44,845 bases of DNA from Desulfofustis sp. GTDB taxonomy: Bacteria > Desulfobacterota > Desulfobulbia > Desulfobulbales > Desulfocapsaceae. The notes under the pieces are model-generated. The model did not search any database, had not been told where the DNA came from, and saw nothing but the letters and a program-made list of their open reading frames with translations. Below are positions 1 through 44,845 of this stretch, one piece after another. Made by a program: the position numbers and the translations under genes. The DNA lies in the NCBI GenBank assembly GCA_022340565.1, contig JAJDNR010000077.1:1-44845 (forward strand), given 5' to 3'. The stretch's first letter is position 1. Every line of letters begins with the position of its first letter.

Positions 1-1
1 T

Positions 2-190
2 GCGGCCGGCCTCGACGTGTTCAACAACGAGCCGGACATCAACCCGGCCTACCGCGAACTTGACAATGTCTTCCTGATGCCGCACATTGGCAGCGCCACG
101 GCTGAAACAAGAGATGCAATGGGGTTTCGGGCGCTCGACAACCTCGATGCGATCTTTGCGGGGAAGCAGCCCCGGGATCGGGTAGCGTAA
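2..190 (+). CDS. D-2-hydroxyacid dehydrogenase, C-terminal fragment
   Basis: Only the last 62 codons lie in the window; the 5' part is cut off by the window edge. The reading begins AAGLDVFNNEP and continues with NVFLMPHIGSAT, the C-terminal catalytic-domain signature of NAD-dependent D-2-hydroxyacid dehydrogenases (glyoxylate/hydroxypyruvate reductase, D-glycerate or phosphoglycerate dehydrogenase group). The His in PHIGSAT is the catalytic acid/base of the family. The gene ends at a TAA and is followed by about 80 bp before the convergent thiamine operon. Substrate cannot be assigned from this fragment. No ACT domain follows, which argues against a long SerA-type enzyme. Confidence 0.85.
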   Translation, partial: AAGLDVFNNEPDINPAYRELDNVFLMPHIGSATAETRDAMGFRALDNLDAIFAGKQPRDRVA

Positions 191-269
191 TCAGAGGACG
201 GAAGACAGAGAAAAGCGAAACAACTAAAGTCTGTTCTCGGTTTATTATTTCCTGCCTTTTTCCCAAAGA

Positions 270-1226
270 TTATTGAATCTCCACCGCCCAGGTTTCCAGG
301 GGCGGGATTTCCTTGATGATATCCTGGTTTTTCAGGAACTCTGCAAAGCGCCGGTAGCGGTTCTGGTCCATAGCTCCCGGCCGCAGAGCGAAACGGGGGA
401 GGGTGTCGCGCCAGGCCCTGCGGTTCAGGTCGTCGTCGAGATCTTTGCGCTCGCCGGCAATGAACAGATTCCAGCTTTCGTCTGGGTGGTTTACCAGAAA
501 CTGCACCCCAGCTTCCAGGGCGTCGATGAATTTCCGCAGGGTGCTGCTGCCGAGATTGTTGCTGTTGGCAACGAGGATCAGTTCGTCATAGGCGGGGATA
601 CCATACTCTTCGACGAAAAAGGCCCGCCCCGGCCGGCCTTCGATATCCATCTGGTTCAGTTCGAAATTCCTGAAGGCGCCAATGACCGCATCCGCCTTGC
701 CGGTGAACAGTGACGGGGACAGAGAGAAATTGACGTTGATCAGTCTGACGTCATCCAGCCCGAGCCCCTCTTTTTCGAGCATGACTTTGAGCAGGATGGT
801 CTCGAAGCCCCCAACCGAGTAGCCGATCGTTTTGTTTTTCAGGTCGCCGATGGATCTGATGTCGCTGTCGTCCATTACAACCAGACAGTTCAGCGGAGTG
901 GCGATAAGGGTCGCCACCCGGACCAGCGGCAGACCTTCACCAACCTGCATATGATGCTGGTGCTGATAGGATACGGCCAGGTCGGCTTTGCCGGCCGCCA
1001 CCAGTTTGGGGGGATCGTTCGGGTTTGACGGTGCGATGAGTTCGACGTCGAGGCCGCGCTCTGTGAAAAACCCCTTCTCGAGCGCAACGAAGAGCGGGGC
1101 GTGGTCCGGGTTCACGAACCAGTCGAGGAGCACGGTGAATTTCTCACCGGCCTGCACCGGAGCAGTAACGAACAGCAGCGCAAAACCGAGCACGGCGGCC
1201 TGCATGAAAGAGGCGGTGTATTTCAT
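270..1226 (-). CDS. thiY: Thiamine-precursor ABC transporter, substrate-binding protein
   Basis: A 318-residue periplasmic binding protein of the NMT1/ThiY family. The start at 1226 is chosen because it gives a classic signal peptide (MKYTASF, a hydrophobic core, then APVQA cleavage) and overlaps the upstream permease stop by four bases (ATGA). The mature part begins with KFTVLLDWFVNPDHAPLFVA, the hallmark of pyrimidine-precursor binders, followed by an aromatic/His-rich SYQHQHHMQV segment that may line the pocket. A longer open frame exists upstream but lies inside the permease gene. It is the last gene of the riboswitch-controlled thiM operon, which supports import of hydroxymethylpyrimidine or formylaminopyrimidine. 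The exact ligand is inferred. Confidence 0.85.
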   Translation of the reverse strand: MKYTASFMQAAVLGFALLFVTAPVQAGEKFTVLLDWFVNPDHAPLFVALEKGFFTERGLDVELIAPSNPNDPPKLVAAGKADLAVSYQHQHHMQVGEGLPLVRVATLIATPLNCLVVMDDSDIRSIGDLKNKTIGYSVGGFETILLKVMLEKEGLGLDDVRLINVNFSLSPSLFTGKADAVIGAFRNFELNQMDIEGRPGRAFFVEEYGIPAYDELILVANSNNLGSSTLRKFIDALEAGVQFLVNHPDESWNLFIAGERKDLDDDLNRRAWRDTLPRFALRPGAMDQNRYRRFAEFLKNQDIIKEIPPLETWAVEIQ

Positions 1227-1975
1227 GGTGCGATTCCCTGTTTTGTTTCCCAGTAGATGATCCTGTCCAACAGATAGTCGATACTGAAATAAAGCATCAG
1301 CGAGGTCGCTGCAAGCAGGGTCAGCGCCGCAAACATTACATCGACCTGCATGCGGGCGTTGGCGTGCAGCATGTAAAAACCAAGGCCACCGCTCGAGCCC
1401 ACCCATTCCCCGACGATTGCCCCGATCGGCGCTACAGCGGTAGCCACCCGCAGCCCCGACGCAAACCCGGGCAGCGCCGATGGAATGATGATATGGCGCA
1501 GCGTGGCCGCTGGTCTTGCATCCATGATGCGGGCCAGATCCAGCAGGTCCGGGCTGGTCCGCCGCATACCCTGGTAAAATGATGCGGCAACCGGAAAAAA
1601 GATGATCAGTACGGCCATCGCAACTTTTGATGCCATCCCGTACCCGAGCCACAGAACCAGGATCGGCGCCAGTGCAAAAACCGGGATAGCCTGGCTGATC
1701 ACGAGAACCGGCTGCATCCACCGTTTCAGCAGCGGCGATACGACCATGGCCAATGCGCAGGAGGTGCCGAGCAGGCTGCCGATGAGTAGGCCGATAATGA
1801 TTTCGATCAGGGTCGTGTTCAGGTGCTTGAGCAGAACCTGCCAATGCTCGACGATGGCGCCTGCAACCGGCAGCGGACCGGGCAATATGAAAGGAGGTAT
1901 CCCGGTGATGAGCACCAGGATCTGCCAGCCACCGAGAAGTCCCCCAGCGAGAATGAGCAGCCGCAGGGAGGTCAT
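1223..1975 (-). CDS. thiX: Thiamine-precursor ABC transporter, permease
   Basis: A 250-residue inner-membrane permease of the binding-protein-dependent (SsuC/TauC/ThiX) type with several hydrophobic segments. The cytoplasmic EAA-type loop is visible around SFYQGMRRTSPDLLDLARIM, where it contacts the ATPase. The gene overlaps the ATPase gene upstream and the binding-protein gene downstream by four bases each, so all three are probably translationally coupled. It would pair with the neighbouring binding protein and ATPase to import a thiamine pyrimidine precursor. Confidence 0.88.
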   Translation of the reverse strand: MTSLRLLILAGGLLGGWQILVLITGIPPFILPGPLPVAGAIVEHWQVLLKHLNTTLIEIIIGLLIGSLLGTSCALAMVVSPLLKRWMQPVLVISQAIPVFALAPILVLWLGYGMASKVAMAVLIIFFPVAASFYQGMRRTSPDLLDLARIMDARPAATLRHIIIPSALPGFASGLRVATAVAPIGAIVGEWVGSSGGLGFYMLHANARMQVDVMFAALTLLAATSLMLYFSIDYLLDRIIYWETKQGIAP

Positions 1976-2739
1976 CGCTGATCCTCCTGCAGAAGCAATT
2001 GCAACAGCGGCCCGTAATGCTCGGAAGTCTCCGGGTTATCCGGCTGACGAGGCGGCGGCGAAGTGAGTTGGAGGCTGGTGATCATCCGCACCGGGGTTCC
2101 GCCCAGGATCACGATCCGATGAGCGAGCCGCAGGGCCTCCATGACGTCGTGGGTGACCAGCAGCGTGGTAGTGCCGCGGGTCATCTCCGCGGACAGGTTC
2201 TGCAGTTTGACCCGGGTCAGCGCATCCAGGGCGGAGAACGGCTCGTCCATCAGCAGGGCCGGGCGGTCTTCCATCAGGGTGCGGAGCAGTGCACAGCGCT
2301 GACGCATACCGCCCGACAAGGCACCGGGAAGGTCGTCTTCATGGCCGGCCAGCCGCGCCCTGGCGATTAGTTTTTGGGCTTTCCGTCGGACCGTATCGGT
2401 GATTTCACCGCGGAGCCGTGCACCGAGCATCACATTGTCGATGAGACTCATCCACGGCAGCAACAGATCGTCCTGTCCCATCCAGGCCACCTTGTTGGAT
2501 GATTCCGGTAAAAAGCTGATGCTGCCCTGCACAGTGAAATCGGCCGACCCGGAAATGAGCCGCAGCAGCGTCGATTTGCCGCAACCGCTCGGACCCAGGA
2601 TGCAGGTGGTCAAGCCCGCCTCGATGGCAAGATCGAGGCTGTCGAACAAGGTTTTCCCGGAATCGAAGCGAAGCCTCAGTCCGGATATGTTGATCGCCGG
2701 AGCGGTCACCGATCCTTCGCCTGGCCGGCCTGGTTTCAT
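1972..2739 (-). CDS. thiZ: Thiamine-precursor ABC transporter, ATP-binding protein
   Basis: A 255-residue ABC ATPase. Walker A GPSGCGKS lies near residues 49-56, followed by the signature LSGGMRQRC, Walker B LLMDEPFSALD and the switch His in VTHD. The ATG at 2739 is preferred because a good ribosome binding site (CTGGAG at 2745-2750) precedes it and the thiM stop lies just upstream. An alternative ATG at 2763 would overlap thiM by 22 bases. The protein energises the adjacent permease. Family members cover nitrate, sulfonate and taurine importers too, but the TPP riboswitch upstream points to a thiamine precursor. Confidence 0.88.
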   Translation of the reverse strand: MKPGRPGEGSVTAPAINISGLRLRFDSGKTLFDSLDLAIEAGLTTCILGPSGCGKSTLLRLISGSADFTVQGSISFLPESSNKVAWMGQDDLLLPWMSLIDNVMLGARLRGEITDTVRRKAQKLIARARLAGHEDDLPGALSGGMRQRCALLRTLMEDRPALLMDEPFSALDALTRVKLQNLSAEMTRGTTTLLVTHDVMEALRLAHRIVILGGTPVRMITSLQLTSPPPRQPDNPETSEHYGPLLQLLLQEDQR

Positions 2740-2741
2740 GG

Positions 2742-3548
2742 TCACTCCAGGCTGAGTCGGCATTCCGCCTTGAGGTCATAGGCAGTCAGTTGATAGAGCG
2801 CATCGAGCAGCGATATCATGAACGACCCAGGTCCTTCCGCGTTCTGGCCGGCCTTTTCTCCGGCCAGCCCGAAATAGGCCAGCCCGGTAGCAGCGGCGCT
2901 CAGCAGGTCGGGGTCGACCGCGGCGAAGGCGCCGATGATCGCCGTTGCAGCACAACCGGTGCCGGTAACCACCGGCATTAGAGAATGACCGTTGCGGACC
3001 CGGATCACCCGGACTCCGTCGGTTACGAAATCAACAGGACCGGTGATGGCAAGTACGGTGCCGAGCTCGCCAGCCAGGGCCATCGCGCTCTCCTCCGCCT
3101 CTGATACGGAATGGAGAGAATCTACCCCCTTGCTTTTCGAGCCTTCGTCCTGCAGGGAGAGGATTTCTGAGGCATTGCCGCGAACGATGGACACCCTGGT
3201 TTCGGCCAGGATTTTTCTGGCGGCCCCGGTACGCATCCTGGTGGCGCCCGCTCCGACCGGATCCAATACAATCGGGGTTCCCAGGTCGCTGGCCCTGCGG
3301 CCGGCCTTCAGCATCGATTCGACCACCGCATCGGTGAGCGTTCCGATATTGAGAACCAGTGCCCCCGCATAGCCGACCATTTCCTCCACTTCGTTTTCTG
3401 CATGGGCCATGACCGGTGAAGCCCCGGCGGCAAGCAGGACATTGGCGGTAAAATTGGTGACCACCAGATTGGTGATGTTGTGAATAAGCGGCTTTTTGAG
3501 GCGGATTTTCTCGAGGTTCTCAGCACATTTTACGGCGAGATCGGACAT
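2742..3548 (-). CDS. thiM: Hydroxyethylthiazole kinase
   Basis: Phosphorylates 4-methyl-5-(2-hydroxyethyl)thiazole, salvaging the thiazole half of thiamine. The 268-residue protein has the usual family length. Conserved blocks are HNITN (23-27), LDPVGAG (95-101), RGNASE (123-128) and the catalytic GTGC (196-199). A strong ribosome binding site (GGGAG) precedes the ATG. It is the first gene after the TPP riboswitch and is followed immediately by ABC-importer genes, so the operon appears to salvage thiazole and import the pyrimidine partner. ThiD and ThiE, needed to finish the route, are not in the window. Confidence 0.95.
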   Translation of the reverse strand: MSDLAVKCAENLEKIRLKKPLIHNITNLVVTNFTANVLLAAGASPVMAHAENEVEEMVGYAGALVLNIGTLTDAVVESMLKAGRRASDLGTPIVLDPVGAGATRMRTGAARKILAETRVSIVRGNASEILSLQDEGSKSKGVDSLHSVSEAEESAMALAGELGTVLAITGPVDFVTDGVRVIRVRNGHSLMPVVTGTGCAATAIIGAFAAVDPDLLSAAATGLAYFGLAGEKAGQNAEGPGSFMISLLDALYQLTAYDLKAECRLSLE

Positions 3549-3910
3549 GACAACTCCCGGTGTCGTTGATTCAGGTTTCGGCAGGAGGCGGAGTCCGATG
3601 CAGCGGCAGACAACCGGAGTAGCTGGGATCGGTGGAAGAACTGCGGCTCCCTACGCTGGTATTAGCCAGATCAGGTTCAACGGGTATTATCTCAGGCCCG
3701 CGGGCCACCCCTGCACTAACAACAATATGAGATCCTTATAAGGTCTTGAGACCCGGGTGTCAACCTTGTCCGACATCATCGAAACGGGAATGTTAACCTA
3801 CCTCCGCTTTGATTTTCGTAAGAACGTGCTTATCGGTTCGAAAAAAGGAAACGTGGATTCCCCGGGGTATTCCATTTTTCTGAAATACCTTAAGAATCAA
3901 GGAGCGATAT
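3549..3910. other. Intergenic region between thiM and a small-protein gene
   Basis: This 362-base stretch holds the TPP riboswitch (3641-3725) and, beyond it, the probable divergent promoters for the thiM operon (minus) and the small gene at 3911 (plus). I see no further coding sequence that can be defended. A minus-strand open frame here lacks family features and a ribosome binding site. Confidence 0.6.
3641..3725 (-). promoter_or_regulatory. TPP riboswitch (THI element) upstream of thiM
   Basis: Read on the minus strand, the segment contains the conserved thi-box landmarks in order: GCAGGGGTGGCC, a short GC hairpin, CTGAGATAATACCC, then GAACCTGATCTGGCTAATACC and AGCGTAGGGA. These match the pyrimidine-sensing and pyrophosphate-sensing arms of the TPP aptamer. 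It sits about 90-180 bases upstream of the thiM start, as expected for repression by thiamine pyrophosphate. Whether control acts by termination or by masking the ribosome binding site is not resolved. Outer boundaries are approximate. Confidence 0.95.
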
Positions 3911-4102
3911 ATGCTAGCAACGGATAAAATCGCCAGCGCCTTTGCAGCGATTTGTGAAGAAGTCGATAAGATCAATAAGGACAAACTGTCCCGCAAAGCG
4001 AAGAAACGCCTGAAAACCATCGTTTCGATCGCCAAACATCAGAGCGATATCAGAGGGGCCGGAACGGGCCATTGTCCGCCACACAAAAAGAGATGCTGCT
4101 GA
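3911..4102 (+). CDS. Small basic protein with a cysteine-rich tail (unknown)
   Basis: A 63-residue protein not recognised as any family. Support for its being real is a near-ideal ribosome binding site (AAGGAG at 3899-3904) seven bases before the ATG. The protein has an amphipathic, lysine-rich helical middle (EEVDKINKDKLSRKAKKRLK) and ends GHCPPHKKRCC, a His/Cys pattern that could bind a metal ion. No signal peptide or membrane segment is visible. Upstream are the divergent thiM operon and its riboswitch; downstream are 260 non-coding bases. Function unknown. Confidence 0.6.
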   Translation: MLATDKIASAFAAICEEVDKINKDKLSRKAKKRLKTIVSIAKHQSDIRGAGTGHCPPHKKRCC

Positions 4103-4363
4103 TCGGACGGCGGTGATCGGCCCGAGCCTCGTTCGCAGGATGCACCTTGAGGCGATAATCTGATCGTTGCCCGCCGGTGAATGAGCGATCGACGATGACG
4201 CGCAGGAGATATTTGGGAAGTGAGAACGGTTGTGTTAAGATGAACCATTGTCTTCCTGTCTGGGCAGACGGCCGTCAGGCCGGCTGTCCGGCGCACACGA
4301 TGCCGGCTGAATCGGTGTTCGAACGGCATCGCGGTTTATCCACATCAACTGGGGAGATCGACC

Positions 4364-4741
4364 ATGAGCGCTGTTCTTGCAGTCGCATTTACCGTGATGA
4401 TCCTGTGGCTCTTCATCCAGTTCGCCCGTCAAGAGTTCATCGAAGACTACTACGAGGACATCATCATCGATGTGGAGGGTCGTCTGGAATGGGCCCGCGA
4501 CCTGAGATGTTTTCCGTTCGGGATGAAATCACAGCTCGACATCAGCCGGGAACGCCTCGAAAGAGCCAAGCACCTGTGGCGGGAAAACCGCTGGCATCAT
4601 GCCTATGAAACCGCCCGCAAAGCCCAGGATGCGATGAACAGGGCCCAGGATCTCTACAGGTCTCTCTATGTGATCCCGAAAAACAGACGGGATCGGAGCC
4701 GATGTACCGTCGGGTCTGCACTTACCGGTGATGCCCGGTGA
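4364..4741 (+). CDS. Small membrane-anchored protein (unknown)
   Basis: A 125-residue protein preceded by GGGGAG at 4351-4356 and an ATG at 4364. Residues 1-20 form one hydrophobic segment (MSAVLAVAFTVMILWLFIQF), probably an uncleaved membrane anchor. The rest is a charged, Arg/Glu/Ala-rich helical region (for example ISRERLERAKHLW and YETARKAQDAMNRAQDLY) resembling a short coiled coil or TPR-like helix pair. I do not recognise a family. It is a lone gene, convergent with the methyltransferase downstream. Confidence 0.65.
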   Translation: MSAVLAVAFTVMILWLFIQFARQEFIEDYYEDIIIDVEGRLEWARDLRCFPFGMKSQLDISRERLERAKHLWRENRWHHAYETARKAQDAMNRAQDLYRSLYVIPKNRRDRSRCTVGSALTGDAR

Positions 4742-4765
4742 GTGCCGTCAGGAAACGGACCGCAC

Positions 4766-5536
4766 TCAGCAGTCATCTGTCTTGATTGCCAGGGTGCGGA
4801 TTCTCCGGTAGTCGGCAAACCAGGTTCCGTTCCGCAGCATATCTTCCGCCAGCTCTTTTTCAGCCAGCGCCAGACAGTGCGACATGTCCTGTTCGGATGC
4901 ATTGTCGAACAGCCAGCTGAAAAACATCACAACGAAGTTTTTCAGTCCGTCCGTGCCGCCTTTCAATTCCGTCGGTCTGTCGAACAGCATGGCCAGAGAG
5001 ACCTCGAATCCGTTGCCTTCGAGTAGGCGGGTATATTCGGATACCGACGGGTAGTAGAGGGAATGTTCTATGGCCGGGTAGCCCACCTTCCTGGTGTCCA
5101 GGATGGCGGTGAGGGTCGTGATGATTTTGCTCACGCAGCCCTTGCCGCCGAATTCCGCAACAAATCGCCCGCCCGTTTTCAAGTGTCTGTTAATATTCCG
5201 GATAACCAGCTCGGGTTCGGTGATCCAGTGCAGGACCGAGCTTGAAAAAACCGCATCGAATCGAACATCGAGATCGCATGTTTCCGCACTTGCGTGGATA
5301 AAGGAAATCTCCGGATATTTGCTTCGGGCTGCCCGAATCATCTCCACAGAGCTGTCGATCCCTATCACCCGTTTGCACGAGGCTGACAGCTTCCTGGTCA
5401 GATCGCCGGTGCCGCACCCCAGATCGAGTATCGTCTCATCTTTCTGGGGACTCAGCAGGGTGACGAGTTCACCACCGTATTCGGCAACGAAATCATGCTT
5501 GCCGTCGTAGAGGTCCGGGTTCCATTCAAATTGCAT
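4766..5536 (-). CDS. Class I SAM-dependent methyltransferase (Tam-like)
   Basis: A 256-residue methyltransferase with motif I LDLGCGTG at 37-44, the acidic residue ending strand 2 in VIGIDSS, and motif IV/post-IV around FDAVFSSSVLHWI. The W-N-P-D-LY start and the VLHWI segment resemble trans-aconitate and biotin-synthesis type methyltransferases, but the substrate is unknown. The window carries a second gene of the same architecture at 12252-13067. It stands alone, divergent from the selenoprotein-like gene. The ribosome binding site is weak. Confidence 0.85.
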   Translation of the reverse strand: MQFEWNPDLYDGKHDFVAEYGGELVTLLSPQKDETILDLGCGTGDLTRKLSASCKRVIGIDSSVEMIRAARSKYPEISFIHASAETCDLDVRFDAVFSSSVLHWITEPELVIRNINRHLKTGGRFVAEFGGKGCVSKIITTLTAILDTRKVGYPAIEHSLYYPSVSEYTRLLEGNGFEVSLAMLFDRPTELKGGTDGLKNFVVMFFSWLFDNASEQDMSHCLALAEKELAEDMLRNGTWFADYRRIRTLAIKTDDC

Positions 5537-5863
5537 AAGCCAGTTCTGCCCATGAGTGTTGTACTCGACTCTCTGTTACCGGGAATATCCGTCGAGTGAA
5601 TGACGTCTGATGCCGGGTACCGCCCGCTCAACACGATACGTCTGCATGATAATTTACAAGATCATAGAAATCCACAGCATCTAAAGGGATGAAAAGGTAT
5701 TGAGAGAAGATTTCTGGAGCTCGTCCTACAAAGTGGTATTTTATGCTGTACGTGCTTATACTAACAGATATGCTTTTTGCGTGCCTCGATATCGAGCGGT
5801 TTGAAACATGCAATCAACATCTAATTGATTATGATTCCCACGAGCATGCCATTCGTCCACACC
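5537..5863. other. Divergent intergenic region, AT-rich
   Basis: About 330 bases between the methyltransferase (minus) and the TlpA-like gene (plus). It is noticeably AT-richer than its surroundings and presumably holds both promoters, but I could not identify convincing -35/-10 pairs. The actual start of the TlpA-like gene may lie as far upstream as 5825. Confidence 0.4.
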
Positions 5864-6370
5864 ATGAGAGCCATACTTGCGGCAATGTTGATCAGTCTGC
5901 TGCTGCCCCTGTCCGGCCAGGCTCAATTCTGGAACCCCCCGGCGGCCCGCTACGAAGCACCCGATTTCACTCTCGCAGACCTTGGCTCAAACCAGGTCAG
6001 CCTTTCCGATTACCGGGGGAGGGCGGTGATCCTGCTGTTCTGGGCCACCTGGTGACCGACCTGCAGGAAGGAGTTGTCTTCCCTGGAAAAGCTGGCCTCA
6101 AGATACGACGAGGCAGATCTGAAAATCCTGCTGATCAATGTCGGAGAGGACAATGACAAGGTGGCCGCGTTCATGAGCGGCAGGGGTTATACCAATACCA
6201 CTTTACTCGATGTTGACTCAGAGGCGGCAAAAGCGTACCGGGCGATCGGTATTCCCATCGCCTATCTCGTTGATAAACATGGCATTGTCACCGACCGGCT
6301 GATCGGTTACGTCGACTGGAATTCCACTAAGATACGCTCGCTGCTCGACGGTCTGATCGGGGATCAATAG
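5864..6370 (+). CDS. TlpA/ResA-like thioredoxin-fold protein, probable selenoprotein (in-frame TGA at 6053-6055)
   Basis: An exported thiol-disulfide oxidoreductase of the TlpA/AhpC-TSA type. The upstream part has a signal peptide (MRAILAAML, hydrophobic core, SGQAQ) and the redoxin start YEAPDFTLADLGSNQVSLSDYRG up to LLFWATW. The next codon is TGA, followed without any frame change by PTCRKELSSLEKLASRY and the normal C-terminal half, including IPIAYLVDKHGIVTDRLIGYV. Homologues read FWATWCPPC, so TGA stands exactly at the first active-site Cys. Read as selenocysteine it gives a U-P-T-C motif and a 168-residue protein (Sec64). A hairpin at 6064-6085 fits a bacterial SECIS element. The start is uncertain (TTG 5825, ATG 5831 or ATG 5864); I chose 5864 because it begins the signal peptide. 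Alternatives are a nonsense pseudogene or a sequencing error, but both halves look intact. Confidence 0.8.
6053..6055 (+). other. Candidate selenocysteine codon (UGA)
   Basis: TGA in frame between FWATW and PTC of the TlpA-like gene. It replaces the resolving-pair Cys codon expected at the N-terminal position of the CxxC active site, the most reactive thiol of the thioredoxin fold and the position most often converted to Sec in known Cys/Sec pairs. Confidence 0.75.
6062..6086 (+). promoter_or_regulatory. Candidate bacterial SECIS hairpin
   Basis: Immediately downstream of the TGA, CAGGAAG (6064-6070) pairs with CTTCCCTG (6078-6085) with one bulged C, closing a seven-base loop GAGTTGT (6071-6077). 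An outer U-G pair can extend it. The loop begins with G and starts about 16 bases after the TGA, within the range and form known for bacterial SECIS elements (small apical loop with an early G, inside the coding sequence). Base pairing was worked out by eye; no folding energy was computed. Confidence 0.6.
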
Positions 6371-6436
6371 CATCTGACGATCATGCCGGCGGTGAGCTCC
6401 GGACGATTATCGGAAAGCTTCGCACGCGAAAGGGAC

Positions 6437-6473
6437 AACAGACTGAGGACAGCGGGGCCGTCGTCAGTCTGTT
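6437..6473. terminator. Inverted repeat between convergent genes, probable bidirectional terminator
   Basis: A perfect 10-bp inverted repeat, AACAGACTGA at 6437-6446 and TCAGTCTGTT at 6464-6473, lies between the stop of the TlpA-like gene (plus) and the stop of leuB (minus). The inner GGAC/GTC bases can extend the stem. There is no long T-tract on either strand, so termination efficiency is uncertain. Position between two converging genes is the main argument. Confidence 0.5.
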
Positions 6474-6491
6474 ATCGATAGTGAACCGCGT

Positions 6492-7580
6492 CTATTTGAG
6501 GATCTGTTCGACCACCAGGTCTCCCACTTCGCTGGTGGAATAGCCCATCTTACCGGCGGAGAGGCTCTTGAGCTTGTTCCCCGTCACCCATTTCACCCCG
6601 TCCTCGATTGCCGTTGCGGCCTCGGTCTCACCCAGGGTTTCCAGCATCATTGCACCGGCGCAGACGGCAGCCAGCGGGTTGATGATGTTTTTCCCAGTAT
6701 ATTTCGGGGCAGAACCGCCGATGGGCTCGAACATGCTGACTCCTTGCGGGTTGATATTGCCGCCGGCGGCGATGCCCATGCCTCCCTGAGTTTCGGCTCC
6801 CAGGTCGGTGATGATGTCGCCGAACATGTTGGAGGTCACCAGCACGTCGAACCATTCAGGGCTCTTTACCATCCACATGCAGGTGGCGTCCACGTGATAG
6901 TATTCCCGTTTGACGTCGGGGTATTCGTGCTCCCCGATCTCGTGAAATACCCGCTCCCAGAGGTCGAACACAAAGGTAAGAACATTGGTCTTGCCGACCA
7001 GGGCAAGTGTGTTATCGCTGCCCTTGCCGCGCGCCTTCTTGCCGAATTTCCTCGTGTATTCAAATGCGAAGCGCAGGCAGCGCTCGACCTGGAAGCGGTT
7101 GTAGACCATGCTCTGAACCGCCACTTCATGCGGGGTTCCCTTCATTGAGATGCCGCCGGTACCGGTGTAGATGCCGCCCGAGTTTTCCCGAACCACCACA
7201 TAGTCGATGTCATCCGGAGTCTTGTTTTTCAGCGGTGTCTCCACGCCGGGATAGAGCCGCACCGGCCGCAGGTTGATATACTGATCAAGCGCAAAGCGCA
7301 GGTTCAGCAGGATGCCCTTTTCCAGAATTCCCGGCTTGACATCGGGGTGCCCGATGGCTCCCAGGTAGATCGCGTCGAAGGTTTTGAGGTCGTCGACCGC
7401 CGTTTCAGGAAGGATTTCTCCAGTGCGTAGGTAGCGGTCGCCGCCGAAGTCGAAATCGGTCGTTTCCAGTTTGAAGCCGAAACGTTCGGCTGCTGCTGTC
7501 AGTGCCTTGCGGCCCTCGGTTACCACTTCAAGCCCGGTTCCATCGCCGGGGATGACGGCGATGCGGTAGGATTTAGTCAT
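6492..7580 (-). CDS. leuB: 3-isopropylmalate dehydrogenase
   Basis: Oxidatively decarboxylates 3-isopropylmalate in leucine biosynthesis, using NAD. The 362-residue protein carries IAVIPGDGTG at the N-terminus, the substrate Arg-rich segment LRFALDQYINLRPVRLYPG, VVRENSGGIYTGTGG, the metal-binding aspartates in NMFGDIITDL and the nucleotide-binding loop FEPIGGSAPKYTGK. The ATG at 7580 is chosen because GGAG lies six bases upstream; a GTG at 7592 is less likely. Related tartrate and isocitrate dehydrogenases share the fold; the ENSGG(I/L)Y pattern and length favour LeuB. It follows serB by 164 bases on the same strand, and no other leu gene is in the window. Confidence 0.88.
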   Translation of the reverse strand: MTKSYRIAVIPGDGTGLEVVTEGRKALTAAAERFGFKLETTDFDFGGDRYLRTGEILPETAVDDLKTFDAIYLGAIGHPDVKPGILEKGILLNLRFALDQYINLRPVRLYPGVETPLKNKTPDDIDYVVVRENSGGIYTGTGGISMKGTPHEVAVQSMVYNRFQVERCLRFAFEYTRKFGKKARGKGSDNTLALVGKTNVLTFVFDLWERVFHEIGEHEYPDVKREYYHVDATCMWMVKSPEWFDVLVTSNMFGDIITDLGAETQGGMGIAAGGNINPQGVSMFEPIGGSAPKYTGKNIINPLAAVCAGAMMLETLGETEAATAIEDGVKWVTGNKLKSLSAGKMGYSTSEVGDLVVEQILK

Positions 7581-7744
7581 GATGGTCTCCACGTTGAATG
7601 GTTTCTAGATGTCCCTGGGACGTTGCAAACCGGTGATTTTACGGGCACGCTCGTCCCCCGTCAAGGATTAAGATGTGTTTCCGGTCTGACCCGGCCCGGT
7701 CCGGCGAGAAGTTTTCCCATTATCCCGGAGCATTGCACGTCCGA

Positions 7745-8980
7745 TCAGCGTTTCGTCTGCCGCACCTCTTCCTTGATTTCCCGGTCATGGATACCGATCA
7801 GGTAGAGCAGGCCGTCGAGGCCGACGCTGGAGATAGCGCTCGAGGCCTTCTGCCGGACGATCGGCTTGGCGTTGAAGGCAACCCCTAGCCCGGCGATGGA
7901 TATCATCGGCAGGTCATTGGCGCCGTCACCGACGGCGATGGTCTGCTCGAGCGCGATGTTCTCCTTTTCGGCAAGCTCGCGCAGCAGTTCCGCCTTCTTC
8001 TCGCCGTCGACGATCTCACCGATCACCCTGCCGGTGACGACCCCGTTCTGAACGTCGAGCTCGTTGGCATAGAGATAGTCAAAGCCGAGCCGCTGTTTCA
8101 AATATTCCCCGACGAACCGGAACCCGCCGGACAGGATGCCGAGCTTGTATCCCAGCCCTTTGAGGGTCTTGGCAACCAGGTCGGCACCATCGGTCAGCGG
8201 CAGTTCCCTGGTCAGTTTGGTCAGCTGTTCCTCGGGCAGTCCTTTGAGCAGTGCCACCCGCCGCCGAAAACTTTCTTTGAAGTCGATCTCCCCGCGCATC
8301 GCCATGTCCGTGATTTCCGCTACCTGGGGTCCGACGCCGGCCAGTTTCGCCAGTTCATCGATGACCTCGGCCTGGATCAGGGTCGAGTCCATGTCGAAGA
8401 CCACGAGTTTCCGGTTGCGCCGGTAGATATTGTCCACATGAAACGAAATATCGATGCCGGTTTTCTGGGAGATCTCCATGAATCTTCTGCGCATGTCCCC
8501 GATGTCCTGAGGCCTGCCGCTGATGGACATCTGAACGCAGGCGCGGGGGTTGTTCTGGGGTTCTTTCAGGGAGATCCGTCCGGTCAGGCGGGTGATGGAG
8601 TCGATATTGAGCTGGTTTTCGGTAATGATGGTCGCCACGGAGGCGATCTGCTGGGCGGAAATCGTCTTGCCGAGCAGGGTGATGATGCGCCGTTCCTTGC
8701 CGTGAGCATGAACCCAGTTTTCGTAGGCATCGGCCTCGATCGACTTGATGCCCACCTCGACTCCCAGGATGTGGCCCTCGAACAGCATATCCTTGAATAT
8801 TGACGAAAAATCCTTCGAATCGGGAATCTCGGCAAGGATTCCCAATGAAATGTGTTCATGAATCACCGCCTGACCGATATCCAGGATATTGACGTCATAC
8901 CCGGCGAGAATCCCGGTGAATTTAGCATCGAGCCCTTTCCGGTCCCTGCCGGTAATGCTGATCAGAACAATTTCACTCAT
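7745..8980 (-). CDS. serB: Phosphoserine phosphatase with N-terminal ACT domains
   Basis: Final step of serine synthesis, dephosphorylating O-phosphoserine. The 411-residue protein has two ACT-like ligand-binding modules (roughly 1-80 and 95-180; for example VLISITGRDRKGLDAKFTGIL) followed by a HAD phosphatase domain. HAD motifs are FDMDST at 195-200 (nucleophile Asp196), ILSGGF (motif II Ser) and GDGANDLPM (motif IV). The long ACT-bearing form is common in Desulfobacterota and mycobacteria; the ACT modules suggest feedback by serine. A separate promoter is likely because nearly 400 bases upstream are non-coding. Confidence 0.93.
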   Translation of the reverse strand: MSEIVLISITGRDRKGLDAKFTGILAGYDVNILDIGQAVIHEHISLGILAEIPDSKDFSSIFKDMLFEGHILGVEVGIKSIEADAYENWVHAHGKERRIITLLGKTISAQQIASVATIITENQLNIDSITRLTGRISLKEPQNNPRACVQMSISGRPQDIGDMRRRFMEISQKTGIDISFHVDNIYRRNRKLVVFDMDSTLIQAEVIDELAKLAGVGPQVAEITDMAMRGEIDFKESFRRRVALLKGLPEEQLTKLTRELPLTDGADLVAKTLKGLGYKLGILSGGFRFVGEYLKQRLGFDYLYANELDVQNGVVTGRVIGEIVDGEKKAELLRELAEKENIALEQTIAVGDGANDLPMISIAGLGVAFNAKPIVRQKASSAISSVGLDGLLYLIGIHDREIKEEVRQTKR

Positions 8981-9353
8981 GTACGTTCCTTTACCGTCCT
9001 TGCCATTACATCATCTGTGGACGTTCAATCGATGGTCTGCGCTGCACGGCCTGTGAATCTCCATGGACAAGACGCAGGTCGGATGGCCGGGGGCCGAGTT
9101 TCAGAGCCGGGTAACGGTCAAAACGATTTCGGGTAAGGTAACCAACTGCAGCCGAATTTGCCATGAATACCAGCGGTACCTGGCGAAATTTGAGGTGAAG
9201 CGCTTTCGGGTCAATCTATCAGGCGCAATCGTCAGCGTAAATCGTTAACGGGGATGAGACTGCTCGGGTCAACGCCCGAAATCATGATTATCGTTATTAT
9301 CAGCGTACGGCAGGTGTCGCGAAAGGCGGCAAATTCAACACAAAGAGGCACCC
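8981..9353. other. Divergent intergenic region between serB and the cupin gene
   Basis: A 373-base stretch without a supportable gene. A short hairpin (CGGG-TCAACG-CCCG near 9265-9280) is visible but has no T-tract. It presumably contains the serB promoter (minus) and the cupin-ferredoxin promoter (plus). I see no tRNA, repeat or known riboswitch. Confidence 0.4.
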
Positions 9354-9919
<566 letters not shown>

Positions 9920-9934
9920 CCGCCTCTTCGGTAG

Positions 9935-10189
9935 AGCGGCGCGATCTTCATCGAGGGATGGCTTCCGCCACGAGGATAACAAGGCTTTGACCGCTTTGAT
10001 CTGTTTCAGCCGCCTGATCGATTCCACGACCCGGGCTGCATTGTCGTAGATCGGCAAGTCGTCGGCCTGGGGTATCGCATCGCCGGTGAACAGAATCCCT
10101 TCTTCTTCGCAGAGCAATGACAGCGAGCACTTCGAATGACCGGGGGTGCAGATGACCCGCGCCATCATCGGGGCACACCGGACCCCCAT
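9935..10189 (-). pseudogene. Remnant of a metallo-beta-lactamase-fold hydrolase
   Basis: On the minus strand, residues ARVICTPGHSKCSLSLLCEEE followed by GILFTGDAIPQADDLPIYDN and VVESIRRLKQIKAVKALLSSW reproduce the C-terminal half of MBL-fold hydrolases: the TPGHS zinc-ligand His and the TGDA Asp ligand are both present. The N-terminal HxHxDH half is missing; a TAG lies in frame three bases before the first ATG (10189) and other stops follow upstream. The 3' side runs into the antisense of the ferredoxin gene without a normal end. A truncated, decayed gene is the most likely reading; limits are approximate. Confidence 0.6.
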
Positions 10190-10536
10190 GGACTAATGCG
10201 CCGGTTATCACTACTCCTTTGCAGAGGATGCGGTGAAGCAGAATCAGTCTCCCGAGGACTGGTGGTTGGAACGCTTTGAACATGACCCGCTGTGGGGAAA
10301 CCCCAGGCCCAGGAAGCAGTTGGCCCCTCTCTGCGCATATATGTTTGCGGTCCGATACCCTGTCGATACGGAATGTCTCAGGTAATTCATGCGGTCCACA
10401 CAAGAGACATGACGATATCACAAGATTGAAGTATGGTGGCGATGATTCAATAAGGTTCCGTCCACGACGGCGGCGGCCTCAAGCCGAATCTGACGCGTCT
10501 GCAATCGGCTCAATCATGTTTCTGGTGGAGAAGGGG
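10190..10536. other. Intergenic region upstream of the aldolase
   Basis: About 350 bases with no complete gene. The part next to 10190 may contain further degraded sequence of the MBL-fold gene, but I could not align it to the missing HxHxDH half in any frame. The remainder should contain the promoter of the aldolase gene. Confidence 0.35.
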
Positions 10537-11334
10537 ATGAAAACCAATATGTTAAGACAATTGTTGACTGACGGTAAACCAACCCTCGGCACCCGGGTGC
10601 AATCCATCTGGCCGTCCATCGTTGAGGCGCTCGGCCATACCGGCATGTTCGACTACGTGGAATTTCTTGCCGAATACGCACCGTTCGATCTGTATGCGCT
10701 GGATGATTTCTGCCGGGCCGCCGAACTGTTCAACCTGTCCACGATGATCAAGATCGACCACGAACCCCGGGGATTTCTCGCTCAGAAGGGCATCGGCTCC
10801 GGCTTCCAGAGCGTGCTGTTCGCCGACTGCCGGACCGAGGAGGACGCCCGCCACTGTGTGCAGGTGGTCCGCGCCGAGACCCCGGAGGAAGGCGGGACCC
10901 ACGGGGTGGGGATGCGCCGCTTCGCATTCATGGGACATTACGGCACCCCCGAATATGTGCAGGCCCTCAAGGACATCGTCATCGTGCTGATGATCGAGAA
11001 GAAGGCGGCTGTGGAGAATCTCGAGGCAATCCTGTCAGTGGACGGCATCGACATGGTCCAGTGGGGACCGGCAGACTACTCGATGAGCGTCGGCCGGCCG
11101 GGGCAGTGGACCCATCCTGAAGTCAAGGCGGTGGAGCGCAGAGTTATTGAAACGGCGCTGGAGCATGGCGTCCACCCCAGGGTTGAGATCGAGCACCTGG
11201 ACCAGGCGCAGTACTATATCGACATGGGCGTCCGTCACTTCAACCTGGGCATCGATATCAATATCCTTTTCAACTGGTGGATGCAGAATGGCGAAGCACT
11301 GCGCGAAAGGGTCTTGAATGCATCGTCCGGGTGA
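10537..11334 (+). CDS. HpcH/HpaI-type aldolase
   Basis: A 265-residue TIM-barrel class II aldolase of the HpcH/HpaI (2-keto-3-deoxy-acid or citrate-lyase-beta) family. Recognisable elements are GTRVQSIWPSIVEALGHTG at the N-terminus, the barrel strand VLMIEKKAAVENLEAIL with the metal-ligand Glu, and VDGIDMVQWGPADYSMSVG with the Asp ligand. The ATG at 10537 follows GGAG/AGGGG; the frame is open further upstream but without family sequence. It is a single gene between the MBL remnant and the convergent glutathione S-transferase. Substrate not assignable. Confidence 0.85.
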   Translation: MKTNMLRQLLTDGKPTLGTRVQSIWPSIVEALGHTGMFDYVEFLAEYAPFDLYALDDFCRAAELFNLSTMIKIDHEPRGFLAQKGIGSGFQSVLFADCRTEEDARHCVQVVRAETPEEGGTHGVGMRRFAFMGHYGTPEYVQALKDIVIVLMIEKKAAVENLEAILSVDGIDMVQWGPADYSMSVGRPGQWTHPEVKAVERRVIETALEHGVHPRVEIEHLDQAQYYIDMGVRHFNLGIDINILFNWWMQNGEALRERVLNASSG

Positions 11335-11373
11335 GCGTAAGCCACCGGTTTTGGTCAACAGTGCCCGATACCC

Positions 11374-12021
11374 TTAGTCTTCGTAGGCCTCGATGATCTC
11401 CGTTTCCGCTCGTGCGGCGCTGATCCAGGCCTGCAGCGAGGGAAGCGAGCGCATTGTTTCCATATACTCCGCTTCCATAGCCCCGACCTCGATCCCGTAG
11501 CTGTCAAAGCGCAACACCACCGGCGCGTACATCGCATCGGCAATGCTGAACCCCCCGAACAAAAACTCCCCGTTTCGCGCATACTCCCGCCTGCACGAAC
11601 TCCAGATGTCACGCACCCGTTCGATTTCATCAGCCAACTCCGGCGATATCGCGGCGGCCGGCTTTTTTCTCCGGCAGTTCATCGGCAAGCAGGTTCTGAT
11701 CTGGGAAAAGCCGCTGTGCATCTCGCTGCTGATGCTTCGGGCGACGGCTCGCGCGGCGGTTTTTTTCGGCCAGCAGTTGAGTTCGGGGTGCTGTTCCGCG
11801 ATATATTCGCTGATTGCCAGCGAGTCCCATATCCTGAGATCTCCCGAGATGAGCACCGGTACCAGACCGCTCGGAGAATAGTGACGGATGTTCTGTTCGA
11901 ATTCATCGTCGTTGAGCCGCAGGCGCAGCTCCTCGAATTCGATGTCGAACTGGGTCAGTAGAAGCCAGGCGCGCAGGGACCAGGAGGAATAGTTCTTGTT
12001 GCCGATGACAAGGGTGTACAT
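11374..12021 (-). CDS. Glutathione S-transferase family protein
   Basis: A 215-residue two-domain GST. The thioredoxin-like N-domain starts YTLVIGNKNYSSWSLRAWLLL, with the SSWS serine region expected to activate glutathione; PVLISGDLRIWDSLAISEYI carries the cis-Pro and the glutamyl-binding D-S pair. The helical C-domain includes GGFSIADAMYAPVVLRFDSYGI, the N-capping motif. This subtype is widespread in aerobic proteobacteria, whereas strict anaerobes usually lack glutathione, so transfer is possible. It is a lone gene, convergent with the aldolase. Confidence 0.9.
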   Translation of the reverse strand: MYTLVIGNKNYSSWSLRAWLLLTQFDIEFEELRLRLNDDEFEQNIRHYSPSGLVPVLISGDLRIWDSLAISEYIAEQHPELNCWPKKTAARAVARSISSEMHSGFSQIRTCLPMNCRRKKPAAAISPELADEIERVRDIWSSCRREYARNGEFLFGGFSIADAMYAPVVLRFDSYGIEVGAMEAEYMETMRSLPSLQAWISAARAETEIIEAYED

Positions 12022-12251
12022 AATGAACCTTCGTTGGAACTGGCGGGTGATGATCGATTGCCTGATCGATGATTCTATCGCGTGTTGTCAAGTCAACAGA
12101 TAAATACGACTGTTTCTCGGGGCAAGTGAGGAATCGGTAAAATTGGTGCGTTGGTGATGAATCAGATTGCTTTCTGGCGGTCAACGTTGTCATGTGTTAC
12201 GGTGTTGCCGATTGAATTCGGCTGAAGACCTCACTCGGGAGGGTTCAAACC

Positions 12252-13067
12252 ATGCAGAGCTACCGCTGGGACAGCGAGGATTACGAGAGGCACTCCCGTA
12301 GCCAGCAGCTATGGGCGACGGAGCTTATCGCCAAACTTTCGCTGGTCGGAACCGAAACCCTGCTCGATATCGGCTGCGGCGACGGCAAGGTGACCGCCGA
12401 AATCGCCCGTATCCTCGACCGCGGGTCGGTGACCGGCATCGACAACTCTCCGTCGATGATAGAACTGGCTCAGAAACGGCATCCGGCGCACGGGTTCGCG
12501 AATCTCTCGTTCAGTCTGCTCGATGCGGTCGACCTGGCCGGCGAACCCTCGCTGGCGTCACGGTTCGATGTGGTGTTTTCCAATGCGGCTCTGCATTGGG
12601 TGAAGGATCACCGCCCGGTGGTCGACGGTATCGCTTCAGCTCTGGCCCCCGGGGGGAAATTGCTCCTGCAGATGGGAGGTCGGGGAAACGGCCGGGTGGT
12701 GGTCGAAATCCTCGACGAGTTGCTGGCATCGGATCGGTTCACACCATATTTTGAGGATTTTACTTTTCCCTACGGTTTCCTTGGCGTCGAGGATTATGAA
12801 GCGCTGCTTGCCGGTGCCGGTTTCGTTGACCGGCGGGTCGAACTGATCGACAAGGACATGGTCCACGACGGCAAGGAGGGTCTCAGCGGCTGGATCAGGA
12901 CGACGTGGCTGCCTTACACTCAGCGGATCCCCGAGGCGCAGCGGGATGCCTTTATCGATCTGGTCGCATCTGCTTACCTTAGGCGGGTGCCGCTGGATGC
13001 AGAGGGCCGGGCCCATGTCGCCATGGTGCGGCTCGAGGTGGAAGCGAAAAAGCAGTATCATGCATGA
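12252..13067 (+). CDS. Class I SAM-dependent methyltransferase (Tam-like), second copy
   Basis: A 271-residue methyltransferase with motif I LLDIGCGDG (37-45), VTGIDNS at the end of strand 2 and FDVVFSNAALHWV at motif IV, resembling trans-aconitate methyltransferase. It shares architecture with the gene at 4766-5536 (GIDxS, VVFSxxxLHW), but the two are clearly diverged. A very strong ribosome binding site (GGGAGGG, 12237-12243) precedes the ATG. Its 3' end overlaps surE, and surE in turn overlaps a dehydratase gene, so the three are probably one translationally coupled operon. Confidence 0.87.
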   Translation: MQSYRWDSEDYERHSRSQQLWATELIAKLSLVGTETLLDIGCGDGKVTAEIARILDRGSVTGIDNSPSMIELAQKRHPAHGFANLSFSLLDAVDLAGEPSLASRFDVVFSNAALHWVKDHRPVVDGIASALAPGGKLLLQMGGRGNGRVVVEILDELLASDRFTPYFEDFTFPYGFLGVEDYEALLAGAGFVDRRVELIDKDMVHDGKEGLSGWIRTTWLPYTQRIPEAQRDAFIDLVASAYLRRVPLDAEGRAHVAMVRLEVEAKKQYHA

Positions 13068-13899
13068 AAAACCAAAACGTATCATGATAAAACACCCTCA
13101 TCTTGCAATAACCAATGACGACGGCATCGATTCCCCCGGTTTGCGGGCGGCGGTGGAGGCAGTGGCGGACCTCGGCACCCTCACCGTCGTTGCCCCTACC
13201 GATCAGCAGACGGCGACCGGCAGGGGAATGACCGGGAACAGGCAAAGTGGATTCAGGCGATTCGATTACCGCTATTCCGGCGGTGTGGCAACGGCTTACC
13301 ATTGCCCGTGTTCACCGGCCCAGGTGGTGCGGCATGCACTGCTGACCGTCTTTCGCCAGGAACGGCCCGACCTGTTCATTTCCGGCATCAATTACGGGGA
13401 GAATCTCGGCAACATGGTCACCTGTTCGGGAACCGTCGGTGCGGCGCTCGAAGCTGCCAGCCACAGGATTCCGGCCATCGCCGTATCGAAACAGACGGAT
13501 ATTGCCTCGCACCATCGTTACACCGATCAGAAATGGGAGGTAACCGCTTATTTTCTCAGGATATTCGTCGAAAAAATTCTTTCCGGATCGCTGCTCCCCG
13601 ATGTCGATGTGTTGAAGATCGATGTGCCCGCCGACGCCACCGAGCGTACCGACTGGAAGCTCACGACCCTGTCGCGAACCGCCTATTATTCGAGGTTCAT
13701 AGACAATCCCGCTTTTGACAGCAGGATATGCGATTTCGAGACGCGGATCAGCGTCGACAGCGACCGTCTCGAGGTGGGATCGGACATCCATGCGCTGGCC
13801 GTGGAGCGAATCGTGTCCGTCACGCCGCTCAGCATTGACCTGACGTCCCGTGTCAGTTTTTCGGATCTGCATTCGAAACTCAACCGGGAGAGCCCGTGA
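13060..13899 (+). CDS. surE: 5'/3'-nucleotidase SurE
   Basis: A metal-dependent nucleoside-monophosphate phosphatase linked to stationary-phase survival. Of 279 residues, the N-terminal TNDDGIDSPG (acid ligands near 19-22), SGINYGENLGN (Asn ligand) and CSGTVGAALEA are diagnostic. The ATG at 13060 overlaps the methyltransferase stop by eight bases; an in-frame ATG at 13084 would shorten the N-terminus to a more typical MIKHPHLAITNDDG. The stop overlaps the next gene's GTG by four bases. Function in this operon is inferred from family only. Confidence 0.93.
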   Translation: MHEKPKRIMIKHPHLAITNDDGIDSPGLRAAVEAVADLGTLTVVAPTDQQTATGRGMTGNRQSGFRRFDYRYSGGVATAYHCPCSPAQVVRHALLTVFRQERPDLFISGINYGENLGNMVTCSGTVGAALEAASHRIPAIAVSKQTDIASHHRYTDQKWEVTAYFLRIFVEKILSGSLLPDVDVLKIDVPADATERTDWKLTTLSRTAYYSRFIDNPAFDSRICDFETRISVDSDRLEVGSDIHALAVERIVSVTPLSIDLTSRVSFSDLHSKLNRESP

Positions 13900-14819
13900 G
13901 CGATCTGCACATCCGCACCCCGCTGATCGAGTCGCTGCCGCTCTCCCGCATCATTGGGAGCAGGGTCTGGCTGAAGATCGAATCGCTGCAGCCGTCGGGT
14001 TCCTTCAAGCTGCGCGGCATCGGCAGGGTCTGCAGTCACTGCGTCGCCAATGGCGCCAGGGAACTGATCAGCTCGTCGGGCGGTAATGCCGGAATCGCCG
14101 TCGCCTACTCGGGCAGAAAGCTGGGCGTGCCGGTGACCGTGGTCGTACCCGGATCCACCTCCAGCCGCGCCATCGAGTTGATCAGGCAGCAAAACGGCGC
14201 GGTAATCGTTCACGGGGAAACGTGGCAGGAAGCCCATGCCCGTGCCGTCGGGATGACCACCGCCGAACGAGTCTGTATTCACCCGTTCGATGATCCCCTG
14301 TTGTGGCAGGGTCATGCAACCCTGATCGACGAGGTGACCGATGCCGGCGTCAGCCCCGATGCGGTGGTCTTATCGGTGGGCGGCGGCGGCCTGCTGTGCG
14401 GAGTTATCGAGGGGCTTCGGAGCAACAGCCTGGGTGAGGTGCCGGTGCTCGGCGTCGAGACCGCAGGGGCGGCATCTCTCGCCGGCGCGCTCGCCGCCGG
14501 CAAACTGATCGAACTGGAACGGATTACCTCCATTGCCACCTCGCTCGGCGCCAAAAAGGTCGCACCGCAGGCCTTCGAGTATAGGCTTAGGCATGAAATT
14601 GCCAGCCTGGTCGTGTCTGATCGTCAGGCGGTGGATGCCTGCCTGCGATTTGCGGACGATCACCGGGTGCTGGTGGAGCCTGCCTGCGGGGCAGCGCTGG
14701 CGGCCATCTATGAAGATGCCGAATGGCTTAAGGACAAGACCTCGATTCTTGTGGTGGTTTGCGGCGGCGCCGGCGTGACCATGGAGCAGCTGCGGCGATG
14801 GGAAAAGCAACTGGCATAG
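13896..14819 (+). CDS. PLP-dependent serine/threonine dehydratase-like enzyme
   Basis: A 307-residue fold-type II PLP enzyme, probably deaminating L-serine or L-threonine. The Schiff-base Lys38 lies in SGSFKLRG, the substrate loop is SSGGNAGIAVAYS, the phosphate-binding glycine loop is SVGGGGLLCGV, and VCGGAG near the C-terminus contacts the pyridine ring. It resembles the short, regulatory-domain-free serine dehydratases of the mammalian SDH type, including Cys at VEPACGAAL. The start is GTG overlapping the surE stop. Substrate preference is uncertain; diaminopropionate or threo-hydroxyaspartate relatives exist. Confidence 0.88.
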   Translation: MSDLHIRTPLIESLPLSRIIGSRVWLKIESLQPSGSFKLRGIGRVCSHCVANGARELISSSGGNAGIAVAYSGRKLGVPVTVVVPGSTSSRAIELIRQQNGAVIVHGETWQEAHARAVGMTTAERVCIHPFDDPLLWQGHATLIDEVTDAGVSPDAVVLSVGGGGLLCGVIEGLRSNSLGEVPVLGVETAGAASLAGALAAGKLIELERITSIATSLGAKKVAPQAFEYRLRHEIASLVVSDRQAVDACLRFADDHRVLVEPACGAALAAIYEDAEWLKDKTSILVVVCGGAGVTMEQLRRWEKQLA

Positions 14820-14855
14820 TTTCAGCCGGAAAATCATCATATTCAGGAGCGTGAA

Positions 14856-15548
14856 ATGAAATCGCAACCCAAAGAGCAGACAACGGCCGCTTGTGCCCGC
14901 TGCCCGGTTAAAATCTCCGACCGGCTCTGCCGGGAAGCATCGGGCAAATCTCCGGACTTCTGTCCCACAGCGAATTTGGAGGCGCTTGCCGAGCAAAGCC
15001 GGGAGGAATACAGAAATGATCCGAAGATCCATGAGTTTGCCAAACAGGCGTCGATTCAGGAAGGGACCGGTTACGGCAACCGGGACTTGGGGTATGAGCA
15101 TGTGCGGCCGATCAAGACCAGGATCGAAGAGGTGATCGAGTTCGCCGGGCGCATGCACTACACGCGACTCGGTCTGGCGTTCTGCGTCGGTTTGAGAAAA
15201 GAGGCCAGGATCGTGGAAAATCTGATCGGCTCCAAAGGCTTCGACATGGTCTCGGTGGTCTGCAAGGTCGGCGGTACCCCCAAGGATCTCATCGGTCTGG
15301 CACGAGACGAGCATATCGACTCGAGCAGGGACGAAGCGATGTGCAACCCGATTCTGCAGGCGATGGTACTGAACCGCGAGAAGACTGATTTCAACATCCT
15401 GCTCGGGCTCTGCGTCGGACATGACTCGATGTTCTTTAAATATTCCGAGGCGCCCTGCACGGTGCTGGCGGTCAAGGACCGGGTACTGGGCCACAATCCG
15501 CTGGCAGCCATCTTCACCCTGGACAGCTATTATCGGTCGGTGAAATAG
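14856..15548 (+). CDS. DUF1847-like metal-binding protein
   Basis: A 230-residue protein of a conserved family of unknown function common in anaerobes. The N-terminus has a Cys cluster (CARCPVKISDRLC then FCP), and further cysteines occur in FCVG, VVCK, MCNP, LCVGH and APCT, so a metal or Fe-S site is likely. The repeated FCVGLRKEA and LCVGHDSMF segments look like an internal duplication around a Cys. AGGAG (14845-14849) precedes the ATG. It follows the dehydratase by 36 bases and may be co-transcribed. The family assignment is from memory of the motif pattern. Confidence 0.8.
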   Translation: MKSQPKEQTTAACARCPVKISDRLCREASGKSPDFCPTANLEALAEQSREEYRNDPKIHEFAKQASIQEGTGYGNRDLGYEHVRPIKTRIEEVIEFAGRMHYTRLGLAFCVGLRKEARIVENLIGSKGFDMVSVVCKVGGTPKDLIGLARDEHIDSSRDEAMCNPILQAMVLNREKTDFNILLGLCVGHDSMFFKYSEAPCTVLAVKDRVLGHNPLAAIFTLDSYYRSVK

Positions 15549-15665
15549 TTTTTGCCAACTTGAACTTGAGGGGGGGACGCTTATCGTTATTTGAGTCTGA
15601 GGACAACGCTCGGATCAGGTTGAATAGGTATGGTTTCCAATCAATTCAATGCGAGGAGAACAGTC

Positions 15666-16253
15666 ATGGCAGTCAAGAAAATTCTGATGCTGGTCGGAGA
15701 TTTCGTCGAAGATTACGAAGCGATGGTGCCGTTTCAGATGCTCGTCATGGTCGGGCACAGGGTAGATACGGTATGTCCCGGTAAAAAGGCGGGCGAAACC
15801 GTTCGCACTGCGGTGCACGATTTCGAAGGGGATCAGACCTACAGCGAGAAACCGGGCCATAACTTTGCGATCACCGCCGATTTCGACGCAGTTTCGGCGG
15901 ACCAATACGACGCGCTGGTAATCCCCGGCGGTCGCGCACCTGAGTATATCAGGCTGGATCCGAAGGTGCTGGAGATCGTACGGGGATTCAATTCCGCCAA
16001 GAAGCCGATCGCCGCCATCTGCCACGGTCAGCAGGTGCTGGTTGCCGCCGGGGTTGTCGAAGGCAGGACCTGCACCGCCTACCCGGCGGTCAAGCCCGAT
16101 GTCGAGCGGGCAGGCGGCACCTGGGGCGAGGTCAACGAGACTTTTTCCAATGCCTATGTGGACGGCAACCTGGTGACAGCTGCCGCCTGGCCGGGACATC
16201 CCGAGTGGATGCGAAAATTCCTCAAGGTGCTCGGTTCCACCATCGAACCGTGA
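15666..16253 (+). CDS. DJ-1/PfpI family protein
   Basis: A 195-residue class I glutamine-amidotransferase-like protein. The nucleophile elbow AICHG places Cys119-His120, and Glu18 in VEDYE is the usual acidic partner. IPGGRAPEY precedes it as in PfpI proteins. The ATG at 15666 has GAGGAG (15653-15658) upstream; an earlier in-frame ATG at 15630 lacks one. Members act as proteases, glyoxalases/deglycases or chaperones; the activity here is unknown. A long hairpin directly after the stop suggests the transcript ends here. Confidence 0.9.
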
Positions 16254-16599
16254 TCAGACAGACCAGGCGGGGAGCTTCAAGGCTTCCTGCCTGGTTCCAT
16301 CATCTCTTCTGAACCTGCTGCAGACCAGCGTGTGGACGGACTGAAATTCGATATCGATTTAACAAATGTCCGTTGTATCTCTGCACTCAATCAGGGCAGA
16401 GATTGGAATATATCGAGTCCGGGGAATGCAGTGGCGGCACATTCCAGACTGCGGCTCTCCAGCCTGTTCGCCGGGCCGGTGAAAATTGCTCCGGAATCGG
16501 CAGCTTCGCTGCCTTACTGGCCGTAGCAAACCATTTTCACCACCCCACCTCCGCTTTCTTCTCTGGTCTGGTTCTGGGGAAAAACATGAAGAGATCAGG
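16254..16599. other. Intergenic region between converging operons
   Basis: 346 bases between the DJ-1 gene (plus) and the lolD stop (minus). Apart from the hairpin at 16262-16295 I find nothing that can be supported; open frames here have no ribosome binding site or family sequence. Confidence 0.4.
16262..16295 (+). terminator. Long hairpin after the DJ-1/PfpI gene, probable terminator
   Basis: ACCAGGCGGGGAGC (16262-16275) pairs with GCTTCCTGCCTGGT (16282-16295) through 14 pairs, two of them G-U, around a six-base loop. It starts nine bases after the stop codon and is followed by a pyrimidine-rich stretch rather than a clean T-tract. Confidence 0.6.
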
Positions 16600-17274
16600 T
16601 TATGTCAACCGGCCGTCCTGCAGGGTCAGGCAGCGGTCCATGCGGTCCGCCAGGCTGGTGTTGTGGGTAACCATCAGCACCGCCAGGGAGTGCTCTCTGC
16701 AGATCGATTGGAGCAGGTCGAAGACCATCAGCCCTGCCCGGCTGTCGAGGTTGCCGGTCGGCTCGTCGGCCAGCAGCAGGTCGGGTTCCATGATCAGGGC
16801 CCGGGCCAGCGCCGTGCGCTGCTGTTCGCCGCCTGACAGTTCGTGGACCCGGTGTTGTTCGCGGTGACCCAGTTCGACGGCGGCCAGCAGCCTGCGGGCG
16901 AAGGGTTCGGCGTCTTTTCTGCTCTTGCCGGAGATCAGTGCCGGCATCATCACGTTCTCCAGGGCGCTGAATTCGGGGAGCAGGTGGTGGAACTGGAAGA
17001 TGAATCCCAGTGATCGGTTGCGGAACGAGGCCAGTTCCCGGTCGCCCTTTTCGTCGAGCCGTTCTCCCTTGAACAATAACTGTCCGCTGGTCGGAGATGC
17101 AAGCGTACCGAGGATCTGCAGCATCGTCGTCTTGCCTGAACCGGACGCGCCGATGATGGCGGTCATCTGGCCCGCGTGGATGTCGAGGTTAACACCCTTC
17201 AACACTTCGACATCGGTGATGCCGTTGCGGAAAATTTTGATGATATCGACGGCCTGGAGCAGCGGTGAAGTCAT
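16600..17274 (-). CDS. lolD: Lipoprotein-releasing ABC transporter ATPase LolD
   Basis: A 224-residue ATPase of the MacB/LolD class that powers release of outer-membrane lipoproteins from the inner membrane. Walker A GASGSGKT is at 42-49, the signature is LSGGEQQR, Walker B is LLLADEPTGNLD and the switch His is in VTHN. The ATG at 17274 overlaps the stop of the permease gene by four bases (ATGA). The longer open frame upstream is inside the permease. Related MacB and FtsE ATPases are excluded by the lolE neighbour. Confidence 0.93.
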   Translation of the reverse strand: MTSPLLQAVDIIKIFRNGITDVEVLKGVNLDIHAGQMTAIIGASGSGKTTMLQILGTLASPTSGQLLFKGERLDEKGDRELASFRNRSLGFIFQFHHLLPEFSALENVMMPALISGKSRKDAEPFARRLLAAVELGHREQHRVHELSGGEQQRTALARALIMEPDLLLADEPTGNLDSRAGLMVFDLLQSICREHSLAVLMVTHNTSLADRMDRCLTLQDGRLT

Positions 17275-18497
17275 GACAGCACCTCGGCGGGCTTGACCGT
17301 CGAAGCCTTCCAGGACGGATAGATGGTCGCCGACAGGCTGATGACGATGGAACATAGCGCGATGATCGCGACGTCGGCCGGCAGCACCTTGATCGGCAGC
17401 GTGGTCATCGGGTAGACGTTGGACGGCAGCTCGATGAACCGGTATCGCGACAGCAGTTCGCACAGCCCGAGCCCGCCGATCACGCCGAGCACGGTGCCGG
17501 TCAGAGAAATGACGAGGCCCTGCAGGAAGAAGATCTTCATGATCGAGCGCGATGTCGCCCCCATCGATTTGAGGATCGCGATGTCCCTGGCCTTTTCCAT
17601 GACCAGCATGATCAGGGCGCTGATGATGTTGAGCGCCGCCACTAATATGATCAGCGCGACGCAGATGAACATGCCGATCTTCTCGAGCTTGAAGGCCGCG
17701 AAAAGGTTGCGGTTCATGGCCATCCAGTCGCGCGCGATGGTCCCCGGGCCGAGTTTGTCGGCAATTTCGAGAGCGATCGCATCAGCCTGGTTGAGGCGCT
17801 TCTTCTCGACCACCACCTCGATGCCGTGGGCGACATCGCCGGTTTCGAGAAAATCCTGAACGTCGTGGATGTCCATGTAGGCAAGCGATGAATCGTACTC
17901 GTACATGCCCGATTCGAAGATGCCGACGATGCGGCAGGTCTTTATTTTCGGAATAATGCCCATCGGGGTGAGCGGTCCTGACGGCGAGATCAGCCTGACC
18001 TTGCCGCCGACCCCGACGCGAAGGTCATCGGCCAGCTGCGTGCCGATGATGATGGGTGGAATCCGCTCGTCATCGTCAACGCTCAGATCGTCGATGGAGC
18101 CGACGGTCATCTGAGACTCGAGGTTGATGACCTGCTTCGCAGTCTCCGGTTCGATGCCACGCAGGATGATGCCGGCCCCCCCGGATGGTCCGCTCAGCAA
18201 GGTTTGCGCATAGAGGTACGGGGTTGCGCCGACGACTCCGTCCACCGAGTTGACCCGGTCCCTGGCGAGGTCGTAGTTGTCAATCGATCCCTCGACCCGC
18301 TGTACGATGATATGGGAGTTGATCCCCAGAATCTGATCGCGGAGTCCTTCGGTAAACCCCGAGTAAACCGACAGCACGACGATCAGCGCGATCACGCCGA
18401 CCGTGATGCCGATCACCGAAATCAGGGTGATCAGCGAGATGAAGCGGTGCCGGTGCTTGGCCCGCAGATATCTTCTGCTTATGAACCACTCATACAT
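17271..18497 (-). CDS. lolE: Lipoprotein-releasing ABC transporter permease LolC/LolE
   Basis: A 408-residue permease with one N-terminal helix, a large periplasmic MacB-like domain (roughly 45-260) and three C-terminal helices. It begins YEWFISRRYLRAKHRHRFISLI, typical of LolC/E, and the KARDIAILKSMGAT coupling segment contacts LolD. Only one permease is present, so it probably works as a homodimer (the LolF-like arrangement). Its ATG is one base after the lysS stop, so expression is probably coupled to lysS. Confidence 0.92.
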   Translation of the reverse strand: MYEWFISRRYLRAKHRHRFISLITLISVIGITVGVIALIVVLSVYSGFTEGLRDQILGINSHIIVQRVEGSIDNYDLARDRVNSVDGVVGATPYLYAQTLLSGPSGGAGIILRGIEPETAKQVINLESQMTVGSIDDLSVDDDERIPPIIIGTQLADDLRVGVGGKVRLISPSGPLTPMGIIPKIKTCRIVGIFESGMYEYDSSLAYMDIHDVQDFLETGDVAHGIEVVVEKKRLNQADAIALEIADKLGPGTIARDWMAMNRNLFAAFKLEKIGMFICVALIILVAALNIISALIMLVMEKARDIAILKSMGATSRSIMKIFFLQGLVISLTGTVLGVIGGLGLCELLSRYRFIELPSNVYPMTTLPIKVLPADVAIIALCSIVISLSATIYPSWKASTVKPAEVLS

Positions 18498-18498
18498 G

Positions 18499-20022
18499 TC
18501 AGTCGCTGTCCGTTTCCTGACGCTGGGCTTCTTTCTCGGTCCGATCTTCCGGTTTCATGTGCGGGAACAGGATGACATCCCTGATCGACGGCGCGTCGGT
18601 GAGCAGCATCACCAGTCGGTCTATGCCGACGCCTTCGCCGGCGGCCGACGGCATGCCGTATTCCAGAGCCCGGACGTAGTCGAAATCGAGTTCCGGATGG
18701 ATCTCTTCGTCGTCGCCCCGGTCGGCGATCTGTTTCTCGAACCGCTGTTTCTGATCGATGGGGTCGTTGAGCTCGCTGAAGCCGTTAGCGATTTCCCTGC
18801 CGGTGATAAACAGCTCGAAGCGGTCGGTGACGGTGGGGTCCTGTTCGTTGCGTCTGGCCAGCGGGGAAACTTCCGTCGGGTAGCAGGTTATGAAGGTCGG
18901 GTTGACCAGTTTGTCCTCGACCAGCAGTTCGAAGATCTCGGTTTTGGCCTTTCCCGGTCCAGCCTGTTGTTCGAGATTGATACCGAGGCTTTTGGCTTGG
19001 GCGATGACCTTCCCGTCATCGGCGAGAAGGGCCGGGTCGAGGTTGCCGATCTCCACCAGCGCCTGGTCCATGGTCAGCCGTTTCCACGGCGGGCTCAGGT
19101 CGACATCGACACCCTGATAGGTTATCCGGAGGGTGCCGTTCACCAGCCGGCAGATCGTCGAGATCATGTCTTCGGTGAGGTCGATGAGGTCATCGTAGGT
19201 GGCATAGGCTTGGTAGAACTCGAGCATCGTGAATTCCGGGTTGTGCCGGGTGGAGAGCCCTTCGTTCCTGAAATTGCGGTTGATCTCGAAGACCTTCTCG
19301 AAGCCGCCCACCAGCAGCCGTTTGAGGTAAAGCTCGGGGGCGATCCTCAGGTAGAGGTCCATGTCCAACGCATTGTGATAGGTCTTGAACGGTTTGGCGG
19401 TGGCGCCACCCGGCACCGGCTGCATCATCGGCGTTTCAACCTCCATGAAGCCGCGGTCGCTGAGATAGTCCCGCATCAGCCGGATGATTTCCATCCGCTT
19501 GCGGAAGGTCTCCCTGCTTTCAGGGGTGACGATGAGGTCTACATAGCGCTGCCGGTAGCGGGTTTCGACATCGGTAAGACCGTGCCATTTCTCGGGAAGG
19601 GGACGCAGCGATTTGGAGATCATCGTGACCGAGTCGGCATGCAGCGACGGTTCGCCGGTCTTGGTTTTGAACAGGATGCCTCCGGCTCCGACGATATCGC
19701 CGATATCCCATTTCATGAACGCCGCGAACGCATCCTCGCCAACGGTGTCCTGGCGAACATATACCTGCATCTGCCCACTCGCGTCGGCAATGCTTATGAA
19801 TGCGGCCTTGCCGAACTTGCGCATGGCCATGATCCTGCCGGCGATCGAATAGCGCTCACCGGACTCTTCTTTCTGCTGGGGCTCGAGTTGGTCGGCCCGG
19901 GGCACAATATCGGCAACCCGGTTCAGCGGCTTGAAGGTGTTGGAGTACAGCTTGACGCCGAGGCTTGCCAGGCTCTGCGCCTTTTCCCTGCGCTGCACGA
20001 GGAATTGATTGTCACTGCTCAT
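18499..20022 (-). CDS. lysS: Lysyl-tRNA synthetase, class II
   Basis: Charges tRNA-Lys. The 507-residue length is standard. The N-terminal OB-fold anticodon-binding domain includes RIMAMRKFGKAAF; motif 2 is FEINRNFRNEGLSTRHNPEFTMLE (split here for display as FEINRNFRNEG then STRHNPEFTMLE), and motif 3 is GVGIDRLVMLLT near the C-terminus. The ATG at 20022 with AGGA upstream gives the usual MSSDNQFL-type start; longer in-frame starts run into a terminator. It heads the lysS-lolE-lolD unit. Confidence 0.96.
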   Translation of the reverse strand: MSSDNQFLVQRREKAQSLASLGVKLYSNTFKPLNRVADIVPRADQLEPQQKEESGERYSIAGRIMAMRKFGKAAFISIADASGQMQVYVRQDTVGEDAFAAFMKWDIGDIVGAGGILFKTKTGEPSLHADSVTMISKSLRPLPEKWHGLTDVETRYRQRYVDLIVTPESRETFRKRMEIIRLMRDYLSDRGFMEVETPMMQPVPGGATAKPFKTYHNALDMDLYLRIAPELYLKRLLVGGFEKVFEINRNFRNEGLSTRHNPEFTMLEFYQAYATYDDLIDLTEDMISTICRLVNGTLRITYQGVDVDLSPPWKRLTMDQALVEIGNLDPALLADDGKVIAQAKSLGINLEQQAGPGKAKTEIFELLVEDKLVNPTFITCYPTEVSPLARRNEQDPTVTDRFELFITGREIANGFSELNDPIDQKQRFEKQIADRGDDEEIHPELDFDYVRALEYGMPSAAGEGVGIDRLVMLLTDAPSIRDVILFPHMKPEDRTEKEAQRQETDSD

Positions 20023-20104
20023 CTCTGCATCCTGTATTGGGACGCGCCGCGGTGATGCAGGCGCGTTCATTTTGACCCGTGACACCGTCACGGAGACGCT
20101 GCAT

Positions 20105-20129
20105 AAAAAAAAGCGGCGCGCTGCCGCTT
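20105..20129 (-). terminator. Rho-independent terminator
   Basis: On the minus strand AAGCGGC (20129-20123) and GCCGCTT (20117-20111) form a seven-pair stem around a five-base loop, followed by a run of eight T (positions 20112-20105). It lies between the RlmD-type gene and lysS, and probably ends the former's transcript; it could also act as an attenuator in the lysS leader. Confidence 0.85.
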
Positions 20130-20246
20130 GAACGTGGCTGCTTCTGCAACACAGCACACAACCTTACACTGCCATTAACCGTTTACTGATTAATACGGTT
20201 CTTGTCAATATCTTGAAGAAATCGGCACTTCGATTCGGTCTCCGGA

Positions 20247-21581
20247 TCAACCACGCTTATTCATCGCGACCACCGTTTCGATATGGTGTGTCTGCGGGAA
20301 CATGTCCAGCGGATGGATAGAGCGGATCTCAAACCCGCTGCTGGTCAGAGCGGACAGGTCCCGGGACAGCGTCGCCGGGTCGCAGGAGATATAGATCAGC
20401 TTACCGGCAGCGATCCGTGCGAGGTACGGGATCAGTTCGGCGAGCCCGCGCCGGGGCGGGTCGCAGACCACGATGTCGAAGCGGCGGCCTTCCGCCGCCA
20501 GGCGCCTGCAGGCCGATTCGACATCGGACTGTTCGAAGTGACAGGTGGTTATGTTGTTTTCCATACAGTTGCGCCTGCCGCTCCGGACCGCCGAGCCCTG
20601 GCTTTCGATGCCATGAACCTCCGCACCGTGCAGGGCCAGCGGCAGGGAAAAATTGCCCATGCCGCAGTACAGGTCGAGAATCAGGTCCTGAGGGTCAGGA
20701 GTGGCCAGACGGGTAACCAGATCGATCAGGTAGCGGTTCTGTTGGAGGTTCACCTGACTGAAACCGCCCACCTCCCATCTCAGGGTCAGCGGCCGGTCCT
20801 TATCCAGACTGAACCCGATCAATCGGTGCGATGCGCTATCGCGGCTTGTGTAGGGACCTTCCATGGCGAAACGGCTGCCGCCGAAAAAGACACGATCCAG
20901 ATTCTCGACCTCCCCGGTCAAGGCCCGTGCATTCCGACGGTCGGCGGGTCGGGGGGAACGGATCAGGTAGAACAGGGCGGACACGGTTTCGTCAAGCGGA
21001 TTGCAGCATAGTTCGAGTTGTTCGGAGATCCGCACGAGGTCCTGGAACGACCGCCTCCTGGCCAGCTTTTTAAAGCATGAGTTGATCGGTTCAACCGCCA
21101 GCAGACAGGATTCGATGGCGACGACATCACGGGACCTGAAGTTCCTGAAACCGACCGAGCAGTGGGAATCTACCGCCAGTCTGATCCGCTGCCGGTAGTT
21201 CATCTCCATCGGTGACGCACGGATCGGTTCGATGCGTGACAGCGCGCGCCGCAGATCTTCACCGTCAGATGCGGCAAGCAGTTCGGTGACAATCTGCTGT
21301 TTCAAGGTGCCTTGGTATTCATAGGACAGGTGCTGCAGATTGCAGCCGCCGCAGCGTCCATAGTAAGGGCAGGGGGGAGAAATGCGGCCTGGATGGGACT
21401 CATATACCTCGATCACGTGACCGAAGACGGTCTTCTTCCGGTGTTCGGTGGTGTGGACGGACACCCGCTCGCCGGGCAGTCCGAAACGGGCGAACAGCGT
21501 GGTGCCGTCGTTGGTGTGAGCGAGGCCGTAACCTCCGTTGACCAACTTGCGTATGGTAACAACCTGATTATTGCAGTTCAT
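20247..21581 (-). CDS. rlmD: 23S rRNA (uracil-5)-methyltransferase, RlmD/TrmA family
   Basis: A 444-residue RNA m5U methyltransferase. An N-terminal TRAM-like domain precedes an Fe-S motif CPYYGRCGGC (Cys71, 77, 80, with a fourth Cys in ESCLLAV). The SAM domain has DLYCGMGNFSLPLA, VCDPPRRG and the catalytic Cys in YISCDPATLSRDL, and the C-terminus reads MFPQTHHIETVV. It may methylate U1939 or U747 of 23S rRNA or a related site; the target is not resolvable by eye. It is divergent from tamA with about 50 bases between the starts. Confidence 0.88.
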   Translation of the reverse strand: MNCNNQVVTIRKLVNGGYGLAHTNDGTTLFARFGLPGERVSVHTTEHRKKTVFGHVIEVYESHPGRISPPCPYYGRCGGCNLQHLSYEYQGTLKQQIVTELLAASDGEDLRRALSRIEPIRASPMEMNYRQRIRLAVDSHCSVGFRNFRSRDVVAIESCLLAVEPINSCFKKLARRRSFQDLVRISEQLELCCNPLDETVSALFYLIRSPRPADRRNARALTGEVENLDRVFFGGSRFAMEGPYTSRDSASHRLIGFSLDKDRPLTLRWEVGGFSQVNLQQNRYLIDLVTRLATPDPQDLILDLYCGMGNFSLPLALHGAEVHGIESQGSAVRSGRRNCMENNITTCHFEQSDVESACRRLAAEGRRFDIVVCDPPRRGLAELIPYLARIAAGKLIYISCDPATLSRDLSALTSSGFEIRSIHPLDMFPQTHHIETVVAMNKRG

Positions 21582-21633
21582 GACTCAATAGGACTATAAT
21601 GCCGGCTCATCCATACATATTCGGTAACCGTCC

Positions 21634-23397
21634 TTGCTAACAGCGAATAATACCCTATCATGGCAATATAGAGCGCTTTTTTTTATAGTGCTGGTGCTTT
21701 TGTCGGCCCCTTGGGCGGCATGGTCCACAGAAAACCTCACCATTACGGTCGAAGGTGTCGACGAGGAACTGCAGAAAAACATCCTGGCGCGGTTGCGCAT
21801 CAATATCTACAGCCAGGAAGAAGAACTCTCCACATCTGAGATTCTCAGGCTGCATCAGCTGAGCGAAACGGATATCCGCTCGGCCTTGGCACCGTTCGGC
21901 TACTATTCGCCCACGATCACCACCTCCCTGAACGAGACCGAGTCCGGCTGGTCGGCTTATTACACCGTGGACCCAGGTCGTCCCGTAATTGTCGGTATGG
22001 TGTCGCTGTCTGTGACCGGGCAAGGCATGGAAGCGTTCGAGTTTGCCGGGATGGAACGGATAGCGCTGAAGGAGGGCGACGTGCTCGATCAGCGTGTTTA
22101 CGAGCAGGAGAAGAAAAGGATCATCAGGGAAGCAATCAGCCAGGGGTATCTGGAGGCATCGTTTCGGAGAAACGAGATCCTGGTGAATCGCAAGGAATTC
22201 ACCGCCGACATCATCCTCGATCTTGAGCCCGGCCCGCGCTATTTCTTCGGTGAGTTCAGATCGCAACAGGACATCATTGACGATGACCTGTTCCGCCGGT
22301 TCATCGAGTTCGACAGCAACGATTATTTCTCGGCGAAGCGGCTCCAGGAACTGCAGCGGGACCTGTACCGCAGCGACTATTTCAGTTCGGTAATCCTCGA
22401 GGCGGACACTGCCAACCCCGTGGATTTCCACGTTCCGGTTGACATAGAACTGGAACCGTTGACCGCTTATAACCGCTACAGCTTCGGTCTCGGCTATTCC
22501 ACCGACACCCTTGCCTACGTCCGCGTCGAATGGCTGAACCGGCTTCTCAATAAAAAGGGCCACAACCTTTTCAGTTCGCTGATGGTCGGGGAACGGGAGC
22601 GCTATGCCTTGCTCAATTACCTGATACCGATTGTCGATCCCCGCTACAACACCTTTGTTGGATCCGGACAGTGGCGTCAGGAGACATGGGAAGACACCGA
22701 CACCGAACTCTATTCACTCGGCGCCCTCTACGAGTACTCGACACCGAGACACTATTACGGAGTATCGCTTAAAGCTCAGAACGAAAAATACACGGTCGGA
22801 GATACCAGAGGCATCAGTGAACTGCTCATGCCCGGTATCAAATGGTCATGGGCGCTTGCCGATGATATCATAAATACCAGACACGGGATCAGAGCCTCGG
22901 TCGATGTGACCGGGGCCAGCGACGCGGTCCTGTCTGATGCCACCTTCATCAAGGTGCGGGCGGAAGGCAAGGCTATCATTACGCCGCTGGAACATTGGCG
23001 GGTCATCGGCAGGGGGTCGGTCGGAACGACCGTGGTCGACTCGATCGACGATATTCCGCCGTCGATCAGGTTTTATGCAGGCGGGCAGCAGAGTGTCAGA
23101 GGATACCAGTATCGTAGTTTGGGACCGGAAGATTCCTCGGGAACGGTGATCGGAGGCAAATTCCTGCTGACCGGCGGAATCGAGTGTGAACGGCAGCTGT
23201 CCGAAAACTGGCGGGCGATGATATTTTATGATGCAGGCAACGCCATGGACGACCTGAGTGTCGATCTTGCCCATGGGATCGGTGCCGGAATCGGTCTGCG
23301 CCTGCCATTCGGCCAGGTAAAGCTGGAGGGGGCATACCCGCTCAACGATCTCGGGGATTCCCAGTACGTTTATCTCAGCGTTGGGGCTGACCTGTGA
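21634..23397 (+). CDS. tamA: TamA-like Omp85 outer-membrane protein
   Basis: The outer-membrane half of the translocation and assembly module. Of 587 residues, the first 30 form a signal peptide (YRALFFIVLVLLSAPWAAWS), followed by three POTRA-like domains up to about residue 265 (for example LTITVEGVDEELQKNIL) and a C-terminal beta-barrel. The barrel shows the Omp85 loop motif RFYAGGQQSVRGYQYRSLGP with its conserved VRGY. The first available start is TTG 21634, without a clear ribosome binding site. The next gene is tamB, overlapping by four bases, which settles the identity. Confidence 0.92.
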   Translation: MLTANNTLSWQYRALFFIVLVLLSAPWAAWSTENLTITVEGVDEELQKNILARLRINIYSQEEELSTSEILRLHQLSETDIRSALAPFGYYSPTITTSLNETESGWSAYYTVDPGRPVIVGMVSLSVTGQGMEAFEFAGMERIALKEGDVLDQRVYEQEKKRIIREAISQGYLEASFRRNEILVNRKEFTADIILDLEPGPRYFFGEFRSQQDIIDDDLFRRFIEFDSNDYFSAKRLQELQRDLYRSDYFSSVILEADTANPVDFHVPVDIELEPLTAYNRYSFGLGYSTDTLAYVRVEWLNRLLNKKGHNLFSSLMVGERERYALLNYLIPIVDPRYNTFVGSGQWRQETWEDTDTELYSLGALYEYSTPRHYYGVSLKAQNEKYTVGDTRGISELLMPGIKWSWALADDIINTRHGIRASVDVTGASDAVLSDATFIKVRAEGKAIITPLEHWRVIGRGSVGTTVVDSIDDIPPSIRFYAGGQQSVRGYQYRSLGPEDSSGTVIGGKFLLTGGIECERQLSENWRAMIFYDAGNAMDDLSVDLAHGIGAGIGLRLPFGQVKLEGAYPLNDLGDSQYVYLSVGADL

Positions 23398-26300
23398 TCA
23401 GACGCATCCTGGCAACGCTGCTTCTCTTCCTGGTCATCGTGCTCGGCGGTGCCTGGTTTCTGATATTTACCTCCACCGGGCTGCATGTTTCTTCTGGACT
23501 GGCGGAGATCGTCACCGGAGGCCGCGTTTCCATCGGCGCAAGTGAAGGCAGCATCGCCGCCAACTGGCTGCTTCGCGATGTGCTGGTGACCGCGGAGGTG
23601 GCGGATATCAGGATTGGCAGGATTTCCTGTCAGTGGCAACCACGCCGCCTGATGGAGAAAAACCTGCACATCGCCGACCTGGCTATCGACGATGTCAGGA
23701 TATCGATCAAGGGCGGAAAATCCAGTCCTGAAGTCAGCAGCACATCGATTACCCTCCCTGCCGTTACGCTGCCGGTACCGGTCTTGATCGGACGCCTGCA
23801 GATCGACAAGGTGGCGATCGTTGACTCCGAAGAGCACTCGCTGTTCGAGGCGCGCTCCTTGTCGGCGAGACTTGCAGGAGACGGTTCCCGCCTCCAGGTC
23901 AGCGGAATTGCACTCGATGCCCCGTATATGGGGGGCGGCGGCGAGGCTCGTCTGGATATGTCCGGGGACTGGCCGCTTGTCGTCAATGCCGACTGGTGGG
24001 TCAGGATCGAGGGATGTACCAGATTCGGCGGCGGCTTCGAAGCCGGCGGAACCCTCACCGATCCGACGTTTCACGTTCAGCTGAGCGAACCGGAGTCGCT
24101 GCAGATCGATGGAGAAATATCATCGTTGTTCGACGATTTCGTCTACCAGGTTTCGGTTTTCGGGTCGAAGGCTGAACTGTCGCGCTTCTGCGTGCCGAGC
24201 TCTGTGGCGCTCGAGGAGTTGCAGTTTTCCCTCGCCGGGGGTCGCGAGCAGTATCGGGGCAGCCTGCAAACGGGCATCAGACTGAGCGACGCCGAACTGG
24301 TTGCCGCTCAAGCCGGGTTCAGCGGCGATCTGGAAACGCTGAAGATCGATGCTGGACAGCTCAGCCGGGGATCGAACCAGCTCGACGTCACCGGCTCGCT
24401 CCACTTCGGATCGGCCTTGGGATGGAGTGCAGCGGTGAGCACCCGGGCGTTCGACATATCGGAACTGCTGCCGGCCCCCAAGACGCTGATCGACGGAAAC
24501 CTGGACGTTTATGGCGAGGTCGGCGGCGGGCAGACCAGCTATTCGGCGGACCTGCACGATCTGGGTATAACGATCCGAGAGCACAATCTGAACATAGGCG
24601 GCGGTCTGTCGCTGCGCGGCGATCAATACGGGCTCGAGATCACCAGTTCCAATTTCGTCAGCGGCGAAGGCACCCTCGGCGTCCTGGGTAATCTGAGCTG
24701 GCGGGACGGGATCGAATGGCGGACGGATCTCCAACTCGAATCCTTCAACCCCGCGGTGATTGAACTACTGCCGCAGGGAAATATCAGCGGCAGTCTTGTC
24801 AGCAGCGGCAGTTACGATGGCTCACGGCTGGCCCTTCAGGCGGAAATTGCTTCGCTGCACGGTGAGTTGAGCGGCTATGACGTGGCAGGACAGGGCCTGC
24901 TTGCCTATCGGGACGACAAGCTGACCGTCAAGGATCTCAATATCACCAATGGCAAGAACAGTCTCCAGGTGGAAGGGGATATCGACGCCGACTACGATCT
25001 CAGGTTTCGAGTCAACGGCTCCGAACTGGACCGGATTTTTCGGCCGCTGAGCGGGCAACTCGTCATTGAAGGAGCGCTGAGCGGTGCCCGCAGTGAACCG
25101 GTTCTGGCCGTTGCCGCCGACGGGCGAAATCTGTCCTACGATGCCTACCGGATCGAGGAACTGCATGTCGATGGCAGTGCGGATCTTGCAGCCGAACGGC
25201 TGGATGCAGATTTCAACCTTGCCCGCATATACGTCAACTCAGTGACAGCGGACCGGCTTGCCGGGAGTCTCAAGGGGACTATGGCCGCGCACTCGATTTC
25301 TGCAGCATTGAGCGTGCCCCGCGGCACGCTGTCGGTTCATGCCGCCGGGGCCGCCGGTGCCGGCTTCTGGCGGGGCACGATCGACAGGCTCAGGGTGGAT
25401 GACGCCGCATTCGGGGCCTGGAGCATCGATGGACCGGTTGTCGTTTCTGCCAAAGAAGATTCGGTGACGGTCGACAGCGCCTGTGTATCATCCACGCCCA
25501 ACCGTTTCTGTCCCGCGGCGAGTTGGGGGCGGGAAAACGGCTGGTCCCTGGCGGTCAAAGACCTTCGTTTCGATCTCGCCAGCCTGAATCGATGGGGGGT
25601 GCTGGAACAGCCTCTGAGCGGGATCGTCGTGGGGGAATTCTCCGCGGGCGGGGTTGCCGCGAAGCTTGATTCGCTTCGCGGACACGTCGCTGCAGAAACC
25701 GTGCAGTGGGACCCTGGTCCCAACAGCTATTATCAAGATCTCACCTGGAACGATACCACAAGCGCATTTCATCTCCGCGAGCGGGATCTGATCGTCGAAC
25801 TGTCAACGAGGTTCGTTGACGGAAGCTGGCTGAAAGGGGAAATTGGTCTGACCGGCGCCGCCGATTTCAGCGAGGTCGGGCAGATACCGGTGCACGGCCG
25901 GATCGATCTGGAGCTCAGGGATCTGGCTCCGCTGTCCGTTGTTACCGGTGAATTTCTCGTTCCGCACGGCTATGCGGCCGGTACGGTAGACGTTGCCGGA
26001 ACCCTCGGTTCGCCCCGCCTCCTCGGGGATGTCAACCTGCAGAACGGCGGTTTCCACATTCCCTTTCTCGGTATAGATCTCACCGACGTGCACGGCGCTG
26101 TCGGGCTGGAGGGGCGCCGGCTCACTCTCGACCTGGATAGCAGGGCAGGGCAAGGCAGGCTGAACACCGCCGGCGGATTCGAATTCGGAACGGACCGATG
26201 GTCCGGCGACCTCAGGTTACGCGGTTCGAACTGCACCTTGCTGAGCCGCAGGGCTATCAGCGCCGACGCGAATCCCAGCCTCGAACTGGCCCTTAGTCCC

Positions 26301-27161
26301 GAAGGCGGTCAACTGAGCGGAACGGTGGAGATTCTGCACTCCCTTGCCGAAGTCGAAAAGATCGACCGCTCAGCCTCCGAGTCGAGCGACGTGGTGTACG
26401 TGGACAAGGTGGTCGAGTCGACACCATGGCCGTTTCGCTACGATTTGGAAGTTACCCTCGGCAACGATGTCACCGTCCAGGGCTACGGGCTGACCGCGAG
26501 GCTGAGCGGCAATCTCAGGGTCACCAACCACGCCGACGGCACCACCACCGGGCGCGGCTTCCTGGACGTGAGGGAGGGCACCTTCATGGTGTACGGAAGC
26601 CCGCTGAAAATTGCCCGGGGACGGTTGTCATTCGACGGAGGCCCGGTGGACAACCCGGGGATCGACATCAAGGCCTCCAAGTTCATCGACGAACGGAGTT
26701 CGGGGAATGAGAGGATCGAGGTCGGCGCCAATGTGATCGGAAGCGCTGCCGATTTTGAAGTCGAGCTCTATTCGATCCCGAACATGGAAAAAAGCGACAT
26801 CCTCACCTACATTCTGTTCGACAACCCGTTCTCCAGGGAAGGGGATGACGGAACGACGGGGCTGATCACCTCGGCGGCAAAGGCCCTGGGGTTTGGGAAA
26901 GGTTCCGATCTGCTCGGCAATGTCAATGCCATGCTGCCGGTGGATGAGATCAGGCTCGAGGGGCGGCCGGACAAACAGGAAACCTCGCTGGTGGTGGGCA
27001 AAAACCTTTCCAAAGACCTGTCGGTCAGCTATGATTACAACCTCTTCAACAACGCCGGTTCCTTCAGAGTACGGTATGAATTCGGCAAGGGCTTTTCGGT
27101 CGAAAGCAGGAATTCGTTCGATTCGAATGCGGTGGAGTTCATGTATTCTCTGGAGCGATGA
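23394..27161 (+). CDS. tamB: TamB-like translocation/assembly protein (DUF490)
   Basis: A 1255-residue protein with an N-terminal inner-membrane anchor (RRILATLLLFLVIVLGGAWFLI) and a long repetitive beta-rich body spanning the periplasm, thought to act as a lipid-transport groove and as TamA's partner. The C-terminal DUF490 domain is clear: GRGFLDVREGTFMVYGSPLKI, then RGRLSFDGGPVDNPGIDI and SDILTYILFDNP. It starts with GTG overlapping the tamA stop. Very large size for its neighbours but normal for the family. Confidence 0.94.
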   Translation: MIRRILATLLLFLVIVLGGAWFLIFTSTGLHVSSGLAEIVTGGRVSIGASEGSIAANWLLRDVLVTAEVADIRIGRISCQWQPRRLMEKNLHIADLAIDDVRISIKGGKSSPEVSSTSITLPAVTLPVPVLIGRLQIDKVAIVDSEEHSLFEARSLSARLAGDGSRLQVSGIALDAPYMGGGGEARLDMSGDWPLVVNADWWVRIEGCTRFGGGFEAGGTLTDPTFHVQLSEPESLQIDGEISSLFDDFVYQVSVFGSKAELSRFCVPSSVALEELQFSLAGGREQYRGSLQTGIRLSDAELVAAQAGFSGDLETLKIDAGQLSRGSNQLDVTGSLHFGSALGWSAAVSTRAFDISELLPAPKTLIDGNLDVYGEVGGGQTSYSADLHDLGITIREHNLNIGGGLSLRGDQYGLEITSSNFVSGEGTLGVLGNLSWRDGIEWRTDLQLESFNPAVIELLPQGNISGSLVSSGSYDGSRLALQAEIASLHGELSGYDVAGQGLLAYRDDKLTVKDLNITNGKNSLQVEGDIDADYDLRFRVNGSELDRIFRPLSGQLVIEGALSGARSEPVLAVAADGRNLSYDAYRIEELHVDGSADLAAERLDADFNLARIYVNSVTADRLAGSLKGTMAAHSISAALSVPRGTLSVHAAGAAGAGFWRGTIDRLRVDDAAFGAWSIDGPVVVSAKEDSVTVDSACVSSTPNRFCPAASWGRENGWSLAVKDLRFDLASLNRWGVLEQPLSGIVVGEFSAGGVAAKLDSLRGHVAAETVQWDPGPNSYYQDLTWNDTTSAFHLRERDLIVELSTRFVDGSWLKGEIGLTGAADFSEVGQIPVHGRIDLELRDLAPLSVVTGEFLVPHGYAAGTVDVAGTLGSPRLLGDVNLQNGGFHIPFLGIDLTDVHGAVGLEGRRLTLDLDSRAGQGRLNTAGGFEFGTDRWSGDLRLRGSNCTLLSRRAISADANPSLELALSPEGGQLSGTVEILHSLAEVEKIDRSASESSDVVYVDKVVESTPWPFRYDLEVTLGNDVTVQGYGLTARLSGNLRVTNHADGTTTGRGFLDVREGTFMVYGSPLKIARGRLSFDGGPVDNPGIDIKASKFIDERSSGNERIEVGANVIGSAADFEVELYSIPNMEKSDILTYILFDNPFSREGDDGTTGLITSAAKALGFGKGSDLLGNVNAMLPVDEIRLEGRPDKQETSLVVGKNLSKDLSVSYDYNLFNNAGSFRVRYEFGKGFSVESRNSFDSNAVEFMYSLER

Positions 27162-27236
27162 GCCGCTGCGCAGACATGGTGCTGTGAAAGTGGACTGGTT
27201 GGGCGGGGAATGAACCTCAATGACGGTGACAAGACC

Positions 27237-27638
27237 ATGAGTTTGCAGGAGTCGATTAGCGCCGAACTGAAGGCGGCAATGAAAAGCAGGGATACGGTCA
27301 GGACCGATGCGATCAGAGTACTGATCGGTGAGTTTCAGCGTCAGCCCGATAAGCAACTGGCTGATCAGCAGGTTGTCGGTATCATCAGAAAACTCATCAA
27401 ATCGGAAAAGGAGCTGCTGGCGGTTTCAGGTCGGGAGGATTCCGGGTTTATCGCGATAATGGAAGGGTTCCTGCCCCGTCAGCCAGGCGAGGAGGAGATC
27501 AGGGCCTGGATTGCCGGGCATGTCGATTTCAGCCAGTTTGGCAACAAGATGCAGGCAATGAAGCCGATCATGGCCCACTTCGGCTCCACCGTCGACGGCA
27601 ATACGGTGAAGCGGATCCTGCAGGGCATCGATGTGTAG
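27237..27638 (+). CDS. yqeY: GatB/YqeY domain protein
   Basis: A 133-residue helical protein related to the C-terminal tail domain of the Asp/Glu-tRNA amidotransferase subunit GatB. The start MSLQESISAELKAAMKSRD is canonical, and the GFLPRQPGEEEIRAWI segment and DGNTVKRIL end are typical. An in-frame ATG at 27210 is possible but the family start favours 27237. It is slightly short (family about 147). It lies between tamB and trkA in the same direction. Role unknown, probably tRNA-related. Confidence 0.92.
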   Translation: MSLQESISAELKAAMKSRDTVRTDAIRVLIGEFQRQPDKQLADQQVVGIIRKLIKSEKELLAVSGREDSGFIAIMEGFLPRQPGEEEIRAWIAGHVDFSQFGNKMQAMKPIMAHFGSTVDGNTVKRILQGIDV

Positions 27639-27664
27639 CAACCGCCCCTAGCGGCTGAGATATC

Positions 27665-29074
27665 ATGTTTAACAGTCCAAAACGAAAAGAAAAAGTGCTC
27701 ATCCTCGGGCTCGGCGGCGTGGGCTTCTATCTGGCCAGGCGGCTGCAGTATGAGGAATATTCGGTGACCGCGATCGAAATGGACGCGGAACGCTACCAGT
27801 ACGGGGATGAATCCCTCGATATCCGCCTGATCAGGGGCGAGGCAATGGATCTCGACTGCTGGCGGGAAGCCGATGCCGGGTCGATGGACTATGTGATCTG
27901 CGTCACCGACAACGATGCCGTCAACATGATGTCGGCGCGCATCGCCGACGCGTTTGGTATCCCTTACAAAGTCGTACGGGTCCGTTCGCTGCAGATCGGA
28001 ATGCCCGGTTCGCTTCTGTCGGCGGAGGATCTGAAGATAAATCTGCTGATCCACCCGGAGGAAATGGTCGCCCAGGAGATATCGAGGCTGATAAAGCTGC
28101 GTCACGGCAACGAGGTGATCGATATCGCCGACGGGCAGATTCAGGTCATGGCAGCCCGCATTACCGAGGAATCCCAGTTCGCGAACCAGAAACTCAAGGA
28201 CATATCGATCAAATTTTCCGATTTCGTCTTTCGGGTGGTGGCGGTTGCCCGCGGCATCACCACGATCATCCCCCAAGGCGACCTTGAAATTCAGCCCCGC
28301 GACCAGATCGTGGTCATGACCGGCAGCAGGCACCTTCCCGATCTGATGGAGATCGCCGGTGTGCCCCAGGGAGTCGGACAACGGGTGATGATCGTGGGCG
28401 GCGGACTCATCGGCAAACGGGTTGCCGAACTGCTCGCAAACTCGGTCGAGGTGACGCTGGTCGAGAGCAACCCGGTCCGAGCCCAGGATCTCGCGGGCCA
28501 GTTCAGCGACGTCGAAGTGCTGCACGGCGACGGCTCCAATGCCGATGTTCTGAGCATGGCGGGTATCGCGGATGTGGACACCTTTATCAGTACGACCGCC
28601 AGAAACGAGACCAATATCATGAGTGCGCTGCTGGCCAAGAATATGATGGTGCGCAGGAAAAACGGCGCTGTATCAACTACGGGAAGCGAGAAGACTATTG
28701 CGGTAGTGAGCAAGGAAGACTATCAGGTGCTGGCGTCGACGATCGGGCTGGACATCACGCTGAACAAGAAGATCATGGCTGCCAGCGAGATCATGAAGCA
28801 TGTTCGCAGAAGTGAGCTGATGTCCGCGGCCCATCTGCACGGATTCGACGCCGAGGTCGTTGAAGTGGTGGCCGGTGCCAACGCGCCGATCACCAGAAAA
28901 CCGCTGTCCCGGCTTGATCGGTCTTATCACGGCAAGCTGCTGATCGGAGCGGTTTTTCGGGACGGCAGCTGGCGGGTCGCGGTCGGCGACACGCACATCG
29001 TCGCCGGCGAACGGGTCATCGGCGTCTGCCTGTCCAACCAGCTCAAGGAACTGCGTAAACTTTTCGGCGTGTGA
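27665..29074 (+). CDS. trkA: Trk potassium-uptake regulatory protein TrkA
   Basis: A 469-residue cytoplasmic NAD(H)-binding regulator of the TrkH potassium channel. It has two tandem RCK units: a first Rossmann fold begins VLILGLGGVGFYLARRL, and a second begins VMIVGGGLIGKRVAELL near residue 240, each followed by a TrkA-C domain (second ends with VAGERVIGVCL). Length and duplication are standard. Its partner trkH is next door but on the opposite strand, tail to tail, with about 32 bases between the stops. A short GC hairpin (29083-29104) in that gap may terminate both. Confidence 0.95.
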   Translation: MFNSPKRKEKVLILGLGGVGFYLARRLQYEEYSVTAIEMDAERYQYGDESLDIRLIRGEAMDLDCWREADAGSMDYVICVTDNDAVNMMSARIADAFGIPYKVVRVRSLQIGMPGSLLSAEDLKINLLIHPEEMVAQEISRLIKLRHGNEVIDIADGQIQVMAARITEESQFANQKLKDISIKFSDFVFRVVAVARGITTIIPQGDLEIQPRDQIVVMTGSRHLPDLMEIAGVPQGVGQRVMIVGGGLIGKRVAELLANSVEVTLVESNPVRAQDLAGQFSDVEVLHGDGSNADVLSMAGIADVDTFISTTARNETNIMSALLAKNMMVRRKNGAVSTTGSEKTIAVVSKEDYQVLASTIGLDITLNKKIMAASEIMKHVRRSELMSAAHLHGFDAEVVEVVAGANAPITRKPLSRLDRSYHGKLLIGAVFRDGSWRVAVGDTHIVAGERVIGVCLSNQLKELRKLFGV

Positions 29075-29106
29075 TCCTCGAGGGTGCCCGGCCAAAGGGC
29101 ATCCGG

Positions 29107-30564
29107 TCAGCGCTTCCAGAAGGCGGGGATGAAGATCACCAGCGCCGAGAACATCTCCAGGCGCCCCACCAGCATGTTCCATGACAGGAACCACTTGCCG
29201 AAGTCGGATATAAATGCAAAATTTTCGCTCGGCCCGACGCTGCCGAATCCCGGCCCGATGTTCATCAATGCCGATATCACCGAACTCATCGCCGTGACAT
29301 AATCGATGTCATCGCTGACCACCATCACGCAGCCGCCAAACAGCACCAGCATGATATTGACGATGAAGTAGCAGACGGCAAGGTCGATGACGCCCTGGCT
29401 GACCGGCTTACCGTTGAGCCGCACTGAAACCACCGTCATCGGCTGGAGAAAGATGCGCTTGATCGATCCATACATGTATTTCCAGATGATCGCGAAATGA
29501 ACGACCTTGATGCCGCTGGTCGTGGAGCCGGCGCAGGCCCCGATGAAGCAGACTGCGTAGAGGAACATCTGCGCAGCCTGAGGCCACAGTTCGTAGTCGG
29601 CGGTGGTGAATCCGGTGGTGGTCAGCAGCGACACCGTCTGAAAGGATCCATACCTCAATGCCTTGAGAAAGGTGTCGTAGGTGTCGGTTGCCCATAGATT
29701 GACCGACACCGCCAGGCTGAAGATTACGATGAAGCTGACATACCACCTCAGTTCGGTGTTTTTCACCACTTCGCTGAAGTTTCCCCTGATTATCTTGTAG
29801 AACAGCACGAAGGTGACGCCGCCGAAAAACATGAAGCAGGTGATAACCCAATCGAAGTAGGTGCTGTCGTAGTGGCCGATGCTCGCGTTTTTCGGTGAAT
29901 AGCCGGACGTCGACACGGTCCCGAAGGCGGTGCAGAGGGCGTCGAACAGCTCCATGCCGCCGACATACAGCAGCAGGGTCTCGAGCAGATTCAAACCCAG
30001 GTAGATGGTCCACAGCAGGATCATCGCGTCCTTGTTGCGGGCGATGAACTTGTCCCGGGTGATGATCTGGCCCGGGCTTGATTCGGCCCTGAACAGCCGC
30101 ACACCACCCATGCCGTGAGGCAGGAAGATGATGGTCAGGGTCAAAAACCCCATACCCCCGAGCAGGTGGGTCTGGCTGCGCCAGAACAGCAGGCCGTGGG
30201 GAACCGCTTCAATGTCGGTGAGGATTGTCGCTCCGGTGGTGGTATAGCCCGACATCATCTCGAAGAAGGCGTCGGTAAACGACGGGATTGAACCGTGAAT
30301 CATGAATGGCAGTCCCGACAGCGCGGAGATGATCACCCAGCCGATCGTGGCGATGAACAGGCCGTCTTTCACCGAAACCTCATCGACGCGACGGAAAAAG
30401 TGGCGTATCAGCAGCCCCAGTATGATGATCGCCACGAACGAAACCACCAGGCTGAACAGATCGTCTTCGCCGTAGATGACTGAACATGCGATCGGCAGGA
30501 TCAGCGATCCTCCGGTGACCAGCATCAGTGAACTGATGACTTTACAGATAGCCGCCGTATTCAA
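29107..30564 (-). CDS. trkH: Trk potassium transporter, membrane subunit TrkH
   Basis: A 485-residue K+ channel-like transporter with four repeated membrane-pore-membrane units. Selectivity-filter loops are seen at SGYTTTGATIL, GTVSTSGYSP, TTTGFTTADYE and NIGPGFGSVGPS, and GSTTSGIKVVHF is the conserved segment. The start is inferred as TTG at 30564: GGAG at 30572-30575 lies seven bases upstream, and the preceding gene ends at 30578. Upstream in-frame ATGs fall inside that gene. It is the last gene of an asparaginase-perM-trkH unit. Confidence 0.93.
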   Translation of the reverse strand: MNTAAICKVISSLMLVTGGSLILPIACSVIYGEDDLFSLVVSFVAIIILGLLIRHFFRRVDEVSVKDGLFIATIGWVIISALSGLPFMIHGSIPSFTDAFFEMMSGYTTTGATILTDIEAVPHGLLFWRSQTHLLGGMGFLTLTIIFLPHGMGGVRLFRAESSPGQIITRDKFIARNKDAMILLWTIYLGLNLLETLLLYVGGMELFDALCTAFGTVSTSGYSPKNASIGHYDSTYFDWVITCFMFFGGVTFVLFYKIIRGNFSEVVKNTELRWYVSFIVIFSLAVSVNLWATDTYDTFLKALRYGSFQTVSLLTTTGFTTADYELWPQAAQMFLYAVCFIGACAGSTTSGIKVVHFAIIWKYMYGSIKRIFLQPMTVVSVRLNGKPVSQGVIDLAVCYFIVNIMLVLFGGCVMVVSDDIDYVTAMSSVISALMNIGPGFGSVGPSENFAFISDFGKWFLSWNMLVGRLEMFSALVIFIPAFWKR

Positions 30565-30577
30565 GGGATGGCTCCGA

Positions 30578-31720
30578 TTATCGTTGAGAAATGTCGTTGC
30601 TCTGCCCGTCTGATTCCTGCTGTTCATTGCGATCAGCAGGCTCAGGAGCATCAGCCGGGGGGGGGCCGACCGCCGGCAGGTAGTCCTTGAACGAGTCCCC
30701 GTAGATGTCCCAGATGGTGATAAAAAGCGCTGCAATGATCGGGCCGACGATGATGCCGAGGATGCCGAACATCGAGATCCCTCCCAGCGTGCCGAACAGC
30801 ACGTAAAGGTCGTGCATCTCGGTGTCCTTGCCGACCAGCCGGGGCCTCACCAGGTTGTCGAGGTTTCCGGAAATCAGCCCGCAAACGACCGCGAGGATGG
30901 CGACTCCGACATAGTTTTTGGTCAGGGCCAGGATGATGAGGGCCGGGATCCATACGATGGCGGTGCCGAAGGCCGGAATCACCGAGGTCACCGCCATGAT
31001 CGTTCCCCAGAACACCGGTCCTTGGATGTCGGCCAGGAAAAACGCGAATCCGCAGATGATGCCCTGCATCAGGCCGATCACGATGGTGCCCTTGATGGTC
31101 GCCCTGGTCACCGACGTGAAGCGGGCGAGCAGCCGCTGCTCGTCGCAGTCCTTGAGGGGCAGAAAGTAGAGAATCTTGTTGAGCAGCTTGCCGCCCATAG
31201 AGAAAAAGAAGAACATCACGTAGAGCATGATGATCAGCCCGAAGATCGCCTGAACGGTGATCTTGGTGACGGAGGAGATCGAGTTGACCAGAAAGTTCGA
31301 TACGGTGGCGACGACCTGGCCGGCCCGCTCGATGAGCACGTCACGGTAGGGCAGAATGAGGTCGTAGAAGGGCAGCTTTATGACGTATTTGGTGAGATCC
31401 GACGGCTCTTCCATGAATCTCTGTACGAACGGCGTCACCGACTGACCGACGGCAACCGCCTGGGCGGCGACGATGCCGATCAGGATCGACAGCGGGATGA
31501 GGATCAGCAGCACGATGGCGATGATGGTGATGATCGATGCAATATTCTGCCGCCCCCGCAGTTTGGCGGTCAGCCAGCGCTGTACGGGACTGAGCATTGC
31601 CGAGAAGATGCCGGCCAGGAAGATCGGCATCAGGAACTGGTGGATCATGCTCAGGAAGATCACCGAGATGCACAGCACCAGGGCCAGGACGACCAGGGTG
31701 TTTATCGTTTCACGCTTCAC
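30578..31720 (-). CDS. AI-2E family (PerM-like) membrane transporter
   Basis: A 380-residue integral membrane protein with about eight helices. Family blocks include FLAGIFSAMLSPVQRWL near the N-terminus, GIICGFAFFLADIQGPVFWG and the C-terminal GISMFGILGIIVGPIIAALF. Members have been linked to autoinducer-2 export or Na+/H+ antiport; the substrate here is unknown. The hydrophilic tail is Pro/Asp/Glu-rich. Its start overlaps the end of the asparaginase gene and its stop is 13 bases before the trkH start, so the three genes are probably one operon. Confidence 0.9.
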   Translation of the reverse strand: MKRETINTLVVLALVLCISVIFLSMIHQFLMPIFLAGIFSAMLSPVQRWLTAKLRGRQNIASIITIIAIVLLILIPLSILIGIVAAQAVAVGQSVTPFVQRFMEEPSDLTKYVIKLPFYDLILPYRDVLIERAGQVVATVSNFLVNSISSVTKITVQAIFGLIIMLYVMFFFFSMGGKLLNKILYFLPLKDCDEQRLLARFTSVTRATIKGTIVIGLMQGIICGFAFFLADIQGPVFWGTIMAVTSVIPAFGTAIVWIPALIILALTKNYVGVAILAVVCGLISGNLDNLVRPRLVGKDTEMHDLYVLFGTLGGISMFGILGIIVGPIIAALFITIWDIYGDSFKDYLPAVGPPPADAPEPADRNEQQESDGQSNDISQR

Positions 31721-32219
31721 GGTCCGTTTGCCTGTTCAGGAATTCAAAGCGGTTGGTTTGGAGATTCTTGCGTACGTTCCGACAGTCAAAGACTCGGCCG
31801 CTCATCGCGATATAAACCCCGTGGGGGCAGGTCTGCACGGCGGCCAGCGCGCAGCCGATGTTGAACAGCGCATCGCTGGTCTTGAACAGTGCCGGCTCCA
31901 GCGCGCCGGTCAGAACGATGGTCTTGTCCGGTATGGATTGGAGCGCTTTGCCGGTTTCAACCATGGTGTCGGTGCCATGGGTGATCAGGATCATCCGTTC
32001 ATCGCTGTTAACCGCGTGTTCATAAATCAGCCTGCGGTCCTCGTCGGTGAGGTCGAGGCTGTCTTTGCGCACCACCGCGACGACCCGGTAGACAATCGAC
32101 AGGTTCAGTTCCGTGAGCAGCCGGGAGATATGCGGAGGGCCGACTTCGTAGGAGCTCCTGGCATCGAAATAGATCTTGTCGATGGTGCCGCCGGTGGTCA
32201 GGATCAGTATCGGTTCCAT
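31710..32219 (-). CDS. Single-domain L-asparaginase-like protein
   Basis: A 169-residue protein equal to the N-terminal catalytic domain of type I/II asparaginases. TTGGTIDK holds the nucleophile Thr12, ITHGTDTM supplies Thr83-Asp84, and Lys151 in NVRKNL aligns with the catalytic Lys of DVTK. The C-terminal domain of full-length enzymes (about 330 residues) is absent, yet the gene ends cleanly and overlaps the next gene by 11 bases, so it looks like a stable short form rather than a truncation. Activity on asparagine is not certain because dimer contacts normally involve the missing half. Confidence 0.85.
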   Translation of the reverse strand: MEPILILTTGGTIDKIYFDARSSYEVGPPHISRLLTELNLSIVYRVVAVVRKDSLDLTDEDRRLIYEHAVNSDERMILITHGTDTMVETGKALQSIPDKTIVLTGALEPALFKTSDALFNIGCALAAVQTCPHGVYIAMSGRVFDCRNVRKNLQTNRFEFLNRQTDREA

Positions 32220-32386
32220 GTCTTGTCAGAGGGAATGCGCGCTCCGGAATTTCCGATCTTCCGCTAAAAAAATGTTCCCCGAAAAGAGCGGTGATGCTAT
32301 AACCATACAGGGGAAAAGCCCGTAATTGCAAAGTAAAGAGCGTCTACACCAGTACCATTAATCATAACTCTGAACAAGGTTAAAGT

Positions 32387-32965
32387 ATGCTGAAAATCGT
32401 AGCGTTTAACGGCAGTGCACGCAAAGGCGGCAATACCAGGGTAATGCTCGAGGCGGTCTTGAAGCCGCTGCAGGAAGCCGGTGCGCAGACCGAACTGATC
32501 GAGCTGGCCGGAACCAACCCGAAAGGCTGCCGGGCCTGTTTTGTGTGCATCAAGAAAAAGGACGGGAGCTGTGCGATCAAGGATGACATCGTCAATCAGT
32601 GTGTCGACAAAATGGCCGGGGCCGACGCGATTATTCTCGGTTCGCCGACCTACTTCGCCGATGTGACAACCGAGATGAAAGCGCTGATCGACCGCTGCGG
32701 CATGGTCGGGCGGGCCAACGGTAACCTCTACAGGCGCAAGATCGGCGCCGCCGTTGCGGTGGCGCGGAGAGCAGGGGAGATCCATGCCTTCGACACGATG
32801 AATCACTTTTTCCAGATCAACCACATGATCGTGGTCGGTTCCAGTTATTGGAATATCGGTCTCGGCAGGGAAAAAGGCGAGGTCGCCAGTGATCAGGAAG
32901 GCATGAAAACCATGGCTGACCTCGGCGACAACATCGCCTGGCTGCTGGGCAAGATCAAGGGTTAG
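32387..32965 (+). CDS. Iron-sulfur flavoprotein-like NAD(P)H/FMN reductase
   Basis: A 192-residue flavodoxin-fold protein. FNGSARKGGNTRVML is the FMN phosphate-binding loop, and GSPTYFADVTTEMKALIDR is the second FMN contact. Between them, GCRACFVCIKKKDGSC gives C-x2-C-x2-C-x7-C, the compact cluster motif of iron-sulfur flavoproteins of anaerobes, which pass electrons between ferredoxin and small oxidants such as O2 or peroxide. Cluster binding is inferred from the Cys spacing. It sits eight bases before an NtrC-type regulator gene, an unusual pairing. Confidence 0.88.
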   Translation: MLKIVAFNGSARKGGNTRVMLEAVLKPLQEAGAQTELIELAGTNPKGCRACFVCIKKKDGSCAIKDDIVNQCVDKMAGADAIILGSPTYFADVTTEMKALIDRCGMVGRANGNLYRRKIGAAVAVARRAGEIHAFDTMNHFFQINHMIVVGSSYWNIGLGREKGEVASDQEGMKTMADLGDNIAWLLGKIKG

Positions 32966-32973
32966 GCGGTCCA

Positions 32974-34350
32974 GTGAGTCCCCGGTCATCCCCGGTCGAC
33001 GTCCTGGTCGTCGACGATGAACAGGTTCATCGCTATATGCTCTGCTCGCTGTTCAAGCAGTGGGGATACAACTGCGTAGAGGCCGACGACGGCGACACGG
33101 CGGTTGCGGTGGTGGAGCGCCGCGACTTCAGCGCGGTGTTGATGGATGTAAAGATGGCCCGGATGAGCGGTCTTGAAGCTTTCGGCCATATCAGGAGGAT
33201 CCGGCCGGCGCTGCCGGTGATCATCATGACCGCATTCTCGTCCGTGGATGACGCGGTCGATCTGATCAAGCAGGGAGCCCACGATTATCTCACCAAGCCG
33301 CTCGATTTCGATCGTCTCAAACTGACGCTGGAGCGGGCGCTGGACCACCATCGGGTGGAGGAGAAGAAACAGTCGGTCGGTTCCGGGGCCGGCACCCTGG
33401 AGACGGCTATTATCGGCGAGTCGAAGCTGATGCGGGAACTGCTCGAGATGATCGGCTATGTGGCGCCGACCGAGGCCACGGTGCTGATCACCGGCGAGTC
33501 GGGAACCGGCAAGGAGCTGGTTGCCGAAACCCTGCACCGCAACAGCGAGCGACGGGGAAAGCCGTTCATCAAGGTGAACTGCGCAGCGCTGGCAGAGAGT
33601 CTGCTGGAGTCGGAGCTGTTCGGCCACGAGAAGGGTGCGTTCACCGGCGCCGACCGGCAGCGGGACGGTACCTTCGTGCAGGCGGATGGCGGTACCCTGT
33701 TTCTCGACGAGATCGGCGAGACCTCGACCGCCATGCAGGTCAAACTGCTGCGCGCGCTTCAGGAGGGCGAGGTCCAGCGGGTCGGCGGCGACCGGCCCAT
33801 TTCGGTGGACGTGCGCATCATCGCGGCAACCAATCGTGATCTGGCCGCGGAGGTGGAGCGAGGAAATTTCAGGGAGGATCTCTACTACCGGCTCAATGTG
33901 GTGATGCTCGAAGTACCGCCGCTTCGGGAACGGGAAGGTGACGTGCGGCTGCTCGCCAGCCACTTCATCGCCCATTTTGCCAAGAAAAACCGGCGAACGG
34001 TCGAATCGGTGAGCAGCGACTGTATGAAACATCTGACCGCCTACCCGTGGCCGGGCAACGTCAGGGAACTGGAGAACGCGATCGAGCGGGGCATCATCCT
34101 GATGCGCGGCAACCACCTGACGGAAAAGAGTTTGCCTATCCAGGTGCAGAAACATTTTTCGTCCAGTAAACCAGACGAGTCGCAGCGCCCGGCTACGCTT
34201 CAGGAGGCCGAGATGATCCTGATCCGTCAGACTCTTGAGGAGACGGGCGGCAACAAGAGTGAAGCTGCCAGGCGGTTGGGGATTACCCGTAAGACCCTGC
34301 AGAACAAGCTGCAGAAATACGGGGATGCGATAGAAGATTCAGAGGAGTGA
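32974..34350 (+). CDS. Sigma-54-dependent response regulator (NtrC family)
   Basis: A 458-residue three-domain activator. The receiver has acidic pair Asp14-Asp15, phosphoacceptor Asp58 (VLMDVK), Thr86 and Lys108. The AAA+ domain has Walker A GESGTGKE (174-181), the sigma-54-contacting GAFTGA (221-226) and Walker B TLFLDEIGE. The C-terminus is a Fis-type helix-turn-helix (GGNKSEAARRLGITRKTLQNKL). The start is GTG. No histidine kinase gene is adjacent in this window, so it is an orphan here. It is probably co-transcribed with the preceding flavoprotein gene and the transcript ends at the terminator near 34517. Confidence 0.93.
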   Translation: MSPRSSPVDVLVVDDEQVHRYMLCSLFKQWGYNCVEADDGDTAVAVVERRDFSAVLMDVKMARMSGLEAFGHIRRIRPALPVIIMTAFSSVDDAVDLIKQGAHDYLTKPLDFDRLKLTLERALDHHRVEEKKQSVGSGAGTLETAIIGESKLMRELLEMIGYVAPTEATVLITGESGTGKELVAETLHRNSERRGKPFIKVNCAALAESLLESELFGHEKGAFTGADRQRDGTFVQADGGTLFLDEIGETSTAMQVKLLRALQEGEVQRVGGDRPISVDVRIIAATNRDLAAEVERGNFREDLYYRLNVVMLEVPPLREREGDVRLLASHFIAHFAKKNRRTVESVSSDCMKHLTAYPWPGNVRELENAIERGIILMRGNHLTEKSLPIQVQKHFSSSKPDESQRPATLQEAEMILIRQTLEETGGNKSEAARRLGITRKTLQNKLQKYGDAIEDSEE

Positions 34351-34356
34351 CGCACG

Positions 34357-34590
34357 ATGAGGGTTCTACTGCTTCCGGGGGTCAATCCGGATACCATCGA
34401 CTGGATGAACCGTCAAGGCTTGTGCGAAGGGTTGAGGGCGGGCTTCAGGGGGAACTCGAGCTGCCGCCGCGACTCCAGCCAACGACTTCAACAAAGGCCG
34501 GGTCGTATCAGAACCTGCCTGTCGCTCGTATACCGTATGATCAGGCCAATTTTTTTTGTAATAATTTCAAAAACCGGAAAGGTTGAGTAG
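34357..34590 (+). pseudogene. Short open frame after the regulator, possible gene remnant
   Basis: An ATG with an excellent upstream GAGGAG (inside the regulator's stop region) opens a 77-codon frame starting MRVLLLPGVNPDTIDWMNRQ, which looks like the beginning of a genuine protein. After about 30 codons the sequence becomes Arg/Ser-rich and loses protein character, and a rho-independent terminator (34517-34557) lies inside the frame. It may be the 5' stump of a lost gene, or not a gene at all. No family recognised. Confidence 0.3.
34517..34557 (+). terminator. Rho-independent terminator after the NtrC-type regulator
   Basis: GCCTG (34517-34521) pairs with CAGGC (34542-34546); inside, TCGTAT pairs with GTATGA around a three-base loop. 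The structure is followed by CAA and eight T (34550-34557). Good match to an intrinsic terminator for the flavoprotein-regulator transcript. Confidence 0.8.
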
Positions 34591-34596
34591 GGATAC

Positions 34597-34968
34597 TCAG
34601 CGGACCTTTTTCCTGATCACTGCACCGCCATATCCGTGCACAGAATCGTGGCCGCGTATCGATACCTCGGTTACCGTTTCGGGAATGCTCACTCCTGACA
34701 AACTCCTCGTGAACGGCTGCTCGTCAACATGGGGATGCAGGAGCGTGCGGGTTGCCAGAATGGACCCGTCCGGAGCCACGATATGCCATTTGTCTGCGTA
34801 ATGATTCCAACCGGTATCCCGGTGAGACAGGGTGGCATCGAAGCGAAATGTACCATCCGAAGCTTCCGTAATCTCCACCTCGACCACATCAGCTTCACCG
34901 GCAAGGGCTCCACAGGGGGAGATGAAACAGAACAGGACTGCAGGTAAGAATGCTTTCATTGGTGACAT
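34597..34968 (-). CDS. Small exported protein (conserved, unknown)
   Basis: A 123-residue protein with a signal peptide (MKAFLPAVLFCFISPCGALAG, likely cut after ALA; the Cys at FCF/PCG does not form a convincing lipobox). The mature part is a beta-rich domain with DATLSHRDTGWNHYADKWHIVAPDG followed by HPHVDEQPFTRSL and IRGHDSVHGYGG (listed as separate stretches). Four or more His and several Asp/Trp suggest metal binding, but I do not recall a named family. GAGG precedes the first ATG; a second ATG lies three codons in. Lone gene. Confidence 0.75.
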   Translation of the reverse strand: MSPMKAFLPAVLFCFISPCGALAGEADVVEVEITEASDGTFRFDATLSHRDTGWNHYADKWHIVAPDGSILATRTLLHPHVDEQPFTRSLSGVSIPETVTEVSIRGHDSVHGYGGAVIRKKVR

Positions 34969-35154
34969 CTCGCGTCCTCAAATGATTCGTGGATCCGTCC
35001 GGATCTGCTGCACATATCAGCTCTTTCAGAGGGTAACGCGATCGACAAAGACAGGCTCGAGCTGAGGCTCGAAGCCTTGAACTGTCGTCATCTGCTCGAA
35101 AGCAAACGGATCATTCGAGCCCGTAAGAGGTTCGAAGGGCGACACGGACCCCGG

Positions 35155-35952
35155 CTACCCGCAGGCCCGTCGAATGGTCTGCAGGGCTTCCGGCGCGCTG
35201 GCCGAAAAGTCATCGGTGTACGCCTCTATGCTGATTCTGCCGTTATAGCCCGAATTTTTCAGGTTGGTGATAAAGGTTTTATAATCAACGCCGTCGTTCT
35301 CGCGGGGATATATCCTGCCATCAGGGTTGGCCAGGTGGATGTGCTGCAGATAGCCCCCGGCCTTGTCGATGATGATCTGGTCTTCGTTTTCGATCACCAG
35401 ATGGTAGTAATCGAGAAGCAAGCTGATGTTTGGCCGGTTGACCTCCCGGGCGAGCTGCAACCCTTCCTGACCGTTGTTGATGATATTGCTCTCCAGACGG
35501 CACAGGGGTTCGATGGCAATGATGATGTCCCGGCCGCCGATTTTATCACTCACCAGCCGGAGGGTATCGACGATCTGCTGCCAGGCGCGCTCCATCGGGA
35601 ATCCCTGCGGAACATTCTTGGCTCCCGAGCTGCCGAAGACAATGCGTTTAGCACCCAGGCGCGAAGCCCGCTCGAGCGCCTCATCCACATATCCGGACAG
35701 TTTGGGAATATCGATCCTGTCGCCAGTGATCCGGTGATCTGCGGGAATGAAGTTGTTGCACGCCTCGCATGGCACTCCGCAAGACTCGACGATGGAGACG
35801 AGTCTGTCGAATTGCGGGGAACCCAATGCCATCATCTGGGCGAGCGGCAGTTCCACATAGTCATAACCCGACGATGCCAGCGTTTCCAGCCGTTCCAGCC
35901 CGATACCGTCGGGCGTCGCAGCCACCATGTTGACGCAGCAGCCGATTCTCAT
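35155..35952 (-). CDS. Sugar phosphate isomerase/epimerase (xylose-isomerase-like TIM barrel)
   Basis: A 265-residue AP-endonuclease-2 type TIM barrel, resembling hydroxypyruvate isomerases and ketose 3-epimerases. Metal-ligand candidates are Glu in IIIAIEPL, Asp in LLLDYYHL, His in LQHIHLAN and Glu in ISIEAY, matching the usual E-D-H-E set. The ATG at 35952 has GGAG eight bases upstream; an ATG five codons earlier is less well placed. It lies four bases after the alcohol-dehydrogenase stop, so the two form an operon, probably for oxidation and epimerisation of a polyol or sugar. Substrate unknown. Confidence 0.88.
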   Translation of the reverse strand: MRIGCCVNMVAATPDGIGLERLETLASSGYDYVELPLAQMMALGSPQFDRLVSIVESCGVPCEACNNFIPADHRITGDRIDIPKLSGYVDEALERASRLGAKRIVFGSSGAKNVPQGFPMERAWQQIVDTLRLVSDKIGGRDIIIAIEPLCRLESNIINNGQEGLQLAREVNRPNISLLLDYYHLVIENEDQIIIDKAGGYLQHIHLANPDGRIYPRENDGVDYKTFITNLKNSGYNGRISIEAYTDDFSASAPEALQTIRRACG

Positions 35953-35956
35953 CGTC

Positions 35957-36982
35957 TCACTCCTCATCCGTCAGAATGACTTTTACCAGCGCTTCCGGTC
36001 TCTTCAGTTTCTCGAACCACTCGGCGCCCTGGCTCATCGGTACTTCCTTCGAGATGATCGGGGCTACGTTGATCTCACCGCTGTTGAGCATCTCGACAGC
36101 CGCTTCGAACTCTTTCAGGCCATAGGTGAAGCTGCCGACAACCCGCAGCTCCCTGGTTACGATGTCCAGCATGCCGATCTCAACGGTCTTCTTTCCCTGT
36201 CCAAGCCACACTGCCGTGCCGCCGATCCGCAGGTTTTCAAGAGACTGAACGCAGGCCGGCGTTACCCCGACCGCTTCGAACGAGACATCGATTCCACGGT
36301 TGTCCGTGTGCGCTGAGATGAGGTCTTTGATTTCACTCTCAGCTGGATTGATCGTGACATCCGCCCCCATCAGCTTGGCAACCTCAAGGCGGCTGTTGCT
36401 CAGATCCGAGACAAAAATTTTCGCAGGATTCCGGGTCTTTGCGCAAGCCACGAGCATCAGGCCGATGGTTCCCGAGCCGACGACCAGGACGTTTTTCCCG
36501 GCAAGGTCACCGGCATGGTTGACCCCCCTGAAGGCGACCGCCAGCGGTTCAACGGTGGCGCCGGCGTTGTAGGATACCGTGTCCTGCAGTTTGTAACAGA
36601 CCTTGTCGGGAACACACAGGTAATCTGCAAAGGCACCGTTTGTGGTAAGCACGCCAAACTGCTTCTTGCCCGGGCAGAACTGAACCTCTCCGATGCTGCA
36701 GGAGGGACAGGTCCCACAGAAATCCATCGGGAAGGCCGTTACCCGGTCGCCGACCTGGAGACTGTCGACCCCGCTGCCGACTTCACTGACGATACCGGAA
36801 AATTCGTGGCCCATGATCATCGGGGGAATCCTGCGCCCGGTGATTCCCTGATAGCCATGGATATCAGACCCGCAGATTCCGGCTGCCTTGACCCTGATCT
36901 TCACCTCATGATCCGCGGGCGCAACATCAGGCACCACTTCCCATTTCAGCACTTCCTCACCGTGATACACCAGACCTTTCAT
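35957..36982 (-). CDS. Zinc-dependent alcohol/polyol dehydrogenase (MDR family)
   Basis: A 341-residue medium-chain dehydrogenase. Catalytic zinc ligands are Cys37 (ICGSD), His59 and Glu60 (GHEF); structural zinc is bound by Cys89, 92, 95 and 103 (FCGTCPSC ... FC). The NAD(P) Rossmann fold starts VLVVGSGTIGLM. It is closest in pattern to sorbitol, threonine and galactitol-phosphate dehydrogenases. GGAGGG precedes the ATG at 36982; a longer frame upstream is not supported. First gene of a two-gene operon with the epimerase. Confidence 0.9.
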   Translation of the reverse strand: MKGLVYHGEEVLKWEVVPDVAPADHEVKIRVKAAGICGSDIHGYQGITGRRIPPMIMGHEFSGIVSEVGSGVDSLQVGDRVTAFPMDFCGTCPSCSIGEVQFCPGKKQFGVLTTNGAFADYLCVPDKVCYKLQDTVSYNAGATVEPLAVAFRGVNHAGDLAGKNVLVVGSGTIGLMLVACAKTRNPAKIFVSDLSNSRLEVAKLMGADVTINPAESEIKDLISAHTDNRGIDVSFEAVGVTPACVQSLENLRIGGTAVWLGQGKKTVEIGMLDIVTRELRVVGSFTYGLKEFEAAVEMLNSGEINVAPIISKEVPMSQGAEWFEKLKRPEALVKVILTDEE

Positions 36983-37421
36983 GATAACCCTCCGTTCAGA
37001 ACAGACTGCAAGACCGTTACCGCTGTTGAGACAGGTAAGCTGTTTTAAAATTGATTTGTAACGTATTACCACAATATGAATGCGACCGCTTGTGCTTGTC
37101 GATATTACTTCCCTGGAATCAAGGCATGGGTCATTGCCCATACTTCCCATGATGTCGTTCATGCTTCGGGCACGACAGCAGGTCGGCAGAGCCGGCGTGA
37201 AAAGTTCTATCGATTAGAAATTGCATGGGAACGGAGAAGGTGCGTCCAATCACCCCCTGTTTCGGTTCTAACGGGCTGCTCGGTTATTCGTTTGCTCTAT
37301 CCCTGAAAAGCCGTCATGGTAGCCAAAAATCATTGAGAAAATTTGCTTCCTGAGAAATTTTGGTTAGCCTATAGATAGAGCTTCAGCGACAAGGTTCAGG
37401 CGTATCAGAAGCACAGAAGCT
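36983..37421. other. Intergenic region at the left edge of the cytochrome island
   Basis: 439 bases between the dehydrogenase (minus) and the cytochrome c gene (plus), with falling GC content towards the right. It should contain both promoters. One weak sigma-54-like site is annotated at 37281-37296. No gene supported. Confidence 0.4.
37281..37296 (+). promoter_or_regulatory. Weak sigma-54-like site upstream of the cytochrome c gene
   Basis: CGGTTATTCGTTTGCT has GG at 37282-37283 and GC at 37294-37295 with the required ten bases between, and TTGCT matches the -12 element; the -24 side lacks the CAC. It is about 125 bases before the ATG. One or two GG-N10-GC matches are expected by chance in a region this size. 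Confidence 0.25.
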
Positions 37422-38546
37422 ATGAAAAAAAACTATCACTTCACCGTGCGATACGGGTTGTACATTATTCTCACCTGCTCAGTATTATGTCCCTCTCCCC
37501 TTGCAGCCGTTGATAATTCCGAATGTTTTGAATGCCACAGCGATGAAGGCCTTACCACGGAAAGTACCGACAACATCTTACAGATAGAGATAACCGAGTC
37601 TCTGTACGTGGATGAAGATACGTTTGATAAATCGATTCATAACCTCATCGGTATTACGTGCGTAGATTGTCATGCCGATATTGAAGAACTCGATTGGAAT
37701 GAGGAGGTTCCCCACGCGCGCCGTTTAGAAAAGGTGCACTGCGTCTCGTGCCATGAAGATGCGGGGGAGGAGTTCAAAAACAGTGTCCACATGAAAATGA
37801 GGACGAAAGGCATAACCATGACCTGCTATGCCTGCCACGGTTATCATTACGTTCGCCAGATGGAAGGTGCTTCGGTCGCTGAACGGACAAACAGTATCTG
37901 CCTGAAATGCCATAATCCCAATCAGTTCCACGAGTGGTTGCCTTCAGGTGATGCGCATTTTGCCCACGTAGAGTGTGTCGTTTGTCATGCCCCGGAGGTT
38001 CCGCGCCATATAGATCTCAGGTTTTATGACCTGATCACCATGAGATTTTATAAAGGTGATGAACTCATTAAAATCATAGGAACCAATTTCGACAAGATCA
38101 TTCAGACGATTGATAAGAATCATGATCAAATTATCGGCATGAATGAGTTTGATGACCTCTTTTTCATGCTCAAGCAAAAAAATATTCGACCGATCTTACG
38201 GGCTGAACTGGTTGCGGATATCAACTCCATTGCGCACCAGATAAGCCGTGAATCTGCGCAAAAAACCTGTGAGATGTGCCATGCGTCTGATTCACCATAT
38301 TTTAATGCGGTTTCGATAATCTTGATCAGGGATGATGATACTGTGGAACGGTACAAAATCGACCGGGCGATTCTCGAAAGCTATTATGTAAGCCATTTTT
38401 ATCTTCTCGGTGGTACCCGGATAAAACGTTTGGACAAGATAGGTCTGCTGATCATCGCCGGGGGAGCGTGCGCCGCGCTTGGACATCTTATTATCAGGGT
38501 GTTGACTATCCCGTTGCGACGAGGAAAGAAGGAGAATGACGATTAG
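37422..38546 (+). CDS. Heptaheme cytochrome c with EF-hand-like insert and C-terminal anchor
   Basis: A 374-residue exported multiheme cytochrome. A signal peptide (YGLYIILTCSVLCPSPLAA) is followed by seven CxxCH heme sites starting at residues 35, 80, 107, 135, 160, 185 and 283. Between the sixth and seventh, about 95 residues without heme contain DKNHDQIIGMNE (231-242) flanked by helices, which fits an EF-hand calcium loop (acidic or amide residues at 1, 3, 5, Gly at 9 in place of the usual pattern, Glu at 12). A membrane helix at 339-360 with a basic tail anchors it to the inner membrane, facing the periplasm. It is followed 41 bases later by a cytochrome b gene, so the pair probably exchanges electrons with the quinone pool. 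No catalytic subunit is adjacent, so the terminal partner is unknown. Confidence 0.9.
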   Translation: MKKNYHFTVRYGLYIILTCSVLCPSPLAAVDNSECFECHSDEGLTTESTDNILQIEITESLYVDEDTFDKSIHNLIGITCVDCHADIEELDWNEEVPHARRLEKVHCVSCHEDAGEEFKNSVHMKMRTKGITMTCYACHGYHYVRQMEGASVAERTNSICLKCHNPNQFHEWLPSGDAHFAHVECVVCHAPEVPRHIDLRFYDLITMRFYKGDELIKIIGTNFDKIIQTIDKNHDQIIGMNEFDDLFFMLKQKNIRPILRAELVADINSIAHQISRESAQKTCEMCHASDSPYFNAVSIILIRDDDTVERYKIDRAILESYYVSHFYLLGGTRIKRLDKIGLLIIAGGACAALGHLIIRVLTIPLRRGKKENDD

Positions 38547-38587
38547 ATGCTGGGTAAAGTACATCCAGTAGGTGAAGAGGCTTCATC

Positions 38588-39205
38588 ATGAGCAAGGGAC
38601 GCCTGCTCTACAACTATCCGCTGCCGGTACGGGTATGGCATTGGATCAATGCATCCGGTTTCGTATGTCTGATTCTCACAGGCTTTCAGATTCGATATGC
38701 TGAAGTGCTGAATTTTATGCCCCTGACAGTGGCAATATCGATTCATAACTATGTGGGATTTGGGGTAATTGCCAATTTTTTCGTTTGGCTTAGCTATTAT
38801 CTGGGTACCGGCAACGTGAAGATTTATATCCCTGACTCACGCGGCTGGCTTGCTCTTGTATGGGAACAGCTGAAATACTATGGATATGGCGTCTTTGTTG
38901 GCAAGCATAATCCGCACCTGATGAGTCCGGAAAATAAATTTAACCCCCTTCAACAACTGGTCTATCTTGTCGTCATGTTCGTTTTTCTGCCTGCTCAAAT
39001 GATGTCAGGGCTCTTTCTCTGGCAGATTAAGAAGTATGAGGAATACATTAACCTGCTGGGGGGGATCAAGCTTCTCGATACAATTCATGTTCTGTTGTTT
39101 TTCCTGTTTACCTCCTTTCTTGTTATCCATTGTTATTTTGCAACACTGGGACACACCCCGCTTGCACGTTTTAAGGCCATGCTTACCGGCTTTGAAGAAC
39201 ATTAA
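38588..39205 (+). CDS. Four-helix cytochrome b (b561 / Ni-hydrogenase b-subunit type)
   Basis: A 205-residue integral membrane diheme cytochrome b. It starts LYNYPLPVRVWHWINASGFVCLILTG, and the candidate heme ligands His18, His53, His167 and His181 lie in four hydrophobic helices, the arrangement found in formate dehydrogenase, hydrogenase and thiosulfate reductase b-subunits. GAAGAGG precedes the ATG. It follows the heptaheme cytochrome c gene and is presumably the quinone-side subunit of a membrane electron-transfer complex with it. Confidence 0.9.
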   Translation: MSKGRLLYNYPLPVRVWHWINASGFVCLILTGFQIRYAEVLNFMPLTVAISIHNYVGFGVIANFFVWLSYYLGTGNVKIYIPDSRGWLALVWEQLKYYGYGVFVGKHNPHLMSPENKFNPLQQLVYLVVMFVFLPAQMMSGLFLWQIKKYEEYINLLGGIKLLDTIHVLLFFLFTSFLVIHCYFATLGHTPLARFKAMLTGFEEH

Positions 39206-39598
39206 ACGATATGCTTTCTGATCATTGATTACCTCCATCTTCATCAGTCGGATCTTGATTCTGGTTGTAATTCTGCACGACCAAATTGCGTTTCTGCAAT
39301 GATCGAAAATGCACCCCCTAGACGATAATTTTTAATAATAATATTGGATCATTGTATCGATTATTTATACCTTCTTGAAAACCAAGCAGGAACCGCGGGA
39401 AGTACCGAAAACCAGCAACACACCTCAACGCCTCTTTCCGCTGTTGAGAAAAACCTATCAAAACCGTGATTGCATAGATATAACTATTTGGAATTTTTGT
39501 TTTTAGTGTAAATAATTGCATATCACTCTGTTCTTGATGCCGTACTCGCCAATGAAATAGCCGAGGCATCCACGCTCAAGGCCCGTTTCCATCCACCG

Positions 39599-39610
39599 TG
39601 CACATGTGCA
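39599..39610. promoter_or_regulatory. 12-bp palindrome, possible activator site
   Basis: TGCACATGTGCA is perfectly self-complementary and lies about 80-100 bases before the GG-N10-GC element at 39687-39701, the usual distance for an upstream activating site of a sigma-54 activator. No second copy was found, so binding by the neighbouring activator is speculative. Confidence 0.3.
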
Positions 39611-39686
39611 ATGCACGCTCCCGGAACACGTTTGGAATGTTTGCTTAATGAATTGAAATTAAATAGATAATCGAAATTTCACTGGA

Positions 39687-39701
39687 GGGAATAGATCATG
39701 C
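39687..39701 (+). promoter_or_regulatory. Sigma-54-like element upstream of membrane protein 1
   Basis: GGGAATAGATCATGC holds GG and GC separated by ten bases, about 60 bases before the ATG at 39761. It matches the element at 40255-40269 at 12 of 15 positions. The -24 CAC is missing, so it may instead be ancestral sequence shared by the duplicated genes. Confidence 0.3.
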
Positions 39702-39716
39702 AGGAATAAAAGTAAC

Positions 39717-39734
39717 CAGGCCAGCTTAGGCCTG
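39717..39734 (+). repeat. Small inverted repeat (hairpin) in the leader
   Basis: CAGGCC (39717-39722) and GGCCTG (39729-39734) form a perfect six-pair stem with an AGCTTA loop, 26 bases before the ATG at 39761. It could affect translation or processing. No T-tract follows, so it is not a terminator. Confidence 0.4.
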
Positions 39735-39760
39735 AAATCGCCAAAGATGAGAGGCCCGTC

Positions 39761-40189
39761 ATGACTGAATGGTTGATCTTTCTGGCAATAGTCCCGCTAT
39801 CCTGCATATATCTGACCAAGAGCATGGAGATAAAAAACAGGATTATGTGGAACGGTATCGCGATCGGGGCGGTAATAGCGCCCGTAAGTTTTGGCTTGAT
39901 TCAGATGACGTATATACCGTTTCTCGGCAAATTTTTAGGGCTTGTTGGGGTTATCGTCAATCTGACGCATGGCTCAATCGGCTATATCAGTTTGCTTTGG
40001 AGTGGAATGATCGAGCCGAACCAGCCGATTACAGCCCTGGAGTTTGTTATGATAAACACCTTCAACGGGGTCCTGTTTGCTTATATCTATGGTTTGATCG
40101 GATATGCAGTCGACAGAAGAATGGCAAAGGAAAAAGACAGAATACCGGCGCTGAAGGCTATGTTTCACACCGTAACTCCTCACTCGTGA
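39761..40189 (+). CDS. Small polytopic membrane protein 1 (unknown, paralogue of the next)
   Basis: A 142-residue protein with about four membrane helices and a short basic tail. Not recognised. It is clearly paralogous to the next gene: both share WLIFLA/YLILLA-I-PLSC at the start, a central APVSF...TY(I/V)P...GKF(L/M)GL(V/I)G block, an EP...TAL(E/Q)F segment and NGV(L/V)FA...Y...IG...VD(R/I)R. A conserved His (HG/HF) and the Glu of EP lie near the membrane and are candidates for a heme or proton role. GAGAGG precedes the ATG. Confidence 0.8.
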   Translation: MTEWLIFLAIVPLSCIYLTKSMEIKNRIMWNGIAIGAVIAPVSFGLIQMTYIPFLGKFLGLVGVIVNLTHGSIGYISLLWSGMIEPNQPITALEFVMINTFNGVLFAYIYGLIGYAVDRRMAKEKDRIPALKAMFHTVTPHS

Positions 40190-40254
40190 GGTTGTGAATA
40201 CGGTTGCCTCAATGAGCCTGCTGAACGAACACGAGGTCAGAACCATAATTTACC

Positions 40255-40269
40255 GGGAACAAAGCATGC
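40255..40269 (+). promoter_or_regulatory. Sigma-54-like element upstream of membrane protein 2
   Basis: GGGAACAAAGCATGC has GG (40256-40257) and GC (40268-40269) with ten bases between, about 54 bases before the ATG at 40323. It resembles the element at 39687-39701 in sequence and position. Same caveats: weak -24 side and possible duplication ancestry. Confidence 0.3.
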
Positions 40270-40322
40270 CGCTGTCATCATAAGGGAGGAAGAAAGAAGG
40301 AAGACATCAGAGGAGGAACGTC

Positions 40323-40733
40323 ATGAGCCAGTACCTGATCCTCTTAGCCTTGATTCCTTTGAGCTGTTTTGAACTTGTTAAGCTGTTTAAATGCCGCTAC
40401 AAAAATACGATCTGCGGATTTTTTACAGGACTGGTCATTGCCCCGGTAAGCTTTGCATGTATTAATTTCACCTATGTGCCGATAATTGGAAAATTCATGG
40501 GATTGATCGGACTCTTTATTCACCTTGCACATTTCTGGTTCGGGTATCTTTGCGTGATCGGCATGGATATTGTCGAGCCGGGGGCTGAAGTAACTGCTCT
40601 GCAGTTTACCCTGATAAGTGGGATTAACGGTGTGGTATTTGCTGCTGTCTATGCCGTCATAGGGTGTATCGTGGATATAAGACGGCGAAACACCATATTC
40701 ACCCGGAAAATTTTCCCTAAGCTTTTATATTAA
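40323..40733 (+). CDS. Small polytopic membrane protein 2 (unknown, paralogue of the previous)
   Basis: A 136-residue protein with about four membrane helices, starting SQYLILLALIPLSCFELVKL, preceded by an excellent ribosome binding site (AGGAGG at 40311-40316). It aligns along its whole length with the preceding protein (APVSFACINFTYVPIIGKF, then VEPGAEVTALQF and NGVVFAAVYAVIG). The tail is Arg/Lys-rich and cytoplasmic. The pair sits behind the cytochrome genes and convergent with a sigma-54 activator. No function can be named; a quinone- or heme-linked membrane partner of the cytochromes is one possibility. Confidence 0.8.
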   Translation: MSQYLILLALIPLSCFELVKLFKCRYKNTICGFFTGLVIAPVSFACINFTYVPIIGKFMGLIGLFIHLAHFWFGYLCVIGMDIVEPGAEVTALQFTLISGINGVVFAAVYAVIGCIVDIRRRNTIFTRKIFPKLLY

Positions 40734-40858
40734 TTAAGGGAAAATACATACAGAATCGTTTCTTTGCGGATCAGGGTTCTTGCTGGCAGCCGACACGCTG
40801 TGAAATAAAAACATGAACGACGCCGGCATCGTTGATCATCAAAAAGTAGCCAAATCAG

Positions 40859-42205
40859 CTACTCCTTGTGGATATTGTATTTTTTCATCTTGCGCCAGAG
40901 CGTACTCGGATTTATTGACAGGTACGTTGCCGTAGCGCGTCTGTTCCAGCCGTGCTTTTCAAGGGCGGCTCTGATAGTGCTCTCCTCGGAAGCGGCCAGC
41001 GGTTTTACCGCTGCAATTCCCTCGCCGGCTTTTCTGCTCTGATGGGCATTGCGCAATTCCTTGGGAAGATGGTCCAATTCAATGATGTTTCCATGACAGA
41101 GGATGAAGGCATATTCGATAAAATTTTCCAGTTCCCTGACATTGCCGGGGAATTCATATTCCATGAACACATCGAGAACCTCCTGGGAAACGCCTGTAAT
41201 GCACATTCCTTTGAGAATGTTAAATTTTTCTATGAAATTATCCACGAGGAGTGAGATATCCTCACGGCGTCTGGATAGTGGTGGCAGGTAAATTTTGACA
41301 ACATTGAGGCGATAGAAAAGATCTTCCCTGAATATTTTCTGGTCAACGAGGTCGGCAAGGTTCTTGTTGGTTGCTGCTAAAATCCGAACATCTGCCTTGA
41401 CGGTTTCCATGGATCCAAGCGGTTCGAATTCCATTTTTTCCAGTACCCGCAGCAACTTCATTTGCAAGGCACTTGAAATATCGCCTATTTCGTCGAGCAA
41501 AAAGGTGCCGCCTTCGGCCAGGGAAAACCGACCGGGCTTATCGCGTTTTGCCCCGGTGAAAGCGCCTTTTTTATATCCGAAAAGCTCGGACTCCAATAGA
41601 GTGTCCGGTAGAGCTGTGCAGTTCAGGGCAACAAATTTGCCGGGGCGTTCACTCAGATCATGTATTGCCTTCGCAAATAGCTCTTTTCCGCTGCCGCTTG
41701 GCCCTTCGATCAGAACGGTGCTGTCGCTTTTGGCTATGTCCGGCAGGATGTCGAGAATTTTTTTGATTTCGCGATTCTTGGTGATAATGTCTGATATGGA
41801 ATACAGGCCATCAATTTTTTTGCGCAAATATTCTATTGCGGTGATGTCCCGCATGGTTTCCACACCACCGATAACGTCTCCGAATTCATCCCGGACTACC
41901 GAGGCACTGATGGTTACCGGTATCTGCCGACCATCTATGCTGACAATAGTGGTTTTTCTGGAAAGCTTCTCTTCGCCGGTCAGCATGCTTTCCTTCAAAA
42001 AACAGTGCTTCTTGCATTGATCGCTGGTGCCTCCTAAAACTTCGTAACATTTTTTCCCGACAGCCTGATCTTTCTTTACACCGGTCAACTTTTCTGCGGC
42101 GTGATTGAAATAGGTAATCGTCTGATCACAGTCGATGATAAAAATACCATCGGCAATGGAATCGATAATGATATTGACGCAGTCTTGATCACTTTTTTTA
42201 AACAC
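40859..42205 (-). CDS. PAS-domain sigma-54 transcriptional activator with a PAS cysteine cluster
   Basis: A 448-residue one-component activator. The N-terminal PAS domain (about 10-125: SIADGIFIIDCDQTITYFN) contains Cys53, Cys64 and Cys68 (C-x10-C-x3-C), a possible redox, heme or metal sensor. The AAA+ domain has Walker A GPSGSGKE (168-175), GAFTGA (214-219) and Walker B TFLLDEIGD (234-242); the C-terminal Fis-type helix-turn-helix reads WNRRATATYLSINPSTLWRKM. The start is GTG at 42205, behind GGGGG. It has no receiver, so the signal is sensed directly. It converges on the membrane-protein/cytochrome genes and is their most likely regulator. Confidence 0.92.
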   Translation of the reverse strand: MFKKSDQDCVNIIIDSIADGIFIIDCDQTITYFNHAAEKLTGVKKDQAVGKKCYEVLGGTSDQCKKHCFLKESMLTGEEKLSRKTTIVSIDGRQIPVTISASVVRDEFGDVIGGVETMRDITAIEYLRKKIDGLYSISDIITKNREIKKILDILPDIAKSDSTVLIEGPSGSGKELFAKAIHDLSERPGKFVALNCTALPDTLLESELFGYKKGAFTGAKRDKPGRFSLAEGGTFLLDEIGDISSALQMKLLRVLEKMEFEPLGSMETVKADVRILAATNKNLADLVDQKIFREDLFYRLNVVKIYLPPLSRRREDISLLVDNFIEKFNILKGMCITGVSQEVLDVFMEYEFPGNVRELENFIEYAFILCHGNIIELDHLPKELRNAHQSRKAGEGIAAVKPLAASEESTIRAALEKHGWNRRATATYLSINPSTLWRKMKKYNIHKE

Positions 42206-42223
42206 GACAGCCCCCGGAGCAAC

Positions 42224-42239
42224 CGCAGGGTACCCTGCG
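42224..42239. promoter_or_regulatory. Perfect 16-bp palindrome upstream of the PAS/sigma-54 activator
   Basis: CGCAGGGTACCCTGCG is fully self-complementary and lies 19 bases before the GTG start of the activator. It could be an autoregulatory operator bound by a dimer, or an RNA hairpin near the ribosome binding site. No second copy was found in the window. Confidence 0.5.
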
Positions 42240-42416
42240 CAATAATCGATTTACTCTCCTGTAATTATATCATGAAGGCGAAGAACAGAGATAGCATTTA
42301 GCGGGCCCCGGGATAACGGATTCCTCTGATCGTTATTTATGCCCTTTTAACTCTGACTGGGTGAGACGGTACAAGAAGTTCGCTGCACACCTTCGATATG
42401 GCAGGATCTCCGCAAC

Positions 42417-43304
42417 CTAGCCGGTAATCGCCTTCAGCCGCTCGCTGTCGACGACCCCGTCCTCGTCGATCAGCACGTCGATCAGCTCCATGTCCACCAG
42501 GTCGTGAGAGTGGGTCGTCAGCTTGTAGGTAGTGCGTGAGGAGGCGATCTTCTGGTCGGCACGATAGATCCGCTGGGCTTCAGCGAGGCCGTGGGAGAAA
42601 TGGAATGAATTGGCGAACAGATAGCTCTTGATGCCGTTGTGGCGGCAGAGGCTCAGCGTCGTGCTGGTGCCCACCGGGGCCACCACTTTGAGGTCCCGGG
42701 TCACGCTGACCCCTCCGAGCAGGATCTTGTTGGCCTTGTTGACATAGTGGTCGAGATTGAAGGCGGGGATCACGATGTGGGGAATGTCGTGTTGTTTGAG
42801 TGACAGTGCCACCTGGGGAGTGCGCACCGGATCGAGCTGGAGGACGATCACCGAAAAGTTCTTGAGCAGTACCTCCTTGGCCTGAATCAGCACATTGGTG
42901 ACCATCGAGCTTGCCGAGTGCACGACGATGCCGTCGCGCTCCTCGATAATCTGGATGCCGTGTCGGACCACCCGTTCCGCCCGAGACTGGAACAGTTTCA
43001 CCTTGTCATTGAGAATTTTTGCGGCGGTTTCTTTAATGTCCTGCTTTTCTTTGGACCAGCAGGGCTTCATTTCTTCTTCGAACTGTTCCAGCATATGGTT
43101 CAGCGGCGTGATCTGGGGCTGAGTCCCCTTTATTGCAGCGGCCAGTTCGGTGTAGCGCTCATAGATGTCTTCCTGAGAACATTCCAACTCGGCGAATGCT
43201 CCGATCAGCGACTTGAGCGCCATGACCGTGGTGCGGGCGGCGCCGAGAACGTTGCCGTGATAGAGAAACAGCTTGTCCAGATTGTCTTTCTCGACTTGGT
43301 TCAT
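42417..43304 (-). CDS. eIF-2B alpha/beta/delta-like protein
   Basis: A 295-residue protein related to the eIF-2B / methylthioribose-1-phosphate isomerase / ribose-1,5-bisphosphate isomerase superfamily. An N-terminal helical domain (about 1-130) precedes a Rossmann-like domain with GIVVHSASSMVTNVL, VIVLQLDPVRTPQVAL, GGVSVTRDLKVVAPVGTSTTLSL and the family end YKLTTHSHDLVDMELIDVL. The Cys and Asp used by the isomerases appear replaced (HSASS at the Cys site, Lys at the Asp site), so a ligand-binding or regulatory role is plausible. ATG 43304 overlaps the permease stop by four bases (ATGA); ATG 43316 is an alternative. Confidence 0.8.
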   Translation of the reverse strand: MNQVEKDNLDKLFLYHGNVLGAARTTVMALKSLIGAFAELECSQEDIYERYTELAAAIKGTQPQITPLNHMLEQFEEEMKPCWSKEKQDIKETAAKILNDKVKLFQSRAERVVRHGIQIIEERDGIVVHSASSMVTNVLIQAKEVLLKNFSVIVLQLDPVRTPQVALSLKQHDIPHIVIPAFNLDHYVNKANKILLGGVSVTRDLKVVAPVGTSTTLSLCRHNGIKSYLFANSFHFSHGLAEAQRIYRADQKIASSRTTYKLTTHSHDLVDMELIDVLIDEDGVVDSERLKAITG

Positions 43305-44605
43305 AAGCTCAGCCATAAATAGAGGGAGAGGTACCCGGAAGCGACGCAGAGGGTCACGATGGTCAGCAGGGCGCTCGTCTTCATGAATTCCAGGAAGCTG
43401 ATCTTCACGCCCGACTGTTTGGCCATGCCGACCGACACGATATTGGCGGACGCCCCGATCATGGTCAGGTTGCCCCCGAAACAGGCTCCCAGGGCCAGGG
43501 CCCACCATAAGATATTGTTGGGGATGGGGGTAGTCTCCATCATCAGCCTGACCACCGGTATCATCGTAATAGTGAACGGGATGTTGTCGAGGAAGCCCGA
43601 GGCAAAGCCCGACACCCAGAGGACCGTCAGCACGATCACGTACGGGTTGTCGCCCACCCGTAAAAACACGTTGTGGGCGATCCACTCGATCACCCCCTTT
43701 TCCTCGAGGACTCCGACCAGGATGAACAGACCGGCGAAGAAGAGCAAAGTGCTCCACTCGATCTCCTCGAGCATCTCTTCGACGTCCACCCCGGAGATGG
43801 TGAACAGGATCATCGCCATCAGCATCGCAACCACCCCGGGCGAGAGCTTGGTGACGGTCTGGGTGACGAAGAGCACAATGGCGATGATCAGGCACGATAC
43901 GCCTTTGACGAGCAGGACGGAATCGATCGGCCGGTTGAGAAAGTCGAGACGGATTTTTTCGAGCAGCAGCCGGGTTGAAAACAGCTTCGTGAGGCTGGTA
44001 TTGACCGGCCTGAACACCTCTCTGTTCATCGCCCAGATGAGCACCAGGCCGAGTGCCAGGGACAGGGTTACCGGCACGAACAGGTTGATCGCGAATTGGT
44101 TGAAGGTGAGGCCGACCTTCGATCCGATAATGATGTTCGGCGGATCGCCGATCAGTGTAGCGGTCCCGCCGATGTTGGATATGAGCGCCTGGCTTATGAC
44201 GAACAGCGTCGGATTGAGCCCCATGCCGGCGGTCAACTCGACGACGATGGGGACGATGATCAGTACCGTCGTCACGTTGTCGAGAAAGGCGGACATAGTC
44301 GCGGTGACTGCCGAGAACAGGATGAGGATCTTGAGCGGGCTGCCCTTGGTCAGTTCCGCTATCTTGACGCTGAGCAAGGTAAAGATCCCCGATTTTCGAA
44401 GAATCACCACGATGGCCATCATGCCGAGCAGCAGCATAATCGTTTCCACATCGATCAGCCCGAGGGCGTGGTGATCGCTGATCACATGCGCCGCCAGCAG
44501 AATCATCACGCCGAGCATGGCGGCCACGGCCTTGTTCACCACTTCGAAGGTGATCGCAACGTAGACGGCAAGAAAAATGATGATGGGGAGGATGGCTCCT
44601 TCCAT
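43301..44605 (-). CDS. ArsB/NhaD-type ion transporter (permease)
   Basis: A 434-residue inner-membrane permease with about 11-12 helices. The two inverted-repeat signatures are clear: SAFLDNVTTVLIIVPI with GGTATLIGDPPNIIIGS in the first half, and GFLDNIPFTITMIPVV with GACFGGNLTMIGASANIVS in the second. These fit the ion-transporter superfamily (ArsB arsenite exporter, NhaD Na+/H+ antiporter, P-protein). No arsenic genes are adjacent, so Na+/H+ or anion transport is as likely as arsenite. AAGGAG precedes the ATG at 44605. It overlaps the eIF-2B-like gene, which suggests co-function. Confidence 0.9.
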   Translation of the reverse strand: MEGAILPIIIFLAVYVAITFEVVNKAVAAMLGVMILLAAHVISDHHALGLIDVETIMLLLGMMAIVVILRKSGIFTLLSVKIAELTKGSPLKILILFSAVTATMSAFLDNVTTVLIIVPIVVELTAGMGLNPTLFVISQALISNIGGTATLIGDPPNIIIGSKVGLTFNQFAINLFVPVTLSLALGLVLIWAMNREVFRPVNTSLTKLFSTRLLLEKIRLDFLNRPIDSVLLVKGVSCLIIAIVLFVTQTVTKLSPGVVAMLMAMILFTISGVDVEEMLEEIEWSTLLFFAGLFILVGVLEEKGVIEWIAHNVFLRVGDNPYVIVLTVLWVSGFASGFLDNIPFTITMIPVVRLMMETTPIPNNILWWALALGACFGGNLTMIGASANIVSVGMAKQSGVKISFLEFMKTSALLTIVTLCVASGYLSLYLWLSL

Positions 44606-44845
44606 GGATTGCTCCTTGTCTCAGACGATCGGATGGATTCCCTGGTCTGGGTAATCTTGTGTTACCGAAAAGGCGACGCGAAAATTTGACGGCATTGTCT
44701 TCCAGGTCGCTACCGGGCGGTGATGCCGCTCGGAAACGACCGCGGCGGATGCAGGTGTTTCTGCCAGAAGTGTGTTATACGGGGTCTTTGAGAAAAAGTC
44801 CAGAACCTTGGCAAGGCTTGCAGGATCGATGCGGCATCGACCGCT
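44606..44845. other. Right-edge region upstream of the permease
   Basis: 240 bases containing the ribosome binding site and presumably the promoter for the permease operon. I see no gene, RNA or repeat here that I can support; a gene could continue past the window edge. Confidence 0.35.

Follow-up and report, generated by a model that had tools for sequence, protein, structure and literature searches.

Organization of the locus

The window, that is, the whole 44,845-nucleotide stretch of Desulfofustis sp. DNA analyzed here, codes on its forward strand for a CbcA-type heptaheme cytochrome c of 374 aa (37422–38546; ATG start, with the stop codon ending at 38546). The product has seven CxxCH motifs, namely CFECH (heme 1, residues 35–39, 37524–37538), CVDCH (heme 2, residues 80–84, 37659–37673), CVSCH (heme 3, residues 107–111, 37740–37754), CYACH (heme 4, residues 135–139, 37824–37838), CLKCH (heme 5, residues 160–164, 37899–37913), CVVCH (heme 6, residues 185–189, 37974–37988) and CEMCH (heme 7, residues 283–287, 38268–38282). 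All seven are invariant across the 63 heptaheme proteins that we aligned (63/63 for heme 1), and a linker of 93 residues separates the sixth from the seventh. In the same alignment, H73, H123, H142, H179 and H272 are invariant, and every row has a histidine no more than nine columns away from each of positions 98 and 170. This suggests seven candidate distal histidines for the seven hemes, such that all of them are likely to be bis-His-ligated, which would make the protein a wire rather than a catalyst. The N-terminus bears a predicted Sec signal peptide (residues ~1–29, 37422–37508), marked by KK, a hydrophobic stretch and the ending PSPLAA, while hydropathy points to a C-terminal transmembrane anchor (residues ~338–361, 38433–38504). 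Together, these features predict a membrane-bound protein with its heme domain in the periplasm.

Downstream on the same strand lies the gene for a CbcB-type diheme cytochrome b (38588–39205; PF01292, E = 1.6e-26). Four histidines of this protein (H18, H53, H167 and H181) are invariant across the family and would, on the model of FdnI, fit two b hemes. A cytochrome b follows directly 3′ in 58 of the 63 heptaheme loci by the gap rule of our script; in the remaining five its frame overlaps the end of the heptaheme gene or is fused to it, such that on inspection the linkage extends to 63/63. Hence, the seven hemes, the C-terminal anchor and the cytochrome b neighbor that had been reported in a first-pass annotation of this DNA all stand.

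The anchor region is itself under strong constraint: H355 (38484–38486), R359 (38496–38498) and R366 are found in 63/63 proteins, the first two being no more variable than the heme cysteines. A histidine is similarly placed in the FdnH-type anchors of formate dehydrogenase, which end in HYLAIGP and dock to an FdnI-type cytochrome b. Likewise, 19-heme relatives end in GLHTLLWFP and lie beside a frame resembling a b-type membrane protein. Since the histidine is shared with both of these anchors, it is probably a common docking or quinone-pocket feature. As a separate observation, the H355/R359 pair may serve as a marker of docking to FdnI-type cytochromes b or of a quinone pocket.

Further along the forward strand are two small membrane proteins of 142 aa (39761–40189) and 136 aa (40323–40733), which are paralogues of each other (E = 1.9e-32) and belong to no Pfam family. 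Homologues of both are found no more than ~2 kb from cbcBA in three related genomes (loci L031, L063 and L064), and our guess is that they represent a partner or an assembly factor of the CbcBA-type complex. The reverse strand codes for a PAS/sigma-54 transcription activator (40859–42205), with homologues adjoining cbcBA in the same three loci; it is a possible regulator of the pair. A scan with a sigma-54 promoter pattern returned 11 matches versus 20 expected by chance, none of them just upstream of 37422–38546.

The pair is of the CbcA/CbcB type

Three Geobacter-type loci (L065, L066 and L074) display a shared gene order: a 7-heme cytochrome c, a cytochrome b, a 12-heme cytochrome c, a ~277-aa protein with a single CxxCH motif and another membrane protein. 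The window c subunit matches their counterparts with E = 2e-30 to 3e-34 and the b subunit with E = 2e-48 to 4e-52. This make-up is that of cbcABCDE, which comprises the 7-heme CbcA, the b-type CbcB, CbcC (with 11 hemes in G. metallireducens), the monoheme CbcD and the membrane protein CbcE (PMC10470525). Thus, the window pair is of the CbcA/CbcB type (quinone:cytochrome c oxidoreductase), an assignment based on the composition of the operons, sequence homology and what has been published on the Geobacter proteins. No cbcC, cbcD or cbcE adjoins the pair, and the window lacks all three; we accordingly file the pair as CbcBA-type rather than as a full Cbc5 complex. The first-pass annotation had also remarked on the lack of a catalytic subunit; this is no puzzle because CbcB and CbcA have been reported to form a quinone:cytochrome c oxidoreductase by themselves.

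The Geobacter pairs (GSU0594/GSU0593; Gmet_2928/2929; CbcBA/Cbc5) resemble that of the window in combining a 7-heme membrane-bound cytochrome c with an adjoining PF01292 protein. GSU0594 is listed as a membrane-bound heptaheme cytochrome c of the periplasm and adjoins the PF01292 protein GSU0593 (PMC7726332). Both settings also feature a nearby sigma-54 activator, though that of the window has a PAS domain, whereas the Geobacter-type loci have a response regulator and a histidine kinase. (The activator of L031 is also PAS-type; L065 is one of the loci with the response regulator and histidine kinase.) Moreover, the Geobacter-type homologues in cbcABCDE-like operons have in common with the window protein the EF-hand loop considered below, while the window sequence constitutes a separate branch (E ~1e-30 between branches). 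In Geobacter, CbcBA has been described as a cytoplasmic-membrane oxidoreductase for low potential, and in Seep-SRB2 it has been proposed to support reverse flow between periplasmic cytochromes and quinones (PMC10553843, PMC12307469).

We consider it highly improbable that the window protein is instead some other multiheme cytochrome (NrfB-like, NapC/NrfH-like or a relative of CbcL) that lies by chance beside a cytochrome b. It does have weak matches to the NrfB and decaheme models and to the Pfam NrfB-like family, but all of its NCBIfam matches are far under the cut-offs (37.9 versus 184 bits for NrfB), and the seven hemes, the C-terminal anchor and the family-wide cytochrome b linkage fit CbcA.

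At a threshold of E ≤ 1e-60, orthologues were detected in 48 of the 243 genomes of the window genome's order; one orthologue is in Desulfobulbus rhabdoformis (L031), and more distant ones are found throughout the phylum. Within the window's own family, genome G012 has a 205 bp stretch (L025:1502–1706), containing a stop codon, that is 73% identical to window positions 37333–37540, which span the upstream region, signal peptide and first heme of the cbcA-type gene. This is apparently the remnant of a lost cbcA and, taken with the absence of the gene from the other sampled members of the family, makes a loss within the family likely.

An EF-hand loop between hemes 6 and 7

Within the 93-residue linker lies the loop DKNHDQIIGMNE (D231 to E242, 38112–38147, forward strand), which, followed by F243, is an exact match to the PROSITE pattern PS00018. 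The ligand residues would be D231 (position 1), N233 (position 3), D235 (position 5) and E242 (position 12), with the hydrophobic I238 at position 8. A PS00018-type match arose in 208 of 100,000 shuffles of the window protein and in none of 169 unrelated neighboring ORFs. The Pfam EF-hand_1 model scores the window protein at 11.6 bits (E = 0.22), below its cut-off, and matches 14 of 19 orthologues, with a best E of 1.7e-4. A helix-loop-helix is predicted at residues 223–252 (38088–38177, forward strand) by low-confidence AlphaFold models of the full-length protein and of a fragment, which were computed from three-row alignments (window, L031 and L032) and have mean pLDDT values of 32 and 44. 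In both models, helices at 223–229/231 and 240–252 flank the loop, with a pLDDT of only ~37–53.

We also inspected by eye the regions ~36 residues upstream and downstream for a second EF loop. The sole candidate, D266 to E277, holds the invariant H272 and lacks the ligands, and we therefore rejected it. Each 7-heme module has one EF loop, which is hence unpaired within the chain.

Of 103 distinct heptaheme homologues, 100 retain an intact loop. This set was obtained from 115 unique sequences by setting aside 12 neighboring multiheme proteins devoid of the loop region; some of its genomes are related to one another, and a few of its proteins are truncated at the end of a contig. This degree of retention rules out a chance origin of the loop. 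In the alignment of 63 proteins, D231 is kept in 61 (97%) and E242 in 62 (98%); position 233 is N/D/S in 63/63, position 235 is D/N/S in 62/63 and position 238 is I/V/L/M. The only linker residues reaching at least 85% identity in this alignment are I197, D231, E242 and H272, i.e., the two ends of the loop, an isoleucine and a histidine. The EF-hand-like loop noted in the first-pass annotation is therefore borne out, as the homologues keep it together with the seven hemes and retain its acidic residues. The accompanying remark that such Ca2+-type loops are rare in multiheme cytochromes of anaerobes does not hold for the CbcA-type family, in which the loop is near-invariant.

All three exceptions (L015, L017 and L148) belong to a single genus, g34, in which the loop is lost with a one-residue insertion and all hemes are retained; L014, from a neighboring genus of the same family, retains it. 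That g34 drops the loop ligands yet keeps its hemes indicates that the site is not strictly essential. Judged by its sequence pattern, the EF-hand-type loop is a near-universal trait of the whole known cytochrome family and not an oddity of one bacterium.

A structure in the PDB provides a further example: chain 28pb_A ('Cytochrome c', 278 aa) has its seven hemes arranged in the order seen here, together with the EF loop DTNNDNYISLAE, and our family profile recovers it with E = 6e-24. It differs from the window protein in that the chain lacks the anchor and belongs to the Geobacter-type branch (best identity 76%). While the window protein itself belongs to a known family, the family-wide EF-hand is apparently undescribed: we found no description of it for CbcA in the open papers that we searched, and a literature search for EF-hands in multiheme cytochromes gave nothing relevant. 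The Pfam motif table for GSU0594 has the doubled CXXCH motif only (PMC7726332). The loop may have been noticed previously, by automatic pattern annotation or by those who deposited 28pb.

A proposed structural role for the loop in the electron-transfer wire

Starting from the hemes, the loop and its conservation, the gene partner and the family, all of which are read from the sequence, we propose that the window protein is the CbcA of a two-gene CbcBA-type inner-membrane oxidoreductase in which the EF-hand acts as a structural Ca2+ staple. Taken as a whole, we regard this proposal as likely; the quinone reaction, the direction of flow, the Ca2+ occupancy and the structural role are the parts that we infer. 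Under it, the diheme CbcB would trade electrons with menaquinone and the anchor helix of CbcA would dock onto CbcB. The wire would probably have its membrane-side end at heme 7, ~50 residues before the anchor, from which hemes 6 through 1 would pass electrons to or from periplasmic cytochromes. The seven-heme protein very probably carries electrons between the membrane quinones and the periplasm. The unpaired EF-hand in the linker is a putative site that would, most likely, bind one Ca2+ permanently, and this staple would fix the geometry of the heme 1–6 part relative to heme 7. A single, ever-present Ca2+ locking this geometry would account for the strict conservation of the loop, its unpaired state and its location.

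We consider it unlikely that the loop binds another cation (a transition metal, Mg2+ or Mn2+), or that it is an EF-hand relic kept for the fold and devoid of metal. The identity of a metal is not readable from sequence, genus g34 does without the loop ligands, and in Geobacter sulfurreducens cobalt induces cbcA and cbcB more strongly than it does most other genes that respond to it, placing both in the top group (PMC7726332). Against this, the ligand positions 1, 3, 5 and 12, with Glu at position 12, are kept in ~97% of the proteins, a pattern that fits Ca2+ with a bidentate Glu, and a relic would drift.

Regulatory EF-hands are usually paired, whereas the CbcA-type proteins have one loop per heptaheme module. 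This argues against the EF-hand being a Ca2+-responsive switch, in which binding would shift heme 7 with respect to hemes 1–6 and tune the flow up or down. The position of the loop between two heme groups and its strict conservation are compatible with such a switch, but it would operate in the periplasmic compartment, where Ca2+ tracks the outside medium, and we found no Ca2+ effect on CbcA described in the papers that we searched; we therefore see it as quite unlikely. That this would be a genuine Ca2+ switch in a core respiratory wire, with Ca2+ setting the coupling between heme 7 and hemes 1–6, appears very unlikely to us; if it were true, many bacteria that reduce sulfate or iron would have their quinone-linked respiration at low potential tuned by external Ca2+. 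The first-pass annotation had offered both gating of electron flow and stabilization of heme-domain packing as roles for the loop. As the EF-hand is single and lies in a periplasmic domain, gating is unsupported, and stabilization of packing is the better of the two options.

The near-invariant metal-type site, which falls between heme 7 and the other six, is a specific, testable element of wire assembly, for which genus g34, having lost the loop, offers a natural control. CbcBA-type complexes are one way of linking the quinone pool with periplasmic cytochromes during extracellular respiration at low potential; their reverse operation has been proposed for syntrophic sulfate reducers. The combination of seven hemes, one EF loop and an anchor with an invariant His and Arg furnishes a signature by which the family may be recognized in genomes.

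Related systems and architectural variants

Structural Ca2+ sites are known from NrfA and other multiheme cytochromes, in which they are not of the EF-hand helix-loop-helix kind. CbcL is one fused chain with a heme count different from that of the window pair. The two are alike in that CbcL is a bc-type inner-membrane menaquinol oxidoreductase, which functions in low-potential respiration in Geobacter sulfurreducens (PMC12307469).

Closer to the window protein are 13-heme cytochromes from other families of the phylum (L038–L042), which share with it the module, the EF loop and the C-terminal anchor, but differ in that the module is duplicated and usually accompanied by two EF loops. Across these and three further loci (L043, L057 and L058), two modules are present, most with an EF loop in each. 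A cytochrome b lies 3′ of the 13-heme gene in the flanks that we examined (L069, L070 and L072). Finally, CbcA and CbcB are fused into a single 7-heme chain of 608 aa that keeps the EF loop in L122, and probably likewise in L159 (641 aa).

Follow-up and report, generated by a model that had tools for sequence, protein, structure and literature searches.

The window analysed here, a 44,845-nt stretch of Desulfofustis sp. (contig JAJDNR010000077.1), carries on its reverse strand two genes that overlap by 4 nt. The first (43301..44605, -) codes for a 434-aa CitMHS-type permease of the ion transporter superfamily, and the second (42417..43304, -) for a 295-aa eIF2B-like protein (Pfam IF-2B) whose stop codon ends at position 42417. 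The TGA of the permease (43303..43301) and the ATG of the eIF2B-like gene (43304..43302) share the ATGA at 43304..43301 (-), an overlap reported by the sequence-only reading that preceded this work; the observation is confirmed, and the interpretation that came with it is partly supported. An AAGGAG motif match (44612..44617, -) provides the permease with a ribosome-binding motif, and the match at the eIF2B-like start is at most 3 nt long. Across the family, matches of at least 4 nt were found at 6 of 38 eIF2B-like ATGA starts versus 39 of 47 permease starts. A start of the eIF2B-like gene at an ATG at 43316 is conceivable; the conserved start, however, is the ATGA of the window, which recurs at 34 of 44 homologous loci. 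Stop/start overlaps of 1 or 4 nt are a feature of translationally coupled pairs. The 10 loci devoid of ATGA have gaps of 1, 19, 36, 37, 37, 38, 38, 72, 85 and 120 nt, measured between the last stop-codon base and the script-chosen start. One study reports that close stop-start overlaps are enriched among subunits of one complex, and that in E. coli and Haloferax coupling is nearly lost when the gap is about 20 nt (PMC10666635).

The permease passed the curated Pfam cut-offs of CitMHS (PF03600, 270.5 bits for a cut-off of 31.9), PF00939 (54.6 for 27) and the ArsB model PF02040 (50.6 for 22.2), and its relatives of solved structure are the NadC/DASS transporter VcINDY, SLC13 members and an arsenical pump. 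It belongs to the same ion transporter superfamily as MamN, ArsB, NhaD and DASS transporters but misses the NCBIfam cut-offs for all of them: scores reached 84.3, 65.8 and 65.3 bits with the ArsB models (cut-offs 457, 760 and 415), 48.2 and 32.1 bits with the NhaD models (577.1 and 80) and 177.3 bits with MamN, the best NCBIfam match (500), and the DASS cut-off of 198.6 bits was missed as well. The initial designation of the permease as "ArsB/NhaD-type" hence agrees with the broad Pfam ArsB model but with no NCBIfam ArsB, NhaD or MamN cut-off, and is a superfamily label only. The predicted structure of the permease, with a mean pLDDT of 39, was set aside and allows no structural statement about a complex.

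The eIF2B-like protein scored 80.2 bits against Pfam IF-2B (curated cut-off 22.4), and the fold spans its full length when its model is compared with aIF2B and ribose-1,5-bisphosphate (R15P) isomerase (Z about 26). The structural list is headed by 1vb5 (Z 26.2, 262 residues aligned), with R15P isomerase tied within 1 Z (5yfj, Z 25.7; 5yfs, Z 25.5), and 1vb5 is also the top match of a profile search (3.4e-22). This archaeal eIF-2B-like protein of Pyrococcus horikoshii, which we take to be PH0440, represents with PRK08335 a group for which we know of no link to a permease. The eIF2B-like protein lies far under the NCBIfam cut-offs for R15P isomerase (38.8 bits for 314.1), eIF-2B_rel (30.4 for 185.85) and PRK05720 (26.6 for 271), and missed that of the PRK08335/aIF2B alpha group (53.9 for 339). 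The host genome encodes a separate MtnA (402.5 bits, cut-off 279) with its catalytic residues present; in the family alignment it displays HC and GTD/NK at the catalytic columns and served as a positive control.

Residues were compared in 47 distinct eIF2B-like sequences, with the Pyrococcus R15P isomerase PH0208 as reference numbering, as given in extracts of its description (PMC5789824). PH0208 and its Thermococcus homologue have the full-length fold in common with the eIF2B-like protein, but Cys135, Asp204, Arg22, Asn214 and Lys215 of the isomerase are replaced in all 47 family members. In the window, catalytic Cys135 aligns with Ser130 of the HSASS motif (residues 129-133; 42906..42920, -), as the sequence-only reading had proposed; the Lys that it placed at the second catalytic site was misassigned, Asp204 aligning instead with Val199 of GGVSVT (42708..42710, -). 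The catalytic Cys column holds 30 Ser, 14 Thr, 1 Ala, 1 Met and 1 Asn, and the Asp column 20 Val, 19 Leu, 6 Ile and 2 Met, which bears out the description of the protein as likely non-catalytic. A short shift cannot rescue the active site, because no sequence has a Cys within positions 128-132 or an Asp within 197-201; a Glu at 197, two columns ahead of the Asp site, is present in two sequences. The sugar-holding Asn214-Lys215 corresponds to Ala209-Pro210 (42675..42680, -), with no Asn and no Lys in any family member, and Arg22 of the 1-phosphate site is absent throughout. Judged from these columns, the isomerase active site is lost.

Two 5-phosphate contacts are retained in most of the family. 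Ser132 occupies the position of Ser137 of R15P isomerase, and the site of Lys240 is taken in the window protein by His235 (42600..42602, -) and by Lys in 35 of the 47 members; Ser/Thr132 and Lys235 are both kept in 32. The proposal that the ligand-binding fold is kept therefore stands for the fold itself and for part of the 5-phosphate contacts, but not for Asn, Lys and Arg22. Because these three are absent in all 47 sequences, the residues do not predict a protein that senses AMP or the usual sugar phosphates, contrary to what had been suggested. The Cys-to-Ser change is not special to the pair, since it is also found in 1vb5 and in three IF-2B proteins (L106-L108) with no such permease in the stretch examined. 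These three combine HS-x-S-S with GAD...NK or GTD...NK, and the 1vb5/PRK08335 group shares the Cys-less HS-x-S-S motif with the window protein; unlike the latter, 1vb5 keeps GAD...NK, and neither it nor L106-L108 were seen to have lost Asp, Asn and Lys. Altogether, the weak IF-2B matches numbered six (L063, L103 and L106-L109, the last with HC; 35.0-55.6 bits against a 49-row profile), all of them with no such permease in the stretches examined.

Conservation of the pair in other genomes was evaluated in 389 genomes from another class of the phylum, and a separate search covered 58 relatives. In the 389 genomes all 44 full-length eIF2B-like homologues lie downstream of this permease, and an eIF2B-like partner accompanies 43 of the 44 near-complete permeases of this type. 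The pair is a conserved unit, and the pairing, together with the absence of Cys and Asp from all 47 sequences, is far beyond chance. The two outcomes that the sequence-only reading had named as refuting it, a shifted catalytic Cys/Asp and a pair not conserved elsewhere, were both contradicted by these data. Permeases of the paired type score at least 572 bits and other permeases at most 340 bits, with the exception of pieces from broken or contig-edge copies (304-397 bits); the 44 include one cut by a contig end (G568) and one whose first ~70 residues lie in another frame (G758), and leave out the permease beside L057 (G485:C91), which is in two pieces. Likewise, of the 49 eIF2B-like matches obtained, five were left out for being fragmentary or distant (G640, G455:C26 end, G712, G584:C206 and G601), and a 43-residue match at a contig end of G002 (L004) did not enter the count of second copies. 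Some loci are redundant: L014 equals L016 and L011 equals L018, and L012, L013 and L014 are the same as or near-identical to L017, L015 and L016, respectively. Four genomes carry two pairs. G607 (L064) has a near-complete permease lacking an eIF2B-like partner, and G640 (L059) a distant eIF2B-like protein (147 bits) lacking the permease; such unpaired counts are lower bounds, as at most four permease and six eIF2B first-look candidates were scored per genome of that class. Within Desulfofustis, both genes occur in the same three of five genomes, neither being found in the remaining two, and ATGA is present in both other genomes that carry the pair. In this analysis the eIF2B-like protein of the pair occurred solely among sulfate reducers and their relatives within one phylum. 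A plasmid-borne unit was rejected, the plasmid collection giving no match at E 1e-5, and searches of the open-licence literature turned up no account of the pair or of the family.

The two gene trees agree in large part. Tree distances of the permease and the eIF2B-like protein are correlated (r = 0.80; none of 1000 shuffles as high), and 27 of 45 splits are common to both genes, for 48 rows representing 47 distinct pairs (L011 counted beside L018) and with quick trees that contain some long branches. In both trees the Desulfofustis copies have those of G453 (L023) and G799 (L022) as their closest neighbours; L052 and the G347-type copies (L015-L017) stand apart in the two. These comparisons indicate that the permease and eIF2B-like genes are inherited together. 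Part of the tree agreement is shared species history. Evolution of the eIF2B-like protein proceeds at about 1.7 times the rate of the permease, which gives no hint of a tight and long-standing interface.

No third gene accompanies the pair among the 23 distinct stretches (25 compared). The commonest neighbour cluster besides the pair is a loose one, present in 10 of the 23 at varying places; it comprises the sigma-54 regulator that lies downstream of the pair in the window (40859-42205), which was for this reason rejected as a defined partner. Recurring neighbours, mostly on the opposite strand, include by Pfam a glutamyl-tRNA reductase, a cytochrome c assembly protein, a sirohaem-type protein and ClpB, and a wider operon was rejected on the basis of their orientation. 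The permease itself is undercounted in five of the 25 stretches (L093, L097, L099, L101 and the window), overlapping frames having been chosen instead.

We lean slightly towards the view that the pair is one functional unit, in which a secondary transporter is associated with a dedicated cytoplasmic partner of eIF2B/R15P-isomerase fold acting as its regulatory subunit. The eIF2B-like protein is probably a pseudo-isomerase turned transporter partner, and the two probably work together because their genes are inherited together. The partner would be made by ribosomes that have just completed the permease, would bind the latter at the inner face of the membrane, perhaps as a dimer, and would set its activity. 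If a small molecule is bound, the survival of Ser/Thr132 and Lys/His235 suggests that it may be phosphorylated or otherwise anionic, and held unlike R15P, AMP or fructose-6-phosphate. Against the regulatory-subunit reading stand the ten of 44 loci that lack ATGA, the unpaired G607 permease and G640 eIF2B-like protein, and the 18 of 45 splits that the two trees do not share.

Such a role would be comparable to that of GlnK with AmtB, a cytoplasmic small-molecule-binding regulator that tunes a transporter encoded by an adjacent gene, or to that of TeaD, a Usp protein, with TeaABC. The TeaD (Usp) and GlnK (PII) folds, and their transporter families, are unrelated to those of the pair. Extracts of one source describe TeaD as modulating the TeaABC transporter, an arrangement that resembles the pair in placing a transporter gene beside that of a small-molecule-binding cytoplasmic tuning protein (PMC9006882). 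Among more distant CitMHS permeases, a Usp or CBS protein is adjacent on the same strand in at least five of 16 loci, with a 4-nt overlap between the two genes in L074; six neighbours, one of them DsrE-like, were chosen for scanning, and the figure is not a count of all.

The overlap and the co-inheritance would also suit an enzyme for the transported compound, or a protein that helps in folding or assembly. It is unlikely that the partner is an enzyme whose active site was rebuilt to use a compound that the permease imports or exports, yet several polar residues are near-invariant in the family (Glu76, Asp204, His238, Ser266, His267, Thr162 and His186, 94-100%; His129 and Ser/Thr132, 86-94%), and transporter-enzyme gene pairs are common. 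The residues of the known chemistry are nevertheless gone in all 47 sequences, no further gene accompanies the pair in the 23 distinct stretches, and close stop-start overlaps are enriched in subunits of one complex according to the study mentioned above (PMC10666635).

Rather improbable, in our estimation, is a ligand-free folding, assembly or stability factor for which the fold is a mere scaffold. The alpha, beta and delta subunits of eIF2B have the same fold as the eIF2B-like protein and no catalysis; to our knowledge, bacteria have no eIF2, and the partner gene of the window protein codes for a membrane transporter instead. Parts of one study indicate that eIF2B beta and delta, in which no ligand was seen, have lost key sugar-holding residues (PMC8187479); such residues are lost in the eIF2B-like protein too, with positions matched by motif between the two. 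Translation right after the permease would also suit co-translational assembly; on the other side, the joint retention of Ser/Thr132 and Lys235 in 32 of 47 members suggests continuing selection on some pocket.

A classical sugar-phosphate or nucleotide sensor using the ancestral pocket as eIF2B alpha does would account for the full-length fold and for those 5-phosphate contacts that the family retains, but appears very improbable. Human eIF2B alpha needs E198 and N208 for ligand binding, according to the same extracts, and these sites, matched by motif to the D204/N214 columns of R15P isomerase and not by residue alignment to eIF2B alpha, are Val199 and Ala209 in the window protein; R132 and K234, matched through the HS-x-S and G-A-x motifs, would be Ser133 and His235 (PMC8187479). 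Moreover, only one of seven AMP-contact residues of R15P isomerase is kept in the window protein (Asp276; PMC5789824). Lastly, an ordinary MtnA or R15P isomerase adjoining the permease by chance would explain the Pfam IF-2B match, but is already refuted at the sequence level by the absent catalytic Cys and Asp, by scores far under the NCBIfam cut-offs and by the separate, catalytically equipped MtnA of the same genome.

Beyond the regulatory-subunit reading, we tentatively raise the possibility, on balance doubtful, that the eIF2B-fold pseudo-isomerase is a metabolite-gated regulatory subunit on a secondary transporter, and thereby a new class of transporter control. If so, a fold that couples nutrient state to translation in eukaryotes would here couple it to membrane transport. 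Isomerases, the translation regulator of eukaryotes and archaeal proteins whose role is unclear are the known bearers of the eIF2B fold, and a bacterial branch that lacks the catalytic residues and is inherited with one transporter family would add another use of it. The pair would also be a case in which the conversion of a metabolic pseudoenzyme into a transporter subunit can be tested, and direct testing is feasible because the pair is present in the cultured Desulfocicer vacuolatum DSM 3385 (L011).

The window spans contig C40 of a draft genome from end to end and carries on its minus strand a permease gene (44605..43301; 434 residues; Pfam CitMHS, 270.5 bits) followed downstream by a gene for an eIF2B-like protein (43304..42417; 295 residues; Pfam IF-2B, 80.2 bits). 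The overlap of the permease stop with the next start, first proposed in the sequence-only reading, is present in the window as ATGA, the bases common to the TGA and the following ATG. The permease is near no characterised NCBIfam transporter family (top match MamN, 177.3 bits against a cut-off of 500), and a profile search finds, as relatives of solved structure, NadC/DASS transporters (VcINDY among them), members of SLC13 and an arsenical pump.

The gene pair is real and is conserved in other genomes, a test that the sequence-only reading had set for its proposal of a coupled pair. The only wide, cross-phylum scan, a pattern scan of species genomes with two narrow patterns, returned six loci, including one in cultured Desulfocicer vacuolatum DSM 3385, and all six have the permease immediately upstream and the ATGA. 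The main survey took in 389 genomes from the class that includes G347, the source of locus L012; per genome, at most six first-look candidates were scored with the eIF2B-like profile and at most four with the permease profile. The eIF2B-like profile gave at least 49 matches in 43 genomes, and five of these matches were set aside (a contig-end fragment in G455, remnants in G712 and G584:C206, a weak match in G601, and a distant protein of 147 bits in G640, found without permease). Each of the 44 full-length matches has a same-strand permease directly upstream, split into two pieces at locus L057. The junction is ATGA in 34 of these loci; in the other ten, the gaps after the permease stop, which depend on script-chosen start codons, are 1, 19, 36, 37, 37, 38, 38, 72, 85 and 120 nt. 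Reciprocally, 43 of the 44 permeases scoring at least 572 bits among the candidates (two of them incomplete, in G568 by a contig end and in G758 by a frame break) have the partner, and no other permease exceeds 340 bits, except contig-edge or broken pieces of the pair type (304-397 bits). The exception, in G607, is the only near-complete permease of the pair type without partner among the candidates scored: an MlaE-family gene follows in place of the eIF2B-like partner, possibly because the gene was exchanged locally or because the assembly joined two pieces here. At this locus (L064; G607:C95, 1761-3928), the permease end overlaps the start of the MlaE-family permease gene. Four genomes (G485, G622, G748 and G778) have two pairs each, one G485 pair having a broken permease. 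Our searches of open-licence papers found no description of the pair.

Among 257 genomes of the window's own class, strong eIF2B-like matches occur only in three Desulfofustis genomes, the window's included, with a weak match of 43 bits in G817; in this genus of five genomes, the permease is found in exactly the same three. In phylum-wide draws of 395 genomes, with the narrow and the broader profile alike, only the window genome and G347 had strong matches; 11 others were weak, at most 53 bits. The pair was likely transferred into Desulfofustis, since in both trees its copies sit nearest those of G453 (L023) and G799 (L022), members of the other class. Between the trees of the two proteins, pairwise distances correlate (r = 0.80; none of 1000 label shuffles as high) and 27 of 45 splits are common to both trees, the eIF2B-like protein changing about 1.7 times faster; conflicts include the positions of L052 and L015-L017. 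This agreement supports co-inheritance, short of proof because shared species history contributes.

Ribosome-binding consensus matches of at least 4 bases precede 6 of 38 eIF2B-like starts in ATGA rows versus 39 of 47 permease starts (3 and 6 bases, respectively, in the window). This difference suggests that the eIF2B-like gene may depend on translation of the permease. In a published comparison, motif use is about equal for overlapping and leading genes in 18 of 24 groups, although six groups use strong motifs less at overlaps (PMC6728339). Short overlaps are described as enriched among subunits of heteromeric complexes (PMC10666635).

An AlphaFold2 model of the eIF2B-like protein, built on seven homologues (mean pLDDT 78, pTM 0.73; residues 245-265 below 50), shows that the eIF2B fold is kept. 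Matches spanning almost its full length are archaeal eIF-2B 1vb5 (Z 26.2, rmsd 3.0, 262 residues), the human eIF2B subunit 9hve_G, which from its residue numbers we read as delta (Z 25.7, 3.8, 285), R15P isomerase 5yfj (Z 25.7, 3.5, 278) and Bacillus MtnA 2yvk (Z 24.1, 3.8, 282); rows within 1 Z are tied, and Z scores do not rank the closest relative. In a sequence profile search the top hit was 1vb5 (3.4e-22), with R15P isomerase next (8e-20).

We aligned the window protein with the R15P isomerase PH0208, using the residues named in its description (PMC5789824). The catalytic Cys135 and Asp204 correspond to Ser130 and Val199; the 1-phosphate contacts Arg22, Arg65, Gln166 and Lys215 to Leu20, Gln62, Thr162 and Pro210; the sugar contacts Asp204, Asn214 and Lys215 to Val199, Ala209 and Pro210; the 5-phosphate side chains Ser137 and Lys240 to Ser132 and His235; and the AMP contacts Arg124, Arg190, Lys194, Asn209, Arg229, Trp231 and Asp290 to Ile119, Asp185, Asn189, Asp204, Gly224, Lys226 and Asp276. 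Among 47 distinct family members, none has the catalytic Cys or Asp, Asn214, Lys215 or Arg22, and eight have Arg65. The Ser137 position is Ser in 36 and Thr in 8, the Lys240 position Lys in 35 and His in 11 (Ser/Thr132 and Lys235 together in 32), and Asp290 is kept in 43. Judged from these counts, catalysis and sugar holding are lost across the whole family and the 5-phosphate site is kept in part, the paired proteins forming by sequence a distinct IF-2B branch without catalytic residues. The sequence-only reading was thus right in calling the protein non-catalytic, but its Asp site is Val199, not Lys; of the ligand-binding fold it thought retained, the fold and part of the 5-phosphate site stand, whereas the sugar-holding Asn and Lys are gone in all 47. 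For eIF2B beta and delta, E198 and N208 are reported absent and no ligand was observed (PMC8187479).

The window genome has one further IF-2B protein, an MtnA on contig C73 (10034-10933, plus strand; 402.5 bits against an equivalog cut-off of 279), which shows that the cell's isomerase is encoded elsewhere. Its HC and GTD...NK fall at the expected catalytic and sugar columns, which supports the family alignment. The same contig has a weak RuBisCO-large-family match (1386-1958, minus strand; 31.3 bits against 30.1), and the two genes are perhaps a methionine-salvage region.

Same-phylum IF-2B proteins at L106, L107 and L108 have HS-x-S-S but retain GAD...NK or GTD...NK, with no such permease in the stretches fetched around them, and 1vb5 aligns, in the profile search, with HSFSS and GADMITKDGYVVNK. 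Since the Cys-less motif also occurs in these proteins, it is probably common to a wider group, and loss of the Asp, Asn and Lys would mark the permease-paired branch, an order read from motifs rather than a rooted tree. Another overlapping IF-2B pair occurs at L063 (G601:C241), where a NUDIX-domain gene (2584-3018; 38.0 bits against 21.1) ends 4 bases within an IF-2B gene (3015-3950; 151.9 bits against 22.4).

As to mechanism, we infer that the partner would be synthesised at once beside the newly made permease, would bind it and would control transport. In at least 5 of the 16 fetched loci with more distant CitMHS permeases in the class of G347, the adjacent same-strand gene encodes a Usp protein (L066, L067, L068) or a CBS protein (L072; L074, 1329-3193, where the overlap is 4 nt); six neighbours were scanned, that of L073 being DsrE-like instead. 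Usp and CBS proteins bind adenine nucleotides. By analogy, the eIF2B-like partner may occupy the place held by these neighbours, and recruitment of nucleotide-binding partners from the cytoplasm may be a recurrent event among CitMHS-type permeases. TeaD, a Usp protein, is described as modulating a transporter (PMC9006882); because of this comparison and the Usp/CBS neighbours, we favour control over a role purely in assembly.

Elsewhere in the window, two small hydrophobic-type proteins (39761-40189 and 40323-40733, plus strand), without Pfam or NCBIfam match, are 43% identical over 120 residues; this tandem duplicate of an unnamed family adjoins genes for a multihaem cytochrome c and for a protein of cytochrome b561 type.
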